Assembly (NCBI GenBank): GCA_025998755.1
Contig: AP024674.1
Location: 372,001-436,000, forward strand
Direction of reading: 5' to 3'
Length of the DNA: 64,000 bases
Source: Armatimonadota bacterium
GTDB lineage: Bacteria > Armatimonadota > UBA5829 > DSUL01
The translations under genes were made by a program, and so were the position numbers. Shown piece by piece: positions 1 to 64,000 of the stretch; the first letter of the stretch is position 1, and the number at the start of each line of letters is the position of its first letter. The notes under the pieces are model-generated. The model ran no database searches and had not been told where the DNA came from. It worked only from the letters and a program-made list of their open reading frames with translations.

Positions 1-194
1 TTCAGGTATTCCTGATCGTTGATGACCCACGAGACAGGCTGCCCGTGCCGGTCCGCGATCCTGGCGATGCGGCGGACGGCGTCATGGAGGTCGTTTGTGT
101 GCTCATAGAGCGTCCCCCGCGAAGGGTGCCCGGCGTAGGTGAAGCGGGAAACCGGACAGGTGAAACTCAGCAGCAGCAGGCGGTCCGGGTTCAA
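1..194 (-). CDS. Partial protein of unknown function (N-terminal part only)
   Basis: An open frame runs off the left edge of the window. It starts at a TTG that overlaps the TGA stop of the upstream lipoprotein gene (TTGA), a usual sign of translational coupling. The 64 visible residues begin MNPDRLLLLSFTCPVSRFTY and continue with a helix rich in Arg and His, then SWVINDQEYL. This layout is loosely like the start of a polysaccharide-deacetylase-type fold, but no catalytic motif is visible. I do not assign a function. The coupling suggests that it shares an operon with the lipoprotein gene at 191-856. Confidence 0.45.
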   Translation of the reverse strand, partial: MNPDRLLLLSFTCPVSRFTYAGHPSRGTLYEHTNDLHDAVRRIARIADRHGQPVSWVINDQEYL

Positions 195-856
195 TGGCTC
201 ACCCTGATGGAATCCACGATCTGATCCGCTTGCCGGATGATGTCCGCCTTGCCATCCGGCGCAATGCGGATGATCTCGTAGGTCCCGTTCTGCAGCTTGA
301 GCGCCACCACACGCGCACGCTGGGCCGCCCCCACCAGTTGTCCTGAGCCGTAGAAGGCCAGGAACGCCGTTCCCGGCTGGGCGAGGGCTGTTGCCTCCTC
401 GGCCGGGATGTTGCCCGGCCAGGTCAGCTGGCGCTGTTGGATGTCAACCGCGCCGAACTCCGTCCATCCCGCTGTGATGCCGGAGTCCATCATCGGGACG
501 CCCAGAGGCCCCTTCGTGACGTCGGGGACACCTCCGGGGAGCGGCGGCTCGGGCTGCTGATCGCTCTGAGCGGACCGCGGCCGCCAGATTATCTTCACCA
601 TAGGGGGCCGCTCTGTCACCTCCCGGTCCGTGGGATCCAGCTTCCGGAACAGCACGACGGCCATTGCGCCGGTCTTGGGATCGTCAAGGGTGTCCAGATC
701 CTTCACGGTCCAGTTTGCCGGGTGTGTGGCGGTCAGGTGATATTTCGCGTTGCCCCAGGCGACCGGAGTGGTGTCTTCCTGTCTGGTGCCCCCGCAGCCG
801 CCAGCCAGCACACAGGCTGCGAAAGCTATGCCAAGAGGCGTCATCAAACTCTTCAT
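191..856 (-). CDS. Putative lipoprotein of unknown function
   Basis: The protein has 221 aa. It starts with a short hydrophobic signal sequence (MKSLMTPLGIAFAACVLAGG) followed by a Cys at residue 21, so export and lipidation are likely, although the lipobox (AGGC) is not perfect. I chose the ATG at 856 because a GGGAGG ribosome site lies just upstream on the minus strand; the frame stays open further upstream but without a site. The mature part contains the phrase HPANWTV and has no motif I recognise. A lipoprotein with a similar plan (LKAPSGW) begins at 63627. Its role is unknown. Confidence 0.6.
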   Translation of the reverse strand: MKSLMTPLGIAFAACVLAGGCGGTRQEDTTPVAWGNAKYHLTATHPANWTVKDLDTLDDPKTGAMAVVLFRKLDPTDREVTERPPMVKIIWRPRSAQSDQQPEPPLPGGVPDVTKGPLGVPMMDSGITAGWTEFGAVDIQQRQLTWPGNIPAEEATALAQPGTAFLAFYGSGQLVGAAQRARVVALKLQNGTYEIIRIAPDGKADIIRQADQIVDSIRVSH

Positions 857-1005
857 CAAAGATCCTCCCGAGTGCCTGCCAGACCGGGTGGCGATCATCG
901 TTTCCCCGGCCGGCGCAAGCCTCCCGCTACGAGAGGATGTTGGCGCGAAAAGGGCCCGCGCCGCCACTGAGGCGCGGACCCCGAAGTTTGCCTGACAGGG
1001 CGGGC

Positions 1006-1872
1006 TTATTGCAGCCGGAATCCTGCCAAGCGGATCTTTAGGTCTCCTGCCACCGGTACGGACCCGGAGTCGGCCGAGACCATCACCGAGGCTTCCAGGT
1101 TCTGCCGGATGGGTTCTCCGCTGCGAAGCCCCACCAGCATTTCGCCGGAAACATTGATGCTGGCGCTGCCGGTGAACGCTGGCACGTCGGCTGGCAGTCC
1201 CATTCCCCGGGAGTCGAACCTGATCATCTGGCCGCCATCCGAAGTCACCACAAACTGGACAGCATCCTCGCCTGCCGCCCTCAGCACCTCCACCGGTATT
1301 ACCTGCACACTGAAGTCACCAGCGATTCCTGCCGCGCTGAGGCCCTGCTTCAACACCAATGGAACGCCTAGCTCTATCTCGCCGTTCGGAGGCGACAGCA
1401 TAGGGAACGACGCCCCCGGGATCTGGGAGGTGTCCAGTTTCATAACGAAAGGCTTCGCGGAGCCGGGAATGCCGGAGACCTTTATGCTGTGCAACTGGCC
1501 TTTGCGTGTGAAAAAGCTGGTGACCGTCGGCATCTCGGGCATCCGGGCGAGAGCTTTCTTCAGCTCCGGCACGCTCTGGCCCATTACCGAGCCTTCCAGT
1601 TTGGAGATCCGCAGGGAAGTCGTAACCGGAGCCAGGCCGTCGGCTTGACGGGTGCCGTAGCGTACGTTCTGGATCATGACAAGCTGACCCTGGATGGGCA
1701 GACCCTGGTTCATCATGAACAGGTTCATGTCCAGGTCCACCACAGTCTTGAACTTGCTGGTCTTGCCCGGAAGGGTGTCGAACGGCAGCGGGATGGTGAT
1801 CTTCTGTGCCGCGACGCTTCCCGACGTTACGCAGGTCAGCAGGACGGCAGCCACACGGGTCAAGAGTCTCAT
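1006..1872 (-). CDS. Exported protein of unknown function
   Basis: The protein has 288 aa, with a clean Sec signal peptide (MRLLTRVAAVLLTCVTSG, probable cleavage after SVAA). The start at 1872 is preceded by GGGAG at good spacing; the open frame continues upstream but the extension lacks a signal character. The mature chain is rich in beta-forming residues, has no further membrane segment and contains no catalytic motif I know. It is probably periplasmic or cell-surface. The next gene upstream (radA) is divergent, so the 206-bp gap 1873-2078 must hold promoters for both, though I see no convincing box. Confidence 0.6.
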   Translation of the reverse strand: MRLLTRVAAVLLTCVTSGSVAAQKITIPLPFDTLPGKTSKFKTVVDLDMNLFMMNQGLPIQGQLVMIQNVRYGTRQADGLAPVTTSLRISKLEGSVMGQSVPELKKALARMPEMPTVTSFFTRKGQLHSIKVSGIPGSAKPFVMKLDTSQIPGASFPMLSPPNGEIELGVPLVLKQGLSAAGIAGDFSVQVIPVEVLRAAGEDAVQFVVTSDGGQMIRFDSRGMGLPADVPAFTGSASINVSGEMLVGLRSGEPIRQNLEASVMVSADSGSVPVAGDLKIRLAGFRLQ

Positions 1873-2078
1873 TGATAGGCTCCCGGGAGGCGCCGGCGGG
1901 CGGTGAAGGACGCTTCCCTGAAAAGAGTTGTTCCTCATTCGATCGTGTGGCCTTATCAGGTAACTTTGCCGGTTCCGACCGGGGTGACCCGTCGAACAGC
2001 GGCACGGACTCTCCAGCTTCCTGTCGGTTGCCCCCTGTCTGGAGGGAAAGCGGAAGGCGGCGGGGAAACTAGACGGCG

Positions 2079-3461
2079 GTGACCCCGATGCCCAAGCCTT
2101 CCGTACGATTTGTCTGTCAGAACTGCGGCTACGAGTCTCCTCGGTGGATGGGGAGGTGCCCGGACTGCGCCGAATGGGCCACCATCGTGGAGGAGCCGGT
2201 CGCGCCTGTGCCTGCCGCAGTCAGACCCCGCACTCAGCCTGCCGCAGCGCCGGAGCCTCTGTCATCCATAGATTTCACCGCCGAGCAGCGTCTCTCCACC
2301 GGCATATCCGAGCTGGACCGTGTCCTTGGCGGCGGGCTCGTTCCTGGCTCGGTCGTGCTTATCGGCGGCGATCCAGGCATCGGCAAGTCCACTCTTTTGA
2401 TGCAGGCCTCAGGCAATCTGGCGGGGCAGGGGACGGGGGTGCTCTATCTCTCCGGTGAGGAATCTCCCCGTCAAATCCGGATGCGCTCGAGGCGGCTCGG
2501 GGTGGATTCGGACCTGGTCTGGGTGAGTCCGGAGACAGATACAGGCGCGCTGGAAAGTCTGGTGGAGACTACCGGCGCCGGCGCTTTGGTCATAGACTCC
2601 ATTCAGACGATGTCCGACCCTTCCTCTCCTTCCGCCCCGGGAACGGTCAGTCAGGTGCGCGCGGCGGCAGGGCAGGTGGCCGCAGTCGCGCGGTTGCGGG
2701 GAATCCCGGCCTTCCTGGTGGGACATGTCACCAAGGATGGGTCCCTAGCCGGGCCGCGGGTGCTGGAGCACATGGTGGACACTGTGCTCTATTTCGAAGG
2801 CGACCGGGACAGTGCCTACCGGATCCTGCGGGCGGTCAAGAACCGCTTCGGCGCAACCGACGAGGTCGGCATTTTTGAAATGAGCAGTGCCGGCCTAGTC
2901 CCAGTGGAGAATCCATCTGCCGCGCTTCTCTCAGAAAGAGACGAGAAAGGGGCAGGCAGCGTGGTCTGTCCGGTGCTGGAGGGGACGCGCCCGTTGCTGG
3001 TGGAGGTGCAGGCTTTGGCGGCTCCCACGCACTTCCCTTCGCCCCGGCGGATGGCTTCCGGGGTGGATTTCAACCGCCTGCTGCTGGTTCTGGCGGTTCT
3101 GGAGAAGCGTGCCGGTGTGAGACTGGGCCAGGCGGATGTGTATGCCAATGTCACCGGCGGGTTGCGTCTTTCAGAGCCGGCGGCGGACCTCGCCCTGGCC
3201 GTCGCGGTGGTCTCCAGCCTGAAGGACCGTCCTGTTCCCGCCGGCACCGCCGTGATGGGAGAGATCGGGCTATCCGGAGAGGTGCGAGGCGTGGCTCAAG
3301 CGGAGCGCCGGGCGCGGGAGGCTGCCCGCCTGGGTTTCAATCGCCTGGTTCTGTCCCGTCGCGATGCCCGGGCGGTGGCATCCTCAGCAGAAGTGGCATG
3401 CGTCGGGGTTCGCACGGTGGCGGAGGCCGTGAGGGTGGCACTGGAGGGGGAATCGGGCTAG
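2079..3461 (+). CDS. radA: DNA repair protein RadA
   Basis: RadA/Sms is a RecA-like ATPase and helicase that processes recombination intermediates. The 460-aa protein shows the full family order: an N-terminal C4 zinc finger (Cys13, 16, 27 and 30), Walker A GGDPGIGKST near residues 96-105, the family-specific KNRFG motif at about 254-258, and a C-terminal Lon-protease-like domain. The start used is a GTG; an in-frame ATG lies three codons later. It heads a plus-strand run with the Nudix gene (19-bp gap), nadC, birA and gpmA, which looks like one transcription unit. Confidence 0.96.
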   Translation: MTPMPKPSVRFVCQNCGYESPRWMGRCPDCAEWATIVEEPVAPVPAAVRPRTQPAAAPEPLSSIDFTAEQRLSTGISELDRVLGGGLVPGSVVLIGGDPGIGKSTLLMQASGNLAGQGTGVLYLSGEESPRQIRMRSRRLGVDSDLVWVSPETDTGALESLVETTGAGALVIDSIQTMSDPSSPSAPGTVSQVRAAAGQVAAVARLRGIPAFLVGHVTKDGSLAGPRVLEHMVDTVLYFEGDRDSAYRILRAVKNRFGATDEVGIFEMSSAGLVPVENPSAALLSERDEKGAGSVVCPVLEGTRPLLVEVQALAAPTHFPSPRRMASGVDFNRLLLVLAVLEKRAGVRLGQADVYANVTGGLRLSEPAADLALAVAVVSSLKDRPVPAGTAVMGEIGLSGEVRGVAQAERRAREAARLGFNRLVLSRRDARAVASSAEVACVGVRTVAEAVRVALEGESG

Positions 3462-3480
3462 ACTCTCTCGCGGACAGGCT

Positions 3481-3972
3481 ATGGTTGAGATCCGCAGATT
3501 GTTCATCGGACGCGTTAACTGCTACCCGTTCCGTGCGCAGGGCGAGGACTGGGAGTTTCTGCTGCTCCGCAAGACGCAACGGTCGCGATCCGCTCAGGCC
3601 GGACTGTGGCAGGTGGTGTCGGGCAAGATCGACGGCGAGGAGCCTTTCTGGAAAGCTGCGCTCCGCGAGCTGGAGGAGGAAACCGGTTGCCGGCCCCTGA
3701 GGTTCTACAACCTGGAGGTTGAGTCTCATTACGACCACGTTCACGACCTGGTCTGCCTGAACCCCACCTTCGCCGCAGAGCTGCCCGGGGATGCCGAGGT
3801 GCGTCTCTCGTCTGAGCATGACGAATTCGCCTGGTTGCCCTTCGATCAGGCGCTCCTGACTCTGCCTTACCCGAATCAGCGCGAGTCCATCACGCGCGTC
3901 CGCTTCAATATCGTGGATCAGCCGGGCCCCACTCCGATGGAAATTCCGGAGGCGTTATGGCGTACGTTTTGA
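3481..3972 (+). CDS. Nudix hydrolase (NudB-like)
   Basis: This 163-aa enzyme should hydrolyse a nucleoside diphosphate linked to another group. The complete Nudix box GX5EX7REUXEEXGU is present at residues 48-70 (G48, E54, R62, E63, E66, E67, G69), so Mg-binding and catalysis should be intact. The length and the N-terminal RRLFIGRVNCYPF stretch resemble the dATP/dihydroneopterin triphosphate pyrophosphatase group, but the substrate cannot be read from sequence. The stop overlaps the start of nadC by 16 bp, which implies coupled translation. Confidence 0.85.
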   Translation: MVEIRRLFIGRVNCYPFRAQGEDWEFLLLRKTQRSRSAQAGLWQVVSGKIDGEEPFWKAALRELEEETGCRPLRFYNLEVESHYDHVHDLVCLNPTFAAELPGDAEVRLSSEHDEFAWLPFDQALLTLPYPNQRESITRVRFNIVDQPGPTPMEIPEALWRTF

Positions 3973-4829
3973 GCCCCGGCGAGATCAGTTCGTTCGTCAA
4001 ACTGGCGCTGGACGAGGATGCGCCATTCGGCGACATCACATCCGAAGCTTGCGTGGATGAAGATGTCCGTGTGAACGCCGTGCTGGTGGCCAAGGCTCCC
4101 GGTGTCATCGCGGGGACGGAGTTCGCACGGGAAGCGTTCGAGCAGTGCGGCGCGCGCTGTCAGGTGCTGATCGAGGACGGCCGCAAGGTCAAACCCGGAG
4201 ATACCGTGCTCCGGGTGGTGGATTCCCCCGCACGCGCGGTGCTCCGGGCCGAAAGAGTGGCGCTCAACTTCCTGGGTCACCTGTCGGGGACGGCAACCGC
4301 CACGGCGCAGCTGGTGGCGGCAGTGGATGGCACCGGAACGATCATCCTTGATACCCGCAAGACCACTCCCGGAATGCGGGCTGCCGAGAAAGCTGCGGTC
4401 CGTGCGGGCGGTGGGCACAACCATCGTCTGAGCCTTTCTCACGGAATCCTCATCAAGGAGAACCACATCCGCGCTGCCGGAGGCGTCCGCACGGCGGTGC
4501 AGCGAGCTCTGAAGGCGCGCACCAATCCCGAGATGTGGCTGGAGGTGGAGGTCACGGACCTGAACGAACTACGCGAGGCCCTGGACGCGGGGGCGAAAAT
4601 GGTGCTGCTGGACAATATGGGCGAGGAGATGATGCGCCAGGCGGTGGAGATCGCGCACGAGGCTGGTGCGCTTACCGAGGCGTCCGGCAACATCACCCTC
4701 AGCAACGTCCGGCGGGTGGCGGAGACGGGGGTGGACTTCATCAGCGTCGGGTATATCACGCACTCCGCTCCGTGGCTGGACCTGAGCCTGCTGGTAGAGC
4801 ACGACCCCCCCGCGCCTTCCGTGGAATGA
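3957..4829 (+). CDS. nadC: Nicotinate-nucleotide diphosphorylase (carboxylating)
   Basis: NadC converts quinolinate and PRPP to nicotinate mononucleotide, CO2 and PPi in de novo NAD synthesis. The 290-aa length fits the family. Visible signatures are DEDAPFGDIT near the N-terminus, ERVALNFLGHLSG, the phosphate-binding DTRKTTPGMRAAEK segment, ILIKENHI, and the barrel end EASGNITLSNV. It sits between a Nudix hydrolase and birA with overlaps on both sides (ATGA with birA). No nadA or nadB is in the window. Confidence 0.95.
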   Translation: MAYVLSPGEISSFVKLALDEDAPFGDITSEACVDEDVRVNAVLVAKAPGVIAGTEFAREAFEQCGARCQVLIEDGRKVKPGDTVLRVVDSPARAVLRAERVALNFLGHLSGTATATAQLVAAVDGTGTIILDTRKTTPGMRAAEKAAVRAGGGHNHRLSLSHGILIKENHIRAAGGVRTAVQRALKARTNPEMWLEVEVTDLNELREALDAGAKMVLLDNMGEEMMRQAVEIAHEAGALTEASGNITLSNVRRVAETGVDFISVGYITHSAPWLDLSLLVEHDPPAPSVE

Positions 4830-5602
4830 GCAGCGCGTCCCGTCCGGCGTTCCCCTCGCTTGTGATCCGTGTGGAAGAGGTGGATTCCACCAGCAACGAG
4901 CTGGCGCGCCTGCTGAATAGGGGCGCGCCGGACGGGACGGCGGTCATCGCCCGGCTTCAAACTGCGGGCAGAGGGCAGCAGGGACGCGCCTGGCATTCCC
5001 CTCCGGATGTCGGTCTTTACGTGTCCTTTGCCAGGAAGTATGAGGGTCCGCCTGCGGGTCTGGCGTTCGCGGCGGGAGTGGCTTGCGCCGCGGCCGTTTG
5101 GGATGCCTGCGGCGTGTCGGCCGGGGTGCGTTGGCCGAACGACGTGGTCTGCAGGGATCGCAAGCTGGGGGGAGTGCTCGTCGAGCAAGCTGGGCCGGGC
5201 GGGATGTGGATCATCGGTTGCGGGCTGAACATCAACCACGCGGATTTTCCTCCAGACCTGAGGGATCTGGCTACCAGTGCCCGGCTGGAGACGGGCAAAG
5301 TATTCCGGCTGGAGGATGTGGAAGATGCCTTTTTCCGCCGGATGGGCGAGGCGATGGAACGTTTGGAGCAGGAAGGCTTCCCGGCAATCCTTCGGGAGTG
5401 GAGGAAACTCGACCGGACCAAGGGGCAGACGGTCAGGGTGGGGGAGCGCCGTCTGGAGGCGGCCGGAGTGGACGAGCAGGGGCGTCTTGTGGCAATAAGC
5501 GGTGACAGGTTTGAGATCATCGAGGCGGCCGGAACGCTGGTCTGGGGTGCGCAGAAAGGCTCCGACGGGTCGCCGGCTGCCGGGGGAGATTTGCAACAAT
5601 GA
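4826..5602 (+). CDS. birA: Biotin--[acetyl-CoA-carboxylase] ligase, monofunctional
   Basis: The enzyme activates biotin to biotinyl-AMP and transfers it to the carrier lysine of biotin enzymes. I start it at the ATG at 4826, which overlaps the nadC stop (ATGA); the frame is open for 97 codons further upstream, but that part is a shadow of nadC. The 258-aa protein begins with [11 protein letters not shown] and carries the ligase signature [13 protein letters not shown] and the lysine-containing [16 protein letters not shown]. There is no N-terminal winged helix, so it should not act as the biotin repressor that the E. coli protein is. Confidence 0.93.
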
Positions 5603-6345
5603 AGAGACTGGTGCTCATCCGCCACGGAGAAAGCGAGTGGAACAAGGAAAATCGCTTCACAGGATGGACGGACGTTGACCTTTCGGAGAAGGGCCTGCGC
5701 GAGGCTCGCGAGGCCGGAAGGCTGCTGAAGGAGGAGGGATACGAGTTCGACATCGCCTACACCTCCGTCCTCAAGCGCGCCATCCGCACGCTGTGGCTGG
5801 TGCTGGATGAGATGGATCTGATGTGGATCCCCATCATCAACTCCTGGCGTCTCAACGAGCGGCATTACGGGGCCCTGCAGGGGTTGAACAAGGCGGAGAT
5901 GGCCGCGAAATACGGGGAGGATCAGGTGCTGATCTGGCGGCGCAGCTATGACATCCGCCCGCCCGCGCTGGACCCTTCCGACGAGCGCTTTCCGGGCCGC
6001 GACCGACGCTACCGGGATCTGACGCCCGACCAGCTTCCGCTCACGGAGTGCCTGAAGGATACCGTGGAGCGGTTCCTGCCGCTCTGGCACGAGACCATCG
6101 CGCCCACGGTGAAGTCCGGCAAGCGGGTGCTCATAGCGGCGCACGGCAACAGCCTGCGGGCGCTGGTGAAGTATCTGGATGGCATATCGGACCAGGACAT
6201 TGTCGGGCTGAACATACCCACGGGCGTTCCGCTGGTCTACGAGCTGGAGGACGACCTGAAGCCTATTCGCAGCTACTACCTGGGAGATCAGGAAGCCATC
6301 GCCGCCGCTCAGGCCGCCGTGGCCAGCCAGGGAAAAGCGAAGTAG
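5599..6345 (+). CDS. gpmA: 2,3-bisphosphoglycerate-dependent phosphoglycerate mutase
   Basis: This enzyme interconverts 3- and 2-phosphoglycerate in glycolysis through a phosphohistidine. The 248 aa match dPGM length. The RHGESEWN signature places the catalytic His at residue 9; [13 protein letters not shown] and the second active-site histidine in [11 protein letters not shown] (near residue 182) are present. The start overlaps the birA stop (ATGA). It ends the housekeeping run, and the next feature is the tRNA-Asn gene about 200 bp downstream. Confidence 0.96.
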
Positions 6346-6477
6346 CCGGAGAGACCGCCTCCCCCGGCGAGGCCAGCCCGCACGTCTTGTCTGCACGAAA
6401 CGGGATGCTGCCGCACAGCCTTCCGCGAACCAGCGGCCCCGAGGGTGGAGGATGCAGCGCACGGCCCGTTGTTTATA

Positions 6478-6507
6478 TTGACAACAGGCGCGCGGGGATG
6501 GTATAAA
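6478..6507 (+). promoter_or_regulatory. Sigma-70-type promoter for tRNA-Asn
   Basis: A perfect -35 TTGACA (6478-6483) and a TATAAA -10 (6502-6507) are separated by 18 bp. The predicted transcription start lies about 35 bp before the tRNA. A short stem GGACGG/CCGTCC (about 6514-6540) falls in the leader. This is one of the clearest promoters in the window. Confidence 0.75.
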
Positions 6508-6547
6508 CCAGTGGACGGTCTTGCACGCCTGCAGGCCGTCCTTGCAT

Positions 6548-6623
6548 TCCCCGGTAGCTCAACTGGCAGAGCGCTTGGCTGTTAACCAGGATGTTCGTGG
6601 TTCGAGTCCACGCCGGGGAGCCA
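6548..6623 (+). tRNA. tRNA-Asn (anticodon GTT)
   Basis: A 76-nt tRNA with encoded CCA. The acceptor arms TCCCCGG (6548-6554) and CCGGGGA (6613-6619) pair fully, the discriminator is G, and CCA is at 6621-6623. The D loop has AGCTCAACTGGCAGAGC, the anticodon GTT sits at 6581-6583 in a CTGTTAA loop, and the T arm has GGTTCGAGTCC. It reads AAC/AAU codons. Its 3' end appears to be the entry point of the downstream defence island. Confidence 0.97.
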
Positions 6624-6625
6624 GA
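6614..6625 (+). repeat. Candidate attL: tRNA-Asn 3' end, copy 1 of a 12-bp direct repeat
   Basis: CGGGGAGCCAGA spans the last acceptor bases, the discriminator, CCA and two bases beyond. The same 12 bp occur at 23339-23350, on the far side of the BREX island and next to a terminator. After one extra base both copies continue with ATTC/TTC. The match is short for an att core, so the assignment is tentative. Confidence 0.4.
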
Positions 6626-6632
6626 ATTCAAT

Positions 6633-6657
6633 CCGCTGATTTCAGCGGCTCTTGTTT
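6633..6657 (+). terminator. Terminator-like hairpin after tRNA-Asn
   Basis: A perfect 7-bp stem CCGCTGA/TCAGCGG with a 2-nt loop is followed by CTCTTGTTT. It starts 10 bp after the tRNA CCA and probably ends the tRNA transcript, together with the stronger hairpin that follows. Confidence 0.55.
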
Positions 6658-6662
6658 AACGC

Positions 6663-6702
6663 AAGACCCCGTGGGGTGATCCCCTCGGGGTCTTTGCTTT
6701 TG
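6663..6702 (+). terminator. Rho-independent terminator
   Basis: The stem GACCCCG/CGGGGTC (6665-6671 and 6686-6692) carries an inner GGGG/CCCC pairing and is followed by TCTTTGCTTTT. It separates the tRNA transcript from the island genes. Confidence 0.75.
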
Positions 6703-6712
6703 TCCTTGATCT

Positions 6713-6734
6713 GCGCGGACTTACAGCTCCGCGC
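6713..6734. promoter_or_regulatory. Inverted repeat upstream of the island HTH gene
   Basis: A perfect 7-bp inverted repeat GCGCGGA/TCCGCGC with an 8-nt spacer ends 23 bp before the ATG of the HTH gene. Its position fits an operator for autoregulation of the BREX operon by that HTH protein, or a leader hairpin. There is no direct evidence for either role. Confidence 0.35.
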
Positions 6735-6757
6735 GCAACTGCCGTGCCGCCAGGGAT

Positions 6758-7039
6758 ATGCTTGCGGTGGATGAGAAACCACACGACGTCCAGAATATCG
6801 ATGAGTTGTCTGCCCACCTGAAGATACAGAAATCGACGATTTACACGCTCGTTCGGGAAGGCAAAGTCCCTTGCCAGAAGATTGGCTACCATTGGCGCTT
6901 CCCGAAGGAAGCGCCGGGTGGCTGGTTGAAAAAGCTACCAGGGCTCTTGCAACAGGGAGGAAACAGGTATTGTCAGAGCGCTTGGCGGATCAGGTCCTGC
7001 GAAAGATCGGCGAGGCTCGCGATCTCTATTACCGGCTGA
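6758..7039 (+). CDS. Excisionase-like helix-turn-helix protein
   Basis: The 93-aa frame holds a complete excisionase/MerR-type HTH at about residues 14-55: IDELSAHLKIQKSTIYTLVR, then EGKVPCQKIGYHWRFPKE and a WLKK end. Such domains bind DNA in Xis proteins and in small regulators of defence operons. Here it is the first gene after the tRNA and directly precedes brxF, so a regulator of the BREX operon is the most likely role. The last 38 residues have no HTH character and overlap brxF by 70 bp, so the true stop may have been lost by an indel near 6910-6930. Confidence 0.7.
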   Translation: MLAVDEKPHDVQNIDELSAHLKIQKSTIYTLVREGKVPCQKIGYHWRFPKEAPGGWLKKLPGLLQQGGNRYCQSAWRIRSCERSARLAISITG

Positions 7040-7446
7040 TCCTGATGGTGGGCCCTGCGGGAAGCGGGAAGACATCCGCGTTGCAGGAGGTATCGGCCTC
7101 GACCTCCGCTCCGCTCGTCAACGTCAATCTCCAGCTGTCTCGCCGAATGCTCGACCTGACCGAACGCCAACGGGCTCTGCAGCTGCCGCGGCTCTTGGGC
7201 GAAATCGTGGCTGAGGCCACAGGCGAGCTGGTTTTGCTCGACAACATCGAGATCCTTTTCGATGTCCACCTGAAGCATGATCCTTTGCGTCTGCTTCAGG
7301 GATTGTCCCGAAACAAGACGGTCGTGGCCGCATGGAAAGGCCTTATCGTGGATGGTCACATAACCTATGCCGTCCTGGACCACCCCGAATACCGCCGCTA
7401 CCTGATTCGCGATTTTCTGGTGGCCAGTCCGGAGATGAAGACATGA
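6970..7446 (+). CDS. brxF: BREX-3 P-loop protein BrxF
   Basis: BrxF is a small P-loop ATPase found in type 3 BREX phage-exclusion systems. The protein has 158 aa if started at the TTG at 6970, which has an excellent GGGAGG site 9 bp upstream; the frame is open to 6871 but that part overlaps the HTH domain. Walker A GPAGSGKT is at residues 28-35, and a Walker-B-like [11 protein letters not shown] lies near residue 86. The C-terminal half ([24 protein letters not shown]) has the family look. brxC starts 37 bp downstream. Confidence 0.85.
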
Positions 7447-7483
7447 AGGAAACAAGAAGCGAAGCCGCAAGGGGGCATGTGCA

Positions 7484-10400
7484 ATGAAATACAAAGACCT
7501 GATCCAGTTTGAGGCTATCGAGTCCGTAGTCCAGCTACGGGATGCCGATGAGGCCACGAGCGCCAGACAGTTGGTCAGCACCTACGTCATCTCCGACGAG
7601 ATGGCCGAGCGGCTAACCTGCATCGCGATTCCCAATCTCCAGTTCGACCAGCCCGCGGACAACAAAGGGCTTTTGGTCGTGGGCAACTACGGCACCGGTA
7701 AGTCGCACCTGATGTCGGTGATCTCCGCTATCTGCGAGCACGCGGACCTGCTTTCCGCCCTGAGCAACGCACAGGTGGCACAAGCCGCGGAGCGGATCGC
7801 CGGCAAGTTCAAGGTGGTCCGCACCGAGATCGGGTCCGCGCTCATGTCGCTACGGGACTTCCTCGTGGGCGAGCTGCAGGAAGCGCTCACCGCCATGGGC
7901 GTGACCTACACCTTTCCGGATGCCAGCCAGGTCCGCAACTACAAGCGGGCCTTCGAGGAGATGATGGCCGCGTTCCATCAGGAGTATCCGGACCATGGCC
8001 TGCTCCTGGTCGTGGATGAGCTACTGGACTATCTCAGCAGCCGCAATGACCAGCAGCTGATCCTCGACCTCATTTTCCTCCGTGAGGTGGGCGAGTCTTG
8101 CCGTTACCTGCGCTTCCGCTTCGTGGCAGGTGTGCAGGAGGCCATCTTCGACAGCAACCGTTTCGCCTTCGTGGCCGACAGCATCCGCCGGGTCAAGGAC
8201 CGGTTCGAACAGGTCCTTATCGCCCGCAAGGACGTGAAGTTCGTCGTCGCCGAGCGGCTGCTCAAGAAAACCGGCGAGCAGCAGGCCAAGATCCGCCAGT
8301 ACCTCACACCGTTCGCCAAGTTCTACGGCCACATGAACGAGCGGATGGACGAGTTCGTCCGCCTCTTCCCGGTTCATCCCGACTACATCGACACCTTCGA
8401 GCGCATCACGGCGGTGGAGAAGCGCGAGGTGCTCAAGACTCTGTCGCTGGCCATGAAGAAGCTGCTCGACCAGGAGGTGCCGGAGGACCGGCCCGGTCTC
8501 ATCTCCTACGACAGCTACTGGACGAACCTGCGCGAAAATCCCTCCTTCCGCGCCGCCCCAGACATCAAGGAGGTGATCGATTGCAGCCAGGTGCTGGAGT
8601 CCCGGATCGAGCATGCCTTCACCCGGCCGGCGTACAAGCCCCTGGCGCTCCGCATCATCCACGCGCTCTCGGTCCACCGGCTGACGACCGGAGACATCTA
8701 CGCACCCCTGGGCGCCACGGCCGAAGAACTCCGCGACGCGCTCTGTCTCTACCAGCCCGGCATCGAGGACCTGGGCGGAGACCCGGCCGACGACCTCTTG
8801 TCCCTGGTGGAAACTGTCCTAGGCGAGATCAAAAAAACGATGAGCGGCCAGTTCATCTCCTTTAACGAGCAGAACCGGCAGTTCTATCTGGATCTCAAGA
8901 AGACCCATGATTTCGACACGCTCATCAAGAATCGCGCCGAGAGCCTCGATGACTCCCGGCTCGACCGCTGCTACTACGAGGTCCTGAAACAGGTCATGGA
9001 GTGCACCGACCAGACCTACGTCCCCGGTTACAAGATCTGGCAGCATGAGCTGGAATGGCTGGAGCACAAGGTGACAAGACAAGGATATCTCTTCTTCGGC
9101 GCTCCAAACGAGCGCTCAACGGCCGTGCCGACCCGTGATTTCTACCTCTACTTCATCCAGCCGTTCGATCCACCGCACTTCAAGGACGAGAAAAAGGCGG
9201 ATGAAGTGTTCTTCCGCCTTAAGGGCAGGGATGAGGAATTCGATCAGAATCTACGCTTTTACGCAGCTGCCCTAGATCTTGCGTCCACCTCGAGCGGCTC
9301 CGACAAAGCCACCTATGAGTCCAAGGCCAAGGGATTCCTCCAGGACCTCGTGGGCTGGCTGCAGGAGCACATGACCGATGCCTTCGAAGTGACCTACCAG
9401 GGACGCACCAAGTCGCTGGTTGAATGGGCCAAGGGCAAGTCCATCCGCGAGCTGTCCGGGATCGCCTCCCACGAGCGGATCAACTTCCGCGACCTGGTGA
9501 ACACCATCGCCGGCATCGTCCTGTCCGCACACTTTCAGGACCAGGCGCGCGAGTATCCCTACTTCCCGGTGCTCATCACGGGCCAAAACCGCGAGCAGGC
9601 AGCCCAAGACGCACTGTACAGCATCGCAAAGGGCGATCGGACCAGGCAGGCAACCGCCGTGCTCAACGCCCTGGAACTCCTCGATGGCGAGAGGCTCGAT
9701 CCGTATCGCTCTAAATACGCAAATCACATCCTGAGTATCCTCAAGAAGAAAGGGCACGGGCAGGTGGTTAACCGCTCGGAGCTGATCCAGGAGGTCTACG
9801 GCGTTGAGTACTTCGCACCGGACAAGGGCTACCGTCTCGAGCCTGAATGGGTGGTGGTGCTTCTGGCCGCGCTGGTTTACTCCGGTGACCTGGTCCTTTC
9901 GATTCCCGGCAAGAAGTTCGACGCCACCGGGTTGCCGCAACTGGCTGCGACGAGCATCGACGAGCTGGTCAATTTCAAGCACATTGAGGCGCCCAAGGAC
10001 TGGAACCTGCCCGCGCTCAAGGCACTTTTCGAGCTGCTCGGGCTCACGCCGGGCATGGCGCAGCTCGTCACCCAGGGCAAGGAAGAGCCGGTCCAGCAGC
10101 TCCAGAAAGCCATCTCCGAGGTGTTGGAGAAGCTGGTGCTGGTCCAACAAAGCCTGCAAAGCGGCTTGCCGTTCTGGGGTACGAACCTGCTCGCCGAGAA
10201 GGACGTAGCCCAGCTGCGCGGGCGGCTAGACCAGACCAAGACCTTCCTGGAATCCCTGCAGGCCTACTCCACACCCGGTAAACTCAAGAACTTCCGTTAT
10301 GACGCCCAGGAAGTCAAGCGTCACGAAGACGGCTTGAGGGCCCTCTCGGAGATCCAGTCCCTGCAGGAGCTGGTGAGCGACCTGGTCCCGGTAGCCTCCT

Positions 10401-11242
10401 ATCTCTCCACCGCCGAGGCGGTGCTGCCCACGGACCACGAGTGGGTAGAGCGGATGAGAAAGGTCCGGACTGAAGTCCTCACCGCAGTCTCTAGTTATGG
10501 GTCTCGCGTCTTGGGTCAAAAAGACGCGGGACACGCAACTGGCGACCCGCGAGCCGAAATACGAGGCAAGCTCACCACCCTCAAGAAGTCATATGTGCAG
10601 GCCTATCTCGACTTGCACACCCGGGCCCGTCTGGGTGTGAACGAGGACAAGCGCAAGCAGGCAATGCTGGCCGACAAACGGCTCAAAACGCTCCGAAGCC
10701 TGTCCGCCATTGACCTGATGCCGTTGCGGCTCCTGACCCATTTCGAAAACCGACTGGCCGACTTGAAGAGCTGCTTCGTTCTCACCGAGCAGGACCTCGA
10801 AGCGTCGGCAGTCTGCCCGCATTGCCACTTCCGGCCCGGCACGGAGGCGCCTGCCGCAGATGCCGCGAAGGTGCTGGAGCACCTGGACACAGAGCTGGAC
10901 AAGCTCCTCGACGAATGGACCCAGACGCTGCTGGCCAACCTGGAGGATCCCACCACCCTTGGCAACCTCGAGCTGCTCAAGCCCGAGAAGAGGTCACTGG
11001 TGCACACATTCGTCAAGGAACAAAAGCTACCTGCCGAGATAGACCAGGAGTTCATTCATGCCCTGAACGAGGTGCTCTCCGGGCTGGTCAAGGTCGAGGT
11101 GAAAACTGAGGATCTGCGCGCAGCCCTGGTCACGGGCGGCTCACCGCTGACGCCGGAGGAGATGAAGAAACGCTTCGAGGAATACCTCCATAAACTCACC
11201 AAAGGCCATGACCCACGTAAGGTCCGGATTTTGGTGGATTAG
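7484..11242 (+). CDS. brxC: BREX-3 ATPase BrxC (DUF6079)
   Basis: BrxC is the large AAA-type ATPase that is a core component of BREX. The 1252-aa frame is uninterrupted. Walker A GNYGTGKS is at residues 67-74 and Walker [13 protein letters not shown] near residue 175. A long helical middle follows, then a C-terminal CPHCHF zinc-type motif near residue 1110. The start has an AAGGGGG site. It sits between brxF and pglX with a 9-bp gap to the latter (a GGAG site lies in the gap), so the three genes are one operon. This frame is intact while its methyltransferase partner is not. Confidence 0.93.
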
Positions 11243-11251
11243 GAGCGGCTG

Positions 11252-14200
11252 ATGGCGAATACAAGCGAAGACCACAGTCTGTTCAATCTGCTGATGCCCG
11301 CCAAGCCGCAAGGTCCGGTGGAATGCCTCGGGATGACCTTTGAAAACGACGACGCGCGTCGTGCGTACTTTCTCGACCGCTTGCGCGCCGCGCTGGAGGA
11401 ACTCCACGCCAAGCTCGGCGGTGTGCCGTTTACCACGGTGGCCGACGCCGTGGAACGGATGAAGTCGCTCACGCACTGGCCGATGGGTGATGACGCGCGC
11501 TCATCCGCTGGCCGAACGGATGCGCAAGGCCCACCGCTCGGCGTCCGCAACGACCTGCTCCGGCTCTGGAAGGATGCGGTGGGTTTCCCGCACGGTGAAA
11601 TCGAAGACATCCTGAACCTCTCCGATCCACCGTATTACACGGCGTGCCCGAACCCCTTCATCGCGGACTTCCTTGCGCACTACGGCAAACCCTACGACCC
11701 GCAGAGCGACGACTACCGGCGGGAGCCGTTTGCCGCGGACGTGAGCGAAGGCAAGAACGACCCCATCTACAACGCGCACTCCTACCATACGAAGGTGCCG
11801 CACAAGGCCATTATGCGCTACATCCTGCACTACACCCAGCCGGGCGATGTGGTGTTCGACGGCTTCTGTGGCACGGGGATGACCGGCGTGGCGGCGCAGC
11901 TCTGCGGTGACCGGAAGACGGTGGAGTCGCTGGGGTACAAGGTGGATAACGAAGGCATCATCTCCCGGCCAGAGAAGGACGAGCACGGCAAGACAGTCTG
12001 GGTACCGTTCTCGAAGCTCGGCGCGCGGCGCGCCGTCCTCAACGACCTCTCGCCGGCGGCGACCTTTATCGCCTACAACTACAACACACCGGTGGACGTG
12101 CGCGCCTTCGAGCGCGAAGCCAACCGGATTCTGAAGGAAGTGGCGGCCGAATGCGGCTGGATGTATGCCACGCTCGCTGAAGCAGGAGCGAACGAGGCGA
12201 CGAAGTGGGCCGAGAAGCTGCGCGCACGCCGCACGGCCGACGATGCGCGGGCGCTGATCGAGTCGATCCCACACCGCGGCACGATCAACTACACCGTCTG
12301 GTCTGACGTGTTCGTCTGCCCGGACTGCACCGAGGAGGTGATCTTCTGGCATGCGGCGGTGGACAAGGAGGCGGGCAAGGTGTATGACGAATTTCCCTGC
12401 CCTCACTGTGGCGCCTTGCTCACCAAGCGCAACATGGAACGCGCTTGGGTGACAACATACGACAAAGCCATCGGCCAAACCATCCGCCAGGCCAGGCAAG
12501 TGCCGGTGCTGATCAACTACAGCGTCGGTGGCAAGCGTGCTGAAAAAGAACCCGACGCCTTCGATCTGGCGCTCATTGAGAAGATCGAGGCGCTGGACAT
12601 TCCCTACTGGGTTCCGACCGACCGGATGCCGGAGGGCGAACAGTCGCGGCAGCCAACGTGCACATCGGCATCACCCACGTGCATCATTTCTACACGAAAC
12701 GGAATTTGTGGGTGTTATCTACCCTAACTGATAAAGCGGCTAAACATTCACATCAACGCCTAAATGTGTTTCTTCGATTTCTGTTTGAACAGTGGGTCAT
12801 TGGTTTCTCGTTATCTGAATAGATATTCGCCGCACCATTATTCCCAAAACAACAGGAACTTGAGCGGAACATTATATGTGGGCTCCCAGATCTCAGAGGT
12901 ATCTCCCAAATCATGCTTTTCCAGAGAAAATTAAGCGATTAGTGCGAGCCTTCTGTGCTTATATGCCAACTTCTATAAGCCTCGTAAATACCCTAGATAC
13001 ATCGATATTGATGGCAGGACCGCAATCTGTTGATTACATCTTCACCGACCCACCTTTTGGCGGCAACCTGATGTATTCCGAGCTGAACTTCCTCTGGGAA
13101 GCATGGCTCAAGGTCTTCACCAACAACACGCCTGAAGCCATCGAAAACAAGGTACAGGGCAAGGGGCTGGCGGAATACCAGCACCTGATGACCGAGTGCT
13201 TCCAGGAGTACTACCGGGTGCTCAAGCCGGGGCGCTGGATGACGGTGGAGTTTCACAACTCCAGGAACGCCGTCTGGCACGCGATCCAGGAGGCGTTACA
13301 AGCGGCCGGCTTCGTCATCGCCGACGTGCGCACGCTGGATAAGCGGCAGGGTTCGTTCAAGCAGGTCACAAGCGCCAACGCGGTCAAACAAGACCTGATC
13401 ATTTCCTGCTATAAACCGAACGGTGGGCTTGAGGAGCGTTTCCAGCGCGAAGCCGGCACTGAGGAGGGAGTCTGGGACTTCGTCCGCACCCATCTGAAGC
13501 AACTGCCGGTGTTCGTCGCCAGGGACGGCAAGGTCGAAATCATCGCCGAGCGGCTGAACTATCTGCTGTTCGACCGCATGGTGGCCTTTCACGTGCAGCG
13601 CGGGGTGATGGTGCCGCTCTCGGCTGCCGAATTCTACGCCGGTCTCGCCCAGCGCTTCCCGGAGCGCGACGGGATGTACTTTTTGCCCGATCAGGTGACG
13701 GAATACGACCGCAAACGCCTGAGCGCGAAAGAGGTGTTGCAACTGCAGATCTTCGTCACCGACGAGGCCTCGGCCATCCAGTGGCTCAAGCAGCAACTCA
13801 CCCGCAAGCCGCAGACGTTCCAGGAGCTGCACCCGCAGTTTCTCAAAGAGATCTCCGGCTGGCAGAAGCACGAAAAGCAGATCGAGCTGATGGACCTCTT
13901 GGAACAGAACTTCCTGCGCTACGACGGCCAGGGGCCGATCCCGGCGCAGATCGTCTCGTGGATGAAAAGGAGCGCCGAGCTACGCAAGTTGATTGAGAAG
14001 ACGCTTAAGGCCGGCCAGGCGACTGAGGAGAACGGCCAGCTGAGGACGCAGTCCGCGTTGCTCATTGCGCCGGCCGTCGACCGCTGGTATGTGCCTGACC
14101 CGAACAAGGCCGGCGACTTGGAGAAACTGCGCGAGCGGGCGCTGCTACGCGAGTTTGCCGAGTACCGCGAATCCAGCGCACGACGACTGAAAGAGTTCCG

Positions 14201-14360
14201 CGTCGAAGCCATCCGCGCTGGCTTCAGAAAGGCGTGGCAAGAGCGCGACTACGCCACCATTATCGCGGTGGCGCGCAAAATTCCGGAGAACATTCTGCAG
14301 GAGGATTCCAAGCTGGTCATGTGGTACGACCAGGCGCTGACCCGATCTGGGGAGGCGTAA
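11252..14360 (+). pseudogene. pglX: BREX-3 adenine-specific DNA methyltransferase PglX (PglXI), disrupted by three frameshifts
   Basis: PglX methylates host DNA so that BREX can tell self from phage. Segment 11252-12650 carries the SAM-binding motif FDGFCGTGMTG and several CPxC pairs. The frame then changes near 12650, at about 12814 (one extra T) and within 12905-12910 (CCCAAA, one extra base). Reading across gives HVHHFYTKRNLWVL, then LNRYSPHHYSQNN and GTLYVGSQ, then NHAFPEKIKRLVRAF, which are continuous family-like sequence. The catalytic motif DPPF lies in the last segment (12876-14360), so no single product holds both motifs. Bases 12721-13020 are about 42% GC by hand count, far below the flanks. 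Confidence 0.85.
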
Positions 14361-14363
14361 CCC

Positions 14364-15449
14364 ATGCCAAGGACCAAGCGGGATGTGGCGGAACTGAATA
14401 AACGCGCCATCAACTCCTTGGTGCTTGCCATTGAGCTATTCAACCGGCCGCATGACGATGGGCGGGCTGAAAGCGTTTTGATGCTGCTACACCACGCCTT
14501 CGAGATGTTGCTCAAGGCGATCATTAAAGACAAAACGGGGACCGTACATGCCAAGGGTGAGAAATACTCTTACGGTTTTGACAAGTGCCTGGAGGTAGCG
14601 CAGAACGAGATCAAAATCATCTCAGCAGACCAACGCGCTACGCTGTCGATCTTAGATGCCCTTCGGGACACTGCTGTTCACTACTACCAGGAAGTCTCCG
14701 AGGAACTTCTCTACGTTCAAGCGCAGGCTGCGGTAACTCTTTTTGACGATTTGCTTCATCGGACATTCGGCTACAGTCTCGCAGACTGTATACCTCAACG
14801 CGTGCTGCCGGTTTCCACGCGTCCGCCAAAAGATCTTCAGATGTTGATAAACAGCGAGTTGAAGCAGGTTGACGAACTCTTACTGGCTGGCAGCCGCAAG
14901 GGGATTCGGGCAGCAGCCACGTTACGCTCTATCCTCGCGTTCGCGACCGCTGCTCGTGATGACGCGGAACGCGTCACTGAGAAAGAACTACGCAAGGCAA
15001 TCCGCAGAAGGCGAAAGGGCGAAGAATGGAGCTTGATCTTACCAGAAATTGCTCAACTACGACTGGATACTCAAGGTGAAGGCATTCCGATCGATCTTCG
15101 CCTCAAGAAAAATGCTGAGGCTGCTGTACGGATAGCCAAGGAAGGAGAGCCAGTAGTCGGGACTGTGATCAAGCAGGAGATCAACATCTGGGATAAATAT
15201 AATTTGGGAAGAAATGATCTTGCTAATAAGCTCGGCATTTCTGGACCACGAACTAGTGCCCTAATAATTGAACTTGGTATTCAGGATGATCCGGAGTGCT
15301 TCAAGACACTTAGCAGGAAGTCTTCGCAGTTCAAAGGTTACAGCAAAACCGCCCTGGATAAGTTGAGGGCCGCGATTGAAGGGGGAATAGACCTCGAAGG
15401 AGTTTGGCAGAAGCATCGTCACCGGTTTGTGGGTAGGAAGCGCAAATGA
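14364..15449 (+). CDS. DUF3644-type protein inside the BREX-3 operon
   Basis: The 361-aa protein starts 3 bp after the pglX stop and its own stop overlaps the brxHII start (ATGA), so it belongs to the operon. The N-terminal third (NSLVLAIELFN, LLHHAFEMLLKAIIK, DALRDTAVHYYQEVSEE) matches my memory of DUF3644, a helical HEPN-like family often found near restriction and BREX genes. The C-terminal part has a helix-turn-helix look (NKLGISGPRTSALIIELGI), which suggests nucleic-acid binding. GC content is lower than in brxC and brxHII. It is not one of the six core BREX-3 genes, and its function is unknown. Confidence 0.65.
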   Translation: MPRTKRDVAELNKRAINSLVLAIELFNRPHDDGRAESVLMLLHHAFEMLLKAIIKDKTGTVHAKGEKYSYGFDKCLEVAQNEIKIISADQRATLSILDALRDTAVHYYQEVSEELLYVQAQAAVTLFDDLLHRTFGYSLADCIPQRVLPVSTRPPKDLQMLINSELKQVDELLLAGSRKGIRAAATLRSILAFATAARDDAERVTEKELRKAIRRRRKGEEWSLILPEIAQLRLDTQGEGIPIDLRLKKNAEAAVRIAKEGEPVVGTVIKQEINIWDKYNLGRNDLANKLGISGPRTSALIIELGIQDDPECFKTLSRKSSQFKGYSKTALDKLRAAIEGGIDLEGVWQKHRHRFVGRKRK

Positions 15450-18247
15450 CGGATAATGTTGCGCAGAATGATTGGTACTACAGCCCGGACCACGGCGGTG
15501 TCTGCCGGGTCGTCGAGACCCAGACGCTCTGGGGCGAGACGGTCTGCCGTGTCTGGCTGCCGGGCAAGGATACCGTCGTGCGCATGCCCGCCGCGCGCCT
15601 CCGGCCCGTGCAGGAGGCAAGTATTGGAACTGCGGACGGGATCGCGTATCTCGCCGCTGCGGCGCGGGTCGCAGATGCGCTGACCCAGGACGTCCTGCTT
15701 GCTCCCATCGAATCGTCCGTCATCCCGCTGCCGCATCAGATTCAAGCGCTGTCCAGGGCCATTTCCAACGACAAAGTGCGCTATCTCCTGGCGGACGAGG
15801 TGGGCCTGGGCAAGACCATCGAAGCAGGCCTGATCCTGCGGGAGCTCAAGCTCCGGGGCCTGGTGAGGCGGACCCTGGTGATCGCCCCGAAGGGCCTGGT
15901 GACCCAATGGGTAGCGGAGATGCGCACCCACTTCGGGGAGGAGTTCCGTCTGATCATCCCGAGCGACTTCTCCGCCTACCGCCGCATCGCCGATGAGGAC
16001 AACCTCTGGCAGAGCCATCCTCAGGTGATCTGTCCCATGGACTCTGTGAAGCCCTTGGGTGGACGGCGCGGCTGGTCGAGGGAACAGGTGGCCGAATACA
16101 ACCGGGAGCGCTTCGAAGACCTGATCTCCGCCGGGTGGGACCTGGTCATCGTGGATGAGGCCCATCGCCTGGGTGGGAGCACGGACCAGGTGGCCCGCTA
16201 CAGGCTGGGCAAGGGGCTGGCCTTGGCCGCGCCTTACCTGCTCCTGCTCTCCGCGACGCCGCATCAGGGCAAGACGGATGCCTTCCATCGGCTGGTCTCC
16301 CTGTTAGACGCCGAGGCCTTCCCCGACGTGAGTAGCGTGACCAAGGAGCGGGTAAAGCCCTATGTGATTCGCACAGAGAAGCGCCGCGCCATCGACGCGC
16401 AAGGCAAGCCACTTTTCAAACCCCGTCGTACTGAGCTTTATCCGGTCTCTTGGGAGGATCGCCACCGGTATCAGCGGCTGCTCTACGAGGCTGTCACCGA
16501 ATATGTGCGCGAGGGCTACAACCAGGCCTTGCGCGAGAAGCGCAGCTACATCGGATTCCTCATGATCCTGATGCAACGCCTGGTGGTCTCCAGTACCCGC
16601 GCCATCCGCACCGCCCTTGAGCGGCGCCTCGAAGCGCTTGAGGACCCACCGGAACAGCCCACACTCTTCCCGCAGCTCAGCGAGGAGGACTGGGCCGACC
16701 TGGACGGCCAGGAGCAGATGGACACGCTACTCAAGACCCAACTCAAGGCCCTGAAGAATGAACGGGCCGAGGTGAAGATGCTCCTGGAAGCGGCCAAGGG
16801 CTGCGAAAGCCAGGGCCCGGACGCCAAGGCCGAAGCGCTCCTGGAGTGGATCTACCGTCTCCAGGCCGAGGAAGGCGATCCGGATCTGAAGGTGCTGGTA
16901 TTCACCGAGTTCGTGCCGACCCAGGAGATGCTTATGCGATTCCTGACCGAGCGTGGCTTCGAGGTGGTGTGCCTCAACGGCTCCATGGACATGGAGGAGC
17001 GCAAGCGGGTCCAGGACGCATTCGCCAAGGAAGCGCGCATCCTCATTTCGACGGACGCCGGTGGTGAGGGTCTCAACCTCCAGTTCTGTCACGTGGTCAT
17101 CAACTACGACATCCCGTGGAACCCGATGCGCTTGGAACAACGCATCGGTCGAGTGGACCGCATCGGCCAGACCCACACAGTGCGCGCCATCAACTTCGTG
17201 TTCCAGGACTCGGTGGAACACCGTGTCCGCGAGGTCTTGGAGGAGAAGCTGGCGGTCATTTTTGAAGAGTTCGGCATCGACAAGACCGGTGACGTGCTCG
17301 ATTCTGTCCAGGCGGGCCAGATCTTCGATGAACTGTATGTGGAGGCCATCCTCAATCCCGATGGGGTAGAGACAAAGGTGGATGAGGTGGTGAAAGGCAT
17401 CCAGGAGCAGGTCCGGGAGTTCCGTCAGAGCGTTTCTGTGCTTGGCTCCACCGAAGGTCTGGACCCTCGCGAGGCCCAGCAGGTGCTGAACCACCCGCTC
17501 CAGCACTGGGTGGAGCGGATGACGGTTAGCTACCTGAGGGCTCACGGCGGCAAGGCTGAGAAGACCAATGACGGTTGGGATCTCACTTGGCCGAACGGTG
17601 AGCGACTCACCAATGTCGTCTTCACGAGCAAGGAGGCTGAAGAGAAGCCTTCGAGCCACCACTTGACACTGGAAGATTCCAAGGTGCGCGGCCTCGCCAC
17701 GCGCATTCCTCCATTTGCCCCGGGGCAACCGGTCCCGGTCATCACTCTTGCTGGCCTTGCGCCAGAGGTCATCGGTTTCTGGTCACTCTGGCGAATCTCG
17801 ATCTCCGCCGACCGCTCGAGCCGCCGTCGTATCATGCCTGTGTTCCTAGCCGACGACGGTCGGGTTTTTGCGCCGACTGCCCGGCGCATCTGGGATGAGC
17901 TGATGGTGACCGATCCCGAGATCCTCCGTCATCTGGATGGCGAGACCTCGCATCAAGCCTTCCAGCGACTCCGAGACGCGGCGGAAAGAATGGGGAGGAC
18001 AATCTACGAGGAGCTAGTGCAAACCCACCGGGAGCGTCTTGCTCGGGAGCGTGAGAAGGGCGAGTACGCCTTCGCTGCGCGACGCAGGGTCATCGATCGC
18101 ATCGGACTGCCCCAGGTCCGTAACCATCGCCTGAGTCTCTTGGAACGGGAGGAAGAACGCTTCCACGAACAACTCGAGCGCAGGGCCCAGATCTTGCCGG
18201 AAATGGCACCCCTGCTTCTCGTCCGCGTGGAGGGAGGCACGCTGTGA
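15446..18247 (+). CDS. brxHII: BREX-3 SNF2/DEAH helicase BrxHII
   Basis: This 933-aa superfamily 2 helicase is the motor expected in type 3 BREX. Motif I ADEVGLGKTIEAG is near residue 115, motif II VDEAHRLGG near 236, motif III LLLSATPHQGKTD follows, and motifs V-VI (STDAGGEGLNLQF, QRIGRVDRIGQ) lie at about 535-575. The C-terminal third has no catalytic motif and probably contacts partners or DNA. The frame is complete and overlaps both neighbours (ATGA with DUF3644, GTGA with the HhH-GPD gene), which shows tight operon structure. Confidence 0.93.
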   Translation: MTDNVAQNDWYYSPDHGGVCRVVETQTLWGETVCRVWLPGKDTVVRMPAARLRPVQEASIGTADGIAYLAAAARVADALTQDVLLAPIESSVIPLPHQIQALSRAISNDKVRYLLADEVGLGKTIEAGLILRELKLRGLVRRTLVIAPKGLVTQWVAEMRTHFGEEFRLIIPSDFSAYRRIADEDNLWQSHPQVICPMDSVKPLGGRRGWSREQVAEYNRERFEDLISAGWDLVIVDEAHRLGGSTDQVARYRLGKGLALAAPYLLLLSATPHQGKTDAFHRLVSLLDAEAFPDVSSVTKERVKPYVIRTEKRRAIDAQGKPLFKPRRTELYPVSWEDRHRYQRLLYEAVTEYVREGYNQALREKRSYIGFLMILMQRLVVSSTRAIRTALERRLEALEDPPEQPTLFPQLSEEDWADLDGQEQMDTLLKTQLKALKNERAEVKMLLEAAKGCESQGPDAKAEALLEWIYRLQAEEGDPDLKVLVFTEFVPTQEMLMRFLTERGFEVVCLNGSMDMEERKRVQDAFAKEARILISTDAGGEGLNLQFCHVVINYDIPWNPMRLEQRIGRVDRIGQTHTVRAINFVFQDSVEHRVREVLEEKLAVIFEEFGIDKTGDVLDSVQAGQIFDELYVEAILNPDGVETKVDEVVKGIQEQVREFRQSVSVLGSTEGLDPREAQQVLNHPLQHWVERMTVSYLRAHGGKAEKTNDGWDLTWPNGERLTNVVFTSKEAEEKPSSHHLTLEDSKVRGLATRIPPFAPGQPVPVITLAGLAPEVIGFWSLWRISISADRSSRRRIMPVFLADDGRVFAPTARRIWDELMVTDPEILRHLDGETSHQAFQRLRDAAERMGRTIYEELVQTHRERLAREREKGEYAFAARRRVIDRIGLPQVRNHRLSLLEREEERFHEQLERRAQILPEMAPLLLVRVEGGTL

Positions 18248-18975
18248 GCAGGTTCCTTCAAGAACTACGAGATCAATTGGTTAACGAAGCACAACAAAAG
18301 CTCAAGGAGCCAAAGCAGTTCATCGTCTTCACCGGAAACCACGACGCCGATAATCTGCTCAACGATTTGGACAACCACCCGCACGCATTCGTGGTCGCCT
18401 GCATCATGGACCGGCAGATCAAGACAGAAAGGGCCTGGACAATCCCCTGGGAACTAAAAGACCGGCCCGGTTCGTTTGAGATGGACTTCCTTGCCAATCT
18501 GACACAGGAAGATATCGCAGAAGCGATGGGCAAGCCAACGCCTCTTCATCGTTTCGTAGAGACGATGGCGGAAAACCTGTTTCACGGCATCCAGCGGATC
18601 ATTGAGCACTAGAACGGCGATGCAAAAGGAATATGGAGTGATTGCCCATCCGGTGCCACCATCGTGCGGCGTTTCCTGGAGTTCCGGGGAGTGGGCCAGA
18701 AGATATCCACTATGGCCGCCAACATTCTTGTGCGGGATTTTCGGATTAGCGTCAGCGACCGCTACTCGCTCGATGTCTCCGTAGATGTTCGGGTCAAGCG
18801 CGTCTTCGCTCGAATGGGGTTTATCCCAGAAAACGCTGACAGCGAGTACGTCGTCTTCCGTGCGAGAGAGCTGCATCCCGAGTACCCAGGAATCTTTGAT
18901 ATTGTTCTCTGGGAGCTCGGAGGCGAGGAGTGTCGGCCGAGAAACCCGGATTGCGGGCGGTGCCGTTTCCGGTAA
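18244..18975 (+). pseudogene. HhH-GPD endonuclease-III-like Fe-S protein, interrupted by an in-frame TAG
   Basis: Members of this superfamily are base-excision DNA glycosylases/AP lyases. The gene starts at a GTG overlapping the brxHII stop. A TAG at 18610-18612 stops it after 122 aa, yet the same frame continues for 120 more codons with clear family sequence: FRGVGQK (HhH, Lys153), LDVSVDVRV (catalytic-type Asp181) and a CX6CX2C cluster near the C-terminus. The stop replaces the position after IIEH, where a Tyr codon would fit. The fourth cluster cysteine is absent, so the tail may also be short. TAG is a normal stop elsewhere (radA, gpmA, mannosidase), so recoding is unlikely. Confidence 0.75.
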
Positions 18976-18985
18976 AACTGTGCTT

Positions 18986-21013
18986 ATGGGCGAGGGCAAA
19001 GGTGACGTGAAATCCTGGCGTGACCAAATCCTGAGTGAGTTCACACGCCAGGTCGCCCCGCTTACCCTGGTCGCGGATCCGGATGGTCTGCTCCTTGAAG
19101 AAGGTGTCCTCGAAGGAATCCGGGAACGGGGCTTTGAGCTGATGCCGTTCGAGGATCATGTCGCCTTTCGCTATGCCTACGAATCCAAGTTCCGCTCCCG
19201 CTGGGACCGTGGTGAGGAAACCGATCTGGTAGTGGTGCTGAGATCGCCGTCGAGCGATCTTGATGCCTTGCCCTACGACCTGCTGCAGGCTGGCCGCAAG
19301 CTCTCGTTCAACCTGGGCGATCTCTTCCCGAATCTCAGCTATCCCGTGGTTGCGGCGCTCGACCGCTCCTGTCTCGACGCCTTATTCCATGCGCAGACGA
19401 AGCACGCGCCGGGGCAGCTCGGTGACAACGCTACGAAGGAGTTTGTCCTTCGTTATGTATTCGAGATCGCACCGGAGCTTATCAAAGAGCCTAAGGATCT
19501 ACTCCGGGTCTTGCTGCGTCGCCACTACCAGGGCACGAGAGTTCCGCCCATCCTCGACGAGCGTTTCATCGAGTTGCTTCGCCAAAACGGCAGGTTTGAC
19601 GATTGGCCTCTGGAAGCTATCATTCCGGATCCGCAAGCATTCTTCGCGTTTCTGCAAGAGCGCTGGCCAGTGTTCCTGGATTCGCTCTCAAAGCCAAGGG
19701 ACGGTGCCGTCCTCGAAGAGGCGGCGCATTACGGCTTCAAGTTCGTCGGGCCTCCTCTATTGCCTTTTGACCACGACGATGTCCGCGTTTACGTGGTCAA
19801 CCTTTTCATCGAGGGCTTGCTCCAGCCCACTCCTCACGAGCAATCGGAATCGCTTGCCGGGAGCTGGGTGGCTTACGGCATCAACTTCTCCCCCGAAGAG
19901 AACCGCCGCCGCCGCGTGGAGGGGCTGCTGGAATCCGTTGAGAAGACGATCCCCACAGCGGATGCGCGTTATGATGAGTGGCTCCATTTGGCCTACCGGT
20001 GGGCGGAGCTTGTTGCATTGGCGCTGGAGCTGGACAGCACCCTGCCGGACGGGTGCCGGGAGCGCTTGGGGACGTTGAGATCCCGGATGGACTCGGCACT
20101 CACCGATTGGGTGATGAAGCGATACGCGAGCCTGATCAACCTTCCGCCCGCGCCGCCGGTGATGGTGCATCACATCCCGCGGTTCCTCGCCCGAAGCCTC
20201 GGAGACGACCCACACGCCAAGGTCGCTTTTCTGCTGGTGGACGGCCTCTCCCTGGACCAGTGGGTCGCCGTTCGTGAGGTGCTCGCAGAACTGGATTCGA
20301 CGCTGCGGTTCCGTGATCGCGCCGTTTTCGCTTGGATTCCCACCATCACCTCGGTTTCCCGGCAGGCCGCTTTTGCCGGCAAGCCGCCTATCTACTTTCC
20401 GGCGAGTATCCATAACACAGATAGGGAGGCAGGTCTTTGGACAAAGTTCTGGATCGATCAGGGGCTGACGCAGCACGAGGTTGCTTACGCCAAGGGGCTG
20501 GGAGACGGGGACTTGGACCAGGTCTCCGAGCTAGTGAGCCAGCCTCAGCTACGTGTCGTCGGACTGGTCATTGGCACGGTCGACCGAATCATGCACGGCA
20601 TGGAGTTGGGCTCGGTGGGCATGCACAACCAGGTTCGGCAATGGGCCAGGCGGGGACTCCTGCGGAACCTTCTCCGCCTGCTCCAGACCCAAGGTTTCCA
20701 GGTCTACCTTGCCTCGGACCATGGCAACATCGAGGCGAGAGGCGTGGGACGGCCTGACGAAGGGGCTGTCGCGGATCTGCGCGGCGAGCGCGTGCGTGTC
20801 TACTCCGATCCCAATCTCAGGGCTCAGATCAAGAAGCGATTCCCAGAGTCCTTGGAGTGGCCGTCGGTGGGTCTCCCAGAGGACTACCTCGCCCTCATCG
20901 CTCCGAACCGGGCTGCTTTTGTGCGGGCGGGTGAAACCCTCGTCGGTCATGGAGGCATTAGTGTCGAGGAACTGCTCGTCCCTCTTGTCCAGATCGATAG
21001 GAGGGACCGATGA
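18986..21013 (+). CDS. pglZ: BREX-3 alkaline-phosphatase-superfamily protein PglZ
   Basis: PglZ is the signature core gene of all BREX types. The 675-aa protein begins with a helical domain (ILSEFTRQVAPLTLVADPDG, FEDHVAFRYAYES) and ends with the phosphatase-type domain: LLVDGLSLDQW near residue 415, LASDHGNIEARG near 575 and GHGGISVEELLVPLV near 655, which keep the metal-binding D/DH/H pattern. I start at the ATG at 18986; a GTG at 19007 behind AAGGTGA is an alternative that would fit family lengths. It starts 10 bp after the Fe-S gene and its stop overlaps brxA. Confidence 0.92.
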   Translation: MGEGKGDVKSWRDQILSEFTRQVAPLTLVADPDGLLLEEGVLEGIRERGFELMPFEDHVAFRYAYESKFRSRWDRGEETDLVVVLRSPSSDLDALPYDLLQAGRKLSFNLGDLFPNLSYPVVAALDRSCLDALFHAQTKHAPGQLGDNATKEFVLRYVFEIAPELIKEPKDLLRVLLRRHYQGTRVPPILDERFIELLRQNGRFDDWPLEAIIPDPQAFFAFLQERWPVFLDSLSKPRDGAVLEEAAHYGFKFVGPPLLPFDHDDVRVYVVNLFIEGLLQPTPHEQSESLAGSWVAYGINFSPEENRRRRVEGLLESVEKTIPTADARYDEWLHLAYRWAELVALALELDSTLPDGCRERLGTLRSRMDSALTDWVMKRYASLINLPPAPPVMVHHIPRFLARSLGDDPHAKVAFLLVDGLSLDQWVAVREVLAELDSTLRFRDRAVFAWIPTITSVSRQAAFAGKPPIYFPASIHNTDREAGLWTKFWIDQGLTQHEVAYAKGLGDGDLDQVSELVSQPQLRVVGLVIGTVDRIMHGMELGSVGMHNQVRQWARRGLLRNLLRLLQTQGFQVYLASDHGNIEARGVGRPDEGAVADLRGERVRVYSDPNLRAQIKKRFPESLEWPSVGLPEDYLALIAPNRAAFVRAGETLVGHGGISVEELLVPLVQIDRRDR

Positions 21014-21762
21014 ACAGTCGCCTGACCCAGATCGGTTTCAGCCAGCGCGTCCGTCTTGAATGGCTGGAGAGAACGGCCAACCTGGTGCTTGCCGGAAACG
21101 ACGAGGCGTCCATCGAGGGAGCCCTCGAAGATCTTCTGGAAGACAAGCTGTCTGTCGGCGGGAATGCCAAACGCGGCAATCGGGAGAAGGTGATCACCAT
21201 CCTGATGAAGATCTGGGTCCGCCCCCCGCGCGACCTCCATCCCCTTCAGCGGGAAGGCCTCAAGCTTCTCTCACACCTGCCGCGTGAGGACCATATCGCG
21301 GTCCACTGGGGCATGGCCATGGCGGTTTATCCGTTCTGGGGGGCCGTAGCGGCCCATGTGGGGCGACTCCTCCGGCTCCAGGGAACGGCCGCAGCCAGCC
21401 AGGTTCAGCGCCGCGTCCGGGAGCAATATGGGGAACGCGAAACGGTATCCAGGGCGGCACGACGGGTGCTGCGGAGCTTCGTCGATTGGGAGGTCCTGAA
21501 GGAAACATCGGCAAAAGGCATCTACACCTCCGGGCTTTCACTCGCCATAGCTCAGGTGGAGGTTAGCGCGTGGTTGGCCGAGGCCTTGTTGCACGCTCAC
21601 CCCAATGGTTCGGTGCCTTTGAGAACTGTCTTTGATTCCACGAGCCTGTTTCCTTTCCGTGTCCGCCCAATGTCCGCCAACCACCTGGTCGCGGTGTCCG
21701 AGCGGCTTGAAGCGCTGCGACACGGCCTTGATCAGGACTTGGTCATGTTGAAGAAACACTAG
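21010..21762 (+). CDS. brxA: BrxA-like protein (DUF1819 type) of BREX-3
   Basis: BrxA is a small helical, DNA-binding core protein of BREX loci. The 250-aa frame starts inside the pglZ stop (ATGA). The domain plan fits: an N-terminal helix pair (WLERTANLVLAGNDEASIEG, ALEDLLEDKLS), a central NREKVITILMKIW segment, VHWGMAMAVYPFWGAVAAHV, and a winged-helix-like RRVLRSFVDWEVL. Sequence divergence from type 1 BrxA is large, so the call rests mainly on position as the last gene of the operon. The frame is intact. Confidence 0.75.
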   Translation: MNSRLTQIGFSQRVRLEWLERTANLVLAGNDEASIEGALEDLLEDKLSVGGNAKRGNREKVITILMKIWVRPPRDLHPLQREGLKLLSHLPREDHIAVHWGMAMAVYPFWGAVAAHVGRLLRLQGTAAASQVQRRVREQYGERETVSRAARRVLRSFVDWEVLKETSAKGIYTSGLSLAIAQVEVSAWLAEALLHAHPNGSVPLRTVFDSTSLFPFRVRPMSANHLVAVSERLEALRHGLDQDLVMLKKH

Positions 21763-22142
21763 TGAGGCTTTGGTCGAAACACCCCAAATACCAGGGCTCC
21801 CAGGGGTTGGTTGCTTTCTGGCGCGACGGGCTGCTTGCCAAGGCGGTGTTGGAGGGAAGGACAGGGGGCTACTGACCCCACTCAAACTGCATTGGTTCCG
21901 GGATCAGGAATGGCCTGCCGCAGCGATCGACGCATATCTCCGCCGTGCTTGAGGATGCTAGACTCCGCAACTTTCGCATTGACGGAACCAAGCTGAGTTC
22001 ACCGATTGAAGTCAGTCCGACCGCCATCGCCGTCGGGCAGCGGCGCTCCGAGTGGGGACATCCGCTTGCAAAACTGAAGCAAAGGAGCGTGTGCGTTTTC
22101 GATACCTATGCAGGATTTGAAATCCTGAACCTCATCCACTGA
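21762..22142 (+). pseudogene. Pyrimidine-dimer DNA glycosylase-like gene (PF03013 type), two frameshifts
   Basis: A GTG overlapping the brxA stop opens MRLWSKHPKYQGSQGLVAFW and RDGLLAKAVLEGRTGGY, which closely recalls the start of the endonuclease V-type pyrimidine dimer glycosylase family. A TGA at 21873 ends it. The family sequence resumes in a second frame (LHWFRDQEWPAAAIDAYLR, stop at 21952) and then in a third frame from 21945 (VLEDARLRNFRIDGTK, then RRSEWGHPLAKLKQRS). Two small indels, near 21872 and 21940, explain this. It is therefore a decayed last gene of the BREX operon or an error-prone stretch. The enzyme class would excise damaged or modified bases. Confidence 0.7.
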
Positions 22143-22185
22143 TGACAATTGTCCCAGGGATTACCAAGCCTTGTGAGGTGATCAA

Positions 22186-23226
22186 ATGGCCTTCCGCTTT
22201 TGGAGACGAATCAGGATCGGGCCGGGCGTAACAGTGAACTTGAGCAGGTCAGGCGGTTCACTCTCATTCGGGCCACGCGGGGCGAAGTTCACCATCGGTC
22301 CGAGGGGCAAGCGGGTTACCGCGGGTCTTCCGGGAACGGGGCTCTTTTACACGACGACCCTTCCAGGCGGGAGCTCACCTGGCCAGAGACGCAAGTCCTG
22401 CTCTGGTCCGGTCGTCCCTGTGGCCAGCCCGCAAGACCGCCTGACCCTTGGCTTCTTCAATCGGCTAATCACCCCGGATGACGAAGAGGCCTTGATCGAC
22501 GGTTGCCGGGAGTTGGTTCTCGGCAACGAAGATAAGGCCGTCGAACACCTCGAAAAGGCCGTCCACCTAGCCGACGGCGCTTTCCTTGCCGGCTTGCTTG
22601 CCCTCAAGCAGGACCGGCTGCAAGAAGCTGCAAACTTCCTGGCGACGGCCGCCAAGAAACACAGCCGTCTGGGCCGCTACCTCTCCAAATACGGCATTAG
22701 CGCCACCATAAGCCTCGCCATCACAGATGAGGTGACCACCCACATCGGCCCGGGTCTCCGCGGTGTGCTGTTGGGCCTTGTGGAGGTTTATCAGCGCTTG
22801 GAGCGCTGGGAGGACGCAATTGCCTGCCTGGAGCAGCTGCGACGGCTCGAACCCGACGACGTGGTAGCGAAGCTGTCCCTCGCAGAGCTGCTGCTCACCG
22901 CCCGCCCAGGCGACAACAATGTCTACCGAAAGGTAGTGCGGTTGGCCGAAGGCATAGAGAACGATACGCCGGTCCACACCGCCCTTTTGCTGTACAGGTC
23001 CAGGGCGCTGCGCGGCCTCGGGCTCTTGGACGCGGCTTTGGATACCCTGACTGGCGCCCTGCGCCAAAGGAAAGGCCGGTCCAACGAACTGCTCCGGGCG
23101 CTCCGTTACGAGCGGGCCCTGGTCTACCAGGAGCTCGGAGATCGCCGGCATGCGCGCAGCGAACTCGAGAAGCTCTACGCGGAGGACCCGGAATACGAGG
23201 ATGTGGCGGCCCGGCTGGATCTATAG
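22186..23226 (+). CDS. DUF4236 and TPR-repeat protein
   Basis: The 346-aa protein opens with a DUF4236 module (FRFWRRIRIGPGVTVNLSRS, GPRGKRVTAGLPGTGLFY), a small beta domain of unknown function that often sits at the N-terminus of defence-island and membrane-linked proteins. After a short linker come several TPR-like helical pairs, for example GLVEVYQRLERWEDAIACLE and LRYERALVYQELGDRRHARS. There is no catalytic motif. It is the last gene before the proposed right end of the island; a link with BREX is possible from position only. Confidence 0.7.
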   Translation: MAFRFWRRIRIGPGVTVNLSRSGGSLSFGPRGAKFTIGPRGKRVTAGLPGTGLFYTTTLPGGSSPGQRRKSCSGPVVPVASPQDRLTLGFFNRLITPDDEEALIDGCRELVLGNEDKAVEHLEKAVHLADGAFLAGLLALKQDRLQEAANFLATAAKKHSRLGRYLSKYGISATISLAITDEVTTHIGPGLRGVLLGLVEVYQRLERWEDAIACLEQLRRLEPDDVVAKLSLAELLLTARPGDNNVYRKVVRLAEGIENDTPVHTALLLYRSRALRGLGLLDAALDTLTGALRQRKGRSNELLRALRYERALVYQELGDRRHARSELEKLYAEDPEYEDVAARLDL

Positions 23227-23338
23227 CGGAAGTCAGCATCAACACCGTTTCTGCCGCCTGTCGTGCTGTGCCAAAATTGAGCACCGCCAGATTGGGTGCT
23301 ATCCTCGACGTGCAGAACGGTTATCAAGAGGCCTGCTT

Positions 23339-23350
23339 CGGGGAGCCAGA
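23339..23350 (+). repeat. Candidate attR: second copy of the tRNA-Asn 3' end
   Basis: CGGGGAGCCAGA repeats exactly the tRNA 3' end at 6614-6625. The bases before it do not form a T arm, so this is not a second tRNA. A strong terminator follows 14 bp later, as would be expected if the original downstream sequence of tRNA-Asn had been pushed 16.7 kb away by an insertion. Confidence 0.4.
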
Positions 23351-23364
23351 TTCTTTGACAAGCC

Positions 23365-23391
23365 GCCGGAGCCTGCTCTCCGGCGTTTTTT
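23365..23391 (+). terminator. Rho-independent terminator at the right end of the island
   Basis: The stem GCCGGAG/CTCCGGC (23365-23371 and 23378-23384) with a 6-nt loop is followed by GTTTTTT. It can stop the BREX/TPR transcript, and it may be the original tRNA-Asn terminator. Confidence 0.8.
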
Positions 23392-23568
23392 GCTAGGGGC
23401 GTCAGAGAGTTTCAGGGCACTGCCCGTTCTTGCCCGGCTCTCCTCCGGAAAGGGCAATCCCCTGTGCCCGAAACCTCTTCCGTCCCCATTAAGCGGTCTG
23501 TCGGGTAGCCAGCCACCCTTGAGGATCGCCGGTTGAGGCGGGGGTGCAACGAGCGAGGGCAGGATAAT

Positions 23569-23620
23569 AACCCTCTCCGCTCGTGGTGTATAGACGGGTG
23601 GGAGAGGGTTGGGGTGAGGG
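23569..23620. repeat. Inverted-repeat element (AACCCTCTCC type)
   Basis: Arms AACCCTCTCC (23569-23578) and GGAGAGGGTT (23601-23610) are perfect 10-bp complements with a 22-nt spacer, followed by GGGGTGAGGGGG. This GAGAGGGTTGGGGTGAGGG style is a common intergenic repeat in GC-rich genomes. Nothing coding is supported between 23227 and 23862 apart from this, the REP pair and the hairpins listed. Confidence 0.5.
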
Positions 23621-23676
23621 GGCATGCGTGTGGCCGCCGGTATTCCGGCATCTTGTTCCCGGAACAGACCCCCTAC

Positions 23677-23778
23677 GGTGGTTGAGCCGCCCGCCTTCGG
23701 CGGGCGAGTCGAAACCACAGCTAAAGCATAGTGCGCGTGGTTTCGATACGCGCTCCTATGGCGCGCTACTCGACCAGC
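23677..23778. repeat. Inverted pair of REP-like elements
   Basis: Unit 1 (23677-23718) reads GGTGGTTGAGCCGCCC and ends GAGTCGAAACCAC; unit 2 (23737-23778) starts GTGGTTTCGATACGC and ends CTACTCGACCAGC. They are near reverse complements, and each has its own inner palindrome (GCCCGCCTTCGGCGGGC and GCGCGCTCCTATGGCGCGC). This is the plan of a BIME, a mobile intergenic repeat usually moved by a RAYT transposase. No such transposase is in the window. Confidence 0.65.
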
Positions 23779-23789
23779 GTAAATTGGAC

Positions 23790-23815
23790 CGGGCCACCCC
23801 TCTCAGGGTGGCCCG
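23790..23815 (-). terminator. Hairpin downstream of the beta-helix gene
   Basis: A perfect 10-bp stem CGGGCCACCC/GGGTGGCCCG with a 6-nt loop lies about 50 bp after the stop of the minus-strand gene at 23863. On the minus strand it is followed by GGTCCAATTT, a weak T tract. It is probably the transcript end of that gene. Confidence 0.45.
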
Positions 23816-23862
23816 CATCATACTCCCATGTTTACCGTCGGCTTCTCCCGGCTGGCCTCCTG

Positions 23863-25065
23863 TCAGGGGGCGACGTTCGGTTCCTCGGGCGGCTCCGGCA
23901 CGTTTTCACGCGTTGCATTGCCGCTCAGGACCACACCTGTCAGTCCCTCGGCCACCTCGATCGCAGTGCTGGTGCTGGAGAGGACACAGCCGCTGATCGC
24001 CACGGTCTCCCCACCGGAAATGCGGAGCGCAGGCGCGACGAACCTTGCCATCTCGCGGCGCAACTGGCAGCCTGCCACCGCCACCAGACTGCCTCCCTGG
24101 ATATCGATGCAAGGCCCGCTGTTGGACTTCATCTCCAGCCCGCTCATCCGGACCTGAGCTCCCTTGCCGTGGATGAGGATACCGCTGTGGTGGGTCCAGT
24201 AGGTGCCGCCCGCCAGGCTCAGCGTATGAGCGCCTTCCACCTCAATACCGATGCCGCAAAAATCCGCCGAGCAGTTCGTCATGGAGCCCCACATGACTCC
24301 TCTGATACTGGAACCCGGCACGCTCTCGACGAACTTGTATCCCCGGTCCCCACTGAATACGAAGCAGTCGCTCATCAGCAACATGTCGTTTTTGCCAATC
24401 AGGAACCCGATACCCTGCGCCAGAAAGCGCTTGCTCGCCGGCGACCAGATCTCCACGCGGGAGATCCACGAGACGTCCCAGGTGCCAAGCATCCGGATCC
24501 CGACGTTATGGATGTCCACCAGGAAGCAGTCCCGAATCAGAGCCCGCCCCACGTTGGACTTGCCGTCCGCCGAAATGCCGTTCCAGGCGTTCTGGATCTT
24601 CACCTCGCTGACCCGCGTGCCCACTCCTGCCAGTTCAATGATGGCCGGACGCTCGGATGGCTGGCCGCCCTTCCAGTCCTGGAAAAAGTACAGCCCATGC
24701 ACCGACCCGCCTCCCAGGAGCCGAATGGCAGGACCATCGGGCACATCGGGCAGGATGGTGGGAAGCGTCACCCCGTCAGCCACCCAGGCGGCGTGGTCCG
24801 CTCCGGTGAGTTCCTGCGCCTTCAGCTCCAGCGTCCGGGTGATGCGGTAGCGTCCCCGTGGCACGTGGACAGGCCGCCCACTCTTCCTTCCCAGATCAAT
24901 CGCCTTTTCGAACGCGTCGGTGTCGTCGGCCGTGCCGTCGCCGACGGCTCCCAGGCTGCGCACATCTATTGACGGCGCGTTCTGTACAGCTGCCAGCGCC
25001 GCCACGGTCAAAGCGGCGGTTAGAAGCGCCGCTGCAGGAATCACAAGCCAGACACGCATTGTCAT
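23863..25065 (-). CDS. Secreted right-handed beta-helix protein (pectate-lyase-3 type)
   Basis: The 400-aa protein has a Sec signal peptide (MTMRVWLVIPAAALLTAALT, cleavage near AALA-A). The mature N-terminus IDVRSLGAVGDGTADDTDAF is the classic start of the Pectate_lyase_3 fold, and the rest shows the periodic short strands of a parallel beta-helix (for example VAISGCVLSSTSTAIEVAEG). I start at 25065 because GGAGGAG lies upstream of that ATG. It should bind or cleave a polysaccharide outside the cytoplasm. No lyase active site can be named. It is divergent from the mannosidase gene, 195 bp away. Confidence 0.8.
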   Translation of the reverse strand: MTMRVWLVIPAAALLTAALTVAALAAVQNAPSIDVRSLGAVGDGTADDTDAFEKAIDLGRKSGRPVHVPRGRYRITRTLELKAQELTGADHAAWVADGVTLPTILPDVPDGPAIRLLGGGSVHGLYFFQDWKGGQPSERPAIIELAGVGTRVSEVKIQNAWNGISADGKSNVGRALIRDCFLVDIHNVGIRMLGTWDVSWISRVEIWSPASKRFLAQGIGFLIGKNDMLLMSDCFVFSGDRGYKFVESVPGSSIRGVMWGSMTNCSADFCGIGIEVEGAHTLSLAGGTYWTHHSGILIHGKGAQVRMSGLEMKSNSGPCIDIQGGSLVAVAGCQLRREMARFVAPALRISGGETVAISGCVLSSTSTAIEVAEGLTGVVLSGNATRENVPEPPEEPNVAP

Positions 25066-25259
25066 ATGTTCAGATCTCTCCTCCATGCAGGACCGGCTTA
25101 AGCCTGCTTTTCCAAAAGGGTTAGACGCAGGGGAGCAGGAATCCTCAGTCCGGGATATAAAGACCCTCAGGGAAAGTGAGCCCGGAGCGGCTGTCAGGCG
25201 CTGCTTGCCCGGTCGCGCGGTCTCCGTCCCTAAATCCTCCAGAAGTGTGGTTAATCAAT

Positions 25260-28121
25260 ATGAGTTTCGCCGAACGAATGGATGCCGTCTGGCAGAAGGT
25301 GGGGGCGCTCCGGTCCGGCTCCGAGGAGCTGATGGAGCGCATCCGTGCGGAGTTCGATCTTGCTCAGGAGTTTGTGGAATCCTCTGAGGAGCGGCGGCAG
25401 TATGCGGGCATCGTGGAGAATGCTCTCACCGGGTTCGAGTCCGCACTGACCGCCGGCGCAAGCCTGCAGGAAGCGGTCGCTCAGGCAGAACAAGCCCTGG
25501 AGCCGATCGGGCAGGAGCTGCGCAAGTTCACCATCCACCTATGCGGGCACGCACACATTGATATGAACTGGTTGTGGCCGTGGCAGGAGACCGTCAGCAC
25601 CACGCGCGACACCTTCTCCACGGTGGACCGATTGATGCAGTCGTTCCCGGACCTGAAGTTCTCGCAGGACCAGGCCTCCACTTACGTGGCCATGCAGGAG
25701 TATTGTCCGGAAGTTTTCGAAATGATCCGCAGGCGCGTGGCGGAAGGCCGCTGGGAGGTCACGGCGAGCACCTGGGTGGAAGGCGAGAAAAACCTGGCAT
25801 CGGGCGAAGCCCTTTGCCGGCAGATGCTGTATACGCGGCGCTATTTCAAGGAGCATTTCGGGCTGCCCTACGAGGCTGTCAAGATAGACTGGGAGCCGGA
25901 CATGTTTGGGCACAGCCGGATGCTGCCCGCCATCCTGAATCGGGGAGGAGTGCGTTGGTACTACTTCTGCCGCGGCGGCAAGGAGCCCAAGCTCTTCTGG
26001 TGGCAGGCGCCGGACGGCTCTCGTGTGCTGGCCTACCAGGATAACGAAAACTGGTATAACGGTTTCATTGGCCCGCACATTACCAAGATGATGCTTCGCC
26101 TGGAGCGAGAGACGGGTGGGCTGAAGGATCACCTCTATCTGTTTGGGTTGGGTGATCACGGTGGAGGACCCACTCGCCGGGACTTGCACCGGTATGTGCG
26201 CATGAGCCGGTGGCCCATCTATCCCACTCTGAAGCTCAGCCGGGTGCAGGACTTCTTCGCGGCTGTGGAGGGGGCCGGACTGGACCTGCCGGTCATCGAG
26301 GACGAACTGAACTTCGTGTTCGAAGGTTGCTACACCTCGCAGTCCAGCGTGAAGCGGGGCAACCGGGTCAGCGAGAACGAGCTGGTCCGGGCTGAAGCGG
26401 CGGCGGTCATCGCACGTGCACTCGCCGGGATGGCCTACCCTCTGGACGACCTTAACACGGCCTGGCGGAAGACCATGCTCTGCCAATTCCACGACATCCT
26501 GCCGGGTTCGGGCGTCCACGCCACGTACGAATACTCGTCGGCCCTGTATCAGGAGGTTGCTGCTGTCACGGAGTCAGTGATCACGCGGGCTCTCCGGCAG
26601 GTTGCCGCCAAAGCGGATACGGCCTCCGTGGTGGGCCTGCCTCCGGAGCCCGACGGCGAAGGCTCGGAGTTCGGCGACGGACTGGGCGCGGGTGCCGGAG
26701 ATGCCAGCCTTCCGGGAGGAGTCACGGGCTACAACGCCGGGGCCGCCGGTTCCCAGCCGTTCATCGTTTTCAACCCGCTGCCGTGGGACCGCAGCGAACT
26801 GGTGGTTGCCAAGATCTGGAACACCGGTTGGGCGCACGACCGCATCCTGGTGCGCGACAGTGAGGGCCACACAGTGCCCGGCCAGGTGGTTGGGACGGGT
26901 AACTTCTGGGGGCACGATTTCATCTCGGTCGCGTTTCCGGCGAAGGACGTTCCGGCAACGGGCTATCGTATCTACGGGGTGGAGCGCTCAGCTGCTCCCG
27001 TGAAGTCTGAGGGAGCGAAAGTCATTGCGGCTTCCGACAAGATGCACACCCCCGTGACCCAGTTACCCGTTGTCACCCTTGAGAACAGATATCTGCGGGT
27101 AGAGGTCGAAAGCTCGGCCGCCGCCGTGGTCAGCATTGTGGACAAGGCCACAGGGGTGGAGTTCGTTCCGCCCGGAGAGCGGCTTGGTCTGCTGGAATAT
27201 GTGCAGGAGGCACCGAACCCAATGGCCGCGTGGGTCATCGGGCAGCTGACCAGGATCGAGCCTCTTGCGGATAGCTGGGTGCTGGAGGTGAAGCAGCGCG
27301 GGCCGCATCGCGCCGCCGTGGTCTGCAGACGAAAGCACCGCTCGTCCACGTTCGCGGTGGAGATTGGGCTGGCGGAGGATAGCAGGCAGGTGGAGTTCAC
27401 CCTGGATGTCAACTGGCTGGAGATGGGCTCGCACGAGACCGGGATTCCGCAGCTCCGGGTATCGTTCCCGGTGAACGTGTCCAATCCTAGGGCGCGCTAC
27501 GAGGTGCCTTTCGGCAGCATCGAGCGTCCGGTTGGACCGCAGGAAGTTCCCGCGCTGAAGTGGGCGGACATCTCGGGCGAGAACGGCGGGCAGCAGGCCG
27601 GAATCACGCTTCTGAACGCGGACAAGTACGGTCACCGGGCGGATGGCAATGTGCTCCGGCTCACTCTCCTGCGGTCCAGCTATATGCCGGACCCGCTTCC
27701 CGAAATGGGCCAGCACATCATCCGCTGGGCGGTGCAGCCTCATCTTGGCGATTGTAGCATCAGCGACGCCACCCGTGCGGGTTGGGCTTACAACGCGCCA
27801 TTCAGCGTGGCCAGCACCGACGCCCACACCGGCGAGGAGCCTGCTGCTCAGGGGTTCATCCGGTGTGAGACGGACAATGTGATGCTCGCATCCGTCAAGA
27901 AGGCTGAGGACTCGGACGCGCTGATCCTTCGCCTCTATGAGATGGAGGGGCGCGCTGTCCGGGCCGCCGTTCGACTCTCCAGGGTGGTGCCAGAGAACGC
28001 ACCGGCCGTCGAGACGGACATCCTAGAGCAGCCGCTTGAGAAGTCCACGGCCAGCTATGCAGGCGGCCTGTTGGAGGTGGATGTGCCCGCTTACGGTGTG
28101 GTCACTGTCAAAGTGGGCTAG
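25260..28121 (+). CDS. GH38 alpha-mannosidase
   Basis: The enzyme should hydrolyse alpha-mannosides with retention and needs a metal ion. In the 953-aa protein the metal-binding HAHIDMNWLWPWQET (His99, Asp101) and the nucleophile segment DWEPDMFGHS (Asp214) are complete, with FGLGDHGGGPTRRD and CQFHDILPGSG further on. The C-terminal half is the beta-rich GH38 tail. I start at the ATG at 25260; the frame is open for 28 more codons upstream, but these have no family sequence. No signal peptide is seen, so it may act in the cytoplasm on imported oligosaccharides. Confidence 0.92.
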   Translation: MSFAERMDAVWQKVGALRSGSEELMERIRAEFDLAQEFVESSEERRQYAGIVENALTGFESALTAGASLQEAVAQAEQALEPIGQELRKFTIHLCGHAHIDMNWLWPWQETVSTTRDTFSTVDRLMQSFPDLKFSQDQASTYVAMQEYCPEVFEMIRRRVAEGRWEVTASTWVEGEKNLASGEALCRQMLYTRRYFKEHFGLPYEAVKIDWEPDMFGHSRMLPAILNRGGVRWYYFCRGGKEPKLFWWQAPDGSRVLAYQDNENWYNGFIGPHITKMMLRLERETGGLKDHLYLFGLGDHGGGPTRRDLHRYVRMSRWPIYPTLKLSRVQDFFAAVEGAGLDLPVIEDELNFVFEGCYTSQSSVKRGNRVSENELVRAEAAAVIARALAGMAYPLDDLNTAWRKTMLCQFHDILPGSGVHATYEYSSALYQEVAAVTESVITRALRQVAAKADTASVVGLPPEPDGEGSEFGDGLGAGAGDASLPGGVTGYNAGAAGSQPFIVFNPLPWDRSELVVAKIWNTGWAHDRILVRDSEGHTVPGQVVGTGNFWGHDFISVAFPAKDVPATGYRIYGVERSAAPVKSEGAKVIAASDKMHTPVTQLPVVTLENRYLRVEVESSAAAVVSIVDKATGVEFVPPGERLGLLEYVQEAPNPMAAWVIGQLTRIEPLADSWVLEVKQRGPHRAAVVCRRKHRSSTFAVEIGLAEDSRQVEFTLDVNWLEMGSHETGIPQLRVSFPVNVSNPRARYEVPFGSIERPVGPQEVPALKWADISGENGGQQAGITLLNADKYGHRADGNVLRLTLLRSSYMPDPLPEMGQHIIRWAVQPHLGDCSISDATRAGWAYNAPFSVASTDAHTGEEPAAQGFIRCETDNVMLASVKKAEDSDALILRLYEMEGRAVRAAVRLSRVVPENAPAVETDILEQPLEKSTASYAGGLLEVDVPAYGVVTVKVG

Positions 28122-28161
28122 CCGACGCCGCAGGCCGTTTCGCTGAAAACCGAGAAGGCAT

Positions 28162-28188
28162 CGGGCCCCGGACACTGTCCGGGGCCCG
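28162..28188. terminator. Strong palindrome between convergent genes
   Basis: A 12-bp perfect stem CGGGCCCCGGAC/GTCCGGGGCCCG with a 3-nt loop lies between the mannosidase (plus) and the rhodanese gene (minus). It is placed to stop transcription from both sides, although the T tracts are poor. Confidence 0.6.
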
Positions 28189-28215
28189 TGTTGTCCTCTG
28201 GACTTTGACTTGCGA

Positions 28216-28545
28216 TCAGCCGTTCTGCTGAAGCTGCTGCCATGCCAGGATGCCGCCTTTCAGGTTGCAGACGTCGCGGAATCCCTGTTTCATCAGGAAC
28301 TCGGTCGCCCGCGCGCTACGCCCCCCGCTCAGGCACATAACCACGGTCTTCGCCTGCGGGTCCAGTTCTCCCACCCGGTCCTGCAGCTCGCCGAGCGGTA
28401 CCAACACAGCACCCGGGATGTTCATCTGCTCGAACTCATCCGGATCCCGGACATCCAGCAGCACGAAGCTTTCGCCGGAATCCCTCATCTCCTGCAGTTT
28501 GTGCACGTCTATCTCCGGCACCTTGGGGCCGAAAAGGTTCATCAT
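28216..28545 (-). CDS. Single-domain rhodanese-like sulfurtransferase
   Basis: The 109-aa protein is one rhodanese domain. The active-site loop CLSGGRSARA places the persulfide-forming Cys at residue 71, and VLLDVRDPDEFEQMNIPGA is the family's CH2-like motif. There is no signal peptide, so it is cytoplasmic. It probably carries sulfane sulfur, as in PspE/GlpE-type proteins. It lies downstream of the M42 aminopeptidase on the same strand with a gap of about 120 bp. Confidence 0.9.
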   Translation of the reverse strand: MMNLFGPKVPEIDVHKLQEMRDSGESFVLLDVRDPDEFEQMNIPGAVLVPLGELQDRVGELDPQAKTVVMCLSGGRSARATEFLMKQGFRDVCNLKGGILAWQQLQQNG

Positions 28546-28663
28546 GGGTTTTCTCTCTGCTCCACCGGTGGGGTAGTAGGTGACCCTTTAGCTTTCGCTC
28601 TTCTCGGGTTCCCCACTTCTTCTTTGATGCGTGAATGTTCGGGAGAGATTCAGTTCCAGGCAT

Positions 28664-29797
28664 TTATTCCGGAATGAAACTTGTGCCCGGCTTCAACTCC
28701 TGTACAAAAGCAGCTAACAGCTTTGCCGTGTTGGTGAGATCCTCCAGGCTGATCAGCTCGCACGGAGTATGCATATAGCGCAACGGCACGTGGATCAGTC
28801 CCACCGCCACTCCAGCTCTGGAATACTGGATGGGGTCGGCGTCGGTGGCCGACCGCCCGCCGATGCCTTCGGTCTGGTAAGGGATCTTGTGTCTAGCGGC
28901 GGTTTCTTCGAGCATTGCGAACACGCGCGGGTTCACATTGGCTCCGCGAGAGAGGATGGGGCCGGCTCCCAGGCGGAAGTCGCCTTCCTTTTTCTTGTCC
29001 AGCCCGGGATGATCCGTGGCGTGTCCCACGTCAATCACCAGCGCCAGGTCCGGCTCAACGCGAAAGGCGCTGGTGCGCGCGCCGATGGAGCCGATCTCCT
29101 CCTGTACCGTCGCAACGCCATACACTGCCGCAGAGTGCTTTTTCTGGGAAAGCAGCCGGAGTGTCTCCGCCACCAGCCACACCGCCATTTTGTTGTCGAA
29201 CGCCATGCTGACCGCGCGCTCGTTTGGAAGGAGTTCGAAGGGTTGCACAAACACTCCCGGATCGCCCACCCGCACGCGCTGCTCCGCGTCTTTGCGATCC
29301 TTTGCGCCGATGTCCACCCAGAGATCTTCCAGCTTCGGGGCCTTGTTGCGGTCCGATGCGTCCTGCAAATGGATGGCTTTGCGCCCGACAACGCCGGGAA
29401 CCGGCCCTTCGCGTCCCTGGATGACGACCCGCTGGGACACGCACGCCGCCGGGTCCAGCCCGCCGATCCGCCGGAAATACACGAAGCCGTCGTCATCAAT
29501 GTGGGTGACGATCAGGCCGATCTGGTCACAGTGGCCCGCCAGCATCACCCTGGGTGAACCTTCGGGGTTGCGTGCGGCGATGGCGTTCCCGAGCACGTCA
29601 GTCTCCACAGCGTCTGCGAAAGGAGCTACATACTGACGGAACAAGCGCTGCGCGGCCTGCTCGAAACCGGAGGGACTGGGAGTCTCAACCAGCTGTTTCA
29701 GGAAGTCAAGAGATTTGCCTCTCAAAGTCTGGTTTATCCTTCCAAAGCTTGATACTGTAGTGGGTGCGGGGCGCTCAAGGGCGATTATACCCGCCAT
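28664..29797 (-). CDS. M42 family metallo-aminopeptidase
   Basis: This 377-aa enzyme is expected to be a dinuclear zinc or cobalt aminopeptidase (or endoglucanase-like M42 member). Conserved ligands are visible in order: LAGHCDQIGLIV, FDNKMAVW, VQEEIGSIGAR, IDVGHATDHPG and RYMHTPCELIS. The first 25 or so residues (MAGIIALERPAPTTVSSFGR) lie before the family core at LDFLKQLVETPSPSG, so the start may be too early; a TTG near LRGKS is possible. It is probably cytoplasmic, with a role in peptide turnover. Confidence 0.88.
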   Translation of the reverse strand: MAGIIALERPAPTTVSSFGRINQTLRGKSLDFLKQLVETPSPSGFEQAAQRLFRQYVAPFADAVETDVLGNAIAARNPEGSPRVMLAGHCDQIGLIVTHIDDDGFVYFRRIGGLDPAACVSQRVVIQGREGPVPGVVGRKAIHLQDASDRNKAPKLEDLWVDIGAKDRKDAEQRVRVGDPGVFVQPFELLPNERAVSMAFDNKMAVWLVAETLRLLSQKKHSAAVYGVATVQEEIGSIGARTSAFRVEPDLALVIDVGHATDHPGLDKKKEGDFRLGAGPILSRGANVNPRVFAMLEETAARHKIPYQTEGIGGRSATDADPIQYSRAGVAVGLIHVPLRYMHTPCELISLEDLTNTAKLLAAFVQELKPGTSFIPE

Positions 29798-29813
29798 CTC
29801 GGCCGGCGGCTGC

Positions 29814-29842
29814 TTGACGCGGCCGGGAGGGGTTTCTAGACT
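29814..29842 (+). promoter_or_regulatory. Candidate promoter of the exopolysaccharide operon
   Basis: TTGACG (29814-29819) and TAGACT (29837-29842) are spaced by 17 bp. This is the best box in the 366-bp gap between the M42 gene and the Wza-like gene at 30164. The resulting leader would be about 310 nt, GC-rich and able to fold; I could not match it to a known riboswitch class. Confidence 0.45.
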
Positions 29843-30163
29843 GCCTCGCGCTGCAGGCCGGAAGCGGGAACTCGCGGGACGCGCGAGGGGGTATCAAGTG
29901 CCGTGCGCGGCCACTACCGATGCCGGGGATCTGTCCGTGTATGCCGAAAACAGGGCAGGAGATGCGCCTCCGGATGCGGCATACTCATGGGTGAGCCCGC
30001 CGGGCTGAACTGCCTGCTGGCAGAGGCGTCAGCGTTGCAGCGCTAAAGATGATGGCGCCGTGCACAATAATGAGAAGGTAAGCGCCGCGCTCGCGCGCAA
30101 AGGGAAAGTCTTCGCGCCCGGAAGCCGATTGTGCAGGTCAGGGCCGCGATGGGAGTAGAGGAC

Positions 30164-31123
30164 ATGTGGAGAACTGCTTGCTTGGTGTTCCTCACGGGAC
30201 TTATAGTGGCGTCGGGGTCTGTATTGGCCCAGAACGGCAACGGGATGGGAGGTTTTCAGCCTGACGGACCGGTCGTCAGAGATCCGAACTACCGTCTCGC
30301 GCCCGATGATGTGCTGCAACTAACCGTTTGGGGGGAGCCTGCAATCCAGGGCGTTTATCTGACGGTCACTCCGGAAGGTGTGGTGGTCGCACCTGTGGTG
30401 GGTAGCATCCGCGCGGCGGGACGGACGGTCGAGGAGGTGAAGGCCGAAATCGCTCGCCGCTTCATAGAGATGGATTATCTCAAGAATCCCACCGTCCAGC
30501 TTACTCTCTATCAGGTTCACAGGATGCGGGTGCGCGTTCTGGGCCAGGTGTACCGCCCGGGGCTTCAGCAGATGCGCGACGGCGACACGGTGGCGCATGC
30601 CATTGCGGAAGCTGGGAGTTTCATACCGGATACCGCCGCCCTCAGTAAGGCTACCATTACGCGCCCTGGCCTCAATGAGCCTATCCCGGTCAATCTGGAG
30701 GCTTTCTACTTCGAGGGTGACATGTCTCAGGACATACCCCTGAAGGACGGCGACACCATCTACATTCCGGAAGATACGGAGAGCAGAATCTATGTGATGG
30801 GAATGGTCCAGCGGCCGGGTCAGTTCCCCTGGAAGAAGACCACCACCGTCACCCAGGCCATCTCGCAGGCCGGTGGTCCTCTCGAGCGCGGCGCTCTGGG
30901 ACGGACGGTGATCGTCCGGCGCGCGGCGGAGGGCCAGGAACCGCAGCAGATACCGGTAAATGTCGCCGAACTGCTCGATAAGGGGGATACCTCGAAAGAT
31001 ATCCTGCTCCAGCCGGGCGATGTTGTGCTGGTGCGTGAGACCAAGCGGCCCAACCTGACAACCGTCAGCCAGGTGCTGTCGAATCTGTATCAGGTGGTCT
31101 TCATCGCCAAGTGGGGTCTCTGA
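30164..31123 (+). CDS. Wza-like polysaccharide export protein (SLBB)
   Basis: The protein should form the periplasm/outer-membrane channel for exopolysaccharide. From the ATG at 30164 (GGGAG site 8 bp upstream) it has 319 aa: a signal peptide (MWRTACLVFLTGLIVASGS), a Poly_export domain starting at YRLAPDDVLQLTVWGEPAIQ, and two SLBB repeats (RVRVLGQVYRPGLQQ and RIYVMGMVQRPGQFPW). It is the first gene of the EPS cluster, followed by a tiny frame and the Wzc-like gene. This start is preferred over the GTG at 30131. Confidence 0.92.
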   Translation: MWRTACLVFLTGLIVASGSVLAQNGNGMGGFQPDGPVVRDPNYRLAPDDVLQLTVWGEPAIQGVYLTVTPEGVVVAPVVGSIRAAGRTVEEVKAEIARRFIEMDYLKNPTVQLTLYQVHRMRVRVLGQVYRPGLQQMRDGDTVAHAIAEAGSFIPDTAALSKATITRPGLNEPIPVNLEAFYFEGDMSQDIPLKDGDTIYIPEDTESRIYVMGMVQRPGQFPWKKTTTVTQAISQAGGPLERGALGRTVIVRRAAEGQEPQQIPVNVAELLDKGDTSKDILLQPGDVVLVRETKRPNLTTVSQVLSNLYQVVFIAKWGL

Positions 31124-31165
31124 AAAGGGTGAAACGATGCCTCAGTCTTGAAAGGTGAGGTGCTG

Positions 31166-31291
31166 ATGGTTCTGCCCGGGAGAAACGTTTTCAGCCAAAG
31201 TGGAGGATTTGTGGGTTCCGTTTCTCAGGAAGAAGCGGAGAAGATGGTTCCCGCCGCCCTGCCCGAAGCGGTCCGGCGCGGGAGGAGGTAA
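31166..31291 (+). CDS. Small ORF between the exporter and copolymerase genes
   Basis: A 41-aa frame (MVLPGRNVFSQSGGFVGSVS, then QEEAEKMVPAALPEAVRRGR) fills the gap between the Wza-like and Wzc-like genes. It has an AGGTGAGG site and its stop overlaps the ribosome site of the next gene, as a coupled leader peptide would. No family is recognised, and it may be chance. Confidence 0.3.
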   Translation: MVLPGRNVFSQSGGFVGSVSQEEAEKMVPAALPEAVRRGRR

Positions 31292-31297
31292 GTAGTC

Positions 31298-33550
31298 TTG
31301 GAGCTCTGGAGATACTATCGGATCCTTTACCGCCGCAAGTGGGTTGTGCTGGCCGGGGTGCTGGCGTGTATGCTGGCCGCGGCGGCTATCGTGTTCTACA
31401 CCCCGGCTTCGCTGGAGTCCACAGCATACGTGCGGCAGGTCACTCCACAGACGCTGGGAAGCACGGTTCTGCAGGAGATGCAGAACTTCCGCCCTGAACT
31501 GGCGCAGGCTTCGATAGCACGGCACGCGGCCAGTAATGTTTTCCGTGCGTATTACATCGGGCTTCTCAGTAACAACGATGACTACACCCGGCGGGTCCGC
31601 GAAGCCCTCGATCGGGAGGCCGAGCAGGGTGTTGCACGCGCCGAGGACGTGGTGGCCATCAAAGAGTTTCTGGAGCGCCGGGCCGCGCGTCCCTACATTT
31701 TTGACAACGACCAGCGCGACAAGCTTCTGAACGAGTATACAGCTGTACTGCCGGAGCGTGAATCTGACCTCATTCGCATCTACGTCAAAGTCCCGGAGAA
31801 CTTTGTGAGCGGCGATCCCTCGCGCGAAGCTCCGGAGTTTGTCCAGTCTGCAGCGTTCGCGGCTGCCATCGCGTTCAAGTATTCCTACAAAGATAAGAAC
31901 TACGATCCCTCCGAGGTGCGGGCCTATCTGGAGAGGAAGGTTCGGGAAGCTCGCGCGGACCTCGAGGCCAAGAGGACCGCGCTGGCGGAATACAAGAAGA
32001 AGCGCGGCATAAGCGACCTCACAGCGGCCGCCCAGGTCCGGCTTGGCCGCCTGGGTGAGCTCGAATTCCAGCACAGAGTTTCCCAGGTCCAGGCCCGTGA
32101 GGCGGCACAGCGTGTTCGTGCCGCTCAAAACGAGTTGAGGGTACTTCCCCTCACTCGAGAAGAGCAGAAGGTGACGGGAGACAATACGCTCTGGACTACC
32201 CTGGCGACAGAGCTCGCTCGTAAAGAGCAGGAGCTTGCGAGCATGCTCAGCTACCGGGGGGAGAACCATCCAGAAGTCCAGGCGCTCCGGAAGTCGATCG
32301 AGGATCTCAAGAGCGCTCAGGCTCAGGAGCAGCGGCAGAGAATCGTCCAGAAGGTCGAGTCCATTAACCCTGTCCATACGCAGACGCTGGATCGCTTTGT
32401 GCAGGCCAAGGTGGAGTCGATAGCGGCTGATGCCCGCGCCGCAGCCCTGGCAGGCGTCATCCCTCAGATGAAGGCCGAGATGAACTCTTTTCCGGAAGAC
32501 GAACGTGAAGTTGCGCTCTTGACCGCGGAGGTTCAGACTGCGGAACAGACGTTCGCGCTCCTTAAGAGCAAACTGGAGGAAGCCCGCATTCGCGAGAACG
32601 AGCCTTACCGGGCCGGCGACATCAGCATCATCGGTGTGATAGAGCCAAAACCGGCCACCAGCCGCAAGCTTCAGCTTGCTCTGGCCCTTCCGCTGAGCCT
32701 CCTGCTCGCTTTCGCTGTTGTGCTGTTGCTGGATTACATAGACACCACCGTGCGCACTCCGGATCAGGTGGAGGATCTGCTCGGCCTGCCGGTTGTTACC
32801 ATGGTTCCCATCTCCCGGAGTCCATCTCTAGTGAAGGGACTGCCTTCACCCGGGTTGCGGGAGTGCTACGAGATGCTTACGGCAGAGCTCTGGCACCTGG
32901 CCTCACAGGAGGCTGGGAAAGGTGCCATCCTTGTCGCCGGGGCTGCGCCGCGCGCGGGGCGATCCACAACCGCCAGCAATCTTGCCGCGGCTCTGGCGGG
33001 AGACGGCGCCAGAGTCATCCTGGTGGACGCCGATCTGCGCAATCCCACCCAGCATATCCTCTTCGGAGTGGACAACTCCAAAGGGCTGGCAAACGTCCTT
33101 TCTGGCGGCGCAGCGCTGGAGGATGTCGCAGTGCCCACGCGGGTGGAGGGCCTGTTGCTGGTTCCGAGCGGGCCTCAGCCGGACAATCCCATCCGCCTGC
33201 TCCGGGGCGAGGCGATGGAGCGCTTCGTGGAGGATGCTGCGGCGGTCGCCGATTTCGTGGTGTTCGATAGCCCGGCCGGCGCGTCGTTTGCGGACGCCAC
33301 GGTGCTGGCCGCAATCATCAAGAGAACACTTCTGGTCCAGTCGGCCGGGGTGGCCCCTTCCGGTGCCGAGGCCGAATTCCGCATGAGGCTGGACCAGGTC
33401 GGTGCGGAATACTTGGGCGTCTTGTTCAACCGGGTCCGTCCGGAAGATGTGCGCGGTCCGCTGGGCGGTCGGTCCATTTATCGCAGTCTGCCTCCAACCC
33501 CGCCTCCGTCGGGCACTGTCTCGCCGACGAGTCCCGCGATTCCGGGATAA
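31298..33550 (+). CDS. Wzc-like polysaccharide copolymerase with degenerate BY-kinase domain
   Basis: The 750-aa inner-membrane protein should control chain length and export. It starts at a TTG behind GGAGGAGGT. An N-terminal Wzz domain follows the first membrane helix (VVLAGVLACMLAAAAIVF); long coiled-coil stretches precede the second helix (LALALPLSLLLAFAVVLLL). A cytoplasmic ATPase domain starts near residue 540. Its Walker A reads GAAPRAGRSTT, with Arg555 where the lysine should be. Walker A' (ILVDADLR) and B (FVVFDSPAG) remain. The C-terminal tail is Pro/Ser-rich with a single Tyr instead of the usual tyrosine cluster. Kinase activity is doubtful. Confidence 0.88.
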   Translation: MELWRYYRILYRRKWVVLAGVLACMLAAAAIVFYTPASLESTAYVRQVTPQTLGSTVLQEMQNFRPELAQASIARHAASNVFRAYYIGLLSNNDDYTRRVREALDREAEQGVARAEDVVAIKEFLERRAARPYIFDNDQRDKLLNEYTAVLPERESDLIRIYVKVPENFVSGDPSREAPEFVQSAAFAAAIAFKYSYKDKNYDPSEVRAYLERKVREARADLEAKRTALAEYKKKRGISDLTAAAQVRLGRLGELEFQHRVSQVQAREAAQRVRAAQNELRVLPLTREEQKVTGDNTLWTTLATELARKEQELASMLSYRGENHPEVQALRKSIEDLKSAQAQEQRQRIVQKVESINPVHTQTLDRFVQAKVESIAADARAAALAGVIPQMKAEMNSFPEDEREVALLTAEVQTAEQTFALLKSKLEEARIRENEPYRAGDISIIGVIEPKPATSRKLQLALALPLSLLLAFAVVLLLDYIDTTVRTPDQVEDLLGLPVVTMVPISRSPSLVKGLPSPGLRECYEMLTAELWHLASQEAGKGAILVAGAAPRAGRSTTASNLAAALAGDGARVILVDADLRNPTQHILFGVDNSKGLANVLSGGAALEDVAVPTRVEGLLLVPSGPQPDNPIRLLRGEAMERFVEDAAAVADFVVFDSPAGASFADATVLAAIIKRTLLVQSAGVAPSGAEAEFRMRLDQVGAEYLGVLFNRVRPEDVRGPLGGRSIYRSLPPTPPPSGTVSPTSPAIPG

Positions 33551-33596
33551 GCGGCGGCGCGCTGACGCGCAGTTGCCAGGCAGACAGGATCCGGGT

Positions 33597-33630
33597 CGCC
33601 GGGCCGGCCCGCCAGAGGGCCGGCCCGGCG
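33597..33630 (+). other. Long perfect hairpin inside the EPS operon
   Basis: A 14-bp perfect stem CGCCGGGCCGGCCC/GGGCCGGCCCGGCG with a 6-nt loop lies between the Wzc-like gene and the sugar transferase gene. Outer arms AGTTGCC (33571-33577) and GGCAACT (33631-33637) also pair. No T tract follows, so it is more likely to set mRNA stability or attenuation than to terminate fully. Confidence 0.5.
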
Positions 33631-33713
33631 GGCAACTGGAACCGTGGCGCAGATTTGCTGGTAGTATGCAAAGGGAGGTGCTCTCTAGGACCGGACCGGG
33701 AGGAATCGCAGCC

Positions 33714-34352
33714 TTGAAGGCTTCAGAGATAGCTCTGGGTGCGGAGTCGCGCCCGGTGTACGAGACTGCAAAGCGGGTGTTCGACGTCATCGGTGCGTCA
33801 ATCCTGCTTGTGCTGTCTGCCCTCCCGGCGATGATCATCGCCATCCTCATCAAGCTGGATGACGAAGGTCCTGTCTTGTTCAAACAGACCCGTGTCGGCC
33901 GCTTCGGAAAGCTTTTCACCATATACAAGTTCCGAACGATGATCGCGGATGCCGAAAAGATGCAGCGGGAGCTGGAGAAATACAACGAGGCGGGTGGCGC
34001 CTATTTCAAGATGAAAAACGATCCGCGCGTCACGAGGGTTGGCAGGATCCTGCGCAAGCTCAGCCTGGACGAGATCCCCCAGTTCATCAACGTTCTGACG
34101 GGTGACATGAGTCTGGTTGGTCCTAGACCGCTTCCCGTGACCGGCTACGAGAACGAAGACTGGTATATCCGCAAAGTGAGCGTCCCCCCGGGGATGACCG
34201 GGCTGTGGCAGATCAGCGGGCGTTCCGATCTGACTGGCGAGCAGGCGGCAGAGCTGGATCTGGAGTATGTCCGCCGGAGAAGCTTCCTATTCGATCTCAA
34301 GATCCTTTTGCTGACGATCCCAGCGGTGCTGCGGCGAAAGGGCGCGGCCTGA
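33714..34352 (+). CDS. Polyprenyl-phosphate sugar phosphotransferase (initiating enzyme)
   Basis: The enzyme moves a sugar-1-phosphate from a nucleotide sugar to undecaprenyl phosphate, the first step of repeat-unit assembly. The short (212-aa) form has one N-terminal membrane segment ([20 protein letters not shown]) and the catalytic domain with [40 protein letters not shown] and GPRPLPV. I chose the TTG at 33714 because GGGAGG lies 10 bp upstream; an ATG at 33666 has no site. It is cytoplasmic-face, membrane-bound. The long hairpin at 33597 lies just before it. Confidence 0.9.
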
Positions 34353-34405
34353 GGGGCCGCTCATCGGCTGGATCGTTGCTTGCGTGAAGTGGAGACCCTG
34401 ACAGC

Positions 34406-35287
34406 ATGGGAACGGATATCAAAGCTGCTTCAGGAGCCAGGTCTCTGAATCTGGACATTCTGAGGCGCCACTGGCTTGAGTTGCTGGCCTGGGCGGCGTT
34501 CATCGTCTACTGGGTGCCCCAGTTCGGTTATTTTCTCGAGGCCTGGTCCAACCCGGACGGCTACTATTCGCACGGGTACCTCATACCGTTTATGTGCGCC
34601 TGGACGGCCTGGCTGAAGAAGGACGAGGCGGCCGGCGAGACCCCTCGCCCCAGCCTTTGGGGTCTGGGGCTGCTGGTGGTCTTTGTGGCCGCGGCAACGC
34701 TGTTCGGAATGCAGAACAGCCTGACCATGCGCGGTCTTGTGTTTCCGGCCAGCCTTGCGTTTTTCGTAGCCACCCTGTATGGCTGGAATTTCGTCAAACT
34801 CTTCTCGTTCCCCATCTTCTATCTCTACTTCCTGTGCCCGATTCCGGAGTTTTTGCTGACACAGATCGCCTTCAAGGTGCAGATCTGGAGCACGCAGGCG
34901 GCCACCGTGCTGTCAAAGCTGATGTTCATTGACGCCTACCGGGTGGGCACAGGCATCCAGACCGATAGCGTGGCTGTGGAGGTGGGCGCGCCTTGCAGCG
35001 GCTTCCGCATGCTGGTGGCTCTGACTGCCTTCGCCATTTTCCTGGTTTATGCTGTCAAAGGAGAAACGTGGCGGAAGGTGTTGTTCGTCCTGATCGCGAT
35101 GCCGCTCTCGGTCCTAGTCAACTCGCTCAGAGTGGCGCTCCTTGTGGCGGTGGGACATTACTGGGATCCCTCTTTGGTGCCGGTGCTGCACGACTACTCA
35201 GGTTACGTCGTTCTTGTGATAGCGTTCGCGGTGATGTACGGGATTGCGAGGTTGATTGGATGTCGCGAGTTCAGACTCATGCAATAA
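34406..35287 (+). CDS. Exosortase
   Basis: Exosortase is a multi-spanning membrane cysteine transpeptidase that processes PEP-CTERM proteins. The 293-aa protein has about eight membrane segments. The catalytic triad is complete: Cys197 in GAPCSGFRML, Arg242 in NSLRVALLV and His262 in LHDYSGYVV. The EpsI gene overlaps its 3' end by 28 bp. The only clear substrate in the window is the PEP-CTERM protein at 52390. The subtype of exosortase is not assigned. Confidence 0.93.
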   Translation: MGTDIKAASGARSLNLDILRRHWLELLAWAAFIVYWVPQFGYFLEAWSNPDGYYSHGYLIPFMCAWTAWLKKDEAAGETPRPSLWGLGLLVVFVAAATLFGMQNSLTMRGLVFPASLAFFVATLYGWNFVKLFSFPIFYLYFLCPIPEFLLTQIAFKVQIWSTQAATVLSKLMFIDAYRVGTGIQTDSVAVEVGAPCSGFRMLVALTAFAIFLVYAVKGETWRKVLFVLIAMPLSVLVNSLRVALLVAVGHYWDPSLVPVLHDYSGYVVLVIAFAVMYGIARLIGCREFRLMQ

Positions 35288-35895
35288 TCGTCACCATCGT
35301 TCTGGTGGCGTTTGCGGTGCTCAGCCGCCTTGGCGCGCCCGGCACGGGCTCCGACAGCTCCGTGGATATGGACAGCTGGGTTCCGATGAACCTAGGGGAG
35401 TGGAGGGGAGAGCAGTTTGACCCTCCTGCCGAGTGGAAGGACCAGCTTCCCGCCGCCCGCTTCCTGTTGCGGATCTACTCGAATGCTGGAACAGTGGTGG
35501 AGCTCCTGATGATCGAGAGCGCTGACCCGGGGAGCTTCCACAGCCCGATGTTCTGTCTGCCGGGGGCCGGTTGGACGCCGAAAGAGGCGGGAACGGTAAA
35601 ACTGGCAAACGGAGAAGTCACCAAAGCGGAGTTCATTCAGGACTTTTCCCAGCTTGTGGTGCGGTACTGGTATCTTGCCGGCGGAAAGCTGACGCCCGGT
35701 CTGTGGTGGCACAAATGGAACATGCTCGCCAATAAACTGGGCGGCGTCTCCGGTCCGAACTTCTCGTTCCGGGTTACGGTACGTCAGCCGGGGGGCCGGA
35801 AGCCGGAGGAAGCGGCGAACGAGTTCGCGGATGAGGTGCTGAGAGCTCTCAGGCAGAAGCTTGAATCAGGTGAGGCGGAACTGATCCGGCGCTGA
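35260..35895 (+). CDS. epsI: EpsI family protein
   Basis: EpsI proteins accompany or are fused to exosortases in EPS loci. From the ATG at 35260 the protein has 211 aa with an N-terminal membrane anchor (HAIIVTIVLVAFAVLSRL) and the hallmark HSPMFCLPGAGWTP motif, followed by VVRYWYLAGGKL. It overlaps the exosortase gene by 28 bp, so the two are translated together. The exact role is unknown; exosortase partner or EPS-linked periplasmic protein are the usual suggestions. Confidence 0.9.
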   Translation: MSRVQTHAIIVTIVLVAFAVLSRLGAPGTGSDSSVDMDSWVPMNLGEWRGEQFDPPAEWKDQLPAARFLLRIYSNAGTVVELLMIESADPGSFHSPMFCLPGAGWTPKEAGTVKLANGEVTKAEFIQDFSQLVVRYWYLAGGKLTPGLWWHKWNMLANKLGGVSGPNFSFRVTVRQPGGRKPEEAANEFADEVLRALRQKLESGEAELIRR

Positions 35896-35915
35896 GAGTT
35901 TCTGCGGACACGCCA

Positions 35916-36548
35916 GTGGTCGTGTGTGTCGGTGTTGCGGGAGGCAGCGGATCCGGGAAGAGCACGCTCGTCGCCCGCTTGGCGGAGCGGTTCCGTGAGG
36001 TAGGAGTCTGCATCGTCCGGCAGGACGACTACTACCTTGACAGGTCCGATCTCACAGTGGAGGAGCGTGCTGCTCTGAACTACGACCACCCGGATGCGGT
36101 GGAGTCCGCCTTGCTGGTGGAACACGTCCGGTTGCTGAAGGCCGGGCAGAGAGTGAGTTGTCCGCGATACGATTTCGCTACGCACTCCCGGGTGGGTCAA
36201 CGGCCTCTGGAGCCGGGGCGTCTAACGATCGTGGAAGGCATCCTGGTGCTTTGCTGGCCCACGCTCCGCGATCTGATGGATGTCCGGGTCTTTGTGGATG
36301 CACCTATGGAGCTCCGGCTAAAGAGGCGCATCAAGAGGGATGTCCGGGAGAGGGGACGGACGGAGGAAAGCGTGCGCCGCCAGTTCAGCGAGACGGTGCA
36401 GCCGATGCATGAAGAGTTCGTCGAGCCCGGCCGACAATATGCCGGATGGTTGATTCCGGGCGACCGCCCGTGGGGCCGGGAGGTGGAGGACCTGGAGCGG
36501 CATATCGCGACGCTGCTTGAGCGTGCGGGATCCAGTTGTTCAGTCTGA
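35916..36548 (+). CDS. udk: Uridine kinase
   Basis: The 210-aa P-loop enzyme should phosphorylate uridine (and cytidine) to the monophosphate. Walker A GGSGSGKST is at residues 9-17; RQDDYYLDRSDLTVEERAAL with NYDHPDA and the lid-type RLKRRIKRDVRERGRT are typical of uridine kinase. It starts at a GTG. Its place inside an EPS cluster, 20 bp after epsI, could support UDP-sugar supply, but this is inference. A phosphoribulokinase-like role is less likely at this length. Confidence 0.85.
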   Translation: MVVCVGVAGGSGSGKSTLVARLAERFREVGVCIVRQDDYYLDRSDLTVEERAALNYDHPDAVESALLVEHVRLLKAGQRVSCPRYDFATHSRVGQRPLEPGRLTIVEGILVLCWPTLRDLMDVRVFVDAPMELRLKRRIKRDVRERGRTEESVRRQFSETVQPMHEEFVEPGRQYAGWLIPGDRPWGREVEDLERHIATLLERAGSSCSV

Positions 36549-36572
36549 CTTGCAGGATGAGGTGAACCGCAG

Positions 36573-37160
36573 ATGGGGATGGCGGAACTGGTTAGGGAAC
36601 GCTTCGCCGAGAGCATTGCCGTAAAGGAAGAAGCATCTCGCACCCTGGCGATCGAGATCGCCCAGGCGGTGGCGGAGATTGTGTGCTGCTTCCGGGATGG
36701 CGGCAAGGTGTTGATCGCGGGCAACGGTGGCAGTGCGGCCGATGCTCAGCACATCGCGGCAGAGTTCGTCGGCCGCTTCAAGATGGAGCGCAGAGCCCTT
36801 CCCGCCATCGCCCTGACCACCAACACATCCATTCTGACCGCCATCGGCAACGATTACGAATATGATATGGTTTTCTCCCGCCAGGCGGAGGCTTTGGTGC
36901 AACCGGGCGATGTGTTCATCGGCATCTCCACCAGCGGCAATGCTGAGTCCGTGATTCGGGCCGTGGAGGCGGCGCGCGCCAAAGGCGCGTTCGCCATTGG
37001 AATGACCGGGCGGGACGGGGGCCGGCTGGCGCAGTGTGTGGACATCGCCCTCAAAGTGCCCTCGGATGACACGCCCCGCATCCAGGAGACGCATATCACA
37101 ATCGCCCACGTCATCTGCGAACTCGTGGAGAGCGAAATGTTCGCCCACGCGGAGGTTTGA
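36573..37160 (+). CDS. gmhA: Sedoheptulose-7-phosphate isomerase
   Basis: GmhA makes D-glycero-manno-heptose 7-phosphate, the first step to ADP- or GDP-heptose. The 195-aa SIS-domain protein carries LIAGNGGSAADAQHIAAEFV, GRFKMERRALPAIAL, the GISTSGNAESV phosphate-binding loop and THITIAHVICELVE with the active-site histidine. No hldE or gmhB is in the window, so the rest of the pathway is elsewhere or missing. It suggests heptose in the EPS or LPS. The stop overlaps the next glycosyltransferase (TGATG). Confidence 0.9.
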   Translation: MGMAELVRERFAESIAVKEEASRTLAIEIAQAVAEIVCCFRDGGKVLIAGNGGSAADAQHIAAEFVGRFKMERRALPAIALTTNTSILTAIGNDYEYDMVFSRQAEALVQPGDVFIGISTSGNAESVIRAVEAARAKGAFAIGMTGRDGGRLAQCVDIALKVPSDDTPRIQETHITIAHVICELVESEMFAHAEV

Positions 37161-38191
37161 TGCCCCCCTCGAGTGCAGAACTGCAAACCGAGCCGAACCC
37201 GGCAAGTGCGGCGGATACGTCGGCTGTGCGGACCATTTCCGCCGTCATCTGCACGCGAAACCGGGGGCAGCGTTTGTCCCTTGCGCTGGAAAGCCTGGCC
37301 AATCAGACAGGAATAGACCACTCGCGTGCCGAGGTGATCGTCGTTGACAACAGCTCCACCGATGATACGCGCCAGGTAGCCGAATCCTTCCGCCCGCGGA
37401 TGCCTTTTCATTATGTCATTGTTGAGGAGCCCGAAGTTGGGCTAGGGAACGCACGGAGCAAAGGACTGAGCACGGCTGCCGGAGATGTTGTGGCGTTCTT
37501 GGACGATGATGCAATCGCATCGGCGATGTGGCTGGCTGCGCATCTCGCTGCATACTCCTTCGCCGAGCAAGTAGGCGGGGTGATGGGGAGGATCGTACCA
37601 GAGTGGGAGGCTGAACGACCGGAGTGGCTGGATTCCAGCTTAGAGCCGTTTTTGACGATCGTTGACCACGGCGGGGAGCCGTTTCTCCTGGAACGTGAGG
37701 ATCTGACACCTGTCGGCGCAAATATGTCCTTTCTGCGGTCGGCAGCCAGGGAAGCCGGCGGGTTTAATCCCAATTTTGGCTTTGGCGGAAGACTTGGGAT
37801 TCCACACGACGAGACGGAACTGGTGCATCGGCTAGTTCAGCGTGGATGGCGGTTCGTGTATTGGCCAGACGCCTGTGTACGGCACGCGGTTTCCGCTGAG
37901 CGGCTGACGTGGAAGTGGCTTAGCCAGCGCTTAATCAGGCAAGGACGAGGGGACTTTTATCTCGACTTCCAGCGCGCAGGCGTTGGAGTAGTTTTGCGGC
38001 GTTTCCTTTTGAGTGCCTTACTGAGAGGTCCGGCACTCGGACTGATTGCGATTTTTGACTATTCGGTTGGCAACAGGGCGCGAGCTGCGCGGCGGGGCGG
38101 GGCCGCCTTGGAGTGCGCGGGGTATGCTCTGGGGGTGGTGAACGCCGCCACGGCGAGATTCGCTAGAGGGGAGCGACACGGATGCGTCTGA
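37160..38191 (+). CDS. Glycosyltransferase family 2
   Basis: This 343-aa enzyme should add a sugar to the lipid-linked EPS repeat unit. The GT-A fold is shown by AVICTRNRGQRLSLALESL at the N-terminus, VVDNSSTDDTRQV, the metal-binding LDDDA, and GGFNPNFGFGGR with DETELVHRL. The ATG at 37160 overlaps the gmhA stop and has GGAGG upstream. A C-terminal hydrophobic stretch suggests membrane contact. The sugar transferred cannot be read. Confidence 0.88.
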   Translation: MPPSSAELQTEPNPASAADTSAVRTISAVICTRNRGQRLSLALESLANQTGIDHSRAEVIVVDNSSTDDTRQVAESFRPRMPFHYVIVEEPEVGLGNARSKGLSTAAGDVVAFLDDDAIASAMWLAAHLAAYSFAEQVGGVMGRIVPEWEAERPEWLDSSLEPFLTIVDHGGEPFLLEREDLTPVGANMSFLRSAAREAGGFNPNFGFGGRLGIPHDETELVHRLVQRGWRFVYWPDACVRHAVSAERLTWKWLSQRLIRQGRGDFYLDFQRAGVGVVLRRFLLSALLRGPALGLIAIFDYSVGNRARAARRGGAALECAGYALGVVNAATARFARGERHGCV

Positions 38192-39888
38192 TCAAAGGAT
38201 CTAGGGCTCCAGGGCTTTACCGATCTGTTGGTTCCGGGATATGGGTGCCTGACAATCGTGCGGGTGGTCTCGCCGGGAGCGTGCGCCGCGTCCCGGGCCT
38301 GCTGGCAGCTTTTCTGTTCTGGCTCTTTTTTGCAGCCATATATCTTGGCATTCAGGCATCACTGCCTTTTGTGGTGGGCCGGATCCCGGCATATTTTGTG
38401 ATTCTCTTTGCCGTCCTCCTCCTGGGTGTCGTGGTGTTCCTTGCTGGCAGCGACAAGCGATGGCGCTTTGTGCTGGTTATCGCTTTTTTCCTGATCATGT
38501 CAGGACAGCTACCGGTATTCTTCGGAGGCACTCGGCTTAATACCCGGGTTATCGAGACGCTCCTACGACTTATTCTGATGGCGTTCGTGGCGCTTGATAC
38601 TTTGGCGCTCAGGCGAAGGGTTTGGCCTCCGCTGTGGCTACTGGTGATATTCGTCAGCCATGTTGGTCTGCTCGGTCTTTCCTGGGTGGGCGCGGAATAT
38701 ATCACAGAGATCTATGCCACGCGTGAAGTTCTCTTGATGCATCTCACCGGCCTCTTTTTGTTCATCGCGGGATATGTTTATGTTAGAAGCTGGAGACATG
38801 TGGTGTCTTTCGCCTCAGTTATGGTGGTTGGAGCTGCGGCTTTCGCCCTGCTGGGGATAGTTGAATACATTGCCGGAGAACAATATTACCGTTTGTATCT
38901 AAGAGCATTTCCTTACATGACGGAAAGGATTCAGCTAGCGCTTGCTCACCATAGGGTTATCGGTCCTTTCGATAATCAGGTAGCCTTCGGATCATGGCTT
39001 GCAATGTTTGTGACCATTCCTCTGGCGCTGAAAGCGAATGAGCATCAGTTCAAAAGAAGGGTAATATGGAATGTTGTATTGATATTGCTCTGGGTGTGTC
39101 TGTTCTTCACAGGATCGAGGGGACCGTTTCTAGGTGCTTTCGCCGGATTTGTTATTTACTCTTGGTTGACAGGCCGCATCAAGAAGGCTTTCGTGGTGAA
39201 TACCGTCATGGGCCTGCTCGTCCTGGTGGTGGTCGCATACGGAGGACGTATAGCCCGAATGCTTCCAGAAAACAACCTTATTTTGAGATTTGTTGACCCG
39301 GCGGCGGCGGTGAGAAGCGGTGGAGACGTTTTCGAGACTGTCAGGGATGCCAGACTGAAGACGTGGCAGGACGCGATCGAGGAGTGGCGTCACAGGCCGA
39401 TTCTGGGGATTGGTCCGGGAGAGTGGGTGAAGAGGCGATTGAAGGTCTACGAGCAGGGGAGAGTGACCACTGTCTCCTCGTTCAGTCCATATGTGCAGTA
39501 CCTCGTTGAAAACGGGGTTCTGGGTCTGGGAAGCCTTGCCTTGCTGCTGGTGGTTCTCGGGGTCTACAACGTAAGGTTACTCGCAAGGCTGAAGCCGGGG
39601 CCACGTCGGGACCTGATCGCTTCTCTAAGCGTCGCGTGTTTGATCGTTCATCTGGTCAGCCTTACAGATGTTGGGTATGGAACCAACCGCCTCTTCTACT
39701 TCTTCTGGATGGCACAGGGAGTGTTGCTAATGGGAGCGCGACTTGCTCTCGAAGAGGAGTCAGAACAGGAGAAGCAGGCCGCAGGAAGCCTTCTTCAGGG
39801 ATGGCGGCCAGGGTGGAGGGCTCCTGCGTCACGATTGCCGGTCTCGGTCTACCAAACTGGGATGGGCGGCGGCCATCCTGGACCTTAA
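38182..39888 (+). CDS. O-antigen ligase/polymerase-like membrane protein (Wzy_C)
   Basis: The 568-aa integral membrane protein has at least ten hydrophobic segments and a Wzy_C-type core, LFFTGSRGPFLGAFAGFVIY. A large extracytoplasmic loop with NQVAFGSWLAMF and the later GIGPGEWVKRRLK, VQYLVENGVLGLG matches O-antigen ligases and Wzy polymerases. It should polymerise or transfer EPS units at the periplasmic face. It overlaps the preceding glycosyltransferase by 10 bp and has lower GC than its neighbours, as is usual for such genes. Confidence 0.85.
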   Translation: MRLIKGSRAPGLYRSVGSGIWVPDNRAGGLAGSVRRVPGLLAAFLFWLFFAAIYLGIQASLPFVVGRIPAYFVILFAVLLLGVVVFLAGSDKRWRFVLVIAFFLIMSGQLPVFFGGTRLNTRVIETLLRLILMAFVALDTLALRRRVWPPLWLLVIFVSHVGLLGLSWVGAEYITEIYATREVLLMHLTGLFLFIAGYVYVRSWRHVVSFASVMVVGAAAFALLGIVEYIAGEQYYRLYLRAFPYMTERIQLALAHHRVIGPFDNQVAFGSWLAMFVTIPLALKANEHQFKRRVIWNVVLILLWVCLFFTGSRGPFLGAFAGFVIYSWLTGRIKKAFVVNTVMGLLVLVVVAYGGRIARMLPENNLILRFVDPAAAVRSGGDVFETVRDARLKTWQDAIEEWRHRPILGIGPGEWVKRRLKVYEQGRVTTVSSFSPYVQYLVENGVLGLGSLALLLVVLGVYNVRLLARLKPGPRRDLIASLSVACLIVHLVSLTDVGYGTNRLFYFFWMAQGVLLMGARLALEEESEQEKQAAGSLLQGWRPGWRAPASRLPVSVYQTGMGGGHPGP

Positions 39889-39973
39889 AGGGATTGTGAA
39901 CGCAGCCCGTAGTGGCAGGTTGCCCTCCCATCTCAAGATACGGCAGCACTGCGGAAAAACTCTTTCAGATGAG

Positions 39974-42079
39974 ATGACACCACTACGGGTTGCAGTTTGG
40001 AAACAGGTCTTCTGTCCGGCGCCCCAATGGTTTTTTAGCGCGCTCAACCTCATTGCGCTGGAGGCCTCGGTTGCGGCGGCCATCGTCGTTGATGCCACGA
40101 GCCCGGGTGTCCCGGCAGGCCGATTTCTTGGCGGCTCCGCTATAGTCTGGCAGGTGCAGGGTAATGGCTTGCTGGACATCTCTCAACCGGTGCGCGTGTT
40201 CCGCCCTGAAGCCCTTTCCCGCACTTCAGCCTTGGGACTCTCGCTTCTTCGCTTCGGGGATGGCTCCTTCGAGCAGTACTATTGGCGGGATGGGGTGGGG
40301 CCGTCAAGGCCTGGCAGGATACGCCCCGGAGCGCACTGGCCCTCTAAGAACGAGGTCGGGATCATCGAGGCCTGGCAGTTTGCCCGGAGCGTGGGGGCGG
40401 AGCTGGTGATGGTGGTCCCGTTGCGGGAGACTCTCGACCGCGACGCCCTGGATGCTCCGGACGGAGCGCAACTGGCGGCCAACCTGGTTGAGTTTTGCAA
40501 CGGGAGAAGTCCCGGCCTCACCTATGGTGAGCAGCAGGGTTGGCGTCCCTCAACTTATGTCGGCGAGGATGTCCGGCCGGGCGGCAGTCCGCTGTCCGGG
40601 AAAAAGGAGTTCAAGGTCGAGGGTTCTTACCTGGCGGGAGAGAAAGCCCCGGACGGCTACTTTGCCTGGCTAAGGGAGTATTTCGGGCATCCAGAGCCCC
40701 TCAACATCCGCTTCTGGGAGGTGGGCAACGAGACCTACTGGGCCTATTTCGACGGCAAACCGTGGGCGAGCCCGGCAAAATATCGAGAACTTTTCGTGAA
40801 GTTCGTCGACGCAATGAAGCAGAAGGACCCGAGCATTCTTGTCGGGGCCCAGGGGTTGACCCATCACATTCTGGCATCTGGTACTCCCGAAAGATACCGC
40901 GAAGGCTGGATATGGTCAGAGGGTGTGTTCGGAAAGCCTCCCGACTACTCCGAGGCCTACCAGAAGGCTGACTTCATTATCTTGCATGAGTATGTAGGCC
41001 CCCAGGCAGCCTCCGAGGATTCGGAAGCCGAGTATCGCGCCCTATTCGCTGATGTCGTTGCAATGGAGGAAAGGTTCCGGGCTTACCAGAGCCGCTACCC
41101 GAAACCCATTTTCATTACTGAATACAATGTCCAGTACGGGGTGTTTGTGGGCTCAGACCCGCAATACCGCAAGCATCAGCACAGACTGAAGTCGGCCCTG
41201 GCCGTCGCGCGAATGCAGAACGCATTCCTGCGAACGGGCATAACCGCGGCCTGCTACTTCCATCTCCTTGAGATAGCTTCAGGGCCTGGAGGATGGACCG
41301 GGTACCCGACTTTCCGGTTGATCTACGACGACATCGACAGAGATACGGGGGTGCGACGAAAGGGGGTCACTGTCCCCTACTATGCCTTGCAGCTCTACAA
41401 TGCCCGCACTCCAGGCCGGTACATCCTGCCCGTATCAGTCAGCGATGCCGAATATCTGGACGTAGTTGCCTTACGGAGTCCCGCCAAGACACTCAGCCTG
41501 ATGGTGGTCAACTTCTCCTCCAACCGTGATATTACGGCACAGGTGACGCTCAACGGTTTCTCGCCGGCTGCCCAGGCCAGTGTTTCTACTCTGAACAGCC
41601 CGGACGGCATGGAGGGGTGTGTTTACGTCGATCCCTCGCGGGCCGGAATCACGACGCGGGATATTGTGATTGAAGGGAGCACTTTCACTTATACCTTCCC
41701 CGCCCATTCCCTAACCGTTATTGACCTGGAACCGCAGGCACCGGCTCCTCCTAATTCCGAGCTTCCGCCGCCTCCCGATCCCGAGCCCGAGCCCCACAAT
41801 CCAAATCCGGCGGGAATCGAAGTGCAGGTGACGGCAAACAATCCTTCTCCTCTTCCGGGAGATACAGTGACCTTCACAAGCGTCTGCCGGAATCTGGGCA
41901 ATACGACCGTGGAGCAGACCAGCGTCACTTTCCTAGTCCCCGACGGGATGGAAATCATAACCGGGAGCATCACACCTGCGGGTGTTTATTCACCCATCAC
42001 GCGGAAAGTTGAGTGGACGGTAACAGGCCTGAAGCCCGGTCAGAGCCGACAACTCAAGTGCAGCGCCAAGGTCAGGTGA
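39974..42079 (+). CDS. Secreted GH51-like glycosidase with DUF11-type tail
   Basis: The 701-aa protein resembles alpha-L-arabinofuranosidase-type (clan GH-A) enzymes: the acid/base Glu253 sits in FWEVGNETYW and the nucleophile Glu383 in IFITEYNVQYG. After the catalytic and beta domains comes a Pro-rich linker (about residues 590-615) and a DUF11-like module (GDTVTFTSVCRNLGNT). An N-terminal hydrophobic segment (WFFSALNLIALEASVAAAI) suggests export. The start is uncertain; the frame stays open upstream inside the ligase gene. In this cluster it may trim or release the polymer. Confidence 0.78.
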   Translation: MTPLRVAVWKQVFCPAPQWFFSALNLIALEASVAAAIVVDATSPGVPAGRFLGGSAIVWQVQGNGLLDISQPVRVFRPEALSRTSALGLSLLRFGDGSFEQYYWRDGVGPSRPGRIRPGAHWPSKNEVGIIEAWQFARSVGAELVMVVPLRETLDRDALDAPDGAQLAANLVEFCNGRSPGLTYGEQQGWRPSTYVGEDVRPGGSPLSGKKEFKVEGSYLAGEKAPDGYFAWLREYFGHPEPLNIRFWEVGNETYWAYFDGKPWASPAKYRELFVKFVDAMKQKDPSILVGAQGLTHHILASGTPERYREGWIWSEGVFGKPPDYSEAYQKADFIILHEYVGPQAASEDSEAEYRALFADVVAMEERFRAYQSRYPKPIFITEYNVQYGVFVGSDPQYRKHQHRLKSALAVARMQNAFLRTGITAACYFHLLEIASGPGGWTGYPTFRLIYDDIDRDTGVRRKGVTVPYYALQLYNARTPGRYILPVSVSDAEYLDVVALRSPAKTLSLMVVNFSSNRDITAQVTLNGFSPAAQASVSTLNSPDGMEGCVYVDPSRAGITTRDIVIEGSTFTYTFPAHSLTVIDLEPQAPAPPNSELPPPPDPEPEPHNPNPAGIEVQVTANNPSPLPGDTVTFTSVCRNLGNTTVEQTSVTFLVPDGMEIITGSITPAGVYSPITRKVEWTVTGLKPGQSRQLKCSAKVR

Positions 42080-42180
42080 CATTTCTCCTGCCGTAAGGCG
42101 GACGGAGGGCAGTCTCCAGTACCAGGCTTCGGGAAGCACCCCTCGCCCACGATCTGACGGGGGGCGCTGATGTCTCCCGC

Positions 42181-42250
42181 TTGACACCGTCGCCGAACTT
42201 TCGATAAGGCGCTGGGCGTGGGTGTCAAAGTGGGGGCGGAAGGCTACAAT
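42181..42250 (+). promoter_or_regulatory. Candidate internal promoters of the EPS cluster
   Basis: Two overlapping possibilities lie in the 240-bp gap before the next glycosyltransferase: TTGACA (42181-42186) with GATAAG (42203-42208), spacer 16; and TGTCAA (42223-42228) with TACAAT (42245-42250), spacer 16. A promoter here would separate the second half of the cluster from the first. Confidence 0.4.
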
Positions 42251-42319
42251 GGAGGATGGGAGACTGTTGTGTCCCCTTGGCCGGAAATATCCCGCAAGCG
42301 GGACTGGAACAACTGCTCG

Positions 42320-43546
42320 ATGCGAGTACTTTTTGCCCTTCCGCACTGCCCGATGCCGCCGAACTCGGGCGGCAAACTGCTGACCCTCCAGGCTATTGAG
42401 GCGCTGAGCAGCAAACACGAGTTGGCGTTTGTGGTGCTCAAGGGACCGGACCTGTCGGAGGATGTTGCGGGTCTCCATCGGTTTGGCGATGTCACTGCCG
42501 TGGCCGCTCCCCATCGGAGGAGTGTTCTGCACCGGGTGGGATTTCGGGCCGGCTACTCGCTGGCGGCGCTGGCAACCGGAACTCCTCTGCATGCCTACTA
42601 TGGCTGTCCAGCTCCTTTCTGGCGCGCGGTGCAACGAAAAGCAGAGGAGTGGCGCCCTGAAGTGGTGCACTACGACTTCTGGTACAGCGCCCTACGCGAT
42701 CTGGGGAGCCCTTCATACCGTCGTTTGTTACTCGAGCAGGATGTCGAGTTCGTCCGGCGGTTGCGAGAGGCAGAGCTTGCCTCTTCCGCCCGAAAGTGGT
42801 GGCTCAACAAGGTGGCCAGCTCCGTACGCAGAGCCGAAAGCAGAGTGCTGCGGCAGGTAGATTGCGTCATGGCGGTGACGCCCCGGGATGCGCGGGTGGC
42901 TGCGGAGGTCGGGGCGCGAAAGGTCGTCGTTTTTCCGGTCGCCATAGATACGGAAGACAGATGCCCTCCTTCGCGCGAGCCGGATGCCCCAAACATCCTG
43001 TTCGTCGGTTCGTTTGTTCACACTCCGAATGTGGACGGCATTCTCTGGTTTGCAAGGGAGGTCCTTCCTCGCGTGCTGAGCGTGCACCCCTCTGCCAGAC
43101 TCACAATAGTCGGCGCAGACCCGCCTCAGCCGGTCCGCGAACTGGCTCAGGGAACAGATCGCATACTGGTGACAGGTTGGGTTACGGACGTTTCGCCCTA
43201 CTATGCCTCCGCGAGAGTGGTGATAGCTCCGCTTCGGTTCGGCAGTGGAATCAAGTTGAAGGTCCTGGAGGCGATGTCATTCGGCCGTCCGGTGGTCACG
43301 ACCAGCGTGGGAGCCGAGGGGATGGACGTGATGCCGGGAGAGAATATATTCGTGCAGGACACGCCGGAGGGTTTCGCGGAAGCAATCTGTGTCGTGCTGG
43401 CATATCCGGAGCACGCTCGCGCTGTGGGCCTGGCGGGTAGAGCTCTCGTGGAGCAGCAATACAGTAAGGAAGCGGCCCGGCGAAAGATTCTGCACATCTA
43501 TGAACAAGAAGCTGATGCATCCCTGCAGACCGCCGGCAACTGCTGA
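42320..43546 (+). CDS. Glycosyltransferase family 1 (GT-B)
   Basis: From the ATG at 42320 the protein has 408 aa and starts directly with the GT-B core (MRVLFALPHCPMPPNSGGKL). The donor-binding domain shows NILFVGSFVHTPNVDGILWF, TGWVTDVSPYYASARVVIAP and GSGIKLKVLEAMSFGRPVV, with the GT4 E-x7-E region. It should transfer a sugar from a nucleotide donor to the EPS repeat. The longer frame from 42218 is not supported by a ribosome site. The stop overlaps the next gene by one base. Confidence 0.9.
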   Translation: MRVLFALPHCPMPPNSGGKLLTLQAIEALSSKHELAFVVLKGPDLSEDVAGLHRFGDVTAVAAPHRRSVLHRVGFRAGYSLAALATGTPLHAYYGCPAPFWRAVQRKAEEWRPEVVHYDFWYSALRDLGSPSYRRLLLEQDVEFVRRLREAELASSARKWWLNKVASSVRRAESRVLRQVDCVMAVTPRDARVAAEVGARKVVVFPVAIDTEDRCPPSREPDAPNILFVGSFVHTPNVDGILWFAREVLPRVLSVHPSARLTIVGADPPQPVRELAQGTDRILVTGWVTDVSPYYASARVVIAPLRFGSGIKLKVLEAMSFGRPVVTTSVGAEGMDVMPGENIFVQDTPEGFAEAICVVLAYPEHARAVGLAGRALVEQQYSKEAARRKILHIYEQEADASLQTAGNC

Positions 43547-44499
43547 TGGATCTCTCTGTAATAATCGTCAACTTCAATACGCGCGACCTGTTGCGGGATT
43601 GTCTGGTCTCCGTCTTCAAAGAGACGTCCTCCCTGGACATCGAGGTCACGGTCGTCGACAATGCCTCTGGCGATGGATCCGCCGAGATGGTGCGGTCGAG
43701 CTTTCCGCAGGTCCAACTTGTGTGCTCCGAGGAAAACCTTGGCTTCGCCCGTGCGAACAATCTGGCTATCCCTCAGGCCAAGGGCGAAATCGTGGTCCTT
43801 CTGAACCCGGATACCGTGGTCAAGGATCGGGCGCTGGAACGGTTGGTGGAGTATCTCCGAGCACACCCTGAGGTGGGTGCGGCTGGGCCCGATCTTCCAG
43901 AACCGTCAGGAATCTTGCAGGTTGCTGCGTGCGGCTATCGCCCTACGGTCTGGCGAGCTTTCTGCCAGTACTTCTTCCTGACCCGGCTTTTTCCGCGATC
44001 CCGCCTGTTCAGGGGTCTGAACATACCGGCAGGTGCCTATACAGAGCCTGTCTCCGTGGAATGGTTGTCCGGGGCTTGTCTGGCAGCTCCGCGACGGGTA
44101 TGGCAAGAGGTGGGACTGCTGGACGAGTCCTGGTTCATGTTCGCGGAGGACATGGAGTGGTGCGAAAGGGTTCTCGGTCGTGGCTACGAGCTGCATTATC
44201 TTCCGGACGTTGTCGTCTATCACATCTGGGGTGCAAGTTCCAAGGGAAGTCCAGAAGCCGTCAGCACCATGTGGCTCAACAGCTTGGCGGCGTGGTATGG
44301 GCGTAGCCATTCGTGTGTGTCCTGCGCCGCGCTCCTCCTAATCCTGAGTGCAGGGATGCGCTTTCGATACTTGGTGAATATCGCTCGTGCCGCGAGACGC
44401 GACGACTCGAGGCTCCGATTCGAGGCGCTATATCAGCGAAAGTGTGCGACGCACGCCGCGAGTCTGGCAGCCGAGTGTATCAGGGGGCGACAACCTTGA
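43546..44499 (+). CDS. Glycosyltransferase family 2 (rhamnosyltransferase-like)
   Basis: The 317-aa enzyme has the GT2 signature [30 protein letters not shown], the NPDT metal motif in [10 protein letters not shown], and [15 protein letters not shown] with DMEWCERVL. This set is typical of WbbL/RfbF-type rhamnosyl- or similar transferases. It is coupled to both neighbours (TGATG at each end). The acceptor and sugar are not known. Confidence 0.88.
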
Positions 44500-45218
44500 T
44501 GCATGGACTTGTGCTCTGGTTGGTCCGCAAAGTGAAGCGGAACCCGAACTACAGGGTTGACGAAAGGGTTCCCACTTCTGCCCTCGTTGCCATGCTGTGG
44601 ACCCTGGGGCTGGCTCTCTTGCGGGGCGCGTGGCGGCGGATCTGGTTGGGAGAGGTGAAAGGGCTTCTTTTCATCGGAAAGCACGTTACAATCCGCAATC
44701 CGCGGATGGTGCGCGTGGGGCGCAGCTTTGTCGCCGAGGACTACACGGAGATCCAGGGGCTTTCCCAGAACGGGGTTCGGATTGGGGACAACGTCACAAT
44801 GGCCCGCTTTGCCCAGATCCGCCCATCCGGTTATTACGGGGGCGAGATCGGTGTGGGCTTTGAGATCGGGGACAACTCGAACATTGGCGCTTACGGATAT
44901 ATGGGGGCTGCCGGCGGTATCCGGATCGGAAGGAACGTAATGATGGGGCCTCGCGTGAGCCTCCTCGCCGAACAGCACGTGATCGATCGTGTCGACATTC
45001 CGATGAGGGAACAGGGCACCACTCGCAAAGGGATCGTCATCGAAGATGACGTGTGGCTTGGCGCGAACTGCTGTGTGCTGGACGGAGTGACCGTGGGCCG
45101 AGGCGCCGTCGTGGCTGCTGGCGCCGTTGTGACCAAGGATGTCCCACCGTTTGCGATTGTCGGGGGCGTTCCTGCCCGCATCATCCGGATGCGTACGGAA
45201 GGGGCGGCCCAGGCGTGA
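44499..45218 (+). CDS. Hexapeptide-repeat acyltransferase
   Basis: From the ATG overlapping the previous stop, the 239-aa protein has an N-terminal basic segment and then a left-handed beta-helix of hexapeptide repeats ([66 protein letters not shown]). The catalytic His of LAEQHVID is present. It ends [12 protein letters not shown], typical of CysE/LacA/WbbJ-type O-acetyltransferases. It probably acetylates an EPS sugar, using acetyl-CoA in the cytoplasm. Confidence 0.88.
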
Positions 45219-46396
45219 GGGATCGCAATCCAAGTGTCCTCTTCGTGCACTCCTCTAATGAGCTATACGGCGCCGACAACGTGCTGTTCAACTTGCTTGA
45301 TCGCCGAGCACGTGAGAGGTGGGATGTATACGTCCTTTTGCCTAATGATGTTCCCTATGCCGGCCTTCTGTCGAAAAAACTGGTTGCTTGCGGGATTCCG
45401 TACGAGGAACTGAAGCTCGCTGTGCTGCGAAGGCGATATTATTCGCTGGCAGGTTTCCCCCGCTACTCCGCATTCTTCGTCTACAGTGTGGCCGCCATCA
45501 TTCGGAGGATTCGCCGGTTCAACTTTGATGTCATACATTCCAACACGCTGGCTGTTGTGCCGGGTGCTGTCGCTGCTCGGCTAACCAAGAAGCCCCACGT
45601 ATGGCACTGTCACGAAATCGTCTCAAGTCCTCGCGTACTGGGACGAATCCTGTCGAAGCTGGCCGTGAACCTTTCGGAGGTGGTTGTGGCAGTCTCTGAT
45701 GCTGTCAGGCGGAACATCCTTGAAGACGAGCCACAGGCATCAAATGTCAAGGTGATTTACAATGGTATCGACGTCTGCCTCTTTCATCAGCCTGAGCTTC
45801 GCCCAAGAATCAGATCTGAGCTGGGTTTCACCAAAGATGACGTCGTGGTCGGTCTGCTGGGTCGGATATCGCGCTTCAAGGGGCAAATCTACCTCGTTGA
45901 TGCAGCCTCCTGCCTGCGAAAGTGTTCGAGCTTGCGATTCCTGATTGTTGGGGATCCCTTTGTGGGGCAGGAATCAGTCTATGACGACCTCGTAGCGCGC
46001 ATCAATCGGTATAGACTTTCTGATCGGGTGGTGCTGTCGAAGTTCAGAAACGATGCCCCGGCTCTCTACGCGGGTATGGATATCTCTGTCTCCGCGTCCA
46101 TCGGGCCGGAGGCTTTTGGCTTGGTGATCCTGGAATCCATGGCCGCCGGCAAACCGGTAGTCGCAACAGATCATGGCGGATCGCGGGAGATGGTAGTGGA
46201 TGGGGAGACGGGCTTTCTTGTGCCGGTTGATGATGCCTCCGTCATGGCCGACCGCCTGCGCCTTCTTGCCGAATCTCCAGATTTGCGGCAGCGGATGGGA
46301 GATGCTGGACGGCGGCGTGCGGAAGAGCTATTCACGCGCGAGAGAATGGTGCGAGAGTTCTGGGCTTTGATGGAAGAGGTGGTTGCCCGTCGTTAG
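45215..46396 (+). CDS. Glycosyltransferase family 4-like
   Basis: Started at the GTG overlapping the previous stop (GTGA), the protein has 393 aa. [20 protein letters not shown] opens the GT-B acceptor domain; [51 protein letters not shown] and [15 protein letters not shown] mark the donor domain with the catalytic E-x7-E. It is the last plus-strand gene of the EPS cluster and faces the convergent sulfatase-like gene across a 43-bp gap. Confidence 0.9.
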
Positions 46397-46439
46397 CGGA
46401 GGCCACGATGCCTGTCGCAGCCGAGCGCCCCGCTGCCTC

Positions 46440-48017
46440 TCACTGCCTGACCGCCTCTCGTGAGTCATACCAACGTCGAAAAAGAGACATCTTGTAACCT
46501 TGCGGCGTCTCCCGTTCCACGTACGTCTCGTCCGGTTCCGGAGGCAGCTCCACACCTAAGGCCGCACTCAAGGCGACTCTCATCGTATTAATCGGCGTTA
46601 TGGAATCATAAATTCTGCCTCGACTACCTTCTGGCAGATAAATCGCGTTAAAAATAGCCGCCAGCTTTTCCGGCGGAAAGTGCTCTTGCGTCTTCCCGTC
46701 ACTCCCAAGTATCGCATGACGGAAGCCGTGATCTCCCTGTATAATAATTATCGGAGGTGTGCGGCTATCTCTTATTATAGACTCACAAATCTCTAACAAT
46801 CTGTTATTTAGATAATGTAGCTGATCGACATAGTACTTTTGATACTCTTGCAAAGGATAAGCCTTTTTATCCAAACCCCAATACACAGCTTTTCCCTCTC
46901 TGTCGAAATATGCCGGTAAGTGAGGCAACACTATGTGTGCGAAGACGAACTTGGGACCGATAATATTTCCGGATTCCGATAAATGAGATAACTGATAAAG
47001 CTTTTGTTTCCGAATTGAGTTCTGCCCTCCTGTGATCGATCGGAGAACAGTGTATCTCAGGAATACCATTTCAAACTCTGAGAAACTTAAATCTTGACTT
47101 GTGACCGTCACATCAGCGTGCCTGCTGGTTGCTGTACACGCAAACTCAGAAGGGTAAAATACGAACTTATATCCTTGACTTTTGAGGTATCTGATAACAA
47201 CCGGATCGTATATCATCAGCTTCATCAGCCGTTCGCTTACAAAAGGCGTCTTCATTAACCTTTGAAATCGGCTCAGGTAGTTCAGATTGAGCGTCGCAGA
47301 GAGTGACGCATAAGTAAATGTGTAATTACTGTATGATTTGTGAGCTATTATGAAACCGAGTCTCTGGAGTTCTCGTTCGAACCACGTATTGTCATAGTGG
47401 AAGTCTGATGACAGGATATCGGACCGGGTATACGTATCAGCGACGATCAGATATATGTCCCGCCGCTCTGAGGTAGGGTGGTTGTGCTTACTGTGGTATG
47501 TTAGCGCCTCATTGCGGACAATTTGCGACCATTGGCGAGCCGTTTGCTGGTTGTGGTTGAGAAATAGGTTATTTAGTCCCTGGCTGGTGGTGAGTGCCAG
47601 TGCAGCGATGCTGAAGAAATTGAGAAACTGGGTGAGTGCAGGATGAATGCGTGGTGAGCGGACGACCAGCGTTGCTCCAGCGGAGAAAAGGACGCACCAG
47701 GCAGGAAGTAGAATCATACCCCTCCCGTATACGTATCCCGCGAAGGTGCGCCCCCAGAGCGGCGCCATGGCGATGCCGTAGCCGAAGAAAAACAGCACGA
47801 ATAGGGAAGTCAATAGCGGGGCCGTGCTACCGCCTCGGAAGAGCCTCCGGAGCACCAGGAATACCATGGCGGTTCCGATCAAGGCGATGGCCAGGAGGCG
47901 GAAAACTTCCACAGGGTCGGCCTCGTCCAGATTGCGTGAATACAAAAACAGTGCCGGATAAGCGGCCAGTAGGAAGGGGTGCAGTGGCCACCGGGCAAGG
48001 CGACGCACGGATCTCAC
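46440..48017 (-). CDS. Membrane-anchored sulfatase/phosphatase-superfamily protein, AT-rich catalytic half
   Basis: The 525-aa protein starts at a GTG overlapping the stop of the methyltransferase gene (GTGA). The first 170 residues hold five hydrophobic segments; the rest is a periplasmic alkaline-phosphatase-superfamily domain with IYLIVADTYTRSDIL at the nucleophile position, HIVLPHLPAYF and IIIQGDHGFRHA as metal motifs. Such enzymes move sulfate, phosphoethanolamine or glycerol-phosphate groups. The catalytic part (46440 to about 47550) is much richer in AT (35-38% GC in two 60-bp samples) than the membrane part, which suggests a recombinant gene. Confidence 0.75.
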   Translation of the reverse strand: MRSVRRLARWPLHPFLLAAYPALFLYSRNLDEADPVEVFRLLAIALIGTAMVFLVLRRLFRGGSTAPLLTSLFVLFFFGYGIAMAPLWGRTFAGYVYGRGMILLPAWCVLFSAGATLVVRSPRIHPALTQFLNFFSIAALALTTSQGLNNLFLNHNQQTARQWSQIVRNEALTYHSKHNHPTSERRDIYLIVADTYTRSDILSSDFHYDNTWFERELQRLGFIIAHKSYSNYTFTYASLSATLNLNYLSRFQRLMKTPFVSERLMKLMIYDPVVIRYLKSQGYKFVFYPSEFACTATSRHADVTVTSQDLSFSEFEMVFLRYTVLRSITGGQNSIRKQKLYQLSHLSESGNIIGPKFVFAHIVLPHLPAYFDREGKAVYWGLDKKAYPLQEYQKYYVDQLHYLNNRLLEICESIIRDSRTPPIIIIQGDHGFRHAILGSDGKTQEHFPPEKLAAIFNAIYLPEGSRGRIYDSITPINTMRVALSAALGVELPPEPDETYVERETPQGYKMSLFRRWYDSREAVRQ

Positions 48018-49429
48018 CTTACCTCCATAAGATACAGGGTGCGCTCGGAGTCCGGGATGCGGTCCGAACGCACGGTTGAGAAACACGGAGCGAATGCCTT
48101 TTCGAAGCCGGGCTCGTTGTAGTCAGGGAAGATGTCCTCGCGGGTCGCCAGCAGTTTCTGAACCTTGGGGTCGGTCTTTGGCACGAACTCGATAATCAGA
48201 TATTTACGGCTAACGCCACGCATGAAGTCTGCAACCATGCGCAGAGGCACGTTGTTCGAAATAGCAATATGATGCACAAGTGCGAGCGCCATCACCGCAT
48301 CGGCAGGTCCTCTCTCCTGCAGTGATGGCCTTTCCCGTCCGTTCCATCCCCGGGATGGGGAAGGGTTCGTCAGATCCTGAAGCAAGGGCAGAACGTTCTC
48401 TTCACCACTGTCTCTATTTTGCAGATAGTTCTTCTCCACACACGCCGGGTCCACATCGAATGCCACCACGTATGCGCCAATCGCGGAGGCGATGCGGCTG
48501 AACAGTCCGGTATTTGCCCCGAGGTCCCAGATTGTTGCTGGTCGGCACGATCGGAGGTAATCGGCGATGATAGCTTTCTTGTGCTCCAGGGCCTTCTCGC
48601 TGTAGCTGTCGTCACTGTAGTAGTCTGCCCATTCGGTGCCGGCGGGTTTCCAGGTCAGGCTGCGGACACACCCCTCCAGGCTATCCAGCAGCCCCAGAAG
48701 GGCCGTGCGGCTCATTCGAGCCCGGAAACGTTCCCTTCCGACTGCCTCGTCAGCGTACCTGTTCTGGGACCGCGCGTGCGCGTGAATGTGCAGCGCCATC
48801 CCGGGCGAGATGCGGGTCCGCCAGGGAAGCAGCGTGCTTGCCAGGTCTAAAGGGATACCGTCCAGAAAATCCCCGGTCAAGCGGCCGAGCCGCACGTCCA
48901 ACTGGCTCATGAGCGCCAGAGGGGCCAGGAAGTGCTGACAGAACTGCCGGTATGGCGTCCAGGGCATCCCTTCCTCGTATGGCTCGAAGGAAAGGGTGTC
49001 GATGAAAACCGGTCGCCCTCTCAGGAACTGAACGTTGAAGGCGCTGCAGTCCTTCAGAGTCATCCCGAACTCCATCGCCTTCTGCTGGATGCGAAGAGTC
49101 AGGAGCGCGGCGTCTTTGAGCTCACTAAAGCACCACTCCCACGGTAGCGAAACGAACGGAACTTCTTCAGGAGCAATCACCCGATGCGCGATTGCGGGCT
49201 CGGGGCTGACTTCAAGCTCCACTTCGGAGTGAGGTATCAGCAGATTGTCGCCAACCAGGGCCTCATAAAGTCCCGAAGACATCAGGAGGTCATAGCAACG
49301 AGCCCCTGAGCGATTGACCTGGCGCAGAAGCCGGCCTTCGTGGTGGTAAACGAAACCGTCAGGATCGCGGAACGAGCCGGGATCGTTCTTAACCGGCACG
49401 GCTGTCTTTGCGGGAGAAGACTCGAGCAA
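48014..49429 (-). CDS. SAM-dependent methyltransferase, NoeA-like
   Basis: The 471-aa protein has a C-terminal class I methyltransferase domain: motif I is IWDLGANTGLFSRIASAIG, with VVAFDVDPACV as motif II and ALALVHHIAISNNVP later. The N-terminal half (FSELKDAALLTLRIQQKAME, RGRPVFIDTLSFEPY, PYRQFCQHFLAPLAL) resembles NoeA-type proteins linked to nodulation and EPS genes. The start is uncertain: TTG at 49429 or GTG at 49399, both inside the preceding small gene. It probably methylates a sugar or lipid carrier of the EPS. Confidence 0.72.
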   Translation of the reverse strand: MLESSPAKTAVPVKNDPGSFRDPDGFVYHHEGRLLRQVNRSGARCYDLLMSSGLYEALVGDNLLIPHSEVELEVSPEPAIAHRVIAPEEVPFVSLPWEWCFSELKDAALLTLRIQQKAMEFGMTLKDCSAFNVQFLRGRPVFIDTLSFEPYEEGMPWTPYRQFCQHFLAPLALMSQLDVRLGRLTGDFLDGIPLDLASTLLPWRTRISPGMALHIHAHARSQNRYADEAVGRERFRARMSRTALLGLLDSLEGCVRSLTWKPAGTEWADYYSDDSYSEKALEHKKAIIADYLRSCRPATIWDLGANTGLFSRIASAIGAYVVAFDVDPACVEKNYLQNRDSGEENVLPLLQDLTNPSPSRGWNGRERPSLQERGPADAVMALALVHHIAISNNVPLRMVADFMRGVSRKYLIIEFVPKTDPKVQKLLATREDIFPDYNEPGFEKAFAPCFSTVRSDRIPDSERTLYLMEVR

Positions 49430-49622
49430 TGGCCTGCGTCAGGTTTTTCCACGTGGACTTGATGACAAAAGCCGCACCGAGCAGTCCCGCAATGGCCGCC
49501 TGCAGAACGAAGCTTCCTGTCCCAGGGTCAATGTAGGCGTGCGCCGGCCGGCTGGTGAGGATCAGAACTCCGATGACCAGAAGGGTCAAGCTGGAGACTT
49601 GTTTCCGGGTGCCGAGCGACAT
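49389..49622 (-). CDS. Small YIDPGTGS membrane protein
   Basis: The 77-aa protein has a signal or anchor helix (SSLTLLVIGVLILTSRPAHA), the motif YIDPGTGSFVLQ directly after the probable cleavage site, then a second hydrophobic helix (AAIAGLLGAAFVI) and a basic tail. I know small proteins with this YIDPGTGS motif near EPS and methyltransferase genes but no function. A GGAGAG site precedes the ATG. It overlaps the methyltransferase gene by up to 41 bp, so the minus-strand trio 49622-46440 is one operon. Confidence 0.7.
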   Translation of the reverse strand: MSLGTRKQVSSLTLLVIGVLILTSRPAHAYIDPGTGSFVLQAAIAGLLGAAFVIKSTWKNLTQAIARVFSRKDSRAG

Positions 49623-49667
49623 AATATTCTCTCTCCTTCTCGATCACATTCAGAAATGCCACACTCA

Positions 49668-49673
49668 ATTATA
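49668..49673 (-). promoter_or_regulatory. Candidate -10 box of the minus-strand EPS trio
   Basis: On the minus strand a perfect TATAAT lies 46 bp before the ATG of the YIDPGTGS gene, in a short AT-rich stretch. No good -35 box is seen at 16-18 bp upstream. Confidence 0.35.
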
Positions 49674-49753
49674 ACATAATCCTCATGGGAGAGTTGAGAG
49701 AATATTGCATTATCGTTGTTGGAGGAGCGGGCCTGCTTCCGGAGTCCGCAGGA

Positions 49754-51997
49754 TCAGTCCAGCAATACCACGTCTTCAAGAGACTGCGGTTTGACTGCCG
49801 GAACCGTGCCTACAAGGCCGTCGGTGACCCCGAGCGCGCCCGAGACGGCCGCGAATCGTCCCACGTCCGAATCGGGCAGGCCGGGCATCAGCACGGCCAG
49901 CCCGTCGCCGCTCATGGAGCCATCGCTCAGGAAGAAGCGGTCGGTCTCCACCCGGCTAATCCGTCCTGTCGTCCGGATGAACAGTCCCGCCGGATTCAGC
50001 CCGGGCCGGATAGCGGTCGCATCCCGGTTGCTCATCGTGAGCGCGGCGGCGGGGTCGCCGGTCTCCGATGACCATACCGTCTGAGCGTTCAGGACTTTCT
50101 CGCCGGCAAGCGTCGCGGCCGTTCCACTCGCCCAGATCCTGGTTCCCGGCAAAAAAGTCTCGGGGGTGTTGATGCGCAGCCCACTTGCGCGGTCCTCCTG
50201 CTGTGCATACAGGTGACCGGCAAAATTCGCCGTGACAACGGCCCGGCCTAGCGCCACGAAAGACCCGTCCCCGGCGGCGCGGATCCCCGCCACGCTGAAT
50301 GAGGGGAGGACCGTGACGGTTCCGGATGCGTCCTGACGTCCCGGTGAATCAGCCGCCACAAGCCGGAAGGTTCCGGGCGATAGCGCGGTCACTTTTCCGC
50401 TGGCATCCACAGAGGCCACCGTCCCGGGTGGGGCTGCCTCTCCGCCGGGGAGGCGCTCCTCGAACACTTGCCAGGAAGCCGCCGGGCCGTTTTTCAGCTC
50501 GAATGAGAGCCCGCCTCCTACCGGAATGGCGACCTCTTCCGGCTCAATGCGAGGATGCAGATAGTGCGTGTTGCCGACGTAAAGGTCATCGATGACCCAG
50601 TTGCCGGCACCGGAGTCTTCGAAACGCAGCCACTGGAGCGCTGCGTTTGCCCCGGCATCCTTATAGGCTAGCCCGGCGGCATACTGCCGTCCGTCCACGT
50701 ACACGCTGTAGCGGTTGACGTTGGAGCTGTAGTCCACCCTGACCGAGATGCGCCGCCACAGGCCGACCGAATAAGGGGTCAGGTTCTGCCAGAATGCTGT
50801 CCCGTAGCCGCCGGCGCCAACGCCGGCAAGTGCCGCGATTCTCCCGTCAGAGTGGAACCTCACCGCTCCGAAAACGGCCGAAGGCGAGAGGCCGAACAGC
50901 ATAGTGCCGGTTCCGGCGCCTCCCACGCGCCTCGCCCGGAAGTCGATCCACTGGATCTTGTCCGTACCCGTCGTCACACTGCGTGATGCGCCGTTGTCAT
51001 CCAGGACAAGAGCGCGTCTTCCATCCGAGCCGGCTCCCGGCGTTATGGAGGCGCTGCCGGACCATCCGTTCTGTCCGTTCACCAATCCGGGAGTGTAGAG
51101 CGGTCCCTCAAAACCTGTCGCCAAGGCGACTGCTGGCGGGGGACCCTGGTCGAAGGTGTCCCATACCGCCAGCGCGTTTGCCACCCGTCGCTCCGAACCA
51201 TCCGACGGGCGGTTGCGGACAGCGCCGTTCAGATAGAACGTCGAGGAACCACCGCTGTCGAAGTTCATCCCCTGATAGGCGCCCATCTCGATGAGGAGCT
51301 GGCCCATCTCCGGACCCGTCATCCCCTCGCTGAAGCCCGGCTGCCGGCCGTCCACAACCGCCAGAATGAGAGTCTTGCGGTCCTGCGAGATGCCGAGCGC
51401 TGTACGCGGATTCAGAGAATAGGCGCTTGGCAGCCCGGATGTGTTCTCTATGGAAATGACCCCGTCGCGGACCAGCCGAGGCCCGCCGCTTGCTGCCTGG
51501 AACATCCACGGCTGCGGAGTGTAGGGGTAGGCGGTGGCGTAAACGCCCATAAAAGACTCACGCGTGGCCTCGTCCATCACCCACGAGAGCCTTCCCGGAA
51601 CGTAGCCCGACCCGGACATCAGCAGGCCGTCATGGATGCTGATGCCTTGAGGGATATGATCCTCCGTGGTGCCCGAACTGAAATAGTCGCAGTTGATTGC
51701 CGCCAGAGCGCCGTGCCGGCGCGCCATGCTGCTGGTGGTCTCACCGCCGTCCGGACCGGGGTACTCGTTTTTCATCAGCGTCCCCACTCGGACGCGCGGG
51801 TTGGAAAGATCCACGATGAGGACGTGGATGCGCAAAGGACGAGGCGTGGAGGTCACCCTGTGCAGGTATCGCACGCCGGGGATGACGTCCGTCCAGGTAT
51901 CGGCGGTGCGGGCAGGGGCGCTCACCGCCGCTGTCAGCAAGCAGCACAGCGCGGCAAGGCGGGCCATTCGTGAATCCATGCGTGGAAAACGGTTCAC
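49754..51997 (-). CDS. Secreted phosphodiester glycosidase (NAGPA) multidomain protein
   Basis: The 747-aa protein starts at a GTG behind AAAGGA and has a signal peptide (RLAALCCLLTAAVSAPA). The N-terminal third is a NAGPA-type domain: ALAAINCDYFSSGT, NPRTALGISQDRKTLILAVVDG and MNFDSGGSSTFYLNG hold the family's conserved Asp and Gly-rich sites. A concanavalin-like region (about 290-470), a Big-like domain (VASVDASGKVTALSPGTFRL) and a C-terminal OB-fold-like domain follow. It should remove a sugar phosphodiester cap from a surface polymer. It lies next to the EPS cluster but in its own unit. Confidence 0.82.
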   Translation of the reverse strand: MNRFPRMDSRMARLAALCCLLTAAVSAPARTADTWTDVIPGVRYLHRVTSTPRPLRIHVLIVDLSNPRVRVGTLMKNEYPGPDGGETTSSMARRHGALAAINCDYFSSGTTEDHIPQGISIHDGLLMSGSGYVPGRLSWVMDEATRESFMGVYATAYPYTPQPWMFQAASGGPRLVRDGVISIENTSGLPSAYSLNPRTALGISQDRKTLILAVVDGRQPGFSEGMTGPEMGQLLIEMGAYQGMNFDSGGSSTFYLNGAVRNRPSDGSERRVANALAVWDTFDQGPPPAVALATGFEGPLYTPGLVNGQNGWSGSASITPGAGSDGRRALVLDDNGASRSVTTGTDKIQWIDFRARRVGGAGTGTMLFGLSPSAVFGAVRFHSDGRIAALAGVGAGGYGTAFWQNLTPYSVGLWRRISVRVDYSSNVNRYSVYVDGRQYAAGLAYKDAGANAALQWLRFEDSGAGNWVIDDLYVGNTHYLHPRIEPEEVAIPVGGGLSFELKNGPAASWQVFEERLPGGEAAPPGTVASVDASGKVTALSPGTFRLVAADSPGRQDASGTVTVLPSFSVAGIRAAGDGSFVALGRAVVTANFAGHLYAQQEDRASGLRINTPETFLPGTRIWASGTAATLAGEKVLNAQTVWSSETGDPAAALTMSNRDATAIRPGLNPAGLFIRTTGRISRVETDRFFLSDGSMSGDGLAVLMPGLPDSDVGRFAAVSGALGVTDGLVGTVPAVKPQSLEDVVLLD

Positions 51998-52217
51998 CGG
52001 GTCGTCCTTTCGGATCGGGCAAGGACCGCAGGAGGCGGCCGTGGCCTATCTAAACTCTATTCTCCCATACAGTCCGCGCCGGTGCAAGCCATTTTCACAC
52101 GTGCGTGATTTTGTCAATAAAATATCATATTTGCCGTCGCCAGCGTCGAACACCTTCTACAAACCGCCTTGAACCCCGTACAAATACCGGATTTGCAGGA
52201 AGCAGTATGAAAATATC

Positions 52218-52247
52218 TTTACAGATCTCAGACCGTGCGCTTATACT
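52218..52247 (+). promoter_or_regulatory. Promoter of the PEP-CTERM gene
   Basis: TTTACA (52218-52223) and TATACT (52242-52247) are spaced by 18 bp. The leader of about 135 nt ends with AGGAGAGAAGG before the ATG at 52390. The rest of the 392-bp gap 51998-52389 is AT-rich near 52080-52140 and shows no gene. Confidence 0.65.
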
Positions 52248-52389
52248 GAAGGCGGTCTGGACGGAGGGTGATGTGCCCGGTATCCGGACTGAGTGCTTCT
52301 CTGTCCGTCCCGGCTGACGCCGGAACGCCCGGAAGCGTCTTCCGGCTCGGTCAGGACGGCAACTCGACAGAACAGGAGAGAAGGTAACC

Positions 52390-53055
52390 ATGAAAAGAGT
52401 GCTGTTTGTGGGAGCGGTCCTGCTCGCCATCGCGGCGGTTTCGCCTGCAGGAGCATGGAACTACGGTGATTCGTGGATCCTGCCCATCGCGGAGCGGCAG
52501 GGTGGAGGATGGATCGAGCTGCCGGGTGCCGGATACAACGGCGCAAGCGCGTGGCGGGCCAGCGGGTCGGACGGCGTCCGCCGGATCTACTGGAAGCTGG
52601 ATCAGCCCGGCATGCCCACCACCGCCGAACTCTGGAAGATCGAATTCTTCGTCCCGACGGCTGGCCCAGGTGGCTGGCAGCCCATCGAGAGCCAGTTCCG
52701 CGGTTCCGCCGGCGAGACTTTCCCGATCGAACCGGAGATTCCGTGGGCGGGGCAGTTCGGCACCAACCATCAGTATATCGGTTCCCAGTTCGGAGAGGCC
52801 GACCGCGGAACCTGGAAGGGAACTGGACCTGGGCCTCAGGCTCCGGCCAGCGCTGATCCGATGGCTCCGGGCAACGGCATCTACATGTGGCTTAAAGGCG
52901 GTTCCTGGCTATATGCCAAGTGGGATTTCCCCTTTGAGATCGATCGCGCGTGGAGCGACCTGCGCGTGACTGTGGTTCCCGAGCCCGGTTCCATGGCGGC
53001 CCTTGGCGTGGGTCTGCTGAGCTTTGCTGGCTTGGCTCTGCGCCGCCGCAGCTGA
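52390..53055 (+). CDS. PEP-CTERM protein (exosortase substrate)
   Basis: The 221-aa secreted protein has a signal peptide (MKRVLFVGAVLLAIAAVSPA) and a complete PEP-CTERM tail: VPEPGSMAALGVGLLSFAG, a hydrophobic helix, and RRR near the end. The mature domain is rich in Trp and Gly and matches no family I know. The exosortase at 34406 should cleave near the PEP motif. It has its own promoter, a strong ribosome site and a terminator, so it is a single-gene unit and perhaps highly expressed. Confidence 0.92.
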   Translation: MKRVLFVGAVLLAIAAVSPAGAWNYGDSWILPIAERQGGGWIELPGAGYNGASAWRASGSDGVRRIYWKLDQPGMPTTAELWKIEFFVPTAGPGGWQPIESQFRGSAGETFPIEPEIPWAGQFGTNHQYIGSQFGEADRGTWKGTGPGPQAPASADPMAPGNGIYMWLKGGSWLYAKWDFPFEIDRAWSDLRVTVVPEPGSMAALGVGLLSFAGLALRRRS

Positions 53056-53088
53056 GCTTCAAAAGCCAGGACTGAAAGGCTTCTTGGT

Positions 53089-53117
53089 GCCGCCGGCCCG
53101 AGGGCCGGCGGCGTTTT
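53089..53117 (+). terminator. Rho-independent terminator of the PEP-CTERM gene
   Basis: The stem GCCGCCGGCC/GGCCGGCGGC with a short loop (53089-53112) is followed by GTTTTCT. It lies 34 bp after the stop and before the convergent gene at 53131. Confidence 0.85.
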
Positions 53118-53130
53118 CTATGCGGCGGCC

Positions 53131-54003
53131 CTATTTCAGATGATGCATTAGCAACCTCAGGAAGCCCTCTCGCTGCCGCAGACAGACCGGGCAGTCCCGC
53201 GTTCCTTTTCCCAGTCCCCACCACCAGGGCAGGATGTCGCCTGAGATGTTCCGGCATGTTCTGTCGTGATGGAGCACACGGCGCGGAGCTTCCAGCCAGA
53301 CGATATCGAAGGCTCTCCGATACATTCCCGCAGCCGCTAGAGCTTGCCTGCGGAGCTGCTCCGTCTCGACGTCCAGGACAGGCTGCCCCGGGTCCATCCC
53401 GTCGGTCTGTGCCAGGCTTGCTGCGGTCACACTGTGCGCGCCCGCTATCTCCGTCAGCGCCCAGCTCCACACGGCCTCACTTGCTCCCGTGCAACGGATG
53501 TCATCCAGCAGCAGCACCCGCTCGCCCGTCAGGTTTTCGCAGAGGATGAGGTCCCGCCCGGCGTACAGGATCCGCTCGCGCAACGCGTCCCTTCCGGAAA
53601 GGCGGGGGATTGCGCTCATCGGCGATCGCGGCGCGGTCCGGCGGACAGGATGGCAGACCCTCGCTCCGAGAATACCCGCAACAGTCTTGCACACTGCTTC
53701 CTGCGGGGCATCAGGCGATGGGTGTGTCTCCCGTGAGGAAAGCACCCGGCAGACGACTGTGATGCCGCGTCCCGCGCACCGTCGCGCCACTTCCCGCCCG
53801 AAGGCGGCTGCGAGGACCGCGCCGGGTCCTGACATGTTTGGTCCCGGGATCCTGCTGTCCTTCAGGAAGCGCACGATCGCGCTCGGTAGATGCCATTGTT
53901 CCTCACCCGGCGCAAACCTCAAGAGTGATACCGACTCCAGGCGCACGCCGCATTCCGCTATGTGATTCGGATCGGCTCCTAACCCGTTCAGCGGCACCCT
54001 CAA
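53131..54003 (-). CDS. Phosphoribosyltransferase-fold protein with Cys/His tail
   Basis: The 290-aa protein has the PRPP-binding signature in RVLLLDDIRCTGASEAVW (near residues 165-182), as in ComF and other type I phosphoribosyltransferases. A cysteine/histidine tail (HHDRTCRNISG, GTRDCPVCLRQ) could bind zinc. Upstream parts (AVLAAAFGREVARRCAGRGI) fit the same fold. It starts at a TTG with GGAAAGG upstream. The substrate is unknown; ComF-like DNA uptake or nucleotide salvage are both possible. Confidence 0.6.
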   Translation of the reverse strand: MRVPLNGLGADPNHIAECGVRLESVSLLRFAPGEEQWHLPSAIVRFLKDSRIPGPNMSGPGAVLAAAFGREVARRCAGRGITVVCRVLSSRETHPSPDAPQEAVCKTVAGILGARVCHPVRRTAPRSPMSAIPRLSGRDALRERILYAGRDLILCENLTGERVLLLDDIRCTGASEAVWSWALTEIAGAHSVTAASLAQTDGMDPGQPVLDVETEQLRRQALAAAGMYRRAFDIVWLEAPRRVLHHDRTCRNISGDILPWWWGLGKGTRDCPVCLRQREGFLRLLMHHLK

Positions 54004-54066
54004 GTCGGCTGGCCTTTCCCGCTCGGAAGCAGAGCGGACGTATCCGGGGATATACTGCAGGCTGTC

Positions 54067-54549
54067 ATGGCTTCAGACTGCTTTCAGTTTCCTTCCGTGG
54101 TGGAGGATTACCTCTCCGAGCACAACGTCCTGAACCTGAGCACCTGCGGCGAGGACGGCCCGTGGGCGGCCGCTGTCTTCTACGCTCATACGGGCTTGCG
54201 CTTCTACTTCATGTCCAATCCAGACACCCGCCACGGGCGGCACATTGTAACCACCGGACGGATGGCGGCCGCCGTGCACGAGGACTACAGCTCCTGGCGC
54301 GAGATCAAGGGCGTTCAGATGATCGGCTCCGTTCGCGTGGTGGACGATCCGGCATGGAAAAAGGACGGGCTCAAAGCATTCTTCCGGAAGTTCTGCTTCG
54401 CTGAGGCGTTCCTGCGCGGAGACGTTCCGGAAGCGCTCCGGGAGAGGATGCGCAGCATCCAACTTTTCTGCTTCGAGCCCGACCTGGTTCTCTGGCTGGA
54501 CAACAGCACCGGTTTCGGAAACCGAATACAGGTATATCCGGAGCCCTGA
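54067..54549 (+). CDS. Pyridoxamine 5'-phosphate oxidase-like flavoprotein
   Basis: The 160-aa protein has the split-barrel flavin fold: NVLNLSTCGEDGPWAAAVFY, LRFYFMSNPDTRHGRHI, and MAAAVHEDYSSWREIKGVQM, then IGSVRVV, which match the FMN-contact strands of PNPOx-like proteins. It lacks the C-terminal dimer part of true PdxH, so it is more likely a YhbP/heme-utilisation or general flavin reductase type. It is divergent from the phosphoribosyltransferase gene, 63 bp away. Confidence 0.75.
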   Translation: MASDCFQFPSVVEDYLSEHNVLNLSTCGEDGPWAAAVFYAHTGLRFYFMSNPDTRHGRHIVTTGRMAAAVHEDYSSWREIKGVQMIGSVRVVDDPAWKKDGLKAFFRKFCFAEAFLRGDVPEALRERMRSIQLFCFEPDLVLWLDNSTGFGNRIQVYPEP

Positions 54550-54579
54550 TCTTGGCCTGTGTCTTCCGCTTCCGTCGTG

Positions 54580-57500
54580 TCAGGCGTGGGACTGCGCCGC
54601 CTGCATCGCGGCCTCGGAGTCCTTCTCCACGAGGTAATACAGCACCGGCACGGCCATTCGAGAAAGCAGGGTGGAGGCGATCTCCCCTGCCATCAGCGAG
54701 ATGGCAAGACCCTGAAAGATGGGATCGAAAAGGATCACGAATGCGCCCACCAGCACTGCGGAAGCCGTCAGCAACATCGGACGGAAGCGCACCGCTCCGG
54801 CGTCTACCACGGCCTCGGCAAGAGGCATCCCCTGACGCCTTCGCAGCTCGATGAAGTCCACCAGGATGATCGAGTTGCGGACGATGATTCCCGCGCCTGC
54901 GATGAAGCCGATCATTGACGTGGCCGTGAAGAAGGCTCCCATCAGGGCGTGAGCCGGCAGAATTCCCACCAGGGTGAGAGGGATGGGGGCCATGATGACC
55001 AGCGGGGCGCGGAAGCTTTGGAACCAGCCTACCACCAGCACGTAGATCAAAATCAGAACAGCCGCGAAGGCGATGCCAAGGTCCCGGAACACCTCGTAAG
55101 TGATGTGCCACTCCCCGTCCCACTTCATCGCATACCGGTTGGATGTGAACGGCTGTCGGGTGGAGTATTGCTTCAGTTCGTAGCCCTCCGGCAGCTTGAT
55201 CTTAGAGATGTCCCTGCGCATCTTCAGGATGGCGTAGACCGGGCTCTCCTGCCGGCCGGTGACGTCCCCCGTCACGTAGACAACGGGCATCAGGTTCTTG
55301 TGATAGATGCTGCGATCCCGGTGACCCATCTTGATGTCGGCGATCTCTCCCAGCGGAACCAGTCGCCCGTTACGTCCCGCCACCCGGAGCGATGCGATCT
55401 CTTCGATGCCGGAGCGCCGGGGCCGCGCAAGCTCCAGCGCGATGGGCACATCTTCCACCTCTGAGTCTATGTGAGCGAGCCCCACCTCCTGCTTGCCTGT
55501 CGCGGCGACCACCGTGTGGGCCACGTCCTCTGCCGACACCCCGTTCAGGGCTGCCTTACGGCGGTCCACCTGGAAGGAAACCTGCGGCTGGAGGTCCTCC
55601 ACATACCAGTCCACGTCCGTGACGCCCTCGGTGCTTTCGAAGATGCGCTTCACCTCCCGCGCGATGTCGATCTGCCGCTCGTAGTCCGGGCCGTAGATCT
55701 CGGCCACAAGTGTCTGCAGCACCGGCGGGCCCGGTGGCACCTCCGCTACCTGGATGGTGGCTCCCATCTCCCGTGCCACAGCCTCCAGTTTGGGCCGGAC
55801 GCGCTTGGCGATGTCGTGGCTTTGAGCCTTGCGGTGATGCTTGCCGGTCAGGTTCACCTGAAGATCGGCCACGTTCGGCCCCTGTCGCAGGAACCAGTGT
55901 CGCACCAAGCCATTGAAATTGTAGGGGGCGGCAGTTCCCGCATACATCTCAACATCTGTGACCTCCGGCTCTTGGACCAGCACCTGCTTCAACCGCCTTG
56001 CAACTGCTGCGGTCTCCTCCAGTGTGGTGCCTTCGGGAGTGTTTACGATCACCTGGAACTCGCTCTTGTTATCGAACGGCAGCATCTTTACCGTCACCCA
56101 CTTGAGCGGGATGAATGCAACAGCTCCCACAAGAAGCACGGATACCAACGCAAAGAAAGCGTTGCGTCTGGAGGGCTGCTCGATCATCGGGGTCATCACG
56201 CGCCGGTAAAGGCGCGTCAGATAACCCTCCTGCTCCCCTTCGCCGTGAGACGATTCCGCGTAGCTCCGGCTGAGCAGCCGGAGAGAGGCCCATGGAGAGA
56301 TGATGAACGCGATAGCCAGCGAGAATAGCATCGCGGCGGATGCCCCAACGGGGATGGGGCGCATATAGGGTCCCATCAGACCACCCACGAAGGCCATCGG
56401 CAGGATGGCCGCGATGACCGTGAATGTGGCCAGGATGGTGGGATTGCCAACCTCGTCCACCGCCTCGGAGGCTACCTCGGCCAGAGAGCGTCCGCGGTTG
56501 GAGGGCATGCGGAAGTGGCGCACAATGTTCTCCACCACAACGATGGCGTCATCCACCAGGATTCCGATGGAGAAGATCAGGGCAAACAGCGTGATGCGGT
56601 TGAGCGTGTAGCCGTAGAGATAGAAAACCAGAAGCGTCAGCGCCAGGGTTACCGGTACCGCAATAGCCACCACGCCCGCCTCCCGCTTGCCCAGCGCGAA
56701 CATGATCAACAGCGAGACGCTGACCACCGCGATGGCCATGTGGAACAGAAGCTCGTTCGACTTCTCTGCCGCAGTCTCCCCGTAGTTGCGGGTGATGGTG
56801 ACGTGCACATCCGAAGGGAGGATCTGGCCCCGCACAGACTCCACCTTCGCCAGCACCTGGTGTCCGATGACGATGGCATTGGTGCCCTGTCGCTTGGCCA
56901 CGGTCAGGGTGACCGCCTCGGCCGATTTGCCCCCCGCCAGCTTCTCGGCCAGCGCCCCCTCGGCCGCCGGACCGGCAGTGATTGAAACGTAGTTCTTGCG
57001 CTCCTCCGGCCCCTCCACAATGTCCGCCACGTCCTTCAGAAGAACTGGCCGACCGTCCTGAGCGCCGACAGTGATGTTCTCCAGGTCTTCCCGGCTCCGC
57101 ACGAATGCGCCCGCGCGCACGGCGTACTCCACGTTTCCACTTGCGAAGCTGGCCGCCTCCAGCTCCGCGTTGGCGCGCGCAATCACTGGCTGGAGTTGCG
57201 CGATGCTGAGTCCCCGCGCCGCCGCCCGTTCAGGATCCACAACAACCCGCAGCGCGCGCCGAGGCCCGCCGATAATGTGCGTCTCCGAAACATCCGGCAC
57301 CTGCTTGACGGCATCCTCCAGCCGTGCGGCCATCTGGCGGAGCTCATACGCGGAACGCTGTGTGCTCCAGACGGTGAGCGCAAGAATGGGCACGTCGTCT
57401 ATGGAGCGCACCTTGATCAGCGGGTAGCTTCCTCCGTGAGGGATGCGGTCGAAGTTGGAGGAGAGCTTGGTGTTCACCTTGACAATGCTCTCCTCCATGT

Positions 57501-57816
57501 CGCGCCCCACGTAGAAGCGGACAATGGCCATGGACATGCCCGGGGAAGAAGTGGTGTAGATGTATTCCACCCCGGGAATCTCCCACAGGAGCTTCTCCAT
57601 GGGCTTGGTGATCCGCTCCTCAACCTCCTTGGCACTGGCGCCCGGCATCTGGACGAAGACGTCCACCATGGGCACGATAATCTGGGGCTCCTCTTCGCGC
57701 GGGAGCTTCAGCACGGCGAAGATGCCCAGCAAAAGGCAGGCGACGATGATGAGCGGAGTCAGCTTTGAGTCAATAAAGTAGTGCGCAATGGCGCCCGATA
57801 GGCCAAGGCGCTTCAT
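54580..57816 (-). CDS. RND efflux transporter permease
   Basis: The 1078-aa inner-membrane pump uses proton flow to export substrates through a tripartite channel. The family layout is complete: the first membrane helix ([20 protein letters not shown]), a porter domain starting [20 protein letters not shown], the helix-4 region with [17 protein letters not shown], and a second repeat ending near [20 protein letters not shown]. The proton-relay Asp-Asp pair of VDDAIVV is present. It overlaps the adaptor gene by 4 bp. The substrate class cannot be read; metal (Cus-type) residues are not evident. Confidence 0.94.
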
Positions 57817-59249
57817 CGGGCGGCCTCCAGAATCTTCACTCCCTCCTGGATGGCATCCAGGTTGCTGATCACCACCTTTTCGCCGTCCTGCAGCCCGGAC
57901 AGGATGGCCGTCATCCCGTCCCGCGTCTCACCTAGTGTCACCACCCGCAGTTCGGCGCGGCTGTCCTTGCCGACCACCCAGATCCGGGCCATCCCCTCGC
58001 GGTCCAGGATGGCATTGTCCGGCACGGCCACCACCGACCGCACTCCGCGCGGCACCATCAGACGACCGAACAGGCCGCTGGCCAGCCGGGATGAGTCGCG
58101 GATATCCGCTTTCACGCGGACCGTACGGGTGGCGGGATCGCCACCAGGACGCACTTCTGAAATCCGCGCTTCCCGTTCATCGCCGCCCAGGCTGTCGATG
58201 CGAACCAGCGCGCGGTCACCGGGCTTTAGCGTCGTGGCTTCCGCCTCAGGCACGAATGCCTCGATCTGCCAGCGCGAGCGGTCCTCCAGCACCAGTACCG
58301 GACCACCCGGTCCCACCTGATCGCCAGGGTCCACCAGACGCTGGGTGACCACACCGTCGAATGGCGCGCGGATAACGGAGTAACCGGCCATGGTCTTCGC
58401 TCCCGTCAGACCGGCACGGGCCTGACGCGCCTGCCCCGCTGCAGCCACGGCCTCTTTTCGCCGCATCTCCGCAGCCAGACGGCGGCTCTTCGCGGCGGCG
58501 AGGCGTGCTTCAGCCTGAGCGAGACGCTCACGGGCTGCCTTCAGCTCTTCGACGCGGCTACCTTCCGCCACCATGTCCGCCTGTTGGCGTGCCGATTCCA
58601 GAGCGGCTTTCGCCACAGCCTCCGCTGTCTCCGCTTGCTCCAGCCTCTGTTTGCTCACCACGTCTTGCCGGAAAAGCGCTCGTATGCGTTCGGCTTCGCT
58701 GTGCGCAAGGTCGTACTGAGCTTTGGCCTGTTCCACGGCGATGTTCGCCTGCGCGCGCTCCTGGCGGCGCGGACCGGTCTGGACCATCTGCAGGTATGCC
58801 CGGGCCTCCTGAACGGCCGCCGTGGCCGAACGGATGTCCGCCTCGGCTGCTTCCTGCTCCATCCGCGCCGCCGAACTGGCTGCCTCCGCTGACGCCGAAG
58901 CGGCTGACAGGGCCGCGCTTGCCTGCTCCACTCCAGCTTGCAGATCTGCGGCTTCCAGGCGCACCAGCTCTTGCCCTCGCCGGACCCGGTCTCCCTCCCG
59001 CACCATTACTGCAAGCACGGAGGACATAATCTTGGGGGACAGCGTAGCCTCCTGGAACGGCCGGATGGTTCCGTCGGAGACGGAGAAGCTTTCCATCGGG
59101 ATTCGCGAGACGATCATCGTCTCGGCCTGAACGGGAGGCAGCTCACGGGCGTGCGTGCTGTGTTGCCCCCCGCGGCGTGCGTTCCAGACAAGCGCCGCTG
59201 CCACCACGATGACCCCTGCAGCGATCCAGACCCATCCGCGTTTTGTCAT
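57813..59249 (-). CDS. RND efflux periplasmic adaptor (HlyD/AcrA family)
   Basis: The 478-aa membrane-fusion protein joins the RND pump to the outer-membrane channel. It has an N-terminal anchor ([17 protein letters not shown]), lipoyl halves around a very long coiled-coil hairpin (about residues 110-290, rich in Ala, Glu and Arg), and beta-barrel and membrane-proximal domains with [20 protein letters not shown] and [19 protein letters not shown]. The hairpin is longer than in AcrA. Its stop overlaps the permease start (ATGA). Confidence 0.92.
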
Positions 59250-59292
59250 GGTCAGACTCGATCTCCCTTCCCGTCTGTCGTCCCCAAACCCC

Positions 59293-59496
59293 TCAGCGGC
59301 CGCATTCCTCCATCCGGAGTCCCGCTTTTCGCAGGATGGCCATCATCGGGCACCAGTTGGTGAACGCGGACTGCAGCAGATTCAGCCCCACGAACGCCGT
59401 GAACGCATAGAACCACGGATTTACCAGGTGGCCAAGGATCACAGAAAGCAGGACAAACGTCCCTGCGATTCCTCTCAATGCTCTCTCGACAGTCAT
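59293..59496 (-). CDS. DUF2892 small membrane protein
   Basis: The 67-aa protein has two hydrophobic helices (GTFVLLSVILGHL and WFYAFTAFVGLNLLQSAFT) and the ending NWCPMMAILRKAGL, which is the YgaP-type DUF2892 signature with its conserved Cys. I start at the ATG at 59496 because AGGAGG lies 8 bp upstream. Such proteins are often next to rhodaneses; here it sits inside the RND operon between the TolC and adaptor genes, and its function is unknown. Confidence 0.82.
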   Translation of the reverse strand: MTVERALRGIAGTFVLLSVILGHLVNPWFYAFTAFVGLNLLQSAFTNWCPMMAILRKAGLRMEECGR

Positions 59497-59501
59497 CTCT
59501 A

Positions 59502-60803
59502 TCACCTCCTCGCAACGTCCAGAAGGATGTCAAGCCTGCTGATGGCCGCCAGCCTGGCCGCCTCGGCCATTTTCAGGTCGGCGAGACTCTGTATGCGTGA
59601 CGCCTGCGCCGCGGAAACCGCGCTCTGGGCGCTCAGAAGGTCTGTCTGGGTGTAGATCCCCTCCCTTGCGCCAATCTCCACCAGCCGTCGACTCTCCACG
59701 GCTGCAGCCACCTGTTCCTCGGTGGCCCGCCAACGCTCCAGCGCGCTTTGAAGGGCAAGCTCCGTGGAGCGCCGCTGGAATGCCACCTGATCTTCCGCCG
59801 CTTTCAGCTGGCTTGCAGCGCGATCGCGTTCGGCGGCTGCCTTCGCCACGGCGGACTGGGTCGCCCCAGAATCGAAGATGGGGATGTTCAGTCGCACCAT
59901 CGCGCTTACAGTCCCGTCCCGGCGTGGGAACTCTGCTCCGCGGGCGATGTTCTGAAAGTCCGCATCCAGCGTCAGGGTGGGATCGTTGCCCGCTCGGGCG
60001 GCCGCCAGCGCGGCCTCGGCTGCGGCCAGCGCCTGCCTGGCGGCGGTCACGGCCGGCGAGTCCGCCGGTTCCGCCGTCATTACCCGCTCATCCGGCACAA
60101 GGGCGTCCGCCGAGACGTCGAAATCCTCGTCCTGATCCAGTCCTATCGCCATTTTCAAGGCGGACAGCGCCACTCGTACGCCGTTCTGTGCCGCCAGCAG
60201 CCGGTCCCGCGCGAGCGCCTCTTCTGCCTGCGCGCGGAGAACCTCTCCCCGTGTCGCCGCTCCGGCCTGTTGGCTGGCGATGACGCGCTCCAGATTCGCT
60301 TTCAGAAACCGTGCCGCGTCGGCGGCGGCCTCCTCCTGCTGCCTGGCTGCGGCCACCGCCCAGTACCGCTCGGCCACTTGCAGGAGAACGGACTCTTCCA
60401 CGGCCCTTATTCCCGTGCCTCGGGCGCTGGCCGCAAGCGACGCAGCTCTGCGCCGCAGCGACAGAGAACGGTTATACACCGGTGCCCGCAGCGCCAACAG
60501 GTTAACCTGGGTCTCCCTTGCAAAGACGGTCATCCCACCGAAGAGGGTGGGGCGATCCAGGTAGGTGTAGGAGGCGCCCGCCCCAAGGTATGGACCTGCC
60601 GCCGCATCGGCAAGTCCTCGCTCGGCCAGAGCCACTCGCTCCTCGGCCCTTGCAGAGGCCAGAGCGGGACTGCGCTCCAGTGCCAGTCGAAGCGCATCTT
60701 GCAGGGTGGCGCCGTGACTGGACGATGCGCATCCAACACCGGCCGCCAGAGCCGCCACCAGAACCGATTGCAGTCTCAACAGAGTAGCCGTCATCGCCCT
60801 CAC
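59502..60803 (-). CDS. TolC family outer-membrane efflux protein
   Basis: The 433-aa protein forms the outer-membrane duct of the RND system. It has a signal peptide with a possible lipobox (ALAAGVGC), then two similar halves, each a long helical pair with short strands: LQDALRLALERSPALASARA in repeat 1 and DSPAVTAARQALAAAEAALA in repeat 2. The length fits TolC/OprM. It is the first gene of the minus-strand operon tolC-DUF2892-adaptor-permease, so the tripartite system is complete. Confidence 0.92.
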   Translation of the reverse strand: MRAMTATLLRLQSVLVAALAAGVGCASSSHGATLQDALRLALERSPALASARAEERVALAERGLADAAAGPYLGAGASYTYLDRPTLFGGMTVFARETQVNLLALRAPVYNRSLSLRRRAASLAASARGTGIRAVEESVLLQVAERYWAVAAARQQEEAAADAARFLKANLERVIASQQAGAATRGEVLRAQAEEALARDRLLAAQNGVRVALSALKMAIGLDQDEDFDVSADALVPDERVMTAEPADSPAVTAARQALAAAEAALAAARAGNDPTLTLDADFQNIARGAEFPRRDGTVSAMVRLNIPIFDSGATQSAVAKAAAERDRAASQLKAAEDQVAFQRRSTELALQSALERWRATEEQVAAAVESRRLVEIGAREGIYTQTDLLSAQSAVSAAQASRIQSLADLKMAEAARLAAISRLDILLDVARR

Positions 60804-61105
60804 GTTTGTTTTGTCCTTCGGGAGGCCATCCGGCCCCGCACCGCTTTAGATGAGCGTAGTTACAGGAGGGATTCAACAGCCCTTCCGCTCCTCCTTCTCA
60901 CCGGCCCGATTACAGACTGCTGCCGTAACGGGAAGATTCCATTGCCTTTTCCGCCCCCAAAAATGGAAATGCATTACAGGACGGCGCAGCAGGGGCCGGC
61001 AGCCCCTGTTGGACTTCATCACGCGAACGAGGACGCACCGCGGAGGCCACGTGGCAGCGCCGCCCGCTCAGCGTCCCGGCGCTCCCGACGGGGGTCAGGT
61101 CTCAG
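60804..61105. other. Divergent intergenic region, RND operon and motAB
   Basis: The 302 bp between the TolC and motA genes must carry promoters for both directions. I see no convincing pair of -35/-10 boxes, no repeat and no small gene. Confidence 0.4.
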
Positions 61106-61984
61106 TTGTCTGTTCTGCTTGGCATAGCGATACTCTTCGGCAGCATTCTGGGCGGCTATACGATGCACGGGGGCAAAGTGGCCGCCCTGAACCAGATCTC
61201 CGAGTTCATTATCATCGGAGGGGCCGCGCTCGGGAGCGTGGTCATCGGCTACTCTCCGAAGGGCGCCATTGCCGTGCTGAAAGCCACAATAGGGCTGCTG
61301 AAGGGCAATCCTTACAAGCCTGCCGTCTTCCTGGAACTGCTTCAGGTGATGTATGACACCTTCTCCCTGGCCCGCAAGCAGGGCCTGGTGGAGCTGGAAA
61401 AGCACGTGGAGAACCCTCACGAGTCCGAGATCTTCCAGAAGTATCCGTCCTTCCTCCACAACCATCACGCCGTCAACCTGTTTGCGGATACCCTGAAGCT
61501 GGTCTCGATGGGTGGGGTGAACGTCTACAGCCTGTCCGACCTCATGGAGATAGACCTGGAGGTGTCGCACGAGGAGGCGATGAAGACCTCGCGCATCCTC
61601 TCCACCGTGGGAGACGCCATGCCCGCTTTCGGTATCGTGGCGGCGGTGCTCGGAGTTGTCATCACCATGCAGTCCATCGGCGGACCTCCGGAACAGGTGG
61701 GCGAGAAGGTGGGAGCCGCTCTCGTCGGGACGTTTCTGGGCGTTCTTATGGCCTACGGTATCTTCGCGCCGCTGGCCAAGGCAACCGAGGCCATCGCCCA
61801 CGCGGAGTCTCAGTATCTGGCCTGCATCAAGAACGCCACGGTGGCATTTGCTCGCGGAGACGTGCCGCTGGTGTGCGTGGAGTTCGCCCGCCGCAACATC
61901 GAGCCGGAACTCAGACCGACCTTTGCTCAAATGGAAGAAGTCTGCAAGAGCGGAGGAGCCTCCGCGCAGCAGAAAGCCGCCTGA
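61106..61984 (+). CDS. motA: Flagellar motor stator protein MotA
   Basis: MotA with MotB forms the ion channel that drives flagellar rotation. The 292-aa protein has four membrane helices: the first pair at the N-terminus (VLLGIAILFGSILGGYTM and ISEFIIIGGAALGSVVIGYS) and the second at DAMPAFGIVAAVLGVVITM and ALVGTFLGVLMAYGIFAPLA. The cytoplasmic loop between them is charged, and the Pro of DAMPAFG is conserved. It starts at a TTG. No other flagellar gene is in the window. Confidence 0.93.
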   Translation: MSVLLGIAILFGSILGGYTMHGGKVAALNQISEFIIIGGAALGSVVIGYSPKGAIAVLKATIGLLKGNPYKPAVFLELLQVMYDTFSLARKQGLVELEKHVENPHESEIFQKYPSFLHNHHAVNLFADTLKLVSMGGVNVYSLSDLMEIDLEVSHEEAMKTSRILSTVGDAMPAFGIVAAVLGVVITMQSIGGPPEQVGEKVGAALVGTFLGVLMAYGIFAPLAKATEAIAHAESQYLACIKNATVAFARGDVPLVCVEFARRNIEPELRPTFAQMEEVCKSGGASAQQKAA

Positions 61985-62011
61985 TGATCTTCTGCCGCAC
62001 CTGACACGCAT

Positions 62012-62866
62012 ATGTCCAAGGACACAGGCGAGATCCGCGTCATCAAAAAGAAGAAAGGTCACGACGGGCATCACGGGGGCGCCTGGAAGGTAGCCTACGC
62101 AGACTTCGTCACGGCCATGATGGCGTTCTTCCTGGTGATGTGGATCGTCGGGCTCAGCCAGGACATCAAAGATGCCGTTGCAGGCTACTTCAGCGATCCC
62201 ATCGGATTTATGGAGGCTGTTCGCCAGGGGAACGCTCCGTTTCCGCTGGGCGAGGGAAAAGGGGCAGGCAAGGAGAAAGAGCCGCTTACCTCGCGGCGCG
62301 AGGCGGACGAGAAGGAACGCCTCAGCGAGGCAAAGGAAACGCTGGAGCACGTCGTCCTGGGCGCTCCCGAGTTCAAAGACCTGAAAAAGAACGTGGATAT
62401 CCAGCTGGCGGAAGAGGGGCTGCGAATAGATCTTGTGGATGGTGGAGAGTCGCTGTTCTTTGACAGCGCCAGCGCCGCAGTGAAACCCGAGACGCGCCGC
62501 CTGCTCACCAGGATTGCTGGCGAGCTGAAATCGCTCCCGAACAGCGTGGTTGTCGAGGGTCACACGGATAACCGCCGGCTGAACCGCGGTGACTCCTACA
62601 CCAACTGGGAGCTCTCGGCCGACCGCGCCAACAGTGCCCGCCGCGTGCTGGAGCAAAGCGGCCTGCGCCCCGGGCAGATTGTAGAGGTCAGGGGCTATGC
62701 GGCAAACCGCCCTCGTCCCGGGCGGAAGCCAGAGGATCCTGCCAACCGCCGTGTCAGCATCCTGGTGGTCACAAGAGGCGTCTCCAAGAAACCCTCAAAG
62801 CCATCCGCTCCTGCTGCTTCTCCCGCCCAGGCTCCTGCCAAAGCCCCTGCCAGCCACTCGCATTGA
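62012..62866 (+). CDS. motB: Flagellar motor stator protein MotB
   Basis: The 284-aa protein has a basic N-terminus, one membrane helix (AYADFVTAMMAFFLVMWI) with the essential ion-carrying Asp31, and a C-terminal OmpA-type peptidoglycan-binding domain (SLFFDSASAAVKPETRRLL, VVEGHTDNRRLNRGDSYTNW, ELSADRAN). A Pro/Ala tail follows. The Asp environment is of the proton-driven type by general rule, not proven. It starts 27 bp after motA, in one operon. Confidence 0.94.
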   Translation: MSKDTGEIRVIKKKKGHDGHHGGAWKVAYADFVTAMMAFFLVMWIVGLSQDIKDAVAGYFSDPIGFMEAVRQGNAPFPLGEGKGAGKEKEPLTSRREADEKERLSEAKETLEHVVLGAPEFKDLKKNVDIQLAEEGLRIDLVDGGESLFFDSASAAVKPETRRLLTRIAGELKSLPNSVVVEGHTDNRRLNRGDSYTNWELSADRANSARRVLEQSGLRPGQIVEVRGYAANRPRPGRKPEDPANRRVSILVVTRGVSKKPSKPSAPAASPAQAPAKAPASHSH

Positions 62867-62977
62867 TGCCGGTTTTGCGAGCATCTTCGTCTGGGATGGG
62901 AGTCTTGCGCGTCTGCCGCGCGTTTCTGTCTGCGAAAGGCGCGAACGCACGGCCGCGCCGGAAAGGTGTCTCAGTGG

Positions 62978-63340
62978 ATGAGCCAGGAAAAGAGCGCGGT
63001 GACGGCGATCGGGACTTGCCAGTTCGAGGAGTTGGTCCTTCTTCATAACGCTCCCGTTCTGGTGGAGTTTACCGCCGCCTGGTGCGCCCCCTGCCGGATG
63101 ATGCGCTCTGTGCTGCAAGAGGTGGCTGGCCTCTTCGCCGACCGTCTGCGCGTGGTGTCCCTGGATGTAGATCAGAATGCGGAGCTGGCGGATGCCTTTG
63201 ATGTGCAGTCCATCCCGGCGCTTATGCTCATCGCCCGCGGTCGTCTCCTGGGCGCCTGGGTGGGTTATCAGACGGCAGGGCAGCTCGCCGCCAACGTTGA
63301 GTCCGCTCTTGCGCGCGGCGAGGTTACAGGCGATGCCTGA
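62978..63340 (+). CDS. Thioredoxin-like protein
   Basis: The 120-aa protein has the thioredoxin fold with an active site FTAAWCAPCRMM (WCAPC in place of the classic WCGPC) and the cis-Pro loop DVQSIPALMLIARG. No signal peptide is seen, so it is a cytoplasmic disulfide reductase or its close relative. I start at the ATG at 62978, which has GGAAAGG upstream; a GTG at 62966 would add four residues. It follows motB by 111 bp. Confidence 0.88.
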   Translation: MSQEKSAVTAIGTCQFEELVLLHNAPVLVEFTAAWCAPCRMMRSVLQEVAGLFADRLRVVSLDVDQNAELADAFDVQSIPALMLIARGRLLGAWVGYQTAGQLAANVESALARGEVTGDA

Positions 63341-63500
63341 TGCGCGACATTCCGGCCGTAAAGCGATATTCGCCATCATTCTTATTGCCCTTTTGTTCGC
63401 CGCGATCGTGGGTGCGCGCACGTCCGGTCCAGGAACCTGCACCGCGCCGCCGCGCGCGTCCAGCAGCGCTCCTGCGGCTCCTGCCGTGATCCCGCCCTGA
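63333..63500 (+). CDS. Small single-pass membrane protein
   Basis: A 55-aa frame starting at an ATG 8 bp inside the thioredoxin gene end. It has a basic start (MPDARHSGRK), one hydrophobic helix (AIFAIILIALLFAAIVGA) and an Ala/Pro/Ser tail. The overlap suggests coupled translation. No family is recognised. Confidence 0.5.
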   Translation: MPDARHSGRKAIFAIILIALLFAAIVGARTSGPGTCTAPPRASSSAPAAPAVIPP

Positions 63501-63626
63501 AGCCCTGAGCCGAGGGGAAGGGAAAGCCCGCGGGCCAGGCGAAGGTAAACTTACAGAACAAGCGGCGGCGTTCCCCGCGTACAGATTTGCGGCCGCGAAC
63601 ATCACGGGAGACCTGTCCTACCGGCC

Positions 63627-64000
63627 TTGGATCATAGGAGCATCATTGCAGCACTCCTGGCGCTCCTGCTTGCCGCAGGATGTGGCGTGCGCTCATTCTC
63701 CCGCAAAGATGTAGTCCCCCCGGCGCCGCCTCCCGCCGCTTCGGCGGAGCAGAGCCTGGCCGAAATCACCGTCCGCGGAGCGGGGCTTCGCCTGAAAGCT
63801 CCGTCCGGATGGGCGTTTGCCAAGCAGCCCGAATACGTGCAGGCTCAGTGCCGCCCGCGCGGCTCCGAGGCAGACCTCCCCGTGATTCTCGTGCAGGCGG
63901 ATTCAGTGAAGACCGATCTCACTCTGCGCGCCATTGTGTCCGGATTTACCCGCCAGATTCCGCGTGCGCTGGAGAATCCCGTCGTCACGCGCGATGAAGA
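63627..64000 (+). CDS. Partial lipoprotein, cut by the right edge
   Basis: A frame starting at TTG 63627 (no ATG is available) gives a signal peptide with a good lipobox (LLALLLAAGC, Cys at residue 18 or 19) and runs off the window. The mature part contains VRGAGLRLKAPSGWAFAKQP, similar in style to the lipoprotein at 191-856 (HPANWTV). The two may be members of one family. The function is unknown. A GGGAG lies 18-22 bp upstream, too far for a strong site, so the start is tentative. Confidence 0.55.
   Translation, partial: MDHRSIIAALLALLLAAGCGVRSFSRKDVVPPAPPPAASAEQSLAEITVRGAGLRLKAPSGWAFAKQPEYVQAQCRPRGSEADLPVILVQADSVKTDLTLRAIVSGFTRQIPRALENPVVTRDE

What the first reader, a model, noticed from the sequence alone, without database searches (positions are those of the whole stretch)
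12640..12912. Three frameshifts split PglX exactly between its SAM-binding and catalytic motifs
Reading frames change near 12650, at about 12814 (extra T) and in CCCAAA at 12905-12910. Corrected reading gives continuous family-like sequence, so the ancestral gene was whole. FCGTGMTG stays in the first product and DPPF in the last. In type 1 BREX, loss of PglX removes methylation and defence, so this system is probably silent. Natural split methyltransferases exist (for example M.AquI), so a two-part enzyme cannot be fully excluded.
Basis: seen in the sequence. Interest (0 to 1): 0.7.

Follow-up and report, generated by a model that had tools for sequence, protein, structure and literature searches.

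The report
Broken swappable specificity module in BREX methyltransferase
A bacterial anti-phage (BREX type 3) operon carries a DNA-methylating enzyme whose gene is broken by three frameshifts, all at or inside the one segment that relatives swap between phyla and that probably decides which DNA word is marked, so this copy is probably dead although its neighbouring genes are intact.

Summary
The three frameshifts are real in the assembly (+2 at about 12652, +1 at 12815, an extra C rather than T, and +1 at about 12912), shown against an intact relative in Hydrogenophilus thiooxidans. The locus is a type 3 BREX operon, not type 1: BrxF, BrxC, PglXI, DUF3644, BrxH, PglZ, BrxA. All its other genes are in frame. 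The frameshifts start at the left border of, and fall in, a distinct block (about 12706-13031, residues 481-588). It is AT-rich (GC about 0.42 against 0.60) and hypervariable (pairwise identity 0.16-0.43 over most of it, against mostly 0.6-0.9 in the flanks, among 25 relatives). It is inherited independently of the rest of the gene: AU tests reject the backbone as the history of four of six cassette groups tested, one linking a Methanosarcina, a spirochaete, Hydrogenophilus and this genome. It lies inside the insert that a 2026 paper named as the type 3 target recognition domain. Best reading: a horizontally exchanged specificity cassette, here broken; about 86 residues are in neither product, so a working two-part enzyme is unlikely. 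Clustered assembly error remains possible but is disfavoured. Ordinary gene death; the cassette exchange is the more interesting part.

The parts
11252..12727 (+). PglXI first ORF: N-terminal region, SAM-binding FCGTGMTG, 4-Cys zinc finger; leaves frame at about 12652 and stops at 12727
   Evidence: (PDLC02541 positions 3-371)
12876..14360 (+). PglXI last ORF: DPPF catalytic motif and C-terminal region; in family frame only from about 12912
   Evidence: (PDLC02541 positions 459-918)
12706..13031 (+). hypervariable, AT-rich, exchanged block (residues 481-588 of the L004 protein): proposed specificity cassette
12652..12653 (+). frameshift 1 (+2 against L004), in the junction just before the cassette
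12815..12815 (+). frameshift 2 (+1, extra C)
12910..12913 (+). frameshift 3 (+1), exact base ambiguous
11500..11538 (+). compensated frameshift pair (-2, then +8) in a linker absent from most relatives
11864..11887 (+). FCGTGMTG, methyltransferase motif I (SAM binding)
   Evidence: invariant columns F201, G203, G205, M206
12317..12409 (+). four-cysteine zinc-finger segment (C352, C355, C379, C382, invariant in 43 relatives)
   Evidence: named in PMC12839542
13047..13058 (+). DPPF, methyltransferase motif IV (catalytic)
6871..7446 (+). BrxF (type 3 BREX P-loop protein), intact
   Evidence: NF033453
7484..11242 (+). BrxC / DUF6079 ATPase, intact
14364..15449 (+). DUF3644 protein (PDC-S19), accessory gene; no counterpart between pglX and brxH in L004
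15446..18247 (+). BrxH SNF2/RapA-type helicase, intact
18785..21013 (+). PglZ (type 3), intact; homology to L004 begins near 19010, so the true start is probably there
   Evidence: (NF033449)
21010..21762 (+). BrxA, intact

Best explanation
pglXI of a type 3 BREX operon in a probable Armatimonadota chromosome is a pseudogene broken at and inside its specificity module. The enzyme has conserved SAM-binding and catalytic parts and, between the zinc finger and DPPF, a segment of about 108 residues that relatives exchange as a unit by recombination, probably through conserved borders (HHFYTKRN on the left, YIFTDPPFGGNLMYSE on the right). By position it belongs to the target recognition domain, so swapping it should change the methylated DNA word. 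Here that segment, shared with Hydrogenophilus, is broken by three frameshifts; the N product loses it, the C product lacks its first two thirds, and no sequence-specific methyltransferase is made. Shown: operon type, frameshifts, hypervariability, base composition, incongruent history. Inferred: that the segment reads DNA, and that the break abolishes methylation and defence.
For: Operon assignment. Frameshifts against intact L004. Other BREX genes intact. Hypervariable block with sharp borders among 25 relatives. Own base composition: amino-acid-matched third-position GC 0.236 below the rest of the gene, in 24 of 25 relatives (p 1.8e-7), with no significant deficit in three other variable stretches. 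Cassettes shared across lineages against the backbone: AU on the backbone rejects {WIN, L004, L005, L081} p 1.6e-64, {L006, L020} p 0.006, {L022, L076} p 0.0008, {L009, L025, L074} p 1e-4; on the cassette {L076, L081} is rejected p 8e-57, although the backbone joins them at 99. Window and L004 differ least in this block: lower synonymous divergence than 99.4% of 505 equal windows in the operon. Insert-TRD of type 3 enzymes: PMC12839542. No second full pglXI in the genome.
Against: No reads were available, so local assembly error cannot be excluded; one ABC gene elsewhere is also broken. Two of six cassette groups are not rejected on the backbone (p 0.125 and 0.109), a seventh was not finished, and the backbone trees are quick trees. 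The structure model is mediocre (pLDDT 74.6, pTM 0.51), so the DNA-facing role is not shown. The rest of the insert, zinc finger included, may also contribute to specificity.
Confidence: 0.72

Rival explanations
1. The frameshifts are consensus errors of the assembly in a stretch of low or mixed coverage, and the real gene is intact with the Hydrogenophilus-like cassette.
For: Three indels in about 260 bases while the protein, with shifts allowed for, differs from L004 by few residues (dN 0.018 in the block); the genome may be assembled from an environmental sample (a relative in its class is a bin); one other broken gene was seen.
Against: One break in about 43 kb of sampled conserved domains against five shifts in 3.1 kb here; the indels are not in homopolymers and two have substitutions beside them; all neighbouring genes are intact.
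Confidence: 0.2
2. A natural two-part methyltransferase: the N product brings SAM binding and the C product brings catalysis, as in M.AquI.
For: Both ORFs are long and open and the break lies between motif I and motif IV.
Against: Residues about 462-547, most of the variable block, are absent from both products; among the relatives covered over the whole gene none shows a conserved split here, and the one break near the same place (L079) is an inserted transposase-like gene.
Confidence: 0.04
3. The hypervariable block is not a specificity domain but a fast-evolving surface under attack by phage anti-BREX proteins, and exchange spreads escape variants.
For: Hypervariability and exchange fit any arms-race surface.
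Against: Its place between motif I and motif IV, after the zinc finger of the published insert-TRD, is where alpha-type enzymes hold their recognition domain; such domains are the classical exchanged parts of methyltransferases (PMC3983042, PMC3077401).
Confidence: 0.1

Closest known systems
Type 3 BREX, BrxXI/PglXI methyltransferase (PMC12839542)
   Same: Same gene set (BrxF, BrxC, PglXI, SNF2-type BrxH, PglZ_3, BrxA), same motif order, same 4-Cys zinc finger in the insert between motif I and DPPF.
   Different: Gene broken by three frameshifts; the passages of that paper I read describe the insert-TRD but no exchange of a sub-block, and here the variation is concentrated in the last third of the insert.
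Target-recognition-domain exchange in R-M systems of Helicobacter pylori (PMC3983042, PMC3077401)
   Same: A specificity module moves by recombination between conserved flanks.
   Different: There within one species and in other enzyme classes; here between phyla and between archaea and bacteria, in a BREX enzyme.
L004, type 3 BREX of Hydrogenophilus thiooxidans
   Same: Intact PglXI with the same cassette, 97% protein identity in the cassette, 88% in the backbone.
   Different: Open reading frame; no DUF3644 gene between pglX and brxH; about 1.9 kb of other DNA between brxC and pglX.
CcrM (6pbd) and other N6/N4 methyltransferases of PF01555
   Same: Both halves match one PF01555 model, and CcrM is the best solved relative.
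   Different: Motif order is circularly permuted in PglXI (FxGxG first, DPPF last).

Membership tests
Type 3 BREX system | BrxF present | tested here: met
   NF033453 195.7 bits over cut-off 50
Type 3 BREX system | PglZ of the type 3 branch | tested here: met
   NF033449 888.5 bits over cut-off 250
Type 3 BREX system | BrxC/PglY-type ATPase | tested here: met
   PDLC02482 E 0, positions 1-1230 of 1231; DUF6079
Type 3 BREX system | SNF2/RapA-type BrxH helicase and BrxA | tested here: met
   PDLC02500 1636.7 bits; PDLC02444 396.9 bits
Type 3 BREX system | intact PglXI methyltransferase | tested here: not met
   split by three frameshifts; so this is a type 3 BREX locus with a broken methyltransferase gene, not a complete system
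   no BrxB or BrxL among the operon genes scanned and the methyltransferase is PglXI
Exchangeable target recognition domain | hypervariable block between conserved flanks | tested here: met
Exchangeable target recognition domain | history of the block differs from that of the rest of the gene | tested here: met
   AU tests, four of six groups rejected on the backbone, reverse test on the cassette
Exchangeable target recognition domain | exchange changes the recognised DNA word | not testable with these tools
   needs methylome data
Natural split methyltransferase (M.AquI type) | the two products together hold all conserved regions | tested here: not met
   residues about 462-547 are in neither product

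The most novel reading that the evidence does not exclude
In type 3 BREX the specificity block is a cassette that moves alone between phyla and even between archaea and bacteria, keeps its own AT-rich composition, and so reprograms an otherwise stable defence operon; a broken cassette like this one is then an off state that the next import can repair, while the rest of the operon is kept intact.
Probability: 0.25. Interest if true: 0.6.

Novelty: new member of a known kind. Interest (0 to 1): 0.42.

Why it matters
A broken methyltransferase beside intact BREX partners is an ordinary loss. More useful is what the break exposes: in type 3 BREX, for which I found no published recognition motif, sequence variation and exchange concentrate in one block of about 108 residues. 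That gives a direct, testable prediction of where the DNA word is read and a simple way to reprogram the system by swapping one block. It also explains the AT-rich patch and predicts that closely related operons carry different marks.

Tried and rejected
Plasmid search with 12600-13100 found nothing. An inserted element as cause of the AT-rich patch was rejected: it is homologous coding sequence shared with relatives. A chimera of the assembly was considered and rejected for the patch itself, because Hydrogenophilus carries the same AT-rich block in an intact gene. Programmed frameshifting was rejected: three separate shifts of +2, +1 and +1 at unlike sites. An excess of breaks in the cassette among relatives was considered: L079 has a transposase-like gene there, but the breaks in L021, L027, L030 and L054 lie elsewhere; too few to claim. 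The raw blastn gap list for the other genes is alignment noise: each stays in one frame at protein level. The fold search gave only generic methyltransferase hits.

Full report
What is there. The window carries an operon on the + strand: BrxF 6871-7446, BrxC 7484-11242, PglXI in two ORFs 11252-12727 and 12876-14360, a DUF3644 protein 14364-15449, a SNF2/RapA-type BrxH 15446-18247, PglZ 18785-21013 and BrxA 21010-21762. BrxF (NF033453) and PglZ_3 (NF033449) pass NCBI's cut-offs, so this is type 3 BREX, not type 1. The window is part of a single-contig genome of 3.29 Mb. A genome given as of the same class (G006) has a PglXI identical to that of an Armatimonadetes bin (L060), so the host is probably an Armatimonadota.

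The frameshifts. The closest relative found, L004 from Hydrogenophilus thiooxidans, has an intact PglXI of 1031 aa. Aligned to it the window has +2 at 12652-12653, +1 (a C) at 12815 and +1 at about 12912, corresponding to L004 residues about 462, 516 and 548. The N product is in frame to about residue 461 and stops at 12727; the C product is in frame from about residue 548. Residues about 462-547 are in neither. There is also a compensated pair, -2 at about 11500 and +8 at 11531-11538, in a linker that most relatives lack.

Error or decay. BrxC, BrxH, PglZ and BrxA match L004 in one frame each, BrxF and DUF3644 match their family models over nearly their whole length, and the other scanned genes of the window give no sign of broken genes. 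Across the genome, 84 copies of four domain families (about 43 kb by adding up match lengths) show one clear break, an ABC gene at 37.3-37.7 kb. Five shifts in 3.1 kb stand well above that, and none lies in a homopolymer. Local error is therefore disfavoured, not excluded.

The block. GC falls from about 0.60 to about 0.42 over 12670-13040. Among 25 PglXI relatives of the same subfamily, mean pairwise identity is 0.16-0.43 over most of residues 481-588, against mostly 0.6-0.9 in the flanks. The block is AT-rich in nearly all of them: amino-acid-matched third-position GC is lower by 0.236, in 24 of 25, p 1.8e-7, while three other variable stretches show no significant deficit. Hypervariability alone therefore does not explain the composition.

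Exchange. Cassette types cut across the gene tree. The window's type occurs in Hydrogenophilus (L004), a spirochaete bin (L005) and a Methanosarcina (L081), yet on the backbone L081 groups with L076 (99). AU tests on the backbone reject {WIN, L004, L005, L081} (p 1.6e-64), {L006, L020} (0.006), {L022, L076} (0.0008) and {L009, L025, L074} (1e-4). {WIN, L004, L005} (0.125) and {L007, L014, L031} (0.109) are not rejected, and {L010, L015, L023} was not finished. The cassette data reject {L076, L081} (p 8e-57). Between window and L004 this block has lower synonymous divergence than 99.4% of equal windows in the operon, as expected of a recent exchange, although the preceding part of pglX is also low. 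The left border sequence of the window (CAGCCAACGTGCACATC) is unlike L004's and partly like the L005 form, so a crossover may lie near the first frameshift; this is a suggestion only. L043 has two pglXI genes in tandem with different blocks.

What it probably does. PMC12839542 places the recognition domain of type 3 enzymes in an insert of about 250 residues between core strands 2 and 3, with a four-cysteine zinc finger. The four cysteines are invariant in 43 relatives (C352, C355, C379, C382). The variable block lies after them and before DPPF. Sequence variation therefore points to the last third of the insert as the part that reads DNA, while the zinc-finger part looks like a scaffold. This is inference; the AlphaFold2 model (pLDDT 74.6, pTM 0.51) is too weak to place it on DNA. 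In type 1 BREX, loss of pglX abolishes defence (PMC11341690); I found no such test for type 3.

Verdict. Observation confirmed with small corrections. Interpretation partly supported: silent gene likely, type 1 framing wrong, two-part enzyme unlikely. The broken gene is ordinary; the exchanged cassette is a known kind of thing in a system where I found no earlier report of it, within open-access papers only.

Noticed in passing
L079:5907-6968: A transposase-like gene (354 aa, looks IS630-type; not searched) lies inside the variable block of a Syntrophobacteraceae pglXI relative, a second break of this module.
   Followed up: partly
L043:874-6470: Two pglXI genes in tandem with different variable blocks in a Sedimentisphaerales bin: one operon with perhaps two specificities.
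   Followed up: partly
L064:5465-8398: Strongest composition contrast: third-position GC about 0.38 in the block against about 0.82 on both sides.
   Followed up: no
window 18248-19007: About 760 bases between BrxH and the PglZ homology start that L004 lacks; ORF 18244-18612 has no Pfam match.
   Followed up: partly
L004:3465-5308: About 1.9 kb of other DNA between brxC and pglX in Hydrogenophilus, content not examined.
   Followed up: no
G000:C1:37291-37706: An ABC transporter ATPase gene split into two frames: the only other break seen in the domain sample of the host genome.
   Followed up: no
window 6758-7039: Small HTH_17 protein upstream of brxF with a weak match to MAD1 of the methylation-associated defence system; possible operon regulator.
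   Followed up: no
L005:6037-6220, L065:11232-11490, L068:8883-9333, L074:15058-15352: Partial extra pglXI fragments downstream of the full gene in several relatives, possible leftovers of duplication or recombination.
   Followed up: no
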